From: Antedon mediterranea
Lineage: Eukaryota > Echinodermata > Crinoidea > Comatulida > Antedonidae
Length of the DNA: 64,000 nt
Direction of reading: 5' to 3'
NCBI RefSeq assembly: GCF_964355755.1
Contig: NC_092670.1
Location: 32,785,795-32,849,794 of the forward strand
Within the stretch, counting starts at the first letter, position 1, and each line of letters opens with the position of its first letter. Positions 1-64,000 of this stretch are shown piece by piece. The notes beneath the pieces are model-generated. The model was not told the origin of the DNA, made no database searches, and saw nothing but the letters and a program-made list of their open reading frames with translations. A program made the position numbers and the translations under genes.

Positions 1-84
1 AAAGGCTGATTATTTCGACAATCCACACAAAACGCCGCTATTCTTCTATGAAACAACAACAACAGCGCGGAGATAGGCCTAGTA
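1..84 (+). repeat. Dispersed repeat R1, copy 1 (5' part)
   Basis: This stretch matches 28818 onward almost base for base. The R1 copy resumes at about 4257 (matching 28905-29050) after the 4.17-kb transposon at 85-4256. R1 is non-coding and ends in an A-run and GC-rich sequence. Its class is unknown to me. Confidence 0.8.
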
Positions 85-147
85 GGCCTTACGGCGAAGC
101 TGAAATGATGCCTGGAAAAGCAATCCCGTTCCTCATCAAGCATAATA
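85..147 (+). repeat. Left terminal inverted repeat
   Basis: Inverse of 4204-4256 with a roughly 10-bp length difference in the middle. The outer 12 bp differ by one base (GGCCTTACGGCG versus GGCCTTACGGTG), and the inner CATAATA block is also shared. Confidence 0.8.
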
Positions 148-729
148 CTTTTTTACTACATATACTGTTCTAAATAAATACTAATTTAGTACAAAAAGTA
201 AAAGTTCCACAAAAAAATACCTGGCGTTTGGTAGAAAATTACCGTTAAAGTTGGTAAATATGCCAACGATTTCTTACGAAATAGCGAGGCTGAAACAACT
301 GGTGGCGCACTATAACTAGACTGTACTATTATTATCACGGTTTATAAGAAATATATAGGCAAGTTATTTATTATCAAAATAGATTTATTCTTTATTTTTT
401 TAAATAAATTTGGTGAATACAAATTTATATTAACTCTAAAATTGAAATTTAGAGTTAATAATTATCCCCCGACATTAAAACATTTATAATTACAAATGGC
501 TTCAACTGTTCGTATAATGGTTTCTCCCGACAGGTAGGCTATTAATAGCAGTAGAAATACAGCAGCAATATTATGCGAAGTTTATACCGTAGGATGTACA
601 TAGTGACTGATATGATTTAACTGTGAAACATATAGAACACATATTCCTAGTAATAAACACCAATGCAATAGTAAATTTAAATTATTAAATAAAATACAAA
701 CATCAAATATTTGTTTTGTTTCAATGTAA

Positions 730-1020
730 TTGTATTTATTCTCATGGTTAATATTTTTCTTTATATTCTCATGGTTACACAATTTCTTTTAATGGTTACA
801 CAATTTCTTTATATTCTCATAGTTACTATTTTTCTTTATATTCTCATGGTTACAGTTTTTATTATTATATTCTCATGGTTAAATTATTTATTTATATTCT
901 CATGGTTACAGTTTTTATTATTATATTCTCGTGGTTACATTATTTATATTCTCATGGTTACAGTTTTTATTATTATATTCTCATGGTTATATTATTTATT
1001 TATATTCTCATGGTTTCCAT
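730..1020 (+). repeat. Minisatellite, ATTCTCATGGTTA units
   Basis: About ten imperfect units built on ATTCTCATGGTTA followed by A/T-rich spacer (TTTTTATTATT or TTATTTATT). It lies in the 3' part of the transposon, downstream of its gene. The small open frames across it come from the repeat and are not genes. Confidence 0.85.
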
Positions 1021-1175
1021 TTTGTTTTCATTTTTTTTAAATCTTTTTTTTTATTCACATGCTCACAGTTTCTGTTTGCATAACCATGGTTAGTGTTTCA
1101 CATTGGTTATAGTGTAGGCCTATTACATTACAGTTACTTTTTATGATGATTTTGTTGCATTCAAAACCGTATAAA

Positions 1176-1277
1176 CTATATTTCATATTCATCTTCCTTA
1201 TAGTCTAATTCATCATCTTCAATGCCATAGTCTGGTGTGTCTTCTTTTTCTTCTCTTGTCCTGTTTTCACACTCATC
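1176..1277 (-). other. Possible detached acidic C-terminus of the transposon gene
   Basis: Just past the stop of the last exon another minus-strand frame reads ENRTREEKEDTPDYGIEDDE and ends, still acidic, at TAG (1178-1176). It could be the original C-terminus brought close by an internal deletion. Inference only. Confidence 0.3.
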
Positions 1278-1281
1278 TCAT

Positions 1282-3988
1282 TCACACTCGAACAGTTAAT
1301 CCTAGAGCAAGTGACTTTGGAGTCTGCCTTCTTCCTTTCCAAGCAAGGTACAGGATGTCCTGGCTTATCGATAAAATTTTCGTTCGAGTTTCTTCAGTAA
1401 CATCTGAAAATGAGGTTTGTATAGTATCTTCTGCAGCACCAACACACTTTGCGATTAGATTAAACAACTCATATGGCACAATTTCAGATATGTCAACATC
1501 ATTAATGTCCGCTGCTCTTGGAGGCCATTCACTCTGCATACCTTTGTTTGATTTGATGGCATTATTTACTATCGTACCTGCAAGTACATTTTATAGCATT
1601 GGGTGAATGAAACATAGTAATAATAAATTTATATAAAGCATATACTGTATTGTGTACAGCATTTATGATCGACACCACTTACTATCATAACAGTTTTGTT
1701 TTTTGAGTGTATACAGCTTTCACCTCTTTGATCCACAGCATTTCCTTAATTATGCAATAACATTTATTGTTGTTATTTAAAAATAAACCAATATATACAA
1801 GTTATTGTATTTTAACCGTACCTGCAAAATATAGAGTCCTTAGTTTGTCTCTATTGTCACCATCAGTGGAGATTTCGTGTGTTGTAGAAGTAGTTGGAAT
1901 ATCTATGTCATACTTTGATGATTCATCTGTCTCCGTTGTACTTTTTCCTGATGACAAAAATGGATCAGCCACAAATCCAGGGGATACATTGCTAAAGTAC
2001 ACCAGAACTGATTCATTTCTAATTAAGAAAAAATAAATAAAATATTTAGTTTGACCAATCCACAAAAAGATTTTTTTTTTAAATTATCCCTGGTGAAATA
2101 ATCATTTAATATAAACACACTAAGCAACTAACCTTCTTGTGGGTGAATAAAAAATTAGGTTAGGATAATCCATCCTGAGCTTCTTCTTCAACACGTCTGA
2201 TCTATAAATAACACATTAATTGATTATAATTAATTGTAACATAGATACAATGAAGAAATTATTACAGTAACTGGATCTCAAAATTATTTCATCGTTTTTA
2301 AGAAGGAATCGACAGCCTACCTTATAGTTGACAAGTAAACTTTTTCTGTTTTTTCAATTGATTTCATGAAAAGCTTTTGGAGTTTTGCGAGTCTTAGTAT
2401 CTCCTGTCCATACTGTAACCGTTTATCAATTGCATCTCTGCAAAATACCTTATAGCTTTGCTTATATGTTAAAAAAACACTTTCCAATTCCCTGTAAATA
2501 ATAATAAATACTGTATTATTAAAATATATTTTAATATTTTATAGATTTTGGTGTTTAAAAATTCAACATTTAGACTGAAGCAAATAAATAAAAAATTAAA
2601 AGTGTAAATTAAAAAAACCAACAGAGTTTTAGAAAGTTACGTTTTACTCACTTTCCAGAATCATGTCGTTTACGTGAATTAACAACTATTTTGGTGTAGT
2701 TTTTGTAACATTGGTCATGATATCGCACTTCAATACAAGCACAGCTTTTGCCTCGAATGTCTTTTAAAATACTTTCGTCCTCTCTCATTTCTGCAGCTTT
2801 TCGCAACATTCCTGTCATAAATCAAATCAACAAAAGCAATAGTGTGTAATTCCTAAATGATTGAAATGATATTTTGTTATGCATAACTACAGCATGGAGA
2901 TATAAAATGTATAGCTCCATGTACACTATATAGCAAAGGTTCACATGGAAGAAATGTCCTGGAACACCTCATTATGCTGTACAGTAGGAAGGTTTTCTAA
3001 TTGGATTACATCAGTTGAGCCTGCAAAACTCATTATAGGATGGGGATTAGAAAGCAGATTGATTAATTAACCATATGTTTACAAATTTAAAGGATAGGAG
3101 AAACAACAATAACAAGTAAATTTTTTTTCTTCAAATAATTACCTGCATCATCTGTTAAAGCCTTTCTTAATTTATCATGACCTCTTTTGCCTTGGATCGT
3201 CACTAATTTGTCTTGCAATTTACAAATGATACATTTCTTTGGCAAAATAGTGGCTTTTTGAACCATTGCTGTGGCTGAACTACTCTCAAAAAATGCTTGG
3301 CCCTCTTAACTGGTGGCTCATCTGGGCTCTCACTGTCTCCTGCTTGGGATCTCTTTTTGGCAACTCTTGTTTCAGCCTAAACATCAATTTCAACGTATAA
3401 TTAATTTATACAGCATTTTATTTTGTCTTATATAGAGCCTATATTGGTATTTAACTAAAATTAATTTTGTAGCCTACTGAATAATATATACTGTATAATA
3501 TAATATGGCCTAGGCCTAGGGCCTGGTACTACAGTAGTAGAAAGCCCAATCAACAACCAAGCACAGAAACTAAGGGCACAATATAGATCTATAAGTAAGT
3601 GCAGTAGCACCCTATATACTGTATCATTTAACTATATTATTAACTCTTAGAGTATTCTGATAATAATCGAAACCAAATATTACCTTTTTTAGTCGAGATG
3701 TATCAGTATATCGCCTGTAACAGGTAGCATGAAAACCTAAGCCTGATGCTCGCGTACGACATCGTCAAACGATTTACCTTCATCAGACATACCAAGCTCC
3801 GTCAAATGTATGGCGATTTCCTTGCCGTCTCCATCTAATTTTATCCAACTCTTTGAACAGAGCAACACTTTATTCCATCGAATCTCAGTAATTGGACTGA
3901 TAATTTCATTTGAATGCTTGTAAATTTGGAAAAAACAGTTCAACTTTACTTTGTCTGAGCGAGAAGATCCTTCCTCGTCGGACGCCAT
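1282..3988 (-). pseudogene. Seven-exon transposon-borne gene with CIIC and HxxCY motifs
   Basis: Exons by consensus splice sites and matching phase on the minus strand: 3988-3684, 3376-3143, 2811-2652, 2491-2321, 2201-2133, 2018-1822, 1577-1282. The product starts MASDEEGSSRS and carries FHATCYRRYTDTSRL, KKCIICKLQDK, EVRYHDQCYKNYTK, an FCRDAIDKRLQYGQEILRL helix, LKKKLRMDYPNLIF and ILSISQDILYLAWKGRRQTP. I recognise this motif order from large, multi-copy, uncharacterised invertebrate proteins, where TVRHLTGS and several hundred more residues normally follow. Here the protein stops right after LTVR. Two apparent 1-nt frameshifts are visible: near the end of exon 1 (about 3735-3745, before GFHATCY) and in a T6 run in exon 2 (about 3285-3300). 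Paired Cys/His suggest zinc binding (inference). Either a decayed copy or affected by homopolymer sequence errors. Molecular function unknown. Confidence 0.7.
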
Positions 3989-4203
3989 TTCGTGTTTACA
4001 TCGTGCTGATTTTGACGTCTGCTGCCTAAACGTCGCGTATGATTGGTTTAACTGATGTCATGTGATACAAAATGGCAACTGCGAAAATATATTCTTTTAT
4101 ACTTTTAAAATCAAGATTTCTTTAAAATGTCAGGAAAATTTTCGTGGAACTTTTTAATACGTGATTAATTTATTTTTATGTATATGAATCAAGAGAGTTC
4201 ACT

Positions 4204-4256
4204 TATTATGCTTAATGAGGAACAAGAACAAATGTTTTTATCTTCACCGTAAGGCC
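4204..4256 (-). repeat. Right terminal inverted repeat
   Basis: Partner of 85-147. It lies about 215 bp upstream of the first ATG of the internal gene (3988, minus strand), so promoter and 5' UTR must lie between or overlap it. Confidence 0.8.
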
Positions 4257-4402
4257 TATAGATACCGCACTTGTGTAATCACTTCTTGTTGCTATACGCT
4301 TGGGTGCACACGGAACAAGAACATTTAACTGATGAATTATTCATGTTTATTTTGTGACGTTTCATGAGGGGGTCCCCAACTTATGTACGAAAAAAAAAAT
4401 CG
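4257..4402 (+). repeat. Dispersed repeat R1, copy 1 (3' part)
   Basis: Continues the R1 copy interrupted at 84 and matches 28905-29050. It ends in GGGGTCCCCAACTTATGTAC, an A-run and CGCG, after which the ribozyme array begins directly. Confidence 0.8.
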
Positions 4403-4471
4403 CGTCCCGCATACCTGGCTCAGCCTATATATTGTGCCAGTTCTGCGGTACATTTCATTTCGAAACTTGAG

Positions 4472-4516
4472 CTGCACTGACCAGATATAATAAGATCGAA
4501 ACAGTACCGTCTGCAG
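4472..4516 (+). ncRNA. Hammerhead ribozyme, degraded (unit 1)
   Basis: Same layout as unit 3: stem I CTGCA/TGCAG and GAAAC are kept. The core reads CTGACCA where CTGANGA is required, and stem II is weakened (GATAT against AGATC). Probably inactive. Confidence 0.7.
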
Positions 4517-4650
4517 ATTGGATATATATATAGCACGCTCGTTGAGCTTGTGCACTCTTTGTGTTCATAATCAGTGTACCATGTCCCGCATACCTGGCTC
4601 AGCCTATATATTGTGCCAGTTCTGCGGTATATTTCATTTCGAAACCTGAG

Positions 4651-4695
4651 TTGCACTGACGAGATCTAATAAGATCGAAATAGTACTGTCTGCAG
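4651..4695 (+). ncRNA. Hammerhead ribozyme (unit 2)
   Basis: Core CTGACGA, stem II GATCT/AGATC with AATA loop, and GAAA are present. GAAAT replaces GAAAC, giving a wobble in stem III, and stem I has a G-T pair (TTGCA/TGCAG). Possibly active. Confidence 0.75.
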
Positions 4696-4931
4696 ATTGG
4701 ATATTACGCTCCTCTACTTTCTGCTTTATTCATATATAGTACGTTGTTTTGTAGAGCACTCTTCATTTCGAAACGGTGCATTTTTGTTGTGAATACTATT
4801 CGCATTTTGCAAAGCACGCTCGTTGAGCTTGTGCACTCTTTGTGTTCATAATCAGTGTACCGTGTCCCGCATACCTGGCTCAGCCTATATATTGTGCCAG
4901 TTCTGCTGTATATTTCATTTTGAAACCTGAG

Positions 4932-4976
4932 CTGCACTGACGAGATCTAATAAGATCGAAACAGTACTGTCTGCAG
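4932..4976 (+). ncRNA. Hammerhead ribozyme, intact core (unit 3)
   Basis: In order: stem I strand CTGCA, core CTGACGA, stem II GATCT-AATA-AGATC, GAAA, then ACAGTACTGT, which folds on itself as a minimal stem III, then cleavage triplet GTC and returning stem I strand TGCAG. All invariant core positions match the type I hammerhead. The very short stem III is typical of retrozyme hammerheads, thought to cut best as dimers. Predicted cleavage is after C4971. Confidence 0.85.
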
Positions 4977-4985
4977 ATTGGAGAT

Positions 4986-5095
4986 ATATATATATATATA
5001 TAAATTAATTAAATAATTTTCAGTGTATCACCGGGCGGTTTGGAATTTATTTCTATGCCTGTTGTGTATATATATATATATATATACATATGAAC
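4986..5095 (+). repeat. SINE-A 3' tail with TA repeats
   Basis: Contains the tail word ATCACCGGGCGGTTT and a TGCCTGTTGTG block found after every SINE-A head in the window, flanked by TA microsatellites. Confidence 0.7.
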
Positions 5096-5159
5096 ATTAG
5101 ACTTGTACACCAATATATATACATCAAAACTTGAAACAATAGCTATATATAACGTATTG

Positions 5160-6660
5160 TTGATTGATAAAAAGACTAGTCCGACCCCAGTTCAGGTTCA
5201 CGTCAGATTTTACGTACAGCATTAGCGACTTCTTGCTTTCACGACGCGCAACGCGGCTAACCGCATATCGAATAAGATTGACCTATAGTCTATAGATGCG
5301 TGTAGCGTCGTGAAAACGAAGCATTGAGATGTGATTTTAATTTGCCAGAGTCGGACCGAAGTAGGTTTGAGAGAAACTTTATGTAATTAGATTTGATTTT
5401 GTATTGTGAGAAATTAATGAACAAAGACTTGACATATATCTATATTGCTGTGTACTTATTTTTTTATCCATATGACTAACTCGCAGAGGGGATCAGGGTT
5501 TCATTTATCAATAGTTATATAGCTTATATTTATGAAGTGCTTAAGCAAACAATTTAAACTTAATTATCAAACCGTCTTGACATAAAAATTACCATAGATA
5601 AATTTTACAGCAAATCATGTCTTAAGACGAAAAATCTTTCCTTACGCGTGCGCATAACGGTTTTTCTCTTAGCGATGGCAGCGCTATAACATTTTATCTC
5701 TGCATTCTGGCTACTCTGATTTTTTTACTTGAAAAAAAAGAAAAAGCAAAATTTGGAAGCAAATACTAAAATCATTCGCTCGAAACGTAAATAAAATTAA
5801 CATTTATTTATTTGTATCAATTATGAAAGCGACCTTTGGCAGTCGATACTGTTTTCTAAAATTAACTGCTGGTTAGTCAAATGGGTCGTACCTATAATCC
5901 CAAAATAGTGGTTTTCCTCGTCCAATTTTTAGGCCTTCTTACTGAAGATATCGATATCATTTAGCATCCGTGATACCGCGGAAAACGCACTAGCGTAGCC
6001 TTTCTGAACGTGCGATGTTCCAGCCTTGCACGCTCGCGTTGTCAAAAAAGAATTTTATGTTGCAGAAATGAGATAAGACCAAAGAACTTATAACACATGA
6101 ATCTCCTGTTCGTCTGAAGCGCGCAACAATTTCGAAAGGCATTGTGGGATAGAATAGAGGTATGGGTGGCGCCATTGTGAGCCATGGAGTAGGGCGCCCG
6201 CATCAAATTAGAAAGTCAAACTCATAGAGGGGATCTGCTAATACTCTAGGGGGGGATAGAGTAATTGACTGAGGAGTATGGTGCCCGCATCAAATTAGAA
6301 AGTCAAAATCATAGAGGGGATCTGCTAATACTCTAGGAGGGGGGGGGGGGGGTAGAGTAATTGACATCCTAGTTTGGAGGGGTCGCTGCTCCATGCTGTG
6401 AAATGGCGTCGCCCAGTTTGACCTTTTAACCCTGTACTTCAGATACTGTGTTTTGAATACAAATTGAAGAACAGGAGATTCTTGTGTTATGAGTTCTTTG
6501 ATAAGACTAAATTGTTCAACTTGAGGCAGGGTGTTGTTCGTCTGAGTCTAGATTAAGAAAGTATCTTTTCTTCGATATAATTATATTAATAAATCTGACT
6601 TTAGCAAATTCAAGGATTTAAGGTAAAGTTTAGACGATTTTTTGCAAGGTATAGTACTTT
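5160..6660 (+). repeat. Segmental duplicate of 9417-10880; no gene
   Basis: About 1.5 kb of diverged homology with 9417-10880. Shared landmarks include CCCAGTT.AGGTTCACGTCAG, the CATTGAGATG block, TTATCAAACCGTCTTGACAT, GGGTCGTACCTAT and GCAGGGTGTTGTTCGTCT. No convincing coding frame. Within it 6190-6365 is a local duplication. Confidence 0.7.
6190..6365 (+). repeat. Direct duplication of ~88 bp with G-run
   Basis: GCCCGCATCAAATTAGAAAG through AGAGTAATTGAC occurs twice. The second copy carries a long G homopolymer near 6338-6352. Confidence 0.85.
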
Positions 6661-6837
6661 ATTTGTTACTTGGCAAAATATATTTTTCGCTGATGATTTC
6701 ATAAACTTGTGTTTATGTTCTGACAAACTGTTGAACCGGATAGAATTTGCACAACTATGCCTATATACAGTATATATGTGTAAAATAAGTATCCAAGTAT
6801 CATATGCTGGTATTATTTTCTAGGAAAAACAATAATA

Positions 6838-7660
6838 ATTAGTGCGGAAGGCTAATACACGATAAACAGTATAATATGATCTAATGATATTGTTTTTTAC
6901 CTATTGCCAGAGATACAATGGTCATTTTTTGTTGGTTCACTTATCTAAGCGGTTTTGGGATTTTCTTCTAAACGTCTTGCCCAACTCCATAATTAGTAGG
7001 CTACTCAATTACTCTCTTGTTCTTATTTATTTGTATTTATCGTCACATAAATAAATATATTAAAAATAAAAAATGGTGAAATAAACACATTTCAAGTTGG
7101 TATTATTTTTTAGGAAAGAGTTTATTGGACCAGAAGGTTATGGATTGTATTACAGAATCGGCTAATATTAATTGATATAAAATGCCATAATGTGGAGATA
7201 AGATAAAGATAATCTGATAAAAATTATAAGAAAGAACATTTAACGTTATGTCATTTACATTGCATATATCGTATTTCAGAAAATGTATAATTAGTACTCA
7301 ACTTACTAATTAAGTAAATTATTCTGCGAAGAAGGCATATTTTAAAAATAAATTGTTCAGATCAAATTAAACAGTCTACAATTACAAATAAAATATTGAT
7401 TACTGGAATTGTGTAGTTTCAAGATGCGTTTGATACCGAACGTTAAGAGCACTACAAATATTTACTATGATGCAATACATAGATGGAAAAGAAATTCGAT
7501 ATAGATTTGTAAAGACAAATTAGAAACGTTATTGACCACAAAATAAGGCTGACAGTTATGATATCGTACAATAAGAAGACTAGCTTTAAGTACAATCACT
7601 TGACTTGACTGATTTGATAAAAATAGTTTTGAAGAACAAACATTGAAGATAGATACAAGA
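6838..7660 (+). other. 5' flank of LamG-like gene 1, duplicated at 15.07-16.04 kb
   Basis: Non-coding. Shares blocks such as GCCAGAGATACAA.GGTCAT and TGGTTCACTTATCTAAG with the region upstream of the paralogue at 16040. The duplication therefore included upstream sequence and probably the promoter. Confidence 0.6.
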
Positions 7661-9286
7661 ATGTTATGCAGAAATAACACTGAAATTCTACGAAAATGTA
7701 CATTAATTTATATAATAATAATTTGGGTAAGTACTTGAATTGTAACATTATTATAGGTTGGGAATTAAAAATAACAGTGTTGGCGGTGGGCAACAAATAG
7801 ACATGTCTCGTCTATTTACCTATTTGTTAGGCCTATTCGATTCAGTACTCTACTGCGAATCACTGACATGACGGTACATGCAATAGCATTACTTTTCTTA
7901 TTTCGGATGATAAATTTACATAATTACTCAGAAATTTTTAAATTATATTATTTCTTTTTTTTGATACTTTACGTAACATTCAAGTTATACACAAAATTAG
8001 GTATTTTTCTGTTTTGTTCAGTTATAAAAGTTATATTTTTCCCCATATATTATTTATTATTATTACAATGATTAGTGTCTTATTATTAATTTAGATTATT
8101 TTGTAGACTTTATATAATGATCGTATTGTTTTTTTTTTAACATCATTACATTTTTTTTCCCTCAATATTTTCATATTTCAAAAGATATGAATTATAAAAA
8201 TGTTAATATTTTCCTTTTTCAGTATTTTTTAAACATTATTTAAAAGTTATAAATATGTTTTCAGAATTAATAATTGTATTTTATCGATATGTTTTTAATA
8301 GAACATTCTTGCAGTTCAGCGAAGTTACCTAGCGGATGGTAGGAATATCAGCGCATTATAAAAAACAATTTACCTTTACAATTATAATATTGACTGTACT
8401 TACATATATACAATATACCCAACGTTAAGATACATTATATCATAATTATTACCAATTGTATTTTATCGATATTTTTTAATAGACAATTCTTGCAGTTCAT
8501 CGAAGTTACCTAGCGGATGGTAGAAATATCAGCGAATGCCCAGTCAACCAGACACTAGTGAAAGCTTCAGACGGACACCGATGTGTCACGCTTTTAGTAA
8601 AAAATAAGTGTTTCAGATATAGTAAAAATATGACAAATACAGTTAATAATTTATCTAACCAAACGAAAGCTACTATAGAAAAAATACATTATGGTATTTT
8701 GGCTCATTTCGCATTTGAAGGCAATACATTGGCCAGCTCAGTTGACACAGAAATCTACGGTGCCATGAGCGGGTCTGGAATAATTACCTTCGCACATGGA
8801 TTTCTTAACCTAGGAATTGTTTTTACAGGCAATCAGAGAATGATGTTTGCATTGGAGGATTTGGATTTTGAATTTTCTGTCAGTTTTTGGTTTCATCGTG
8901 TTGGTGATGATGGAAATCAAGTTATCATAAACAATGGGTGTGGTAGTGCTCACTGGCAAATAATATCATATTCAACAAATATGGTTATGGTTGTATTTAC
9001 CGATGATATATTATCTGGAACTGTCCTTGGTTTTGTTAAAGAACTCCAAGAATGGCATCATGTACTTATGACGTGTAATGGCTTTTTGATTTCCGTGTAC
9101 ATAGACGGCGTAATGGCAGGTGATGTTTCTCTTAATCTTTCAGTCATGAGTTCTGATATTTTTGTTGGTCAGACTAGTTATGAATGTTCCGATTCCAGTG
9201 ATCCATTTAATGGTATGATAGATGAATTGTTAATATTTAATAGCTCTATACCCATAAACGTAATTCAAACCATATATCAAAACTAA
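7661..9286 (+). CDS. Secreted protein with Cys module and LamG-like jellyroll (gene 1)
   Basis: Two exons, 7661-7726 (22 codons) and 8483-9286, joined in phase 0 by a GTAAGT donor and a TTTAATAG acceptor, giving about 289 aa. Exon 1 reads MLCRNNTEILRKCTLIYIII..., a hydrophobic signal-peptide-like start. Next comes a short module, SECPVNQTLVKASDGHRCV... followed by KNKCFRYSKN, with three cysteines, then several N-glycosylation sequons. From about residue 85 a LamG/concanavalin-like jellyroll follows: FEFSVSFWFHRV, VIINNGCG, EWHHVLM, VYIDG, IFVGQ, FNGMIDELLIFN, ending with the last strand at the C-terminus. Such domains bind carbohydrate or protein ligands outside the cell. The ligand here is unknown. 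A poly(A) signal candidate (AATAAA) lies near 9771. A decayed paralogue lies 8 kb downstream. No membrane anchor is seen. Confidence 0.75.
8273..8355 (+). repeat. Partial duplication of the exon 2 start
   Basis: About 83 bp nearly identical to 8453-8535. It covers the branch/acceptor region and the first codons of exon 2 (CTAGCGGATGGTAG..AATATCAGCG). It supplies a second acceptor that would lead into a stop, so use of this copy would truncate the protein. Confidence 0.75.
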
Positions 9287-9416
9287 AAATGTTACAATGC
9301 ATCAACTAGTGTGCCTGGCTGCCTAATCGATAGTTTTCTTGTGGCAAGTTTATTGCTATTGTTTTGATGTATATATATTGGTGTCAAAGTATAACGTTCA
9401 TATGTATTGTTAGGCC

Positions 9417-10880
9417 AAAATGAGTCCGGCCCCAGTTGAGGTTCACGTCAGATTTTACGTACAGCATAACGCGTGGTTCCCACTAGCGACGAAACACAAG
9501 GACGTAACGCAACGCAAGTGAATTGACCAATCAAAAGCGATGGCTTATTCGCTTTTGATTGGTAACCGTCTATAACTTCGCTCGTCCTTGCGTTACGTTC
9601 TAGTGGGAACCAAGCTTTAGCGACTTTTCGCTTTCATTGACCTATAGACGCGTGTAGCGTCGTGACAATGAAGCATTGAGATGCGATTTTAATTTGCCAC
9701 AGCAGGACCGAAGTAGGTTTGAAAGAAACTTTATGTAAATAGATTTGATTTTGTATTGTGGGAAATTAATGAATAAATACTTTCTTTTGTCTTGTGTGAA
9801 TTCTTCTCACGTTTATTTAAATTCTCAGAGATGAATATATTATATACATATAAGTACATTTGTGACAATTAAAAGTAAGTGTTTAAAGGGGTTAAAATAC
9901 AGGTATATTTACAAAATAAAATGCTTGAATTCAGTATCAACCACATTTGTTTACATTTACAATTTTAGATACGATGTTAACTAAAATGTAAAAATAAAAA
10001 ATGGGGGTAAAATACATGATTAAAATGTTCTTGTTAAACTATCTTATTTGTGTTCGAGTAGAGAGGCTATGCATAAAGACTTGACATGTATCTATATTGT
10101 TGTGTACTTTTCCCATATAACTAACTCGATCGTAGGGCGTCAGGGTTGGCATTTATCAATAGTCTAGTTATATAGCTTATATTTAAGAAGTGCTTAAGCA
10201 AACAACTTAAGCTTATTTATCAAACCGTCTTGACATAAAAATTGCCATAGGTAAATTTTACTTAGCGCAAGCGCAAAGTTAATCTCTAGAAGGCAGCAAA
10301 TCATGTCTTAAGACGAAAAATCTTTGCGCATTACGCTTTTTCTCTTAGCGATGTCAGCACTATAACACTTTATCTCCGCATTCTAGCTACTATGCTTTTG
10401 TTACTTGAAATAGAGAAAGAGCAAAAGTCAGAAGTAAATACTAAAATCATTCGCTCTAAATTAATTAAATAAAATCAATATTTATTTATTTATATCAATT
10501 ATGACAGTCGATACAGTTTTCTAAAAGTAACTGCTGCTTAGTCAAATGGGTCGTACCTATCCCTTAATAGTAGTTTTACTCGTCCCACTTCTAGGCCATC
10601 TTTATCGATATCATTATTTAGCGTCCGTGATACCACGGAAAACGCACTAGCGTAGCCTTTCCGATGCGATGTTCCAGCTCAGCACGCTCGCGTTCTCAAA
10701 AAAGAATTTTTCCTGTTGCAGAAATGAGATAAGACGAAATGTTTCATCTTAATGCAGGGTGTTGTTCGTCTTAGGTTTAAGACAAAATTAAGCAAATATT
10801 TTTTCTTTGATATATTAATACATCTAACTTTAGCAAAATTAAGGATTTTAGGCAAAGTTAAGTCGATTTTTTAAGTAGGA
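9417..10880 (+). repeat. Segmental duplicate of 5160-6660; no gene
   Basis: Diverged copy of the upstream block, carrying an extra MITE at about 9471-9615 and additional sequence near 9780-10080. No coding frame supported. Confidence 0.7.
9471..9615. mobile_element. Hairpin MITE with GGTTCCCACTAG ends
   Basis: Starts GTGGTTCCCACTAG and ends CTAGTGGGAACCAAGC, with an inner inverted pair around AATCAAAAGCG..CGCTTTTGATT. The paralogous sequence at 5215 lacks it, so the empty site is known. A more diverged relative lies at about 20265-20395. Confidence 0.75.
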
Positions 10881-10959
10881 TAAATACGGCCCCTAGTAGA
10901 TAGTTCGCCTGTTTGCCTGTAAACTTACTTTTTATGTTGTTTCTGTGTGAGGGTGTGTG

Positions 10960-11250
10960 TGCAGACAAACTATTAAAAGCTGACAAACAAATATTTGTGA
11001 TACCATGATTGGGGTGAGTTCAGCAAAAAAGTAGCATAATTGAATGATAACATATCAAGACAAAAAAAAAATAAAAGGGTAACGGAAGAGAACGTAGAGA
11101 ATACGTATGGGGTGGAGAAGAAATTCCAGCAAAGGTCACGAATGAATTGACAGAGTAGAATGTAACACAGACAATACAAATAAAATGTTTGAAGAAAACG
11201 CTGAAGAGAACACGTGGTGACTGAAGAGAATGTAACAGAGAACATGATGA
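10960..11250 (+). other. Possible relic of the 39-bp coding minisatellite
   Basis: Scattered words such as GAAGAGAATGTAACAGAGAAC resemble units of the array at 16813-17830, without a continuous frame. Weak similarity judged by eye only. Confidence 0.3.
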
Positions 11251-11279
11251 TCACTGATATACGGGTTATTATGTCTTCC

Positions 11280-11760
11280 AGCTCGATATTTGTGCCAAAA
11301 TAGATTTTTTAGCTAATTAATTTTATTATTCTTGAGATGCTAAATCCAAAAAGTTTGGTGCCATTTTTGTTTTACCACTCCTTCAGCTGCCATTTTGTAT
11401 TTCAAAATGGCCGACGTTCCACACTAAAGTTGGTCATTCATGGTATCATTGGAAATGGAATGTAATACTGATCATTTTATTCCACTACACCCATATCAAT
11501 AAACGCATAGTTACATAGTAATTGTGCAATAAAAAAAATCACGTGACCAATAAAGGTCAAAAGGTCAACATGCAATTTCACCAAATACTGTACTGTTTGG
11601 TATCGTTGGATAGATTTTGTTATTCTAAATACAGTTTTATTAATGAATAAGTGCGGTACTGGTGGATTACACTTAACTTCAATGTCAAGTTTCAAACTGT
11701 TGTCAAATCACAGCTTTGTTTTGTTTCGTTGGATAGCTTTTTAAATTCTGAATCTATTTT
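11280..11760 (+). repeat. Inverted repeat partner of 13870-14235
   Basis: Contains TTGTGCCAAAATAGATTTT, CCATTTTGTATTTCAAAATG and GGAATGTAATACTGATCATT. The same blocks occur inverted at 13870-14235. It looks like a dispersed non-coding element in opposite orientations on either side of the SINE cluster. The stretch from 11760 to 12240 holds nothing I can name. Confidence 0.7.
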
Positions 11761-12484
11761 ATTTGTATTAGTCTAAATTTCTGTTTTTTGTAAAAAGAAA
11801 ATGGTCATGGTATTATTTGCGTAGCGTTTAAAATCATTTGTATAACAGTGTTATTTTGTCAAAGCGGGTACCACACAATATAAATCCATCTGTGTACAAT
11901 GTAAATGTTAATTGGCATGCCTTTCTCTTTGAACATAAAATGAAGTGCAGCAAACAGAATGTTTGCATTTGGTATTATTATACAGTGAACAAATCTTAAA
12001 AAATTTAAATCAATTAGTTTTCCTCAAATCAAGTTTACACGAAATAAACAAAAGTCAGTGTCCTACTGCTGCTTTTACTACCTTTACAAACTACCAATCG
12101 ATATTGTAAAGAAACTAATTATTGTGTTTGGAATGTCTAAAAGTTCCCTTTGATCGTTACGTATGGTTTGTGATTATCGCAATATAAATCCTAACCTCAT
12201 TCTCACAGATTTCCTCATCTTTAACGCTTCAAATTATTTAATTAAATTTCAGTATATCACCACGCGGTTTAGAATTATTTTTCTTTGCCTGTTGTGTTTA
12301 TATATAATATAAAAGTATCTCTTTGGAGATCCCGCTTCGTGAATAAAAATACTGAATAGATGAGGGTGTATCAATTTGATCTCTGGTGCGCGTGCGTACA
12401 ACTGAGGACTAGTGCTGTTCCGCCGTACCACGCCGAGAGTGTGAAAGAGTCGCTATCCAATCGAGTTTGAACAATACTATGAAA

Positions 12485-12553
12485 GCCCCAGTGGTCTGAT
12501 GGTTAGGACAGCTGCATATCAATTAGCAGACGGTCCAAGTTCGAATCTCATTC
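12485..12553 (+). tRNA. tRNA-like SINE-A head, truncated
   Basis: Acceptor 5' half GCCCCAG and D arm are present. The anticodon arm is altered and the 3' acceptor half is deleted (TTCGAATC runs straight into the SINE tail). Pseudo-tRNA, not a working gene. Confidence 0.7.
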
Positions 12554-12682
12554 TCACAGATTTCCTCATCTTTATCGTTTCAAATTAATTAATTACATTT
12601 TTTATTATATCACCGGGCGGTTTAGAATTGTTGTTCTTTGCCTGTTGTGTTTATTCAATCGAGTTCGAACAATACCATGAAA

Positions 12683-12754
12683 GCCCCAGTGGTCTAATGG
12701 TTAGTACATCTGCATATAAAGCAGGCGGTCCGAGTTCGAGTCTCGGTTGGGGCG
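12683..12754 (+). tRNA. tRNA-like SINE-A head
   Basis: Full-length 72 nt with pairing acceptor and T arms. One D-stem mismatch (GTC/TAC). Anticodon loop ATATAAA. Best read as a SINE head. Confidence 0.7.
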
Positions 12755-13046
12755 ACTTTTTCTCATTCTCACATATTTCCTCATCTTTATCGTTTCAAAT
12801 TGATTAATTAAATTTCAGTATATCACCGGGCGGTTTAGAATTAATGTTCATTGCCTGATGTGTTTATATATATAAAAGTATCTCTTCGGAGATCCCGCCT
12901 CATGAATAAAAATACTGAAAGATGAGGGCGTATCAATTTGATCTCTGTTGCGCGTGCGTACAACTGAGGACTAGTGCTGTTCCGCCGTACCACGCCGAGA
13001 ATGTTAAAGAGTCGTTATCCAATCGAGTTCGAACAATACCATGAAA

Positions 13047-13118
13047 GCCCCAGTGGTCTAATGGTTAGGACATCTGCATATCAAGCAGGCGGTCCGAGTT
13101 CGAGTCTCGGTTGGGGCG
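13047..13118 (+). tRNA. tRNA-like SINE-A head, cloverleaf intact
   Basis: Acceptor GCCCCAG/TTGGGGC, D stem GTC/GAC, anticodon stem CTGC/GCAG with loop ATATCAA, and T stem CCGAG/CTCGG with TTCGAGT loop all pair. Uridine 33 precedes triplet ATC, formally an Asp (GAU) anticodon, although animal tRNA-Asp normally uses GTC. Since it shares its flanks with other copies, I take it as the SINE promoter/head rather than a decoding tRNA gene. Confidence 0.7.
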
Positions 13119-13530
13119 ACTTTTTCTCATTCTCACAGATTTCCTCATCTTTATCGTTTCAAATTAATTAATTAAATTTCAGTATATCACCGGGCGGTTT
13201 AGAATTAATGTTCATTGCCTGATGTGTGTATATATATGTATATATAAATAAATATATGAATAAAAATACTGAAAGATGAGGGCGTATCAATTTGATCTCT
13301 GTTGCGCGTGCGTACAACTGAGGATTAATGTTCTTTGCCTCTTGTGTTTATATATATGTATATATATACATCCAAAGGCAAATTAATGAAAATGACAATG
13401 CTGTGGGTATCAATGGAGATACAAAAAAAAAAGCGAAAAGCTAAATCAAAACGATATAAACACAACAGGCAAAGAACAATAATTCTAAACCGCCCGGTGA
13501 TATACTGACATTTTATTAATTAATTTGAAA

Positions 13531-13531
<1 letters not shown>

Positions 13532-13572
<41 letters not shown>
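13532..13572. repeat. (TA)n microsatellite
   Basis: About 20 uninterrupted AT dinucleotides directly after the inverted SINE-A tail. Confidence 0.95.
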
Positions 13573-13574
<2 letters not shown>

Positions 13575-13869
13575 ATAAAAGGTACTAAAATCAATGAATT
13601 TACCTCCAAGATCAAACAACAAGTTTGCGTCGTAATTAATTTACCTGCAAAGCAATGGTTGTTTGATCTTATTTTTTACTACTTGAAATGCAAAAACCGG
13701 GCATATCGAGGATCTTGATAGTTAAACTTAACTTATACTAAAGTATTTTCACACACTGAAATTGTTATTATAACCAGATAAATGTTGCCAACATTTGAAT
13801 ACATTGTAAAACCAATAAGAAAAACCGTATTTATCTTCATACGAAGGAGACCGTTTTCATTGTACATTT

Positions 13870-14235
13870 AAAAACAATTTATTTACATAATTGGAAAATT
13901 ATGACAAAACTGTATTCAGAATAAAAACAGCTATCCCACGATACCAAACAGTAAAGTATTTGAGAAAATTAAATGTTGACTCTTTGACTTTATGTAACTA
14001 TGCATTTTTTGATATGAAAGTAATGGAATAAAATGATCAGTATTACATTCCCTTTCCGATGATACCATGGATGACAAAGTTGAGTGTGGAATGTCGGCCA
14101 TTTTGAAATACAAAATGGCGGCTGAAGGAGTGGTCGAACAAAATGGCACCTAACGTTTTTGAATTCAGCAACTCAACAATAACAAAGTTAGCGAATAAAA
14201 TCTATTTTGGCACACATATCAAGCTGGAGCTAGTT
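13870..14235 (-). repeat. Inverted copy of the 11280-11760 element
   Basis: Reverse-complement blocks of the upstream element, including the CATTTTGAAATACAAAATGG core. From 14235 to 15060 I see no gene or clear repeat. Confidence 0.7.
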
Positions 14236-15059
14236 TTCCTTACATATGTGACTGTACTATGAGGATGTTGCAGAAAACAAAAACAAAGAATGGAGTGTTT
14301 AAACAAATTTAATAGAGAACATGATTGTTAAAGGCAGTTTTAACCTGTTAACCGCTCTGGAAAACAACGCAGTACCAAAAAAAAGTAGAGAGGACGCAAT
14401 ATAATTTTACTTGATGCTTTTTTAAAAACTGAGTATGCATATTGTTTGTCCAAAATGTGTTCAGTTTCATTTAAAGAAATATTTATTAACTTTTACAAAA
14501 TTATTTATTATCTTAATTTTACAACCTCTCCAAACACATTATTCCATTCTTTAATTGCGTAAACCCAGTTTTGAAATATCTGTTGATTTAAAGTTTCACA
14601 AACACACGTTTTTTCTTCTTTCTTATTTAAAAATGAGTAAATATTTTGATTAGACACGAGTAAAGCTTCTTATCAGTTAATCTCAGTTTATTGAGAAACA
14701 AGGTCCTTGGTTCTCTAACATTACAAAAACATTAACACACCAAACGGAAGAAAATTCACTTATCACTTAATTTAATCAATAAATTAGCTTCTTGTCATTA
14801 TACCAGTACATCGTTTTGAGTTTTAAAAATAATTTTTGTAATAACAAAATACAAGTTGGTTTCTTAAATTCTTGTATTCGATGTAATATATTTGAGATTT
14901 TACGAATTGCCACTACTTCACTAATTTTAGCGGCAATTTTTTACTTTGCAAAATCGATTTTTTTCGATTATGATTTCATGTATTGTCTCCCCTGCCCATA
15001 TTATTCCTACCAGCTGGTAACAACTAATTAAAATCAATCAAATAAAAGTCTAGACTTTA

Positions 15060-16039
15060 AATCTATAATATTATAAGTAACAAATGTTGGTATTATTTCT
15101 TGTAACAATAGTAATTAGTATTGAAAGATATAGATATAGAGCATGTGATTGCAAGATTTATATGATATTGTTTTATACCCATTTGCCAGAGATACAAAGG
15201 TCATCCTCTTTTGGTTCACTTATCTAAGTGGTTTTTTAATTTGTTCCATGCCAAACTAGAATGATTAACTTTGGAATTGTGTTTATCGAACAAATATTTA
15301 TTGGAGAATATTCTGAAAGTTGACATTTGACTAGGGTTTATATTTTTTTTAGCCGATTATCGGCCTATAGTACTATAGGAAAATGTTGAGATACAGTTTT
15401 ACATATTTATCTCATGTGGCGCCTGTACTAAACTGACCTTAACCATGACAAACATGTATTTCCTTTATCATGCCTTAACATTGCATTTAATAAAGACACA
15501 CATGAAATACATACATATGTGCCTCTGTATTACAGATTGTGACACTGGCCGTAAAATGTGGAGATACACTATAGGCCTACACATAATCTGGAGAATTAAA
15601 AAAGTTGCATTTAACATATAGTTAATTTACATTGCATATATCGTCTTGCACAAATCCATAATTAGTACTCAATTACTATTTTTTCTTATTTATTTGTATT
15701 TTTCGTCACATCATAAACGAATGAATATGCAATAATACACTGTTCGGATCAAATTAAACAGTATACAATTACAAATAAAAATATTGATGACTGGAATTGT
15801 GTAGTTTCAAAATGCACTTGATACCCTACGTTAAGAGCTCTAAAATATTTACAATATACAGATGGACATAGATGGAAAGAAATTCGATATGATTTGTAAA
15901 GACAAATTAGAAGCGTTAATGACCACACAATAATGTGACAGTTATGACATCGTATAATAAGAGTCAATCAATCACTTGACTTGCACGCAATAGCAGACTC
16001 TGATTTGAAAAAATGGCTTTGAAGAACAAACATTGAAGA
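15060..16039 (+). other. 5' flank of LamG-like paralogue 2
   Basis: Diverged duplicate of about 6838-7660. No coding frame. The order of shared blocks matches gene 1, marking a tandem duplication that included upstream DNA. Confidence 0.6.
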
Positions 16040-18781
16040 ATGTTATGCAAAAATAGTACTGAAATTCTACGAAAATGTACGTTAATTTATATAACAATAA
16101 TTTGGCTAAGTACTTGCATTGTCACATTATCATTTAAAAATAAAATTAAGAATGATAGTTTTGGGCAACCAACATACATGTTTTGTCTATTTATATTTGT
16201 TATTCGACTCAGTGCTCTCCTGCAAAATACATATAACTTTACACAATATTTAAGATATCCACATATGGTATACCATTAAATAGGTATATTTCTGTTTTGT
16301 TCCTTCAATGTAGGTCTACATCTATAATCATAATAATCATTATTTTATTATTACAATGATAATAATAATATAGTCTTTTCTGACATGTTTTTAAAAGGTA
16401 ATTAAAAATAATAACTTTCAATTTTGAAATAATCATGGATAACGTTCCTTTGATTTAGGATATTCTTGTAACTCAAAGATGTTACTTAGCGGATTGTAGA
16501 AATGTCAGCGCATGCCCAGTCAACCAGACACTAGTGAAAGCTTCAGACGGATACCGATGTGTCACGCTTTTAGTACAAAATAAGTGTTTTAGATATAGTA
16601 AAAATATGACAACCACAGTTAACAATGTATCCTACCAAACGACTGAAGAAAATTATACAATATTCACAGAAAGTGGCGCTAACATCACACAAAGAGTCAC
16701 AGAGCAAGTAATAGACAGAGATACTCTGACATTTTTTGAAGAATCCACAACTATTAATAATTTACGAATGACGACAGAATTTGATGAACTATCAACCGCC
16801 GTTGTTATCAACATAACAGAACATACAAACGGGGGCGTTGAGAGCAGAAAATGATGTGACAGAACATACAAATGGGGTGTTGACAGAAGATAATATAAAA
16901 GAACATATAAATGGGGTGTTAACAGAAGAGAATGTAACAGAACATACAACCGGAGTGTTGACAGAAAAAAGTGTAACAGAACATACATACGGGGTGTTGA
17001 CAGGAGAAATTGTAACAAAAAATACACATGGAGTGTTGACAGAAGAGATGTTAATATAACATACAAATGGAGTGTTGCCAGAAGAAAGTGTAACAGAAAA
17101 TACAACCGGAGTGTTTACAGAAGAAAATGTAACACAACATACACATGGAGTGTTGACAGAAAAGACTGTAACAGAACATACAAATGGAGTATGGACAGAA
17201 GAAAGTGCAACAAAACATACAAATGGAGTGTTGACAGAAGAAAGTGTAACAAAACATACAAATGGAGTGTTGCCAGAAGAAAGTGTAACAGAACATACAA
17301 ATGGAGTGTTGACAGAAGAAAGTGTAACAAAACATACAAATGGAGTGTTGACAGAAGAAAGTGTAACAAAACATATAAATGGAGTGTTGCCAGAAGAAAG
17401 TGTAACAGAACATACAACCGGAGTGTTGACAGAAAAAAATGTAACAGAACATGCAAATGGAGTGTTGATAGAAGAAAGTGTAACAGAACATACACATGGA
17501 GTGTTGACAGAAGAAAGTGCAACAAAACATACAAATGGAGTGTTGACAGAAGAAAGTGTAACAAAACATACAAATGGAGTGTTGACAGAAAAGATTGTAA
17601 CACATCATACGCATGGAGTGTTGACAGAAGAAAATGTAACAGAACATACAAATGGAGTGTTGACAGAAAAGATTGTAACACATTATACGCATGGAGTTTT
17701 GACAGAAGAAAGTGTAACAGAACATACAACCGGATTGTGGACAGAAAAAAGTGTAACAGAACATACAAACGGAGGTTTGACAGAAAAGATTGTTACAGAA
17801 CATACAAAGGGAGTGTTGACCGAGGAGGATGTACAAGAAAACAGGATTACTGACGAGAACGTATTAGACAACACAAATATATTGTTTGAAGAACATTTAG
17901 CGGAAGTCACGATTGTAGTGACTAAAGCTAATGTTGGAGAAGGCACGAGTGAAGATAATTTATCAGATCCCATGGTCGGTGGAATTGAAGAGAATCCAGC
18001 AGCAGAAGAAGTAAATATTTTAGCTTATTACGACTTTGAACATAACATACAAGACACTTCAGGTAATGGTCACGATGGTAATATGCTTGGCACTAACATA
18101 AACTATACCCCTGCAATTCAAGGAGTTGGTATTCAGTTTACTGGTATTCAATGACTAGTGGTACCTTCACTGTCTGGTCTGGGCGAAATAGACAAGTTTA
18201 CTGTGAGTGTGTGGTTTGTAAGAACAGGTGGAATGCACACACAAGTTATAATTAATAATGGGTGTGGTCCTAATCGTTGGAAAATTACAACACAAATTAA
18301 CGATGATTATAAAATCGTTGTCATTGGACATCTTAATGAGCACGTGATTTGCTCTATTGTTGGTGGAAATGTAAACGAATGGCATCATGCTGTAATGGCT
18401 TACAACGGCACTGACTTTTCATTTTATCTAAACGGAAATTCATCTAATAACTGCGACAGCTGCTGCTTCTACAACGCACGTATTACGTTTAAAATGTCAA
18501 TAGGTCAATTTGAAAATGGCTGTGCACCGTCTTCATTTCAAGGGGTGATAGATGAACTAATGCTTTTCAATACTTATTTATCACGAAACCAAATGTATAT
18601 TCTTTATTATTTTGAGCGCGTAAGTGCATTAACGCTATCACAAATTATAACGTCACTGGCAGCAATTACAGAAGATCAAATCCTGAATGGAGGGGTCCTT
18701 ACGGCATACGACGATGAAAGCATATCTTTGTTTAGGTCTAATGATTATGGTTATGATGATGATTCAAGTTATGTTACTTAG
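16040..18781 (+). pseudogene. LamG-like paralogue 2 with 26-unit repeat stalk, decayed
   Basis: Exon 1 (16040-16105) matches gene 1, MLCKNSTEILRKCTLIYI..., but its donor is CTAAGT instead of GTAAGT. Exon 2 would start at 16459 after TTTAG and reads DILVTQRCYLADCRNVSACP, then the same Cys module. It continues into a threonine/glutamate-rich stalk of 13-residue repeats and a LamG-like jellyroll (ILAYYDFEHN, FTVSVWFVRT, VIINNGCGPNRWKI, EWHHAVMAYNG, FKMSIGQ, FQGVIDELMLFN), ending with a short acidic tail. Breaks: an extra G in a G5 run near 16830 shifts the frame, TAA at 17057-17059 replaces a repeat Glu codon, and TGA at 18152-18154 lies inside LamG. All three segments otherwise stay in one frame. 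Together with the lost donor this indicates a fairly young pseudogene, unless sequence errors are involved. Confidence 0.75.
16813..17830 (+). repeat. 39-bp coding minisatellite, ~26 units
   Basis: Unit encodes VTEHTNGVLTEES with variants (VTKHTNG, VTEHTTG, VTHHTHG, LTEK, LPEE). All units are 13 codons except the first (14 after frame correction). Internal higher-order similarity (ESVTKHTNG pairs) suggests recent unequal exchange. The unit lacks stops in several frames on both strands, which creates long spurious ORFs. Confidence 0.9.
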
Positions 18782-19065
18782 ACATGTTACGGATTTCGGC
18801 CTATTTATATACATAGTTAAGACATTCAACAATGCTATAACATATACAACATAATCTATAAATCCATAAGCATTATGCAGAACCTTTTTTTAAAAATTCT
18901 TTAAAAAAAACAAAACAAACTGTATACTCATTGATGTGTTGATGTTTTTTGACCACTTTAATACAAGTTGTTTTCTTTTTGGATTTAATACATATCAAAG
19001 TCCCAACTTCAGGAGAATCGACATTCAAAAGCATTGACAGTAGGCATATACTTTTTAGTCACGTG

Positions 19066-19700
19066 GACGCGACTCTATAGTTCACTATGTTGGTCGGTCG
19101 GTTGGTCTGTCGGTCTGTCGGTCTGTCTGTCGGTCTGTCTGTCGGTCCGGTATCACTATGCGTTTTATCGCTTTTCTGTACTTTTTGAACTGTTTTGATG
19201 TACAGACAAGTTTTAACTATGTCGGTAGTCGCGTGGATGCGACTCTATAGTTCACTATGTTGGTCGGTCTGTCGGTCTGTCGGTCTGTCTGTCGGTCCGG
19301 TATCACTATGCGTTTTATCGCTTTTCTGTACTTTTTGAACTGTTTTGATGTACAGAGAAGTTTTAACTATGTCGGTCGGTCTGTCGGTCGGTCGGTCGGT
19401 CTGTCGGGTATCACTTTGCGTTTTTCTGTACTTTTTGAACTGTTTTGAGGTACAGAAAGTTTTAGTCGCGTGGACGTGACTCTATAGTTCACTATGTCGG
19501 TCGGTCGGTCTGTCGGTCCGTTGGTCTGTCGGTCTGTCTGTCGGTCCGGTATCACTATGCGTTTTATCGCTTTTCTGTACTTTTTGAACAGACAAGTTTT
19601 AACTATGTCGGTCGGTCTGTCGGTCGGTCGGTCGGTCTGTTGGGTATCACTTTGCGTTTTTCTGTACTTTTTGAACTGTTTTGATGTACAGAAAAGTTTT
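19066..19700 (+). repeat. GTCGGTCT minisatellite with ~100-bp spacers
   Basis: Blocks of (GGTCKGTC)n alternate with copies of GTATCACTATGCGTTTTATC, CTGTACTTTTTGAACTGTTT and CGACTCTATAGTTCACTATG. About five rounds of unequal length. Open frames across it are low-complexity. No gene seen from 18782 to 19065. Confidence 0.9.
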
Positions 19701-21040
19701 AAAGTACATTACTTTTTGAAAGTTCATTTTTTTCTGAGAGCACGCGACTTATGGCTGTTGGCCTTGTAAACAATAATACTGTGCTGTGCTAAAAATTGCC
19801 ATAGTTGAATGCGGATTGAAGTCCTACAACTATGATACTGCACGTTTCAGGCAAACGGTCAGATATCGAATCGACAATTAATGGAATAACTGGATAATGC
19901 ATTGAAGTGACAAAAGGATTGGGAAATAGGTCTACATATATAGATGAGGAATCATTCGTTTTTCATTGTTAGCAAGATAAGGTATATATCCAAAGTATTG
20001 TGTTTACTCATTTTATGATTAAAAATGAGCTGTGTCATTAGAAAGTTACAACAAATTAATAAGGTTGAAACACTCGTGATAATTTAACAAAGTAACGAGC
20101 ACATGATTACGAATAATCAATAGTACAAATACAATTTATGCAAATAATAACACGTTTCTAGAAGTTCATTGCCTATCACTCGATAAATAATGAACACAGT
20201 ATTTTTCACGGTATTGAACCTTGAGCTTTCTGTTGGTTGGCGGGAAAATAAGTAGGCCTAAAGAGTGGTTTCCGTTGACGCAATAATAACGTATAGTAAG
20301 CCTAAGCCCAGTCACAAGCGACGTGAATGATCAAATTAATACGATGGGCTTACGTTCTTGCGTCGCGTTCGCCAAGTGAGCCAAGCTTTTAACGTCTACC
20401 ATGTAGAAATTGAGAGAGTATGCGGCTAATCTGATCTACGGGCCATTTTACCTTACATTTCCCCTGGAGCTGTATTCGTTACCATAAAATATGATAAACG
20501 CCAACATTAAACTCCAATTGCCTATTTGTTTACGTTTGACGGACAATATTAAGATCATTAATCACTAAAGTTAATTTTCTACGAGTTCGTGTTGCATAGA
20601 ATATGTCATCAGTCATAATAAAACAATATATTTTATATCTATGTCAATCATTGAGCATCTATTACCGTTAGACTGAACACGTACGATAACAGTGGATTGT
20701 AACCCAGACTTAAGGTATGTACAGTACGTTCTTAACCATTATTCAACTGTAAACTGTTTCTTTTAGTGTCATATATGTATTTAGTTCGTATGACATTAAT
20801 ATTCTATAGTAATTATATGCCAATAACTGAAACAATTAAGAAATACTCAAGTACCAGGTATAGGCCTACTATTATAAAGAACTCCTAAACCGTATGACTA
20901 AAACCTCAAAACTTTCAATTACCATTTACGTCTGTGATAAGACGGCACATTTTAATTCCCTGCAATTTTTTGCCCAAAAAATGGATTTTAGACCAATCAG
21001 AATGCAGGATGGGAGTAAATTTCAAAACTTGAACTTATAC
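19700..21040. other. Gene-free stretch
   Basis: No coding frame recognised. Near 20265-20395 a diverged hairpin MITE resembles the one at 9471-9615 (GCCAAGTGAGCCAAGCTTTT end). Confidence 0.5.
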
Positions 21041-21042
21041 TG

Positions 21043-21335
21043 TACTGGATAGTATAGTGGTGAGTATATCCGCCTTTCATGCGGAAGACCGGGGTTCAAT
21101 TCCTCGTCAGGGAGCTTAATCTTGGTGTCGAGTTATGGTTATGATGCTTGGCTACCACGGGTCCTGGGTTCAAGTCCAAGATTTTTTCTAAGGACAAATT
21201 TACAACTCCACTCCCAAAGACTTGTAATAAGATTCTTTATGTAGAGCATCTCGTGTTTATGTTTTTCTTGTGAACCTCTGAGGGTCGCAAATGATCAGCA
21301 ATTGCTAGATGGATCACCCTCATAAAATATGGTTA
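21043..21335 (+). mobile_element. SINE-B, tRNA-derived
   Basis: The head at 21043-21114 has AGTATAGTGGTGAGTAT (A box), anticodon arm CCGC-CTTTCAT-GCGG (triplet TTC) and GGTTCAATTCC (B box). The 5' acceptor half no longer pairs with the 3' half. A second B-box-like GGTTCAAGTCC lies near 21168, then a body with CTCTGAGGGTCGCAAATGAT and GATGGATCACCCTCATAAA and an A-rich end. Confidence 0.7.
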
Positions 21336-21753
21336 AAAAAAACCAAAAAAAAAAACTTTAGTTGACGTATCACAATGTCAACCAAATTGTACTCATTAAA
21401 GTTGATGATAACAAATAGATAAAAATCATATGTTCACGTATCAGAGGCGCTGATTCAAACTATAACGAATGACTTTATTGGGGTGGGGGGGGGGGGGGTT
21501 GAATTGAAGATTATTAAAAACTCATTTTAATGATCTTAAATTCAACCTCTTTTCCCCTTCCAATAATGTGTAAAATAGGTAAAATAAATATATAAAGTTC
21601 ACTTACCATACATAGGACCTGATAAAACAGCTATTCCGTAATAATATACTAACTTTAAAACAGGTTAGATGAAAACCAATGATGATTTTACAAATAATGT
21701 GTCAACAATTGCATTTATCATTGGTTTTGCGTCTCAACATTCCAAAAGAAACA

Positions 21754-21908
21754 CACGTTTCCTGATGTAATAGGTATAATACCGCACGTTTCCTGATGTA
21801 ATAGGTATAATACCGCACGTTTCCTGATGTAATAGGTATAATACCGCACGTTTCCTGATGTAATAGGTATAATACCGCACGTTTCCTGATGTAATAGGTA
21901 TAATACCG
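21754..21908. repeat. 31-bp tandem repeat, five copies
   Basis: Five identical units containing CACGTTTCCTGATGTAATAG and GTATAATACCG in direct contact, followed by a degenerate sixth start. Copies without spacers, so not CRISPR. A poly-G run lies at about 21484-21498. Confidence 0.95.
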
Positions 21909-21919
21909 CATGATTCCTG

Positions 21920-23385
21920 AATTGTATGTAAGAACATCAATATAAATAAACAGAAGTTATTTTCAAACCACTTGAAGGAGCATTGCAAGAATAAAAAGGG
22001 CGTTTCTTGTCGTTTTCTCTCAGTTCTACGTACATATATTCGTAACCGATAATTTAAACATTTTTTCATCTCATTTCACGCGATTTGCATCATATATTTC
22101 TGAAATAAATATTAAAAACAATTTAGATAGATATATAATGATGTGTTTATTAAAAACATATTGTCCTTTTTCAAATTGTTTTGTGTAATATGCCATTTTA
22201 ATGTCACATAATAGTTATTCACTTTGTAATTTAAGTCAAAAAAATAAAAAAATCAGGCAATTGATGGGTTTTGGTTGAATTTCACAGTTTATTTTTGTCT
22301 TTTTAAACTTGAAAATATTACTTTTTCGTTTTTTATACGGAAATGAATACCTTTATTAAATGGCCTATTCAAAGTTTAATTGTATTAATATTCATTTTCA
22401 TGTATTTGAGAAACAATATGATTTTTAATAATACAGGAAATATCTTCACAATATAAGTCCTTCTCATAAATAAATTATTTTGTACACAGCTTTCAGAGTT
22501 AACACAAACAAATTTAGTCAGTATGCATACTGTAATGGCGGGAAAGAAGTTCCGAATTGAAAAATCCGTATCTAAACATAGATTTATTTATTGGGTAAGT
22601 AATTTTTAATTTTAGTAATTCAAATGTTATGATAATTCAGGGCCATTTTATTTTCTCAATTTTATTTCAAATTAAGAATTAAGAAAATACTGTACAAGGC
22701 AACCACTACACATAACGGTACCACGCAACAAGATAATACATATATACCAGATCACGATGTGTGCTCTGGCATAGTGAAACATAACACGCTGATCTTTTTT
22801 CATTGTAATGACCTATACTATAGAAGTACTATTTACGTTAAAAAAATCCCTATCTTGGTGAAAATAGGGTTTTCCCCTTTTTTGGAATCTACAACTATTC
22901 TATAATCAAGATGTGAATTAAGTTTATAAAAGGGCTAAATAAGTGATTTATTGAGTACCTTTTTTGTCTTGATTTCATTTTGTTGGAAAAAAATGAAATA
23001 AAGTGCGTGAAACACTGTTAGAAAACTGTGCAGTTTATGAAAATATTTGTAAAGTTACCATTAAAAACATGGTAGAGTCTGAAAATATAAATATTTATAA
23101 GCCATATTTAGTGGGTATTTCAAGTGGTTTTCAGTATTTTTGGCTTCTTCAGCAGGTATTAGAGAAGGTAAAAAGCTTCTCTGACGTGATTTTTAAACAA
23201 CAGAAATCCGTTGTCAAGGATCCGCCACGTAATGGCTAGACTTGCCCAAAGTCTGTATTGTCTTTTTTTTAAATTTATTTGTTTTTATGTCTGAAAATAC
23301 AGACTTGTGAAACACGTATATAAATCGATTTGCAGACCGCAAACATCCGATAAGAATGACGAAGGTTATCATACCGTATTTGGCT
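21920..23385. other. Gene-free stretch
   Basis: AT-rich DNA. Only short frames without recognisable content; 23003-23239 is the longest and shows no family signature or splice context that I trust. Confidence 0.5.
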
Positions 23386-23387
23386 AT

Positions 23388-23462
23388 ATGGGGCGGGCGG
23401 CGATTTTTTTTTTGTACATAAGTTGGGGACCCCTCATGAAACGTCACAAAAATAAACATGAA
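23388..23462 (-). repeat. Dispersed repeat R1, copy 2 (left part)
   Basis: Reverse complement of R1 (GCGGGCGG, T-run, GTACATAAGTTGGGGACC, CATGAAACGTCAC). Interrupted at 23462 and resumed at 28190. Confidence 0.8.
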
Positions 23463-25020
23463 CTAGAATTTAATTCGTCACTTTGACGAATTATAGGTGA
23501 TCATTTTTATAATGTTATTGAAATTAATATTTTTTTAAACATGCACGTACGTTAACATACAATCGAAAAATGTTGATGTATGCCATCCTATGACATGATG
23601 CATATACACTTATAGTGCTGAGTTGTACCTATGTGTCATTATACAATATGTACAATATATACTGTATATCTATACACGTAGCATACGTGAAATTACGGGA
23701 CCCACATCATATGTTCAAATTTTTTGGTATGATAGAATTATCAAAATAAACTCCAAGATGACAATTTCGAAAGATAAGGAATTGAACAAATAAATATAAG
23801 GATTGGAAGAGAATTTGACACGTAGAAGCGCAATGCGCGCTCTTTGAAATTTTTATAACTTCGACTAAAGAAATTTAAAAACAACGTTTTAACTTCAACT
23901 GGCCATATGATAACATCACAACATCCGATAGGCTTAATTTGTATATGAATTCAAATCTACATTTCATCAGCTTTCATAATAAGTTATAATCTTCAAGGTC
24001 ACCTTTAATTCTGAGGAGCTATAAGATATTCAAATGTATGGTGTAGCTGAAATTACACGACCTAGGTTATTCATGGTTTTCCGCGTGATGACGTCATCAA
24101 AATAAAAATGTTGACAACTCATGAGAAAGATAATTATTTGAGCCTAGCACATACTAAAATTTCTGCGAAAATCGGGCTCAAATAACGGCGATGCGCTCTA
24201 TTGAATGTGAAAACCCACACAAAAAGATAAAAATTACTAATTTTTAAATTGAAGTGGCCATTTGATGACGTCATACCATTTTGTACGTCTAATGTGTACA
24301 TGAATATGTATCTACAACCAAATAGCTTCCTGAATAAGTAAACAAAATTGGGGGTCACCTGCCATTCTGAAGAGTTATATTCATTTTAAAAAGGCCTTAT
24401 TTTTCACCATTTTCATCACTTTGATGCAATTAATTTGCGCATTTTGTCATTTTTAACCTGCTCGTATAGCGTTATTTTAGGTCGGAACTGACTCAAATTT
24501 GGTGAATGTACTAAGGATGGTGAGTAGAATGAGATTTGTAAAAAAAATTCATATTTTTTACGCTTTTTAAGTATCGCGCGCGCAAAATTTTTTTTTGCGC
24601 AGTAATTTTTTGAAACACGCAAATGGCCTAATTCATGCTCTAAATTGATCAAAACTTAATTTTGAGCATTTTAAATTTTTAACGCGTGATTTCACGCGCA
24701 TGACCCTACGTGCACGTGCGTTTTTATTTGCTAATATATTTACCCTTGACCTGAAGTTTACGTGTTGTGAATTTCGTTAATATGTGATAAAGAATTATGG
24801 AGATATGATTGATAATGTGATTTCACAAAATGGCGTATAAATGACGTCACGGATGAGTTATCACGCTGAAAAGCTTATTAGGACTAAGTTAAAGTATTTG
24901 AAAGACATTGTGAAATTTTGGTAATCATTGACATTAAACTTTTTGAGATATTTGTTACACAAAATCTGTACAGAAAGAAATTGCGAAGAAACATTTTTTT
25001 TGGACAAAAACAATTTCTCA
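23463..25020 (+). repeat. Rolling-circle-like unit 1
   Basis: Most diverged unit. After GTTACACAAAATCTGTACAG it ends in a different sequence (GAAATTGCGAAGAAAC...CAATTTCTCA) with no terminal hairpin. Contains TGACGTCA octamers near 24089, 24265 and 24842. Confidence 0.7.
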
Positions 25021-26600
25021 CTAGAATTTAATTCGTCACTTTGACGAATTATAGGTGATCATTTTTATCATTTTAATGAAATAAATTTTTTTTAAACATG
25101 TACGTACGTTAACATACGATAGGAAAATGTTGATGTATGCCATCCTATTATACGCTTATATTGCTGAGTTATGCCTATTATATGCCATATACAATGTACA
25201 GTATATACTGTATATCTATATACAGTGTAGCATAGGTGAAATTATGGGACACACATCAAGTTCAAATTTTTTGGTATGATGGAATTATCAAAATAAACTC
25301 GAAGATGACAATTTCGAAAGATAATGAATTGAGCAAATAAATATAAGGATTGGAAGAGAATTTGACACGTAGAAGCGCAATGCGCTCTCTTTGAAATTTG
25401 TATAACTTCGACTAAAGAAATTTAAAAACTACTTTTTAACTTCAACTGGCCATATGATAACATCACAACATCCGATAGGCTTAATTTTTATATGAATTCA
25501 TATCTACATTTCATCAGCTTTCATAATAAATTATAATCTTCAAGGTCACCTTTAATTCTGAGGAGCTATAAGATATTCAAATGTATGGTGTAGCTGAAAT
25601 TACACGACCTAGGTTATTCAAGTTTTTACGCGTGATGACGTCATCAAAATAAAAATGTTGACAACTTATGAGAAAGATAATTAATTGAGCAAGCACATAC
25701 TAAAATGTGTGCAAAAATTGGGCTCAAATAACGGAGATGCGCTCTATTGAATGTGATAACCCACAAAAAAAGATAATAATTACTAATTTTTAAATTCAAG
25801 TGGCCATTTGATGACGTCATACCATTTTGTACGTCTAATATGTATATATATTTATATCTACAACTTATTGGCTTCCATAATAAGTTAAAAAAATTGGGGG
25901 TCACCTGCCATTCTGAAGAGTAATATTCATTTTAAAAAGGCCTTATTTTTTTACCATTTTTAGCACTTTTGTACAATTAATGTGCGCATTTTGTCATTTT
26001 TAACGTGCTCGTATAGCGTTATTTTAAGTCGGAATGGACTCAAAGTCGGAGAATGTACTAAGGATTGTGAGTAGAATATGATGTATACATCAAATTTTAT
26101 TTTTTACCCTTTTTAAAAATCGCGTGCGCAAAAATGTGTTTTTGCTCAGTAATTTTTTTAAACACGCAAATGGCCTATTTCATGCTCTAAAATGATAAAA
26201 ACTAAATTTTGAGCTTTTTAAAATTTCAACGCGCGATTTCACGCGCATGACCTTGAAACGCCCGAGTTTTTATTTGCTAATATTTTTTACCTTGACCTCA
26301 AGTTTATGTGTAGTGATTTTCATTAATATGTGATAATGAATTATGGAGATATGATTGATAATGTGATTTCACAAAATGGCGTATACGTGACGTCACGGAT
26401 GAGTGATCACGCTGAAAAGCTTATTAGGACTAAGTTAACGTATTTGAAAGACATTGTGAAATGTTGGTAATCATTAACATTAAACTTTTTGAGATATTTG
26501 TTACACAAAATCTGTACAGAGAGAAATAAATAATAAGAATAAGAATAAAGATTTCATACAATAACAATAGGTGATCATTTTATTCTAAATGATCACCTAA
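25021..26600 (+). repeat. Rolling-circle-like unit 2
   Basis: Very close to unit 3 throughout. Ends with the hairpin and CTAA at 26600, immediately followed by unit 3. TGACGTCA near 25635, 25812 and 26390. Confidence 0.75.
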
Positions 26601-28189
26601 CTAGAATTTAATTCGTCACTTTGACGAATTATAGGTGATCATTTTTATCATTTTAATGAAATTAACATTTTTAAACATGCATGTACGTTAACATACGATC
26701 GTAAAAAGTTGATGTACGCCATCCTATGACATGATGCATACGCTTATAGTGCTGAGTTGTGCCTATTATGACATATACAATATGTACAGTATATACTGTA
26801 TATCTATATACAGTGTAGCATAGGTGAAATTACGGGACACACATCAAGTTCTAATTTTTTGGTATGATGGAATTATCAAAATAAACTCGAAGATGATAAT
26901 TTCGAAAGATAATGAATTGAGCAAATAAATATAAGGATTGGAAGAGAATTTGACACGTAGAAGCGCAATGCGCGCTCTTTGAAATTTGTATAACTTCAAC
27001 TAAAGAAATTTAAAAACTACTTTTTAACTTCAACTGGCCATATGATAACATCACAACATCCGATAGGCTTAATTTTTATATGAATTCATATCTACATTTC
27101 ATCAGCTTTCATAATTAATTATAATCTTCAAGGTCACCTTTAATTCTGAGGAGCTATAAGATATTCAAATGTATGGTGTAGCTGAAATTACACGACCTAG
27201 GTTATTCAAGTTTTTACGCGTGATGACGTCATCAAATAAAAATGTTGACAACTTATGAGAAAGATAATTAATTGAGCAAGCACATACTAAAATGTGTGCG
27301 AAAATCGGGATCAAATAACGGAGATGCGCTCTATTGAATGTGATAACCCACACAAAAAGATAATAATTACTAATTTTTAAATTCAAGTGGCCATTTGATG
27401 ACGTCATACCATTTTGTACGTCTAATATGTATATATATTTATATCTACAACTTATTGGCTTCCATAATAAGTTAAAAAAATTGGGGGTCACCTGCCATTC
27501 TGAAGAGTTATATTCATTTTAAAAAGGCCTTATTTTTTACCATTTTTAGCACTTTTGTACAATTAATGTGGGGATTTTGTCATTTTTAACGTGCTCGTAT
27601 AGCGTTATTTTAAGTCGGAATGGACTCAAAGTCGGAGAATGTACTAAGGATTGTGAGTAGAATATGATGTATACATCAAATTTTATTTTTTACCCTTTTT
27701 AAAAATCGCGTGCGCAAAAATGTGTTTTTGCGCAGTAATTTTTTTAAACACGCAAATGGCCTATTTCATGCTCTAAATTGATAAAAACTAAATGTTGAGC
27801 TTTTTAAAATTTCAACGCGCGATTTCACGCGCATGACCTTGAAACGCCCGAGTTTTTATTTGCTAATATTTTTTACCTTGACCTCAAGTTTACCTGTAGT
27901 GATTTTCATTAATATGTGATAATGAATTATGGAGATATGATTGATAATGTGATTTCACAAAATGGCGTATACGTGACGTCACGGATGAGTGATCACGCTG
28001 AAAAGCTTATTAGGACTAAGTTAACGTATTTGAAAGACATTGTGAAATTTTGGTAATCATTAACATTAAACTTTTTGAGATATTTGTTACACAAAATCTG
28101 TACAGAGAGAAATAAATAATAAGAAAAAGAAGAATAAAGATTTCATACAATAACAATAGGTGATCATTTTATTCTAAATGATCACCTAA
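26601..28189 (+). repeat. Rolling-circle-like unit 3
   Basis: Complete unit with both end hairpins. TGACGTCA near 27224, 27400 and 27976. The frame at 27165-27491 is also present, shorter, in the other units with no sign of coding constraint. Confidence 0.75.
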
Positions 28190-28256
28190 TAATTCATCAG
28201 TTAAATTTGTTGTTCCGTGTGTGCACCCAAGCGTATAGCAACAAGAAGTGATTACA
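28190..28256 (-). repeat. Dispersed repeat R1, copy 2 (right part)
   Basis: Resumes R1 in reverse (AATTCATCAGTTAAAT, GTGTGCACCCAAGCGTATAG, CAACAAGAAGTGATTACAC), then similarity ends. Confidence 0.8.
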
Positions 28257-28817
28257 CGAACAACTGCGATACGAATCTTTCTACTACACAGTAGGCCTAG
28301 GATTCTAGGTCAATTCACGTGATTGCCTTCGCGCACTATTCTTCACACAAAATGTGTCGAGTCGAGGCTAATCGACAGCTAGGCAAGACATTAAACTAAG
28401 TAGTAATTCATTGGACATAGCCCAAAGAAAGCTTAGACCCACAAGAATAAAGAATGTGTATAATTTGTGTACTGTATTTTTTTAATTCTGCTATTTTATT
28501 ATCAAACAATATGCATGAACTCAAAGGAACTTTAAAAATGCGCGTATATGAACACATGAGATGGGAAGATTAGACCCACGAGAATAAAAAATGTATTTTT
28601 GTGTAATGTTTAATGTTTAATTTTGCTGACTTATTACTCGGATTGTGTCATACCTAACACACACACGTCACACACACACACACACCGTACCCACACAGCT
28701 ACTACTAGAATAGACATTGGTTTAGAGACTAATAATTAGGCCTATAGTATATTAATAGAAACTATAATTTTAACACGTAATTCTTTAGTAATAAATTATA
28801 TTAAAAACACCATAAAC
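28257..28817. other. Gene-free stretch with CA microsatellite
   Basis: A duplicated phrase around TTAGACCCAC(A)AGAATAAA.AATGT occurs near 28433 and 28571, and a short (CA)n near 28660. No coding frame. Confidence 0.6.
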
Positions 28818-29060
28818 AAAGGCTGATTATTTCGACAATCCACACAAAACGCCGCTATTCTTCTATGAAATCGCACGCCGCAACAACAGCGGAGATAGGC
28901 CTAGACAAGTACCGCACTTGTGTAATCACTTCTTGTTGCTATACGCATGGGTGCACACGGAACAAGAAAATTTAACTGATGAATTATTCATGTTTATTTT
29001 GTGACGTTTCATGAGGGGGTCCCCAACTTATGTACGAAAAAAAAAAACCGCGGGCGGGCG
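28818..29060 (+). repeat. Dispersed repeat R1, copy 3 (uninterrupted)
   Basis: Continuous version of the sequence split at 84/4257 and, in reverse, at 23462/28190. Serves as the empty-site reference for both insertions. Ends in an A-run and GGGCGGGCGG. Confidence 0.8.
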
Positions 29061-30940
29061 GTATGTAAATATGGATTTCGAATCAACAAATGATCATTTT
29101 GTTTTAAAATGAAAAAGATCGAGTACGTACAGTGCTGAATGTACGATCGAGACTGTTGAAATATAAAATCGTGTTGCCAAGTTGTTTTGTTTACCTCCTT
29201 TGTAGGTCCTACTCAACTCGCACGTATGACCTGCCAAATAAAACGCCAATAAGGTAGTCCTACATACCACCACCACCGGCACACAACAGGATTCACACAC
29301 AACAGGGCTACACCACTACACAGAACAGGACAGGGTGGGAATTAAATCAAATTATCTCCGCCTAATAAATGATCCATTCAATGTTTGATTTGCGGAGAAG
29401 CTAGCCTATCATATCAAGACGAGTTTTCATGTTCTTGGGAAAAATCCCATCAATGTTTATTACCAGACTACTAGGCATATAAAATCATTTCTAACCTTCA
29501 ATGTACCCAAGTACACATTGTCTAAACGTAACATAGCGCATGCGCACCATCTTAGTTGTTGAGTCTTTGAAATTCTGAAATATGAATATTAAAATGGCTG
29601 TACGAGTGAGTAGCCAATCGCATGCAGCTGAAACTAGTCAACCGGATAATCTATGCACCAAGAATTCTTGGTGTCAAACCACGTGACTTTTGCGCGTTTC
29701 CCCAGACGGAGTTGCCAAACTAAAGTAATACACGTATGACACGCCAAATGTGCAAAAATATTTATATTTTTACTAATATTAAGACAAAACTCCGTCTGGA
29801 GCCCAGACTACGTAATGGCTAGCGCGTAGGAGAAATACAGTACTGTAATTGGCTTATCCTTAAATGACCTTTGACCTGTTTACTTTCTACGCGGAGAGGA
29901 GAGTGTAAACAATTCAGATTAAGGATAATTGATGGATCTAGCCTAGGCCTAGGCCAAATACAACGACAAAAAAAAACACACCAATATGAGAGTGGCAAAG
30001 AACCTATGATATTAAATTATTACAGCCAGTCTAGTGACTAGCCTAAGCCTACTAAGTAGCTAATTGGACTCCAGGCTGAGTCCTTCTACCTATCCTAGCC
30101 TAGCTAGGGTAGGCCTAGGGTTAGCAGGTATAGACTAAACTACACTAGCTAGGCCTAGGCTAGCTAGGTAGGTAAGTAGGGCAAATAGGCCTAGCTTAGG
30201 ATAGGTAGGCTAGGCATATGTGGCACTCCGACAGGCCTAGTCTGGGGGTCACTGTCTGCTTACATACCACATAAGCTTACCATATTTATAGTTTTTACAT
30301 AAGTATTGTGTTAATTCATGTTATTGTAGGCTATTATTATGCACTTACACCTACATAATTTCAAAAACATTACACAATTTTAAGTAAATGCTTAAAACAG
30401 ACTTAATAAATTAGTAGTGCTTAACATATCCATTATTTAATATTGATTAAAGCAATGCCATAATGTTATTTAAGTTATATTATTTTGTTATCTAATCAGC
30501 AGGCACTACACAAGTAAAATTTAAATTATTTAAGTACACTTTTAAGAACGTACTTAAATCCAGTAGTTCAAGAAATGGTATTTAATGGTATATAAACTTA
30601 ATTAATTGTATACATTTAAAGATGTATTGTCCCTTGAAACACAAGAAAATGAAGGTCAAAATATACTAAATTTTAATTGGCCATATCAAAGAAATATTAA
30701 AGTTATTCACTTTAAGTCGAAAATTCAAGACAAAAACAACAATTTTACGTAATTAATAACTAAATTAATTTGATTACATTTCGTCTGGAAAACAAAGTAA
30801 AACTTCAAACCATGAGTATACATGCATGATGCTAATTAGGATTGTTTACAACTTGTCACGGTTGAGAAGGTGTTTTCAGACAGATCGCGAGAAAGTTTAT
30901 GATTATGCATACAGAGCAGCCAAATATGCGCATTGCATTA
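29061..30940. other. Gene-free stretch
   Basis: No coding frame recognised. A short inverted pair (CCAGACGGAGTTG near 29702 and ACTCCGTCTGGAG near 29789) may be another MITE. 30030-30240 is a dense run of TAGGCCTA-type palindromes. Confidence 0.5.
30030..30240. repeat. Cluster of TAGGCCTA/CTAGCTAG palindromic words
   Basis: Repeated overlapping words CTAGGCCTAG, TAGCTAGG, AGGTAGGC on both strands, much denser than elsewhere in the window. Confidence 0.7.
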
Positions 30941-30966
30941 TGAGGTATTTTTGTGGATTTTTACTT

Positions 30967-31801
30967 TTATGTTAAACCAAAACAAATTACCTTCGTGACG
31001 TTTCGCCGACAATCTGTCAGCTGCTTCAGACTAATGCCTGGGTTGGAATGGTCTGGTTTTTTGTAAGTGACGCTGAACAGCGCCACCAGCCGTCTGGTTG
31101 GTATTGACGGTAGAGCGTCTCCGCTGGCCCCCCCTCCTGCTTCAACTTTTTCCAGCAAACTATCATATGTATGTGGGAGGTCATACCCACCAATGTCTCT
31201 GTTGATATTATGTGGTCTTTTTCTTATGCAGATAGATTCTTTTATCTTTCTTTTGTCTGTCTGTGCTTCTTTTTCAATAACTCTCGCATTCCAATTTGGA
31301 ATATGGTCATTCCCTATAGCGTGGTCAGTTATGGCTGACTTATGTAAAACCTTGGACGAAGAATTTCTATTTGCACGTGTTCTAACTACTTGTTTGTGTG
31401 TTGATACGTCTTTTTTATGTTCCCCAATTCTTGTATTCAGTGCCCTTCCGGTCTTTCCTATATATACTTTCTCACAGTTTAGACAGTTCACTTCGTATAT
31501 AACCCCGCACATGTCTTCCGTTTTTATTATATCTTTTGGGTGGACCAGTCCATTCTTTAATTTATTACTTGGAATGAAGAAAGTGTTCACTTTGTGCTTA
31601 GCAAAAGTGCGTCGAATCTTTTCAGAAATTCCGTGTATGTATGGGATACCTATGTGAGCTTTCATCTTCTCCATTTCCTTTCTTTGGCGTTCTTCTGGTT
31701 TGTTTTTTTGACTTTTGTTCTTTTCTCTTGTTTACGACTCTGTCTACTGACAATTTTGGATAGTTACAAATTTTCAATGCTTTTCTAATGTGTTCCAACT
31801 C
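30967..31801 (-). pseudogene. Penelope-like GIY-YIG endonuclease region (partial)
   Basis: An open frame from 31674 to 30967 encodes 235 aa. IPYIHGISEKIRR leads into the GIY-YIG core CGVIYEVNCLNCEKVYIGKT, with GRALNTRIGEHKKD (catalytic Arg region), then ITDHAIGNDHIPNW and KESICIRKRPHNINRDIGGY, the family's usual Glu-containing segment. The CxxC in NCLNCE is typical of Penelope endonucleases. Upstream residues (ELEHIRKALKICNYPKLSVD) lie in another frame, separated by a 1-nt shift in an A-run near 31715. The reverse transcriptase part is missing. Dead copy. Confidence 0.85.
30997..31029 (-). ncRNA. Hammerhead-like motif in Penelope tail
   Basis: Minus strand: CTGAAGC, stem II GCTGAC-AGATT-GTCGGC, GAAACGTC. 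The last A of the CTGANGA core is C, and stem III is only A-C/G-T, as in Penelope-type hammerheads. Activity doubtful. Confidence 0.55.
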
Positions 31802-31898
31802 ATGTTGAGACGCTCTACCGTCAATACCAACCAGACGGCTGGTGGCGCTGTTCAGCGTCACTTACAAAAAACCAGACCATTCCAACCCAGGCATTAGT

Positions 31899-31931
31899 CT
31901 GAAGCAACTGACAGATTGTCGGCGAAACGTC
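31899..31931 (+). ncRNA. Hammerhead-like motif in inverted Penelope tail
   Basis: Same motif as 30997-31029 on the other strand, with CTGAAGCAACTGAC and GTCGGCGAAACGTC. Stem II is shortened by an A replacing G. Confidence 0.5.
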
Positions 31932-31999
31932 ACGAAGGTAATTTTATTCCTTTTCGTTGTTTTGGTTTAACATAAAAGTAAAAATCCACAAAAATATTA

Positions 32000-33146
32000 T
32001 TTGGAACCAGATGAATTTATTCAATGTAATTATGAGGTATGTTTTGATCGAAAACTTTGACTGGAAGTCAAAGTTATTTTTTGAACCAAAAAACGTCTGT
32101 ATTTCAGTTAAATGATTTTTTTTTCGACTATTTTTTGGTGAAAGTTAATAACTATTATGATACTTCAAAATGATCCACCTTTTTTCGAAATCTTTTTATT
32201 TTTATTTTTTTTGGAATTTGACAAAAGGAATACAGTTTTTAGTGTAAAAACATTAATTTACCACCTTTTTTACCATTTTAAGTAAGTGCTTAAAATAAAT
32301 ATAAGTATGTACTTAACATAGCATGTGGAAATATTTTTGGTATGCATTGTCACAGTAATCAATATCCTACGAAAAAACATTTCATTGTATCATATTTTGT
32401 GAATGTGTGATACTTAGAAAGTATACACTATTAGATTAACAATCATTAATTTGTGTTGTTTTTAAAATAACATTGACATTCAATCATGATTTTCTCAAAA
32501 CTGTTATTTGTATATTTCTTTATACATGCTTCGACTTAACGTACAATATCTCAAGATCCCCTTCATGTTAAATATTAAGTTTGGTATCATTGTAAAGGAT
32601 ATTACATTTCCTACCAGATAGAATACAAATCTGAAAAAATTAAATTTTCGACTTATGTTATCACTTTGCCAGAGCAGGTCACCCATAGCTAATGTCACAG
32701 GTGTGATATACCAAATAAATAAACAGTATTCAAACAATCAAGTCAAGTGCCTTTATTTGTATCCTCACATTCATATATTATACAAACGTTGTAGTCAAGT
32801 GTATTCTCACATTCATATATAACAAACGTTGTGTGCAGTAGGCGGCTAACTAGCATGTATCGCATCTATAACCAACGCTATTGTCCCCGTGTCACTGTAT
32901 ATCCCGTTAGTATAAAGAACTGGCCAGCTGTAGACCAATATGCAAATAAAGCAACTCCAGACCAAGTAGGCTATTTACATAAATAACTACGTAAACACTA
33001 CAACAGGTTCATCCCAACTAGAAAGTTTGGAAATGCAATGTGATTGTTAATGTTGATTTAATTCCCAGTTTATTTCAATCTCGGTTTATTTTCATTCCTG
33101 ATTATACTATGTTTTAATAAAACGATAATGTCTTATTAGATATTGT
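32000..33146. other. Gene-free stretch with small direct duplication
   Basis: CTCACATTCATATAT..ACAAACGTTGT occurs twice at 32763-32835. Otherwise no gene or named repeat. Confidence 0.5.
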
Positions 33147-33164
33147 TTGTCCTTTTTATTACAG

Positions 33165-33916
33165 GCATTTCTTATTGAAATTCATTTTAGTTTGACGTCA
33201 TATGCAATAGCAAGTGACATAACATGCCCCAGTGATCAAACTATGGTAAATGTATCGGGTAAAGAACGTTGTGTTAAAATAATTGATAAAAGCAGTGCTT
33301 GTCTTTATAAAAAAAGGAATTCTTTAACAGAAGAAATTCAAGAAAATGGTACGGAAGCGATAAAAATAACTAATACCGACACATTTACAAGTAAATCATC
33401 TGATATCGAAGAAAGTCAGCTTGTATCTGTTACTAACAAGAACAATTATATAACAACACATGATAGCACAGCTGATACAACTTTTATGGAAACTCCTATG
33501 CTCGATAATTTGGAAAGTACAGTCAATAAAGAAGAAAGGTCAACTGTGAGAGAAGTTGCCAAAACAAGTGCAAAGAAGACGACTTCTGAAATTAAAACTA
33601 CTGAAATTAAAACTACATCATTTCAGAACAAGGAAACCAAGACTGTTGGTAAAGCTATCACATCAATTGCAAAAAGAATAACTTCCAACAGTAACACTAT
33701 CGGAACTACATTGTCTGATATTGAGAAATGGTCGACTACTACATCTGAAAACATGCACATAACCATAACTGCCGGAGATACTTTTGCATCAACTGCGAAG
33801 AATTGAACTTCCAACAGTAACAGTATCGGAACTACATTATCTGATATCGAGGAAAGTTTGACTACTAGGCCTATATCTGAAAACAGACACATCACCACAA
33901 CTATCGAAGAAGTATA
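33165..33916 (+). pseudogene. Third copy of the LamG-family Cys module, Ser/Thr-rich, truncated
   Basis: After a strong acceptor (TTTTTATTACAG, exon from 33165) the frame reads AFLIEIHFSLTSYAIASDIT, then CPSDQTMVNVSGKERCVKII and KSSACLYKK. This matches CPVNQTLVKASDGHRCVTLL and KNKCFRYSK of genes 1 and 2 in cysteine spacing and phase. A Thr/Ser-rich, mucin-like stalk with repeats (ITSNSNTIGTTLSDIE) follows. TGA at 33804-33806 interrupts the second long repeat, whose frame then stays open to TAG at 33916. No LamG domain or exon 1 is visible nearby. Either a truncated relative or a pseudogene. Confidence 0.6.
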
Positions 33917-36369
33917 GTCACAACAATTACAAGGAGACCAACTTCCAACACTAAATATGACAACAAAATATAAAACAGACATTACCCTACATACTCTAAT
34001 ATCTATTTGTAAAGATTTGATCAAGAAAAATACTTGTTATTAACCCCTACCCCAAAATGTACGGAAAATAATGAAACTGATTGTTTTGTTAAGTTGTGTA
34101 CACATTTATAGCTATATACAAGTACCTAAACATGGTTATATGAAACAGAATGTATATACCTATCATATATGAATCATTTTAGCCAATTTTGTAGACAAAA
34201 ATGATGGCATATTTAAAAGATATATTGACATGTTTGTAGATACCAGAATTTTTTTTTTATTTTCCAAGAAGATGTGACCTTTTTTTCGATCTTTTGTAAT
34301 GTCATTAATTATTTAATTACCACATATTTTATATCGTCTTGTAGAGCAGACAATACTTTATATATTGATGCCAAGAATGAATGATTTGTTCAAGGAAACT
34401 GTACTTATGGCTATTTATATTACCCCCTACCCCAACATTGGTAAAAAATCCGAAATTGAATCGTTTTTTAAAAATCCGTTAAAACCCCATCTCTGGAAGG
34501 AGGATATTTGATGTTAACATCTATTTTTTAGTTCACCGGATATATAGGTACATAAAAATACAAAACATGTAGGGGGTGGTGCAGGGGGACCTCTCCCAGC
34601 CCATGGACTATATTAAGTTTATTGTAACAGTTGGTGTGTATACAAACAAAATAACAAAATTATTGTTTTTTATTCATTGTTTATAGTTGTGGTGGCGCTG
34701 TGCATTCCTTATGCGTGATGATGATTTATAAAATGATGAAGCCATGCATTACAGTATAAATTACGTTTTCTCCTCTTGTAATAAGTAATCGTAGTATTTA
34801 AAAAAAATTAACGTGTTGTACGTGTTAATCAATTTGCTAAATAAAAGGATAGGCCTGCATGTTTTATACACAATAGTGTTAAGATTATCTTTGACACTTT
34901 TGAACTCTAGATGGCAGTATAATCAAAGAAAATCGATACTTTTAGACTGCAGAATCACTACCAGATATATTAATGAAAATAATTAATACATCAAATTGTT
35001 AGAGAATTTTATTGGATAATAAGTATACATATTAGATATCAGGAAAAATTGTTTACGAGATTTGAATAAATATTAAAATTAAGCCTATGATTTTAACGAA
35101 AGAGATTTTATTGTAAAAAAACCTATAAGACCGCCAGAAAATAATTAACATAAGGCCTAAATACAATTTTGAAAAGGACAACTTTGTGATCGTCTGCTGC
35201 TTTTAGATCTAGACTATGTCGACTGCTACCCTACAATATCACTTCATTTTATGATAAGGATAAGCGCATGCGCTAGGCGACTGGCATGTCGACTGGTAAA
35301 TGTGAGCACTTTGCGTCTTATCCCCGGTCTTATCAGTAGGATCAAGTCTAGGCCTAAGCTACACACTTAGCCTGACCTAAAGCCCGTGTAGGTCTGCTTT
35401 AACCGGCCCAGCGCGATGGAATAGCTCTGCGGAAGAGCGTTATTTGAGATCAACGTAAATGCCTACTTAATATAAACATTCATAATATCTGTCGACGAGT
35501 CGATTACGACCCATGTGGACCTAAACGTCGGGCACGTTCACAAAAATCTAAAACAGGGTAACAATGTATTTTAAGAGGAACGTGGTTTTTAATGTTCAAA
35601 GGTTGGCCTAAATTGCATTGATATAATACGCGATTGATGGGATCATGAACAGGTCATTGGGTTCTACATAATAAAAAATCCCACACATCGAATTTTGAAT
35701 ACTGGAATGTACCGATCGACATTTCTAGCAAATTATAATTTCTAATAGGAAAAGGAGAGGGTTACTTCTCATATAGCAGTGCGACGGTGCTGCTGCATCT
35801 GCTATGATAAGCGGCGCAGGTGATAAACGCCTTTCACACGCAATGCGCTTGGTAACATTTAAATTATTAAATGCTTTGTTTAGCAGCATTGTAAGCATAG
35901 AATGTTTCCTAATCTACTGCAAACACATAGGCCTACTGCGAATATTGATTAGTTTGTTGGTAATGGAATAAGTAATTAAGTCGGATAAAAGTCAATGAGG
36001 TAGGCTCGAGACAACCTTGTATAGGCATTTGAAATGAATTATACAGTACTAATTTAACAATGAATAATCTCTCCCACGACTAAGACTTGTCAATATTGAA
36101 GTACGAAAAGTCAAAGGTCACCTAGAATCTTGACGTTTCTGAGAAAGAATAATAATAACTTATTTCTGCATGGAATAATTGATTCTAATAAGGACCCCGT
36201 GAGTGGTTCCACAAACATTACATACTTATAATAATACTTATAATAATTATTGTCAATTACGATCGTTGCACTGCAAAGAGTTTAGGCCTATTGGTTTAAA
36301 ATTACCATTTTGAGTGTATGTTGCCATGTTGATTTAAAACCGGGCCTAATTATGTTTATCCATCAACTT
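33917..36369. other. Gene-free stretch
   Basis: No coding frame or strong repeat seen. ACCCCCTACCCCAA occurs near 34046 and 34426. Confidence 0.5.
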
Positions 36370-36370
36370 T

Positions 36371-36436
36371 AAAATATTTTTTAAATCAGATTTTCGTTTT
36401 TCATGAAAAACGAAAATCTGATTTCAAAAATATTTT
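36371..36436. repeat. Near-perfect palindrome, ~66 bp
   Basis: Symmetric around 36403/36404. The central 42 bp (21-bp arms beginning AAATCAGATTTTCGTTTTTC) is perfect with no spacer, and the symmetry continues outward with single mismatches through AAAATATTTTT. Confidence 0.9.
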
Positions 36437-36439
36437 GGG

Positions 36440-38700
36440 AAGGAGATGATTTTTTTCAATTTTAACTTTAAAATAATTATAAAGCTTCTTTTGTTTTTAC
36501 ATTTCAAATGCAAGGTTAGAAATCGAACAGAATACGACTCTTTCAAGAGTAAACAAGTTATTATAACTTTTTTACTCCTATGTCCTACCCCCCCCCCCCC
36601 ACACACCCCAAGCAAACCAAGAATTATTAATTTTATACATAACATTGCATCATGTAAAGGCTTACTGTTAGTACTGCATGGTAATTATACAAGAGGTTGA
36701 TCCAGGGTTTCGAGGGTCGAAACATTTAAAAAGTACAGAACTTACTGTATCTTGTGCATTGCAATTTTATAAATGTGTAGGGTGGCTATACCATCCCACT
36801 CTGTTCCTGTCTATATAGTTTGATCATTGATATGTACAGCACTAGGTAGATCATCCATGGCATACATATTATTCGTATTCGTGTAAAAAGAACTGTATTT
36901 GATATGTATACGTTAATGACGTTACAGATCAATAATTACCGCCTACTAATAGCGATATGCATATTGCAGTATCAATGTGAATGAGTATTTATTTCACCAT
37001 CAAGATTTTCTATTGTATTTAAAGCCTTAATTAGTACACTAACGACATTAGTGAAATATAATGACAACATTAATAGCGTTGCTGCAGTGTGTTATTTATA
37101 ATAATCAAACCGAGTATGTATTAATTTCGACAAAACTTGTTACCGGTACTACACTGTACTGTACTGTACAATTAACATTAAGGAATTGTGATAGGTAATG
37201 TCAATGTTAGTGTATACATACATATAAATTTAAGGGCATTGTATCCCATAGGAGGTAAGAATTATATTGTATTATTAAATTAGTATGCTATATAAAGTTA
37301 TTATGACTCGTATTTTAGAAAATGGGATCAGTATGGTTGAATTAATAATTAATGAACACGAACAAAATCAAAGAACATTAGAATTACAATTATTTTCTTT
37401 TAATTTAGTTGCATATTCTTAGGACGGACTAACTGGTACTACGCTTATTTCCTCTTTATATACGAGTTTGCACTTTATGATTTATGAGGGATCATGTCAA
37501 ATATTATGTTGTTTAGGAGCCTATACACTCTTTAACTTTAAATATGCAGCAAGCCCTTTTTTAAATAATGATACACACTGTTTATGAAGCTGTTTCTACA
37601 CTGACAAAAAAATGTGATATGCCTGTATATGGGTACGATGACGTCATATCACTACAATATTTGGACACTGTTTTGTCAAACTATAAGTTTTATAGTGTAG
37701 ATAGAACTTTACAGTGACACATAAACTTTTACATTGAACAATTTAAAATATTACGGATATTACAATCAAATAATGTTTAGTGTAGTATAATAATTTGAAA
37801 AGGTTCCATTTACACTACAAATAATAATAGTTGTGATTCGTAAATAGCTGTATTACATCGTCTTTCCGTAATCAGTCCGGCTTGCTTATGCATATGTACC
37901 GACAATAGGCGTACTTAATGCATTAAATAATATAGTGACCTAATTATATAATATTCTTAACAAAATATTAAAATTACATTATTCTACGAATGCATCATAA
38001 ACGGTATTTAATACCGGTTACGTCAATCCCGAAGACGATGAAATAAACTGGCAGATATCCAACTTCCTATTCTACAAGTTAGTGACAAACAAATAATAGT
38101 ACATATTTTTTTCTTCACTTATAAAATCAGTGATACGTAGGCTTACATGCGACGTGCATAGTACGTGTGTTAAAATATACAGTATACGAGTTTAATTTGT
38201 GTCCTGGAATTTTTATTTTACATTTTACCGAGTAGAAAATAATAAAATTACAGGTTTCATGCATCAGAACACATGCCTGAAACATGTTTGGTGTTGTATG
38301 CGAAATTATTTATAGCACATTGTGTTATTTACCTAATTCTATAATAAAATCCTCAATAGGCTTAATATTGAAATAACAATAGTAGTTCTTAGTACTCAAA
38401 TATTGAATGCATGTATTTCTGTAAAGCTAACAGCGTATCCGAGTGTTCTGATTTAAAATCCGTTTCCTTGGTTACGGTAAACAATTTTGAGCATGCTTAT
38501 TGTGATACTGTGGTTTCTCCATGTATGGCAATACAACGTTTGTATTATATGTATATCTAGGCATATGCATGTTTAAACTACCGTAGGCTACTACTACTAT
38601 AATTAAACTTGAGTATGAACGGAATATCTTAACCACACACAACGGATCCGAAAGTAATACAAAGTTCGTTTCCTTGACTACCGTATACATTTCCGGGTAT
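36440..38700. other. Gene-free stretch with C-run and one MITE
   Basis: A C homopolymer at about 36589-36600, one diverged hairpin MITE (37580-37715), no coding frame. Confidence 0.5.
37580..37715. mobile_element. Hairpin MITE, diverged copy
   Basis: ACACTGACAAAAAA.TGTGATATGCC is followed by a loop with GATGACGTCATATCACTAC and a decayed inverse arm (TTTGTCAAACTATAAGTTTT). Same family as 47811-47944. Confidence 0.7.
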
Positions 38701-38702
38701 TT

Positions 38703-38708
38703 TTTATT
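38703..38708 (-). promoter_or_regulatory. Candidate poly(A) signal AATAAA
   Basis: AATAAA on the minus strand about 50 bp after the stop of the sulfotransferase-like gene. Confidence 0.45.
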
Positions 38709-38758
38709 GTCGTCGTTCCACGCTGCGGGAGATCAAACAGGCACACACAATATTAAAA

Positions 38759-39715
38759 TCAATGCGTTCTTCCGTCGTCACTTATTTCTTTTTCTGGTAA
38801 AATAAAAGCGTTTTCATTTTGATCTTTTAATTTCACAAATGTGGCATGAGAATCTACAATATCGCAATCAAGTCGTAATCGTTCGTTGTATAACACATCG
38901 TAAAATGGCTGAACAAATTTAACAACTTCTCGAACATCATCTGGTAAAGAATCCATATCAACTCTCGATCTTTTAGATTTTTGCCTAATTCCATCACTAT
39001 TCATCGCATCAGAATACCAACCCATGATTTTATCAGCAATTAAATTAGAATACGCTACGTGCCATTTCATTTTTTCTTCTGGTTCCCAGTGCAACATCTC
39101 TTCTCGATATGTAAGTCCTACAGCCTTGCAGTATTTACGCATCATCTGCTTAGGATCGGCAAGAAGATCGTCTGCGTCCAGTATAAGAGGTGCCTCACCA
39201 GTAGTATCGCGTAAGTGAATAAAAAGATCATGAAGTTCTTCGTACATATAACCAGGTGGCATTGCAAAAGACACGCTTCGCTTCCATATAAGTCCCATCC
39301 CGGGTAGCGGTCCACAATTAATTCGTTCCTTCCAAGATTTCATAACTTTAGATGGGTCTCGTATGAGGAATGTATGTTTATATCCTTTTGGAATAGCATC
39401 CCAGTTACCATCAATAGCGTAAGCAAAGTCTTTACAAAACACCACATCTTTATCGACGTATTCTCTCTCTAATTGTTCTTTTATCCATTGGTATGAATAA
39501 TTTTCCTCACATCCTATAAGAAAGCTTATTAGTTTATTTGGTTGATACTTACGCTCAGGACCAAAATGCCAAGCAGTCATAAACGGTTCATTAAATATTT
39601 CACATTTATCTAGAGTGTGTATAGAGCGAAGGAATGCCGTTGATAGCGCTCGTGGAGTTGACCACAGCATTACACGAGTTTGAGAACGACCTGTCTCGTG
39701 CCTAGGCATATCCAT
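38759..39715 (-). CDS. Sulfotransferase-like protein, single exon
   Basis: 318 aa uninterrupted, starting MDMPRHETGRSQTRVMLWST. A second Met at residue 3 could also start. The N-terminal strand-loop MLWSTPRALSTAFLRS is the PAPS 5'-phosphosulfate-loop type, and FLIRDPSKVMKSW about 110 residues later is the 3'-phosphate-binding motif of the sulfotransferase fold. EIFNEPFMTAW between them is typical of this subgroup, known in animals, plants and bacteria, some members of which carry a misleading 'aminotransferase-like' name. No signal peptide or membrane segment, so probably cytosolic, unlike Golgi carbohydrate sulfotransferases. Substrate unknown. Intron-less, which may be original or reflect retrocopying. 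No frame damage. Confidence 0.75.
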   Translation of the reverse strand: MDMPRHETGRSQTRVMLWSTPRALSTAFLRSIHTLDKCEIFNEPFMTAWHFGPERKYQPNKLISFLIGCEENYSYQWIKEQLEREYVDKDVVFCKDFAYAIDGNWDAIPKGYKHTFLIRDPSKVMKSWKERINCGPLPGMGLIWKRSVSFAMPPGYMYEELHDLFIHLRDTTGEAPLILDADDLLADPKQMMRKYCKAVGLTYREEMLHWEPEEKMKWHVAYSNLIADKIMGWYSDAMNSDGIRQKSKRSRVDMDSLPDDVREVVKFVQPFYDVLYNERLRLDCDIVDSHATFVKLKDQNENAFILPEKEISDDGRTH

Positions 39716-40440
39716 TGCAGCCTACACTATCCGTCGATATCTTGGCTAACACCCCTCCGGATACTATGCTTGCTTTCTTTCAAATGACGAATTTTTTACA
39801 CTGGGCATTCAACGAAGCACAAAAGACTTGTCAAATAGGCGATTCACGCTTACCTAATTTCAATAAATGCATAGCACTCTAACTTGTTTGCTAAAATGCT
39901 TTTGCTCTGCCTATGAAATCAACGCGATGAAAATTAAATCTTGACAAAATCGATATAGGTCTTTCCCGCAAATTGTATCAGACGATATAATTATATCTGA
40001 ATATTGATGTGTCGTATAAAGCGGATTAACCGTGTGATTCGATCATTAATACCAGCAACTTTTGACTACAACATTCTATACGTGTTATTCATTTTAAACG
40101 TCTAAAATACGTAAGCTAATGTTTATACACTAATCCTTTTCGATGTTAGTACTGTATATACCTCCCGTTGAGACGTCTCATGTTAAAACTCTCCGATTAT
40201 GAACCCGTAGCTGGAATGAATCTAATATGATACTGTACAGGCTTAACCTGCTTAAGATATGGTCCGCGAAAAACTCAACACAATACAGAATTATACATCT
40301 ACATTAACGGCTGTGTATATTATGTATAGGCTGTCACAGGTTTATACAATTCCCAACCCAAATTAAATGTGTTCCAATACTAATATAATACACTAAACAA
40401 CTGAAATTTGATTCCTTCTTGGTTTTAACATAATATGCAT
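39716..40440. other. Gene-free 5' flank of the sulfotransferase-like gene
   Basis: No coding frame. It must hold the promoter of the minus-strand gene, but I see no clear TATA element at a fixed distance. Confidence 0.4.
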
Positions 40441-40855
40441 ATATATATATATATATATATATGTGGTCTAATGGTTAGGACATATGCATATCAAGCAGGC
40501 GGTCCGAGTTCGAGTCTCGGTTGGGGCGACTTTTTTTCATTCTCACAGATTTCCTCATCTTTATCGTTTCAAATTAATTAATTAAATTTCAGTATATCAT
40601 CGGGCGGTTTAGAATTAATGTTCTTTGCCTGTTGTGTTTATATATATGTATATATATATAAACGTTTATATATATGTATATATATATATAAATCCAAAGG
40701 CAAATTACTGAACAAAATGACAATGCTGTGGGTATCAGTAGCTGGATCTCAACGGAGATACAAAATAAAAGCGAAAAGCTAAATCAAAACGGGAAGTAAA
40801 ACAGCCAGAAAAGTTAGCAGAGCTTTCGGGCAACACTAGCCCTTCATCAGTGCAA

Positions 40856-40893
<38 letters not shown>

Positions 40894-41130
40894 ACAACAG
40901 GCATAGAAATAAATTCCAAATATATATATAGATATATATATATATATATAAATATATTTTATTACTAAAAAAAATGACAATGCTGTGGGTATCAGTGGCA
41001 AATTAATTAATTAAATTCCAGTATATCATCGGGCGGTTTAGAATTAATGTTCTTTGCCTGTTGTGTTTATATATATGTATATATATATATAAATCCAAAG
41101 GCAAATTACTAAAAAAAATGACAATGCTGT
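40440..41130 (+). mobile_element. SINE-A copies with TA tracts and hammerhead-bearing fragment
   Basis: A 5'-truncated SINE-A head begins at 40464 (GTGGTCTAATGG to TTGGGGCG at 40518), followed by the usual tail. Then come TA tracts, a fragment with ACAATGCTGTGGGTATCAG, an inverted hammerhead-like motif, and another SINE-A tail near 41010-41070. Confidence 0.7.
40820..40850 (-). ncRNA. Hammerhead-like motif, Penelope type
   Basis: Minus strand: GCA then CTGATGA, stem II GGGC-TAGTGTT-GCCC, GAAAGCTC, then TGC. The core is complete and stem III is two pairs (A-G/C-T). A truncated sister lacking the CTGATGA half is at about 45205-45235. Confidence 0.65.
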
Positions 41131-42419
41131 TAGACCGGGCGCCTGGAAGATTTATTCATGTGAAAAGATACAAAAGGTTTGATGATGTAGTTAGGTGCGT
41201 ATTAGGGCGAGATGCAATATTCGACATTGCTGCCGGGTCACAGCCTGTACATAGGGCCTGTGGGGATCATAACATAGGGGGGTAAAAATGAATTTATTTA
41301 TGTGAAGCGATACAAGGATAAACTTTTTTGGATATCATTCGCAGTGGGCTACTAATGATAACATCACCAATGACAGCAACTTTATCCTGTACGGGGCGCC
41401 AAACAGCAACATTTTAGGGCCACGCCCAAATGGGTTTATTCATGTGAAGCGATACAAGGTTGAATCTTTTTTTAATGGCAGCAGTATATATTGGGGATGT
41501 CAAAAACACCAATGACAGCAACTTTATCCTGTACATAAGCTCAGACAGCAGCCCTAAAGGTCCACAGTTTCCCCCTATTCTGCTATATACTAGGTGCGTA
41601 TGTCGTCTAATGGCGTTCAGCTGAGTTAGAAATACGTGATACGGACTCGGACCGACAATAAATACACAGTAGAATGCTAAAACAATAAAGAGAGCAGTTG
41701 TTTCCTGTACCAAATCATCAAACATCAAACTCTTAGGAACTCGCCCAAAATGGGTTTATCCATGAAGTGTGTAATCATTTTTGAAAAAAATGGTTTTTTT
41801 CCCACTTTATCCGGTACACGTACAGAACAGCTCAAATGCCCGAGGCTCCATTCGTGATTAACAATGTTGATAATACAAACACATTCACGATAACGTGTGA
41901 CTTTTATTTTATAATTGAAATATATCTTTATTTTGGAATAATAAATAACACCAACAAAAACACTTAAACTAACCAACAGCAGATTTGTATTAGGGTAACA
42001 TTTTGAACAATCAATATTATATCAAAATCATTATTTCGATCAAAATAATATAATTTAAGAATATTTTTCAGATAAACTAAATAATTACACTCATAAAGAT
42101 CGACACCGGTACCGATTATTGTACATTATTATTATAACTCGATTTAAATATTGTTTTAATTACACACTAGACACTAGTGATATGTCTATATGAAAAAAGG
42201 CAACGAAATCTAAATTTGCAACATTTTTTAACATAACATAACATAATAGTAAAGTAAATAATAGTTCGAATTCAACATAATCACTTAGAGAATTGGTAAG
42301 GTATAGATTAGACTATCGATTGCACATTATTACTGTATTTTTAACTCAATTTAAATTAAAAAAAGTAACCGTTTTCATGTGAATTATACTGATAAAAACC
42401 AACAAATAACTTAATCTGC

Positions 42420-43210
42420 CAACATTTTAAACATCGTTACTTGTCCATAATGGATCGACTACTGTATCGATTACTGCACATTGTTTTACTTTAACTGAAA
42501 CAAAGTCAAATTTTTAATTGTTACTGTACTAACATTAGACAGTGATATCTGATAAAAGGCAACATTAATTAATATTAATAATACTGAACCAAATTAAATA
42601 TCGTTACTTATCCACAATGGATCGACTACTGTATTGATTATTGCACATTATTTACTAACTAACATAAGAAAGTGATATCTGATAAAACGCAACAAACTGA
42701 ATCGAATTAAATATCGTTACTTATCCATAATGGATCGACTACTGTATTGATTACTGCACATTATTTTACTATAACTGCCCTAGTCAAATATAAAATTGTT
42801 ACTGTACTAACATTAGACAGTGATATCTGATAAAATGCAACATACTCAGGACCAAATTAAATATCGTTACTTATCCATAATGGATCGACTAATGTATCGA
42901 TTATTGCAGGTTATTTTACTATAACTGCCCAAGTCAAATTTAAAATTGTTACTGTACTAACATTATACAGTGATATCTGATAAAATGCTTACTCAGGACC
43001 AAATTAAATATCGTTACTTATCCATAATGGATCGACTACTGTATCGATTATTGCACATTATTTTACTATAACTGCCTAAGTCAAACTTAAAATTGTTACT
43101 GTACTAACATTATACAGTGATATCTGATAAAAGGCAACATTAATAATACTGGACAAAATTAAATATCATTACTTATCCACAATGGATCGACTACTGTATT
43201 GATTATTGCA
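42420..43210 (+). repeat. Tandem repeats in left foldback arm
   Basis: About six units of 110-170 bp containing TATCGTTACTTATCCATAAT, GGATCGACTACTGTAT, TATTTTACTATAACTGCC and CAGTGATATCTGATAAAA. Confidence 0.85.
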
Positions 43211-43429
43211 CTGAACCCAGGTCGAATATTTTACATGCAGTGTAACTACCGACACACTGTAAAAGCACAATTGAGCAAAGACATCGAGGTTACTGGCTGT
43301 ATGCATTAAATAACTGAATATTGTACATTCATCATATTCCATTGTCACTAGCTAAACAGAATACACGATATAATAAAACCAATAGGGGCTATTGGATTTC
43401 TTTTTACAATTTTTATTTAATTTGGTCCA

Positions 43430-43850
43430 GTGTTATTAGTGTAACAATTTTAAATTTGACTTGGGCAGTTATAGTAAAATAATGTGCAATAATTGATACA
43501 GTAGTCGATCCATTATGGATAAGTAACGATATTTAATTTGGTCCTGAGTATGTTGCAGATATCACTGTCTAATGTTAGTACAGTAACAATTTTAAATTTG
43601 ACTTGGGCAGTTATAGTAAAATAATGTGCAGTAATCAATACAGTAGTCGATCCATTATGATAGGTAACGATATTTAATTCGATTCAGTTTGTTGCGTTTT
43701 ATCAGATATCACTTTCTTATGTTAGTTGTAAAATAATGTCCAATAATCGATACAGTAGTTGATCCATTGTGGATAAGTAACGATACAGTAGTCGATCCAT
43801 TATGGACAAGTAACGATGTTTAAAATGTTGGCAGATTAAGTTTTTTGTTG
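43430..43850 (-). repeat. Tandem repeats in right foldback arm
   Basis: Inverse of the left-arm units, about four copies. The unequal copy number explains the arms' different lengths. Confidence 0.85.
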
Positions 43851-45259
43851 GTTTCTTTCAGTCTAATTCACATGAAAACGGTTACTTTTTTAATTTAAAT
43901 TGAGTTAAAAATACAGTAATAGTGTGCAATCGATAGTCTAATCTATACCTTACCAATTCTCTAAGTGATTATGTTGAATTCGAACTATTATTTACTTTAC
44001 TATTATGTTATGTTATGTTAAAAAATGTTGCAAATTTAAATTTCGCTGCCTTCTTTCATATAGACTATAGTGTCTAGTGTGTAATTAAAACAATATTTAA
44101 ATCAAGTTATATATAATAATAATGTACAATAATAGGTACCGGTGTCGATCATTATGAGTGTAATTATTTAGTTTATCTGAAAAATATTCTTAAATTATAT
44201 TATTTTGATCGAAATAATGATTTTGATATAAAATTGATTGTTCAAAATGTTACCCTAAAATACAAATCTGCTGTTGGTTATTTTAAGTGTTTTGGTTGGT
44301 GTTATTTATTATTCCAAAATAAAGATATATTTCAATTATAAAATAAAAGTCACTTGTTATCGTGAATGTGTTTGTATTATCGACATTGTTGATCACGAAT
44401 GGAGCCTCGGGCATTTGAGCTGCTGTGTACCGGATAACGTGAAAAAAACAACATTTAAAAAAAAAATGATTCATACTTCATGGATAAACCCATTTTGGGC
44501 GAGTTCCTAAGAGTTTGATGTTTGATGATTTGGTACAAGAAACAACTGCTCTCTTTATTTATTGTTTTATCAATCTACAGTGTATTTATTGTCAGTCCGA
44601 GTCCGTATCACGTATTTCTAACTCAGCTGAACGCCATAAGACGACATAAGCGCCGAGTATATAGCCGAATAGGGGGAAACTGCGGACCTTTAGGGCTGCT
44701 GTCTGAGCTTATGTACAGGATAAAGTTGCTGTCATTGGTGTTTTTGTCATCCCCAATATGTACTGCTGCCATTACAAAAAGATTCAACCTTGTATCGCTT
44801 CACATGAATAAACCCATTTGGGCGTGGCCCTAAAATGTTGCTGTTTGGCGCCCCGTACAGGATAAAGTTGCTGTCATTGGTGATGTTACCATTAGTAGCC
44901 CACTGCGAATGATATCCAAAAAAGTTTATCCTTGTATCGCTTCACATGAATAAATGCATTTTTACCCCCCTATGTTATGATCCCCACAGGCCCTATGTAC
45001 AGGCTGTGACCCGGCAGCAATGTCGAATATTGCATCTCACCCTAATTATACGCACCTAACTACATCATCAAACCTTTTGTATTTTTTCACATGAATAAAT
45101 CTTCCGGGCGCCCGGTCTATGTGGGTATCAGTGGCTGGATTTCAATGGAGATACAAAAATAAAATGCAAAAAGCTAAATCAAAACGATAAAGTAAACAGC
45201 CAGAAAAGTTAGCAGGGATTTCGGGCAATACATATATATATAAACACAGCAGGCAATAA

Positions 45260-45720
45260 TATATACATTAATTATAAACCGCCCGGTGATATACTGAAAT
45301 TTAATTAATTAATTTGAAAGGAGGAAATCTGTGAGAATGAGAAAAAGTCGCCCCAACCGAGACTCGAACTCGGACCGTCTGCTTGATATGCAGTTGCCCT
45401 AACCATTAGACCACTGGGGCTTTCATGGTATTGTTCAAACTCGATTGGATAGCGACTCTTTAACATTCTCGGCGTGGTACGGCGGAACAGCACTAGTCCT
45501 CAGTTGTACGCACGCGCAACAGAGATAAAATTGATACGCCCTCATCTTTCAGTATTTTTATTCACGAGATCTCCGAAGAGATACTTTTATATATATAAAC
45601 ACAGCAGGCAAAGACCATTAATTCTAAACCGCCCGGTGATATACTGAAATTTAAATAATTAATTTGAAACGATAAAGATGAGGAAATCTGTGAGAATGAG
45701 ATATGCATAACAATTGATAT
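45260..45720 (-). mobile_element. SINE-A, inverted copy with upstream segment
   Basis: Reverse complement of the composite seen at 12.25-13.2 kb: tail, tRNA-like head, the segment with GCGTGGTACGGCGGAACAGC and the UUCG hairpin, then another tail. Confidence 0.8.
45349..45420 (-). tRNA. tRNA-like SINE-A head, minus strand
   Basis: 72 nt. Acceptor and T stems are intact, as is an anticodon arm with loop ATATCAA. The D stem is GTC/GGC. A SINE head like 13047-13118. Confidence 0.7.
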
Positions 45721-48700
45721 GATTTTAATCAACACTAACATTACATGTTTAGTATTTCAAGGTAGAGGGAAATTGGAAAATAGAGTCTTTCTTGATTACC
45801 TACAAGGTAGACAAGTCAAATAATGATTCTTAAATATTTAGGACTATGCCTGCGGTGATGGTAAAATCATCCACCACGGAAACTTAATGACGATACTCCG
45901 GTTAATTAAAAACTAAACCATTCCATTCTGGGTAGGCCTAACCATAGGCCAATGTCTACTAAATACATATACTGACACATCACTCGTACAGCGTACATGC
46001 CTATACGTTAATAGCATGTTAATACATGCCAAGAATGTTGAATTTTGTTTTGCAAGATATAGTTTTATTGTAAAATAATAATAATAATTACAGTATACGG
46101 TTCTTATCTCTAATGATTTGTCCTAAATACTTAAAAATATTCATGGGTTACGATCGCCATCAATAATTTGTTCCTCCAGATAGACAGAATTAAGAGTTAC
46201 TGTATAAGAATAATATTGAATTGAACTAGGTACTCTGCAGTGGTGTGGCAAGGAGATGTGTTTAAACTTACCCACTTTTGTTCAATGTGAATCTAAAGGA
46301 ATAATAAAGGTCTATTATAATTTAACAATAACGTGTTGTTGGCGATTATAAATAATAGGGCTCCAAGCTACCCGAGATCCTTTCGATTGCCTACGTACTG
46401 TCAAATACACTAGTGATTAATATTGACAAGGGAGTTGATCTTGGATCTGATCTGATAAAGTAAGGTTTTTTGATTGACCTTATTCGAGATTTTCCGAAAA
46501 ACATTACAGAAATATTTCTATAAAAAATACGGTAAAAACAATACAAAAACATGTCCAAAACACCTCCATACCCCCATCCCCCACAGAAAAATAATCAATA
46601 ACGTGTTGATTGATGTTTTGGTTGTTATGCTAATAAGCATCTTCGCTTGTATGTGAATTTGGTCTCCTATATATATATATAAATAGTCTAATACCTCGTA
46701 TTTGCAGAAGTAAAAACCCCAACCCATATACCCAATATGCCTATATATAGACCTAATGGTTAGCTTAAAATTAATTCGTAGTTTATGCCACTATTATGAT
46801 TTTAGAAATCAGGATGAAGCTCTCCTTATATAATAATTATGTATAAGGAGTGTTTGCTATGTCAATGTGCCTTTTATGTATTATAGATAGGCTCATTAAT
46901 GTCATTCAAACTCTTGTCTGAAACTAATGAAACCACAATGTAGATCTGACAAGAATGGGAATTGTTTTTCACTCTCTAATCAAAGGGCATCGTTTATATA
47001 AGCACCAAATCCCCGAGATCAAGCATAACATTCATACTGTGGTGTCTTTACTTAGACGGTGCAAAAAATAACTGTCCAGACAGACAGAGCTAAACAAGTA
47101 AACTGCTCTTTAAATTGAATTACAGATAAATTCTTCAAATGTAGGCCTATTACTCTCAACAGACAAGTGAACCATGGAAACCGATACACGTGACTGAAAA
47201 CAACTAAGGTTGAAAAGTTTTCCATTTAGCATTTGACTGCCGATCAAACCCTAAGGCCAAACACGAACACAAGGGCTACGCATCGTTGTAACTGTATATA
47301 AAAATAGGCCTAATTATTACACTGTGTTGACTGCGAATACATTGCTTGAACAAAACGAAACAAAAAAAACCCCCAAAAAACACACACAATAAATATTAAA
47401 CAAGGGTTATAAGTTCTTGCATGTTGAAAAGGTAATTGAAATATTATGGGTTGGTTTATAAAAGAAATTTATTTACACACTCTTATTTTTTTGAAATAAT
47501 AAATTAGTATTCAACAACTCCAGAATTCTATATGGCCATTGATCGAAAAATCACCTCATTCTCACTTTAAAATTGTAACGATCATGTTGTACTGTATTTA
47601 CTTATAATGCCAGGGAAGTTATAAGTGGTACCGTATTCGTTAAGGTTGATTTCATATCGATCAGATCGAGGACGAGAAAAGGGAATCATGATAATACCAA
47701 AAACCCTTTCATCTATATAAAATAATAAAATTCTAAGGTTATTATAACGAATCAATAAGCATACGTGTTTATTATGATTGTATAATGTTCTTCTCGTACT
47801 TAAGCTCTATCAACACTATCAAACTTTATGTGACAAAAAAGTGTGATGTGCCTATATGGACATGATGATGTCATATCACTACCCCATTTGGGCACATCAC
47901 ACTTTTTTTGTCAAACAAGTTTGATAGTGTACACAGAGCTTTATACATAAATGCTTCTATAGAGTCGAAAGTAAGTAAGTTACGATGTAACAAAATTATA
48001 CTAATTGTACATTCATTTTGTTTTGAATATGGGTACCATTCATATCTACATCACCTCTCTGTAGTGTATGGACATGGTACGACGTACCAGCACAACAAGC
48101 AAGACTAGGTCTACTGTAATTTGAGCATTTCACACTGTCTATATTTACAGCCTAACGCGTAAAATCTAATCGATTTGAGTCTTAATGAACGTGGTCTGAA
48201 ATGCGAAGCAATCAATTTTTTGTTTTTCCTTTACCAAACGTTTTGCAGGTGTTTCATCACCTGATTTCATTCGTCATTTTATATCCACCGCATTTACAGA
48301 TCGATATTACGGTAGTGCACATTACTGATGAAAAGGTATTCATTTGCTGTGTTTCCCGGTGAAACTGGAAACTCATCATCATCCAACCGAATTTGTTTAA
48401 TCAACCGATAATATTATTAAATTCACGATTCCATTTTAGTAAAATCTCATATTACGCTCACAGCATTCTCCATACAGCAGGTTGACGTAATAATGAGACG
48501 ATGACCGGCCTGTTGAGCGGTATGCCTACATATATCCAGCCAATTAACACATTTTAGCATTCAATTAAGTAGTCCAATTTATAATTACATATCACTGTAT
48601 CATGTTCATCGTCAATGGTAATTTTGGAGTAATTATACAGTATAGAGGGTAGCAACGTGACGCTTTCGGTCACATGACTGCATATACTCCCTCAATTTCA

Positions 48701-49640
48701 CGAATTGGGCCAACACTTTTTACGTTTGCTTTAATCAGGCATAATGAATACATTTTTGCTGCTCAGAGATCACACAATTTGATTAGGGCCTGCTATCATT
48801 AATAACATACGATTTTTGTTAACTAATATTCTCTTTCTTCAAATTACTCCATATTTATGTAATCTTAACCATTGAATATGCATTGTGTTCATGCATTCAA
48901 TGGTACCAAACCTATTCATGGTCCCAATATATGATGTCACTATCTCCTCTCTCAACCCAATGTACTTCACTATACAATTTGGACAATCAACAGCGCCACC
49001 TGTAATTATCGATGCGTATACTATCAGGAAACCAATGGAAGCACATTCAAAGAAAGATTTTAGGCCTACGGTAAGTTCGTACTAACAGTTGGTTTTCTAA
49101 AAGTGAAAACATAATGATGATCATCAAACGATATGAAGCAATTTTTTTTTTAAGTTGGCCTACATTATAAATTTGGACACAAATATATACATTTTTTCTG
49201 TATATTTATTCAGTAAAAGTGATTATATTTTAAAATAAGCAACCTGAAAAAACTTATACATGATACGATTTTGGACCGAGCAATACGCCAGTGTGAATAT
49301 GGTCTACCGTAGTCGAATAAAGTTATATACAATTTTTCCAATTCGATATTGTTATATTCTTTCTATTCCTCATTATTATGTTAACTAGACCTTCACATCG
49401 GTCAAACAGTGTGCATATTATTATTAGCTTATCTCTAATAACCTTGAAAGTACGGATGATTTCAAAATATATATGCATACTAATCTGCAAGAAAAACACC
49501 AAAAAGGAAGGAAACAACGTTTGTATTGCTTTGATCTTTGACCTCTTGTATCCAAGCGGAACTACAACTTACAAACCACTTAAAATATCAGTTTTTATGT
49601 TGTTGCTGTATTTGTCAATTTGATTCAGTACCAGTACCAA
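45721..49640. other. Gene-free stretch
   Basis: Apart from the MITE at 47811-47944 I see no gene or strong repeat. It forms the 5' flank of the Ig receptor gene, whose first non-coding exon could lie here. Confidence 0.5.
47811..47944. mobile_element. Hairpin MITE, well-preserved copy
   Basis: The arms read ACACTATCAAACTT, TGACAAAAAA, GTGTGATGTGCC and their inverses GGCACATCACAC, TTTTTTTGTCA, AAGTTTGATAGTGT around a ~40-bp loop with GATGATGTCATATCAC. Outer AAGCTCT/AGAGCTT also pair. Confidence 0.85.
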
Positions 49641-49642
49641 TC

Positions 49643-51076
49643 ATGGCCCTGATATTGAACATCGTTGGAATATTATGGCTTATGATGCTAACTGGAAAAA
49701 CTGTAGGGCTAAGGTGTATGGTGTCCAAGTCTGATGTTCAAGTTGGAGACGTTGTTAATTTTTATTGCATAACGGATTTTATAGTTTCTTCGACGCCGAC
49801 AAAATTGATTTTGAAGTACGGCAAAGCTTTAGAACAACAACGGATACAGACATCCAGTAATGTTTCTCTAACGACAACAATAACGGCGGAGGATAATTAC
49901 CGACCGTTTGTATGTAAGGAAAAAGATGGCCAGAAAACTTTAGCTAACTGTAACCTTATTCCTTTTGCCATTCCAACTACAGTCACCATTCGAAGTCACC
50001 AGACTGACTTGTCAGAAGGCGATACTGCGGCGTATACATGTAACGCAGAAGCACAGCCACCTGCTGTTTCAAGTGATTATATTTGGTACTTCAAAGGGGC
50101 TCCTGTTACATCTGGTAACCCATCCAGGATACAAATCGCACAAGCAGGTAGAAAAATAAAAATCTTCGACATAACACGTTCTGACAACAACTCGGAAGTT
50201 AAATGTGTAGTCATCAACTCTGTAGGAATCAATGGTACTGACACACTGAAATTAAAAGTACAAAAACCACTTAAAAATAAAGATGTGCTGACTACACCAA
50301 CTGTACTGAAAAACAATAGCTTGGTTACTAAGATATCTGTACAATCTACTAATAAACCTGATATCACTTATACAACATCTATACATGCTACTGATGAGTC
50401 AGACATGTTTGTTACCGATGAAACGTTTTCGACAATACTGGCATTGGAACAGGCTGACAGTGACACAAGTAGTTTCTCGAACGTCAAACTTTGGTATTAT
50501 AATGTCATTGAAGGAACGGCTATTGGAGGCTTCGTGCTCTTAGTCATGTTGATAATGTTTACTAGTTGCCTGATTGGGCTAGTCTTACGACGAAAATCTA
50601 AAGGTAATACAGAATGGGAAGAAGAACAAGAAAGAGAAGTGAGAAAACTCAAACGTTTATCTATAATTCCTGACGAAACGCGAGTCGGAATGACGGAGAA
50701 CGACGCGTACCTATCACCAGCTAAAACAAATAATTCTAATACTGTTTCCTACATGAACCAAACTACATCAGCTTATCATTTTCCACCAACTCCTCCTGTA
50801 ACGCATGTATCACATCGTTCTGCTTCTTTACCATTAACAACATTATCAACGCGTTACGATGATCCGTCAGCACAAGATTATGTAAACACCATTCCGCGTC
50901 ATCACGACGACGCCGGTTATGTAAACGCACCAGGAACCAGTGATGTATCAAATATATTTAATTTTGACCAAATGCAGGTTAATGCATACTTAAATGAGGA
51001 ATATAATCGACTAAGTGAACTTTATGAGAATGATCCATCGTTAAGTGATATATTCAAACTAGATACCACAGCTTGA
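49643..51076 (+). CDS. Ig-domain receptor with five YxN tail motifs (receptor A)
   Basis: 477 aa from ATG at 49643. An upstream in-frame ATG (49538) would put extra residues ahead of the signal peptide, so I prefer 49643. Signal peptide about 1-20 (MALILNIVGILWLMMLTG). First Ig-like domain about 22-110 with cysteines 25, 42, 91 and 103 and AEDNYRPFVCKE. Second about 113-206 with C133, W148 and C188. Then a Thr/Ser-rich stem, a membrane segment about 292-315 followed by RRKSK, and a 160-residue cytoplasmic tail. Tyrosines in YxN context: Y370 (YMNQ), Y413 (YVNT), Y426 (YVNA), Y449 (YLNE), Y461 (YEND). PPTPP at 381-385 may bind SH3 domains. YxN is the Grb2 SH2 consensus once phosphorylated (established knowledge). 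Its use here is inference. Single coding exon, no damage, paralogous to receptor B at 61799. Confidence 0.8.
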   Translation: MALILNIVGILWLMMLTGKTVGLRCMVSKSDVQVGDVVNFYCITDFIVSSTPTKLILKYGKALEQQRIQTSSNVSLTTTITAEDNYRPFVCKEKDGQKTLANCNLIPFAIPTTVTIRSHQTDLSEGDTAAYTCNAEAQPPAVSSDYIWYFKGAPVTSGNPSRIQIAQAGRKIKIFDITRSDNNSEVKCVVINSVGINGTDTLKLKVQKPLKNKDVLTTPTVLKNNSLVTKISVQSTNKPDITYTTSIHATDESDMFVTDETFSTILALEQADSDTSSFSNVKLWYYNVIEGTAIGGFVLLVMLIMFTSCLIGLVLRRKSKGNTEWEEEQEREVRKLKRLSIIPDETRVGMTENDAYLSPAKTNNSNTVSYMNQTTSAYHFPPTPPVTHVSHRSASLPLTTLSTRYDDPSAQDYVNTIPRHHDDAGYVNAPGTSDVSNIFNFDQMQVNAYLNEEYNRLSELYENDPSLSDIFKLDTTA

Positions 51077-54000
51077 GATTGACAGATCTATTATAAATGA
51101 CATTGAGGCTTACGTAATTATGTATTATTACCAAATCATAATATAAATGTATCTATCAAGTAAATATCATTACAGTACAGTAGGCGGTATATCCATGTAA
51201 TATCCATATGGAAATTTATTAAAACACCTAAAAACGTATGTTTTTAATTTTTTAAAAAGATAAACTGAACTGTTAGGCCTACATAATTAGTACATCTTTT
51301 TCATTTGATTTTTCTCAATGAATAAATTCACATAAACATTTTATCAAACGTTTAAAAATTGATACTTTAACAACTTAAGTAATCTGCTAAGACCAACAAT
51401 ATGTGGACATATAGACATTTGAGAACTCTATTTTAGCTTTAAGACTTTCGAATTATGCCTAATCAATCTTTAATTTAAAAAAGAAAATGTTTTATATAAA
51501 TGAAAAACATAATGACATGATAATTATTATTACATTATAGACTGAACGTCTACATTTAATTTCAATTAAATTCAATTTTTTTAAAAACATTCCGAATAAA
51601 TAATATAGTGGAATTTGTTATTATAATTGATATGTATTATAATGTAAATAAAATATATATTATAAAACCATTATCGTTCTATTTTATAAAAAAAAATATA
51701 TCGTATTTTTGAAAAGTAATAATAAAAAAAAACAATATTCATTATGCTGGCTTTGTTTTTATTTTAGAAAAAACGTATGTAAGGACATTGGCCATTTCTC
51801 CTATTTTTAAAGCTTTCCTCCATTTCTGTTGGGTGTTACGTCACATTTCTATCATAATCTCTATGGACTATTTAAATGATGATAATAATAATAATAATGG
51901 TTAGATAAAAAGTGCAGTACTATAATATTAATAGAAAGTTTCATAAAGCCATGCTTTATTAAGAACATGAATATTTTGACCGCCTTGTACTTGTATATAG
52001 TTGTCAAATTTGTGTTGCTTTTATGCTGTAGGCCTAAGTAGGGCTGGAGGGATCCACCACTACTCGTGACTGGCCATTGTTTCTTCTCAGGTTTATGTTA
52101 TTGATTTTGTAAAAGAATAAAATATGCCAATTTCAAAACTAAAATTTGCTAGTCTGTAATTAAAACATACATAGCATTACAAACATATACATAGCATTAC
52201 AAACATAATTTAGTTAGGCCTATACCCGAGTTTTCTAAATTTGAATTCATTTAAAAAAAACAACAAATAACGCATGAACAAAGAATAATTAAGCTAGCTT
52301 GCTCAATGAATTACTTAAAACAGATATGACATTACGACTCCATTATTAACTGTGGTATGGAAGTATTTTTACCGGTAGTATTAACCGTGATAGGGAAATT
52401 GAACTTTAAAAACCTCAATAAAACTCCGGAAATGATCTATAGGTGTTCCGTAGTTAACATTAAAGATGGGTGTTATTTTTTTATGGACTGAGTACATATA
52501 AATAGACGTATAATTGTCTATGGCGTAGTCGTGGAAGTTATCACAACGCGGCTTGCTTTGTAGGAATACAAATAACATATTAGCCTTTGAAATTTCTTCG
52601 CTGTATTTTATAATTATGTTTAGTCTAAATTTGTGGGAAATAGTCTAAAACTATATTCATTCAGTCGGTGGACTTCCTTACGAATGAGTCAGAAGCATGG
52701 TTCACCAAAGGCCAATATTAACTTTTATGAATCCTAATACGTATCTGTTATATCCTATCGAATTTCCTTTTACTTTTCTAGCATTTTATTTTATTTCGTT
52801 AACATATGAGGCTTTGTTTAGAACATTTGCTTTTTTTTTACTAAAACAAAATGTCTATTACTTACCAGTCAATACCATAAATGAATTAGCAGTTGTAGAT
52901 CTACTGCCATTGTTAAAAAAAACACACGGGGAGAGACATACGATTCAAGTGTTGTGGAACCATACTAAACCATTCGGCCGAAGAAAACTTTGTCATCCTT
53001 TTTTAACGGAAAAAAAATATCGCTAAAATATTTCAAAATGTACTCATGGCAATGGAAGACCTGTCCAATGCATGCGGCATATTATAATTTATTTTGTATA
53101 TGGTTTTACATGGTTGTTTAAATACTTAAAAAAAACTTTACTCAACTAGCCAATCTTTTGTGACATAATCGCAGTTCAATATTCTCCCCCGCCTCCATTG
53201 GCTAAATTGGTAGTAGTACGGCAGGCCAATAATGCTTTCAGAAACTGCTATAATTCTGGTAACAGAATAAAAACACATTCTGTCTTTTTTTTTACATACA
53301 ATCAACATTTAGATCTTTTTACGGTTTAGGCTACATACCGTGGATACACTTACGAGATTTGATAAAAAAAAATTGTAAATTCGCCCCAAAGAAACTATCA
53401 TTCTAGCATTGAACTTAAATAAAGTATGCCTCCTTAAATCCATGATACATTTACTATTACCCCTTCGAATCACTGTTTTACATGTACAGTTTGTCGTCTG
53501 GTGCATGAGTTCTCCTTATTGTTTTATTACTTATGGTGTACGCAATGAATAAAACAGACGGGATACAATCATATAGAGGTGAAACAGAGTAACAGGAAAT
53601 CTATAAATCTAGTTTAAAAATCTAGCGGATCAGTACAAACATTCAAGAGACACACATCATTATGTGAAATAACTCACTAACTAAGTGCAGAACATGTACC
53701 CTCAACATAAGATAATATGTTAAAATACTTTTTTTACGTAACAGGACATTTGTGGATAAGTTATTGTTAAATGCAAATTAAAAACAAGACTCAGAAAGTC
53801 AAAACAGTTAAGAGTGTATTATTCTACATTCATACTTGTTTAATTTAACGGAACAGCAGACGGTAAAATTATGGAATACACAAAATTGAACGGCGCCTTT
53901 TTTGTTCTGTGAATGTATCTTTGCACAGTTAAACCTGTTCGAAAAAAAACCCGCTTGCAGAAGGAGGCGACCGCTTACGAGAGATGTCAATGGATGGGTA

Positions 54001-55440
54001 CAAAACAATTAAGTAAAAATGATGGTGAAGTTGTTACTGTACGTTAGAGTACGTAACAGCTATCCCTTTCACTTTCCATTATGTTCAACATTAACAGTTT
54101 AATAATGAAGTTTTGTACGTTGGAAATATAAATAATCACTATCAACTATCAACCATATTTGTGTATTTGTTATTGTATAAAGGTGATATATAGTTCAAAA
54201 TATTCTGCTATTTATTATGAACCTAGCTTATTGTTGATCAATTCTTTATTAATTCAAAAGCGAATGATTCATATCTGTAGTTATACATAACTAGGTCTTT
54301 TCAATAAAATATTATGGCTGACATTGACCTTACGTATTTCTCTGTGATCTATCTTAAAGCAATTGGTATTTGACCAGGTAGTATATATTATAGTATTTCT
54401 ATAATAATAATAATATATATTGGCGATATTTTCTACCCTTGAACTAAAACAATGCAGGCAATTAGGCATGAGAAAAAAAACACATTTTAATTTCCATTAA
54501 AATAGGTCACAATTGAGAGTATTTGATGAAAGTCAAGGCCCTGAATTAGACAACGACTTCTCTAAGAAGCAAAACAGATAAACAAAATAATATAATAAAT
54601 TAAATAAATAAATTTAAAAAAATCAGTTCTTTCTCATGTAACACATAAAGCAAAAACTGATTTACCTACATGATTTCATCCGATCAAGAACTTTAATTCA
54701 ACCACATAAAAGATGCATCTAACTACAAGTACTGTTTAATATCTTTAGACAAACATGCTTTATTATTTATAATACTAGTACCAGAGTGTAATAATCGTTA
54801 TTGAGTTTATATTCGTTTTCTGCATAAAGAAATGAACTGAAAAAGCACAATCAGCATTATATAAAAGACTGCTTATCTTTATAGAGATAATTAAATTAGG
54901 GTTTTTCAATCAATCATTGTCAAGTGCATTGTCTTTTCTCCATAACATGATCTAGTTAGGTACGTTATTCCTACCACATCACCTTGATGGTTCCGATCGT
55001 TAAAATAAACGACTATAAAAATGATCATGAACTTCTTTACAAATTCCCCGATGGAGATCATCGGAAACATTCATTGTTAGACATGAGTCTACGAATGTGG
55101 GAATTTTCCACCTTATTTAATAGTACGTGAGTTAAACTAATCATGTTTGTCTACTTTTTCAATACAATGTACTTTTTTACCTTGGAAATTGATTGTTTTT
55201 AAAATTTATTTTACTACAAAAAGTACAATACCGGAACAAATAGCAGACATGTCCATTGTGATATGCGTGTTACTAAACGGATTGGTTAGGTACTGAGTAT
55301 AGGCCTATTTATCATTAACTCACTTTCAGGTACTTTTAGGATTCTTCAAATCTGTTCTTCTACCGACTTTTATTAAACATTTTTTACAATGGAGAGTCTA
55401 CCATAGGCTTAATAAAAATCCGAAATAAATTAAAGAACAT
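51077..55440. other. Gene-free stretch
   Basis: Starts with the 3' UTR of receptor A (AATAAA near 51319). The frame at 52697-53026 has no family signature. No repeats stand out except short A/T runs. Confidence 0.5.
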
Positions 55441-55453
55441 GCAGATCATACAA

Positions 55454-55456
<3 letters not shown>

Positions 55457-55530
<74 letters not shown>
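55457..55530. repeat. (TA)n microsatellite, ~37 units
   Basis: Uninterrupted AT dinucleotides. The open frame through it (YIYI repeats) is spurious. Confidence 0.95.
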
Positions 55531-55533
<3 letters not shown>

Positions 55534-55659
55534 AAACAGACACACTTTCTTTGTTAATAGTAACATTTGGATATTAACATTTTTTAAATTTGATTGAAAC
55601 ATAATGTAAATATTTTTCTGAATTTATTACATTATTGAAATATATATTTATACTTGGCG

Positions 55660-57030
55660 ACCTCTTCAGTCAAAGAATGGTCTCCCAGAGGGCCCAGTTA
55701 TGATCAGTGGCTGTGATGTACTAATACACCGGGGTAACCCTCTACTCGTCTCGAAAGATGTACTAGGTTCTTTAAAGTGCACACGAGCTAGATGTGAGCA
55801 ACCATACTTTTACTAGACTATGGTATAAAAATCATTTTTAACTTGCTATGTTAACTAAAAGTCAAGTTATAAACTAAAATACGTTTAAAATGGCGGCCAT
55901 CTTGGATTTCAACATGGCGGCTCAAATAGAATATTTACAAATTTAATAAAAATATATTTGGAATTCTCAGTATCACAAACATAGGTATAGAAACCATTTT
56001 TAACTTGTTATGTTAATTAAAAGTCAAGTTATAAGCCAAAATACGTTTAAAATGGCGGCCATCTTAGATTTCAAAATGGCGGCTGAAATAGAATATTTGC
56101 AACTTTAATAACAATATATTTGGAATCTTCAGTATCACAAACATAGGTATAGAAACCATTTTTAACTTGCTATGTCACTTAAAAGTCAAGTTATAAGCCA
56201 ACATACGTTTAAATGGCGGCCATCTTGGATTTCAACATGGCGGCTGAAATAGAATATTTGCAACTTTAATAACAATATATTTGGAATCTTCAGTATCACA
56301 AACATAGGTATAGAAACCATTTTTAACTTGATATGTCACTTAAAAGTCAAGTTATAAGCCAACATACGTTTAAAATGGCGGCCATCTTGGATTTCAACAT
56401 GGCGACTGAAATAGAATATTTGCAACTTTAATAACAATATATTTGGAATCTTCAGTATCACAAACATAGGTATAGAAATCATTTTTAACTTGCTATGTCA
56501 CTTAAAAGTCAAGTTATAACCCAAAATACGTTTAAAATGGCGGCCATCTTGGATTTCAACATGGCGGCTGAAATAGAATTATTACAACTTTAATAACAAT
56601 ATATTTGGAATCCTCAGTATCACAAACATGGGTATAGACACAATTTTTAACTTGCTAAGTCACTTAAAAGTCAAGTTATAAGCCAAAATAAATTTGAAAT
56701 GGCGGCCATTTTGTTTTTCACATTTAAGGGTGAAGATCTAAAAATTGAGCCGGGTAAACAGCAGATTTGAATTCAGCACCCAAAAATTACCCTAAAACAC
56801 ATGTTTTTTCGCTTTTAACACGAAATGCCTACAGCATCTTATTAAAGTGGAAATATAACTATCTGGACTAGTCTACACTGGACCTACGGTTTATAGTCCT
56901 TATCCGAGAAGACTCGTTCTACCACCAGAACCATAGAGTGAGTGAGCCTCGAACCCTTGCCAATGTTATGGCTACGTAAATACGGTTCCACTGTCTTAAC
57001 CGCTCGGCCACTCACTCACTCAATGATTAT
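55660..57030 (-). mobile_element. SINE-C copy 1, split by a satellite array
   Basis: Reading minus strand from 57030: tRNA Ser/Leu-like head (GTGGCCGAGCGGTTAAGACA ... GGGTTCGAGGCTCACTC), body GAGTCTTCTCGGATAAG, GTAGGTCCAGTGTA. Then a 1,079-bp interruption, then CATCTAGCTCGTGTGCACTT, TAAAGAACCTAGTACATC and GAGACGAGTAG. SINE-C at 60421 is the uninterrupted reference. Confidence 0.8.
55796..56874 (+). repeat. Insert in SINE-C carrying six 162-bp repeats
   Basis: The TGGCGGCCATCTTGGATTTC landmark recurs at 55891, 56053, 56214, 56376, 56538 and 56700 (period 161-162). Units carry ATGGCGGCTGAAATAGAAT, ATATATTTGGAATCTTCAG and CACTTAAAAGTCAAGTTATA. A ~150-bp non-repeated end follows (56723-56874). 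No clear inverted ends or target duplication at the borders. Confidence 0.85.
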
Positions 57031-58635
57031 TATTATTTGATGATGATGATAATGATGATGATGATAGCAAATCTACAACATATTGGAATGTTACACTATT
57101 CATTCTCTAAATAGCACCAGTTTTAGACATATTTACCGAACAGTTCTCTATTGATGTCCGAAGTACTTCCACATTACATATTTTACAAACTTGGGTTTAA
57201 CTGTAATATTACATAGTGGATTTAATGAGCCATCCTCTAGAGCAATATAATCTAACTATTTATAAATATCGTAAAAGCAGATGTTAAGGATTCATAAAGA
57301 TATAATAGTTTTATCAACACAGCTGTTAGCCTAGGCCAACCTGCACTTAAGATTTCCCAACGGTGTGAATGAGTATCTCCGCAAAGAAACCACATAATCT
57401 CGCAGGAAATGGAGCATATTGACTGATCCCCTTACTGAATTAACTTTGGCAGCAGACAGCATTCTTAAATATGTAATAATGTTATAATGTTAGTGGTCTC
57501 AACGTGTTTACACACAATCGAGTAAATGCTGCACCTCACTGTATTTGAATATTAAATTACTGACGAAAATTATGCTTTCTGTTATTTTCAGTTACCATCC
57601 ACTGAAAAAACAGTTATACCTAACGGAGAAATTCTATGCTAAGTTTGATTCTGTGTCCGTTATAATCTATATACCTCGTTCTATAAAATAAAACCTGTAC
57701 TACTTGTATTGCCAGTAGCAATGATAGTGTTGCGGGGAATTGGCTGTGAAAATTCTTAACCAGCAAAATATTTAGCATTTTCTCAAACTGATGGTTATTA
57801 TGTATACCCACTGCTAAAGGAGGAATTAATAATTTCAGATAGCTGTTGCATATTGTTCAGACTATTAACATAAATAGATTAATTTCCGAATTGAAAATGT
57901 AATGTATTGTCCTTTTATCTTACAATTAATTAATTATTGATAAAGTTAAAAATTAAAATAGTAAATGAATAAAAACAGGTTTTTAGTAAATGCAGTTAAT
58001 TTTCCGTTAAATAGAAATGACAAGCATGTATGTACGCTTAAAGTTGTTGTTATAGGTGGAAGTAATTTCCTTGCAATAGTGCATAAAAGCGTATTGAAAA
58101 AATATCTGCTTGATCAACGCTAAATTTATTTTAATTGTATAGGTGTATTTTAAATTGTGTAACACAGTAATACAAATTGATTACATTTTTTATATATTCT
58201 GTATATTTTATATTCATTTTTAACTTGTATTAAGTTGTATATTACAGGGGTTGCGGACACAAATGTGTTATGGCGCTCTGTTGCTGTCGCAACCCCTGGA
58301 CCGCTTGTTGTCGAATAAAGAAATGAAATGAAATGAAATGTACCAAAACAATGCAAATAATTATAACAACCACCTATTTCCTTTCTTTATTTTGTGTATC
58401 CTATTTCATCGATGAATATTTTACTAAGATAATTGAGGGCGTATTCGACTATTTTAAAAGAGTGTGCTCTTCAACTTTGGTAAACCTAATAAAAACTGTG
58501 CATGCATTGTTATGAATTTATTAAACTTGCATTCGTAAATAAATAATGTAACTGTGATTCCATGACAGCCACTGTTAGAATAGTACAGTATCTAATGGAA
58601 CAATGTTGAGCTAATATTATTAAATGGTATATTAT
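57031..58635. other. Gene-free stretch
   Basis: (GAT)n-like run near 57040-57065. GGTTGCGGACACAAATGTGT...GTCGCAACCCCTG near 58250-58300 forms a weak inverted pair. No gene. Confidence 0.5.
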
Positions 58636-58639
58636 GTAG

Positions 58640-59260
58640 GCCTACACTCCGTCACTCACCAGACGCCTGTGTCCAGGGGACTATTTGACACGTGTGCATA
58701 GGCCAACACAAAACAACCAAAATAAAACTTAAGCTGTAATTTGTTAAACAAATTGTGTCATATTGTAAATTATATAAATTAATAATTATACAAATATTAT
58801 CAATAAATGTAAACATTCAATTAAATTATTGTTGAGCTTATATTATTAAATGGTTCATTATGTACACTTCGTCACCCACCTCCACACGCCTGTGTCCAGG
58901 GGACTATTTGACATGTATGCATAGGCAAACATAAAACAAACAATATAAAACTTAAGCTGTAATGAGTTAAACAAATTGTGTCATATTGTAAATTATATAA
59001 ATTAATAATTATACAAATATTATCAATAAATGTAAATATTCAATTAAATTATTGTTGAGCTTATATTATTAAATGGTTCATTATGACACTTCGTCACCCA
59101 CTTCCACACGCCTGTGTCCAGGGGACTATTTGACATGTATGCATAGGCAAACATAAAACAAACAATATAAAACTTAAGCTGTAATGTATTAAACTAATTG
59201 TGTGTTATTGTAAATTATATAAATTAGAATTATACAAATAGTTTAAATTAATAAATGAAA
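58640..59260 (+). repeat. Three tandem copies, 212-233 bp period
   Basis: CGCCTGTGTCCAGGGGACTA recurs, with CTATTTGAC at 58681, 58914 and 59126. Shared AACTTAAGCTGTAAT and TATTATTAAATGGT blocks fill each unit. Non-coding. Confidence 0.85.
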
Positions 59261-60420
59261 ACATTCAATTCAATTATTGCTCCCTCTATTGTAAAGTTCT
59301 AAAAATTGAATAACACCGTTTTAATATTAACGCCCTCTTTAGTGGAGCACGAGTTAACATACGTTTTACAGAAACTCAATCAAACTCTATTAAAGTATGA
59401 ACAGTACTAACAAAACATCTCTGATATTGATATTATCATTTTTGGCAGAAATTAATTGTGCTGTACAAAACAGCATTAATAGGCCTATAAACAAAAACAG
59501 AACACGCACTCTAAAATTAATATGATCGTTAGTAGCATTAATATATCGAAAATGTTACTGTAGAGATACAGTCATGTGTAAGACTTCATTCGCCATAATC
59601 TTGTGACATTCATTATACGCCTAATTTGAATACGTGATTCTAAAATCGCCCTTACGAGGCCTATTTTAGTGATAGTACAAACATGGTGAAAATAAACCCT
59701 GGTACGAATAGGTATGTCAGAACAATAAGGATATGATCCGTACAATGTACAATCGTCTAGCCATCGTACTACCGAAACACTTGTTAACAATCGAATACAT
59801 GTCACAACATTTGATTATAAATGATATACTTTTTTCCAGACGTTTCCAAAAAATAAAATGTAAAGATGACTGATCAATATTCTCTATACATTTTTCATTA
59901 ATTTTAGGAACTGGATACATTTACAGTTGTTCTGACTTGTGTATTGTTGTTTTTTTTTGTGGTAATTTTGTGTCATGTGCTGCCGTTTGGTTTCTGTGTT
60001 ATTTCTTTTGAAATTATGTTTGTTTTCCTGTCTATTTCTGGTTAAACATGTCGGCGTTTAGTTGTGTGGGTTGTCTACCATTTTCTCCATTAAAACATTA
60101 CTATTCGTCATTCATGATTAAGCACTAACGGGGGTAAAAACAATTTTGAATGTCATTTTTTTTTCAGTATTATTTTGAATTATCAAATAAGAATATTTTG
60201 GCAAGTACAGAACTGTAGGTACTGTTACCTAATTATAATAATTACATTAATTATTATTGTTATAATTAGCTATAGTATATATTTCTTTTGATGTTTTTAT
60301 TTTTGTTTATTCATTGCCAAATCACAATTTGTTTCACTTATTTTTGTTTTTAATGATTTATCCAATTTTCCAAACAAAATTAACCATATAAATGGCAACG
60401 CACAGAATATAAATGAACAG
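59261..60420. other. Gene-free stretch
   Basis: No recognised gene or repeat. Confidence 0.5.
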
Positions 60421-60770
60421 AGGTTAGTGAGTGTGGCCGAGCGTTAAGACAGTGGAACCGTAATCCATAGCCATAACATCGGCAAGGTTTCGAGGCTCAC
60501 TCGCTCCATGGTTCTGGTGGTATAACAAGTCTTCTCGGATAAGATATAAACCGTAGGTCCAGTGTACATCTGGCTCATGTGCACTTTAAAGAACCTAGTA
60601 CATCTTCCGAGACGAGTAGGGGGTTACCCCGGTGTACTAGTTCATACACACACACTGTCGTGGACAGACGTAATGGCGCCGTAGTTGGCTGCCGATGACA
60701 CGATGTGACCCTTATATTGGGAGAAGAATGTTGTTTGATCACTTGTTGCTGAAATTGGCGCTTTACAAAT
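60421..60770 (+). mobile_element. SINE-C copy 2 (uninterrupted)
   Basis: Head GTGTGGCCGAGCGTTAAGAC with B box GGTTTCGAGGC, type II tRNA (Ser/Leu) origin. The body is as in copy 1, then CCCCGGTGTACTAG and a tail ending in AT-rich sequence. Confidence 0.8.
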
Positions 60771-61798
60771 TCGTATATATTATATTATATTATTATTATT
60801 ATAAAATACTAAACTAATTAAATAATGTTTCAATTATTTATTATCATTTATTGCTAAAATATTCAACTCATGATTCCTTAACTTAAAGCGAACAAATGAT
60901 AACAATGTAATGTAATAAAATCTATTTTACTCTTGCATGCTAAAATAAATATTGAATTCATAGTTTTTCTTAATATATTTATTTATAAATAGACGGTCCT
61001 TGTCACTGACAGACACTGATTACAAGGAATTTATTTTTTCCCCACAGATAGGCATACTGCATATAGACCTACTCTATAGGCCCTACTGCATGGGTCTCAC
61101 TGTATAGGCCTATTACAAATAAAGCTGATCATTGTATCTCGTATCGGTATACCACAAACGGATATGGAGCATTATTAAGAAAACATCGTGTACTTGTATA
61201 CAATCTATTCAGAACGTTGTACAATGTGTTACAAGACCTGCAAATGAGGTCAATTATTAGAAGGTCGTAAATAATAATCACACATATTTAAGAGCAATTA
61301 GGTCAAATGATATATCAATACGATGACACTAATAATATAATGGAATAGCATTGTTTAAGTAAACTTATGTCATTAACCTTATAAGAAGAATATTTAAAAA
61401 CATGTTTATTATAATTTAGGCTTCTGTAGGCATTTGTTTGTCGTATCAATTTTATCAAAAGTAAAATTTAAAAAATATTCCTATATTTAAGTTAGCTTTA
61501 AGTTTGTGATTGGTCAACTCACTACCCTGTGTTGCGTCCACATAAGAACCATTATTTTCTCTTTTTTTTAAATTTTAATTTATATTTGATTTATATATTT
61601 ATAAATGATTGTAGATATTATTTTACTTTAATACCCCTTAATGCGTTTTGAATACCCGGAAGTAAACGTATGGATTACGACGGATACAGGAAGCAATTCA
61701 AAAACGTACTTCCAGACCAAGTCTGTAACCGCTCTCTATAATAATACTGTGTTCAATTTGTTTAAAATTCCAGGCTTTACACAGGCTACACACAAACA
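60771..61798. other. Gene-free 5' flank of receptor B
   Basis: A likely splice acceptor, TTTAAAATTCCAG, ends at about 61772, 26 bp before the start codon. This suggests an intron in the 5' UTR. Confidence 0.5.
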
Positions 61799-62842
61799 AT
61801 GTACTCAATACTGCAAAATACGTGTATTGTACTTTTTCTATCAACACTGGCCCACTGTAAGTTACATTGTTCAAAGGATCCAGATAATCTAATGTTAGGA
61901 GACTTTGTTACTTTAACTTGTAAGAAAGATATCATTACCGAAAACGATTCTTTTCGGTTGGTGTGGAAATCACTAAAAACACAGGCGATTAATACCGATA
62001 GTTATGTCCTTTCAACGGGACAGACAGCCAAATTGGTCGCTAAGGTAAAACTTACCGAAGAAGATAATTACCAGAAGTTCACATGTAAAGAAAGGCGGGA
62101 TCAACAGACAGCAGATATGTGTGAGGTAACACCGTTGAAAATTGCGTCAGAGGTAATGGTTACGGCTTCACTACAGCCCACGTATCAAACAGCAAACGTA
62201 ACTTTTTCTTGTGAAGCAAAAATGTTGCCAATTGTTTCAAGATATTCGTGGAGTTTTGATGGAAACTCGATTCAAGATGGTGGACGTTTTCAAATATTAA
62301 ATGGTGGAAAGACACTTATTGTTCAGAATGTATTGCTTGATGACCACAAAAAGATAGCAACCTGCACAAGCTTTAATCGACTTGGTCTAAGTAAGTCAGG
62401 CTCAAATATTGTTATGATAGATCCTGAAATGATTCCCCCTTCAATGATAAAATCTGACAAAGACTTATTCATCCTTGGTATTGGAGCTGGTTTTTCAGCG
62501 ATGGCTATCCTTGTCGTTATATTCTGCATCGTTGCTGCAATTGTAAAGAAAAATGCCAGAAAGAATTCTAAACCTCTTACTGATTCCGATGAAGATGAAG
62601 AAACAGCATGTAAGGCAATCGATGGCCATACGAGGTCAAAGTGCAATCCATATGCGTCTAGTGATCTAGGAGTTAGTGGGCCTACATCGATGTCTGAAAG
62701 ATGTCAGGAGAAAGAACGCCAACTTGACCTCGAGGCAGAAAGTGACCAAGAAAGACGCTATTTTACGTTAGAAAAACCAGATGCTGAGAGTTTCAGTAAG
62801 CCTGAATCATTATATGCTTCAATCGAAGAAGAACGTTTATAA
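61799..62842 (+). CDS. Ig-domain receptor with ITIM-like tail motif (receptor B)
   Basis: 347 aa, ATG at 61799. Longer upstream frames belong to another reading frame. Signal peptide about 1-20 (MYSILQNTCIVLFLSTLAHC). First Ig-like domain about 21-115, cysteines 24, 41, 96, 108, with LTEEDNYQKFTCKERRDQQT closely matching receptor A. Second about 118-205 with C138, W151, C189. Membrane segment about 224-249, then basic KKNARKNSK and an acidic DSDEDEE stretch. The tail has Y285, Y321 (YFTL) and Y339 in SLYASI, which meets the ITIM pattern S-x-Y-x-x-I. ITIMs recruit SHP phosphatases in vertebrates and probably inhibit. That this holds here is inference. Coding region is a single exon. AATAAA near 62982. 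Confidence 0.8.
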   Translation: MYSILQNTCIVLFLSTLAHCKLHCSKDPDNLMLGDFVTLTCKKDIITENDSFRLVWKSLKTQAINTDSYVLSTGQTAKLVAKVKLTEEDNYQKFTCKERRDQQTADMCEVTPLKIASEVMVTASLQPTYQTANVTFSCEAKMLPIVSRYSWSFDGNSIQDGGRFQILNGGKTLIVQNVLLDDHKKIATCTSFNRLGLSKSGSNIVMIDPEMIPPSMIKSDKDLFILGIGAGFSAMAILVVIFCIVAAIVKKNARKNSKPLTDSDEDEETACKAIDGHTRSKCNPYASSDLGVSGPTSMSERCQEKERQLDLEAESDQERRYFTLEKPDAESFSKPESLYASIEEERL

Positions 62843-64000
62843 AATAATATTTATGTTAATGTTAATCAAAATACAAAAAGTGTCTGGTACTATTTGCACT
62901 TTCAATCCGAAACTGCTTGATAGTGATTTTTTAATTTGTAAGGTTATTTCTACAATCAAAACTCAATTTTTGTTTATTATAGAATAAATAATTTTGATAA
63001 TAGGCCTATATAATAACTTTTTAATAAAAAGCAGATGATGTTTGAAATAAATAAGAAATGTAAATTAACTACTGTTCATAACTAGTATGAGCATGAATTA
63101 TTTTAAATTAATAGTAAATATTAAATAAAGGGTTCAGTTTTATTTTAGTAAAATTTGACTAAAGTTATCAATGTATATAATATAATGACAATATCATTAC
63201 TATTAATATGTTTTGTAACAGTCAGTCTGTATCTGCCCTGTTGGCTTGGGTATTAAGTGGAAACAATACTAAGGTCGAAATTCTCCATAGATCATCTTTT
63301 CATTTCTCAGACAATGTCTAAAGTTTAATATACATCAATTGTGGCTTAGGTTACCATAATATAACATTTATAAGTTGTAGACGTCTGTCATAATATTGTT
63401 CTCCTAAATTTTAATTTGGAATACATGAATTATTAATATTAATACCGTATATATATCATTATTCGTTAACAACAAATTTGTATACCATTATAAATAAAGA
63501 AACGAATGTACCGAACTGTTATTAGGATTAAATGCGAAACTTAGATTATTAAATTTTCTCAATGTTAAATTTATTTGTAATAAAAATTGTACTAAACTAA
63601 TTAAATATTACAAAATCAAACCGTGTATCATTTAACTTTATAATTTTGTTATATGTAAGCCTAAAAAATGCAAATGCATAGATAACAATATTAAGAAAAT
63701 GTTATGAAACAAAGCGAAACAGTTAAAATAACAACATGTAATGTCGGTGTTCTTGACCTTCTATCACGTGATATTAATAATCCCGTGGTCGTATTCACCA
63801 ATCACACTTAAGTATGATTATTTTACTTAATTAATAATATTTCAATAAAGTCAATAGGTATTTTAGAATGGTTGGTATTTGTAGGTACCAGAAGTTTTTC
63901 AAATGTTGAATTTGTGTGAGTGGTAAATAAGTGGTTACTTTTATATGAACACAAAGAACAGTAACACCAGTGCACGTTAGTAAACATTTTTAAAATGTTG
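62843..64000. other. 3' flank of receptor B, no gene seen
   Basis: AT-rich. No frame or repeat I can support. Confidence 0.5.

Follow-up and report, generated by a model that had tools for sequence, protein, structure and literature searches.

The nearest parallels to the receptors described here are the paired receptors of vertebrates (reviewed in PMC3533184) and the FcoR proteins of Botryllus, in a review that also cites Hydractinia (PMC12065747). Like the vertebrate systems (SIRP, Siglec, KIR, LILR/PIR, CEACAM and FcR-like), the Antedon mediterranea family has clustered Ig genes in which similar ectodomains sit on differing tails, an inhibitory-type tail that bears a pair of tyrosine motifs towards its C-terminus, some members that are soluble or truncated, and fast ectodomain evolution. 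Unlike them, it consists of single-exon genes with a V-C2-I domain order and an extra cysteine pair on the A and G strands, its tails other than the class I tail (see below) have neither an ITAM nor a charged transmembrane residue, and it comprises far more genes in another phylum. Orthology to SIRP, Siglec or KIR was not found; the best matches were generic adhesion Ig proteins and CEACAM/CD22, at low identity.

Among invertebrates, the FcoR proteins are Ig receptors whose tails are of the ITIM, hemITAM or YxxI/L/V kind, and FcoR alleles differ in tail type (PMC12065747). They combine a V-Ig domain, a sushi domain and two C2-Ig domains, are encoded at one histocompatibility locus and in some cases switch tails by alternative splicing, whereas the Antedon coding regions are single-exon, the tails differ between genes, and the family members scanned with Pfam had three Ig domains and no sushi match. 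The Alr proteins of Hydractinia are alike by description, as clustered invertebrate Ig receptors with tyrosine-based tails, but belong to a single allorecognition complex in a cnidarian. Nectin, nectin-like, Kirrel and NCAM proteins share the V-C2-I order and include the nearest folds, but show no comparable lineage expansion or swapping of tails.

Paired inhibitory/activating Ig receptors are best known in vertebrates, with related allorecognition cases in a tunicate and a cnidarian, and the present family lies on a different deuterostome branch. Within the echinoderms, a survey of purple sea urchin immune genes reportedly described IgTM, a family of membrane Ig proteins. The IgTM genes could be relatives of the Antedon family, of which we found no published description in the searchable literature.

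Two receptor genes in the window

The window, which is the whole 64,000-nucleotide stretch of Antedon DNA that was analysed, contains two genes on the + strand, A and B, that are separated by 10.7 kb and have frames free of stops and introns. In each, a single exon encodes a type I receptor: a signal peptide and two Ig domains precede a single transmembrane segment, and a cytoplasmic tail follows it. Gene A (positions 49,643-51,076; 477 aa) was delimited by its ATG-to-stop open frame, its Ig matches and an AlphaFold2 model. Its hydrophobic N-terminus reads as a signal peptide (aa 1-21; 49,643-49,705) and is followed by a first Ig domain (49,706-49,972), which corresponds to domain 2 (D2) of three-Ig members by family alignment and by the model, and which holds a canonical cysteine pair (aa 42 and 91) and an extra one (aa 25 and 103). 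The second Ig domain (49,973-50,260) is of the I-set type, with an I-set match above the Pfam cut-off, an Ig_3 match just under it (1.5e-6) and agreement from the model. Hydropathy places the transmembrane segment at about aa 291-315 (50,513-50,587), and the tail behind it (50,588-51,073) carries the motifs YMN, YVN, YVN, YLN and YEN, which are of the Grb2 type, together with PPTPP.

Gene B (61,799-62,842; 347 aa) was delimited by its open frame and Ig matches, and its best match in the genome is A. Its first Ig domain (61,859-62,131), placed by family alignment, has the extra cysteine pair and the sequence EEDNYQKFTCKE; the second (62,132-62,416) was recognized by alignment and by Pfam Ig_3 at 3.7e-7, above the cut-off. 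A transmembrane segment at about aa 224-250 (62,468-62,548; from hydropathy) leads into a tail (62,549-62,839) that contains the ITIM-like motif SLYASI close to its C-terminus (62,807-62,824). Neither receptor has a V-set domain, and both begin at D2. The modelled ectodomain of A (D2-D3) adopts an Ig fold at a pLDDT of 90, and its top PDB matches in Foldseek were nectin-like 4, neuroplastin, CD22 and JAM.

Most of what the original prediction said about the two genes themselves has stood. It had described paralogous receptors about 11 kb apart with two Ig-like domains each, and the frames are intact, A and B are reciprocal best genome matches (7e-14 and 6e-14), and the Ig assignment is supported by Pfam matches in the second domain of both proteins and by the ectodomain model of A. 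The extra cysteine pair of domain 1 and the signature EDNY..F.CKE, proposed as common to the two, occupy identical alignment columns in A and B, but they are not specific to this pair, since the cysteines and the motif D..FxC mark the whole family. The five YxN motifs predicted in the tail of A, alongside PPTPP, exceed the 0.8 expected from shuffling (p = 0.0003). The SLYASI of B is present as described, but as a single motif it is at chance level (p = 0.08, shuffling).

A family of single-exon Ig receptors

Paralogues beyond the window proved to be numerous. We merged four single-protein searches of the assembly (354 Mb, 18 contigs), in which the ectodomains of A and B found 121 and 105 places and those of two other members found 107 and 150. 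The merged family has at least 255 loci, 226 of them with a stop-free frame of 300 aa or more; these counts are taken from open frames in one assembly, in which some near-identical copies could be assembly duplicates. All of the intact loci that were read from end to end have one coding exon each, so that each receptor would be easy to clone and test. A and B thus belong to a very large group of related surface receptors, and the four queries found no further member within the window.

Much of the family lies in clusters. The largest, at C7 3.27-3.77 Mb, has 83 loci, of which 19 are broken or short, followed by 53 loci at C3 18.70-18.91 Mb, 22 at C3 11.73-11.90 Mb, 16 at C11 15.84-16.12 Mb and 15 at C11 5.48-5.60 Mb. 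The members of the two C3 arrays are very uniform in length and have short tails of another type (VYYETREG / VYFEPRDH). In one C11 gene (L010; C11:5581790-5585191), the tail contains about five copies of a 17-residue unit, SSDQTISGEIVYSGLxT, and the ITIM-like motif is kept in four of them, which suggests motif amplification.

Most members have three Ig domains, mostly in the order V-C2-I. D1 matched V-set in 26 of the 27 members scanned with Pfam, and D2 and D3 matched I-set and C2-set_2, D3 being the I-set domain. D2 is C2-like, and both the extra pair of cysteines and the motif D..FxC lie in it. Three of its positions do not vary in alignments of 26 and of 27 divergent members: the extra G-strand cysteine, the D and the canonical F-strand cysteine. 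The canonical B- and F-strand cysteines and the tryptophan are likewise invariant, and Pfam, AlphaFold2 and Foldseek agree in placing the family in the immunoglobulin superfamily. A three-Ig member was modelled with a pLDDT of 86, and the solved folds nearest to this model and to that of A are the ectodomains of nectin-like proteins, NCAM, DIP, sidekick, CEACAM and CD22, all at low identity.

Tails and ectodomains in the C7 array

The idea behind the original prediction, contrasting tails on one type of ectodomain as in vertebrate paired receptors, fits the C7 array better than it fits A and B themselves (see below). Tails were read in about 80 genes of the family, including 48 from the C7 array (3.27-3.66 Mb). 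Three classes recur in the array: (i) class I tails have several YxxP motifs and then two C-terminal ITIM/ITSM-like motifs, EGLTYA(D/E)IEF...LDYATVQI, about 20-25 residues apart; (ii) class II tails are acidic with repeats of an EYDYV-type motif; and (iii) class III tails are shorter and contain YDYI, YDYA and EYIEV. A few genes of the array are cut off after the membrane or lack a transmembrane segment. The class I tail probably resembles the tails of SIRPalpha and Siglecs. One tail sequence was also compared with the PDB and had no match there.

Ectodomain identity in the array hardly depends on the class of tail. Over D2-D3, genes of the same class are on average 67% (class I), 69% (class II) and 66% (class III) identical, and genes of different classes 67% (I-II), 64% (I-III) and 64% (II-III), with single cross-class pairs reaching 84%; identity is 91% between one secreted member and a class II member. 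Accounting for the tails on the D2-D3 tree of the array takes 10 changes for class III, 8 for class II and 7 for class I, of which 8, 6 and 5 are forced by well-supported branches alone, and a single clade with support 98/97 holds tails of all three classes. Some grouping by class remains on the tree, because recent copies are expected to share tails. The classes are intermingled along the C7 chromosome, and each of two transmembrane types occurs with both class I and class II tails. One cluster therefore combines highly similar ectodomains with different tails, as in the vertebrate systems.

In several same-class pairs (L062/L088, L023/L085 and L070/L075), dS is 0.32-0.36 in the ectodomain and 0.10-0.11 in the tail. 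This is the pattern that exchange of tails would give, though it is seen only in a minority of pairs. The two parts of the genes also differ in constraint: median dN/dS is about 0.8 in D2-D3, and the median values for tails give about 0.44 (class I) and 0.57 (class II). In D1, the loops equivalent to CDR1-3 have a dN/dS of 1.33 against 0.81 elsewhere in the domain; 7 of 109 shifted controls were as high, and this modest excess is suggestive only.

These observations bear on the possibility that the family serves adhesion or the wiring of tissues, as Dpr/DIP, Dscam, nectin or NCAM do, and has no immune role, its tail diversity tuning adhesion signalling. The closest folds (NCAM, nectin-like, DIP and sidekick) and a D2 motif like that in the C2-set_2 domain of nectin/Kirrel-type proteins speak for this, but recognition arms races fit better with tandem arrays of this size and their pseudogenes, with the secreted variants and the swapping of tails, and with a dN/dS that is close to 0.8 for the ectodomain and exceeds 1 in the V-domain loops. 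We therefore regard a purely adhesive family as unlikely. The reading we favour, and hold to be rather probable, is that the family consists of recognition receptors whose tail sets the signal, and that duplication and tail exchange on C7 have produced a system like that of paired receptors. The C7 array would then be a natural series for following how inhibitory and activating receptors arise from one another, and it lets one ask whether SHP-based tails arise repeatedly.

Tail motifs and signalling

Motif excess was computed over 40 independent tails. ITIM-like motifs numbered 36 against 17.9 +/- 3.9 expected, and tandem ITIM-like motifs 8 against 1.1. The most enriched motif was Yxx[LVI] (93 against 53 expected); YxN (37 against 23.6 +/- 4.5) and YxxP (37 against 19.7) were also in excess. 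The class I motif EGL.YA(D/E)(I/L) is found again, together with the second motif, at two further places, C7:27-33 kb and C6:8.0 Mb; the genes there have ectodomains distant from those of the C7 array.

Yxx[LVI] motifs double as endocytic sorting signals. The receptors might therefore serve scavenging or uptake, with tyrosine motifs that are mainly endocytic YxxPhi and tail differences that reflect neutral turnover. We consider this decidedly unlikely: Yxx[LVI] is indeed the motif in greatest excess, and the ITIM consensus overlaps it, but the double motif of class I has SHP-like spacing and is kept at loci on two chromosomes with ectodomains distant from the array, and the tails are under more constraint than the ectodomains. 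A function in allorecognition or gamete recognition, as thought for Botryllus FcoR and Hydractinia Alr, seems more doubtful still. ITIM and hemITAM tails do occur on known Ig receptors from the allorecognition loci of invertebrates (PMC12065747), but here there are hundreds of scattered loci in place of one complex, and crinoids are solitary.

Returning to recognition receptors with signalling tails, the inhibitory side is the better defined. By sequence, the C7 array has members with ITIMs, and the genome has a candidate partner, a gene at C3:14.10 Mb that encodes a pair of SH2 domains and, behind them, a tyrosine phosphatase domain (PTP), and whose exons we read as SHP. Vertebrate tandem ITIM tails recruit SHP, and by analogy the product of this gene would bind class I tails; the assignment of class I as an SHP-type inhibitory tail is well supported by sequence. 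Elsewhere in the genome, many tandem protein tyrosine phosphatase exons occur at C5:7.65-8.08, 12.02-12.13 and 25.20-25.33 Mb and at C6:7.17-7.23, 26.29-26.39 and 30.46-30.51 Mb. These are an apparent array expansion, and the phosphatases could oppose receptors with tyrosine tails.

The activating side has fared less well, and with it the suggestion that the tails of such receptors signal in opposite directions. There was no excess of ITAMs in the 40 independent tails (3 against 1.2 expected), and no charged transmembrane residue precedes the class II and III tails of the C7 array. We rejected ITAM-type activation for lack of an ITAM excess and, since no charged transmembrane residue is present, also coupling to an adaptor through one. 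The C7 array has no activating member recognizable by either feature; a different activating motif is possible.

In the mechanism that we propose, the ectodomain would bind a ligand, perhaps one shared between members of an array, and a Src-type kinase would phosphorylate the tyrosines of the tail, which would set the outcome. A class I tail would recruit the tandem-SH2 phosphatase SHP and inhibit. Class II and III tails, and the YxN tail of A, would recruit SH2 adaptors of the Grb2, Crk/Nck or Src type, leading to activation, scaffolding or uptake, and a member that lacks the transmembrane segment would be a soluble form. Gene duplication and exchange of tails on C7 would repeatedly have set one type of ectodomain on differing tails, and the family may have an immune role. 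A wider proposal is more tentative and in our judgement falls a little short of an even chance. It holds that an echinoderm independently evolved a germline-encoded paired-receptor system from single-exon Ig genes that number in the hundreds, and that recombination along the array re-assorts their V-type recognition ectodomains with inhibitory tails that recruit SHP, with signalling tails of other kinds and with secreted forms.

A and B stand apart from the C7 array in this respect. Their ectodomains are related, as the paired reading demands, but they are only 28% identical and are not the highly similar ectodomains seen on C7. In a D2-D3 tree of 56 members, A and B form one clade (support 99/93) with L011, a two-Ig gene at C7:25.07 Mb, and the path from A to B is 3.2 changes per column, over long branches. 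B may be nearer to L011 than to A, although A and B as sisters are not rejected (AU p = 0.21). Because the identity is low, the path is long and the ITIM of B is at chance level, we read the two genes, on the available sequences, as old and divergent family members with unrelated tails. That A and B by themselves make up a matched activating/inhibitory pair for one ligand is the least credible of the explanations, for all that they are adjacent, reciprocal best matches with the same two-Ig form and differing tails, given this distance, the possible nearer kin of B on C7 and the motif in B that chance would explain.

The window contains several other features. Two Laminin_G_3 domain exons lie at 8,483-9,286 and 18,155-18,781 (both +), and exons at 8,483, 16,459 and 33,129 have the common motif CPxxQTxVxxSxxxRCV; together, the Laminin_G_3/CPxxQT exons look like a family arranged in tandem, whose proteins would be secreted or exposed at the surface. 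The stretch at 17,060-18,154 (+) repeats a unit of about 13 residues (TEHTNGVLTEESV) in tandem; it looks coding, and several of its reading frames stay open over long distances. On the - strand, a GIY-YIG endonuclease-like frame (30,967-31,731) is probably the remnant of a Penelope-like retroelement, and an intact sulfotransferase-like frame (Sulfotransfer_5) occupies 38,762-39,721. Outside the window, the Hox genes point to Ambulacraria and away from protostomes; with contig sizes that imply about 11 chromosomes (n = 11 in crinoids, about 20 or more in other echinoderms and acorn worms), a crinoid is the likeliest host. The Hox cluster is ordered, lies at C2:7.90-8.21 Mb and has homeodomains read as Hox9/10 and Hox11/13 types.
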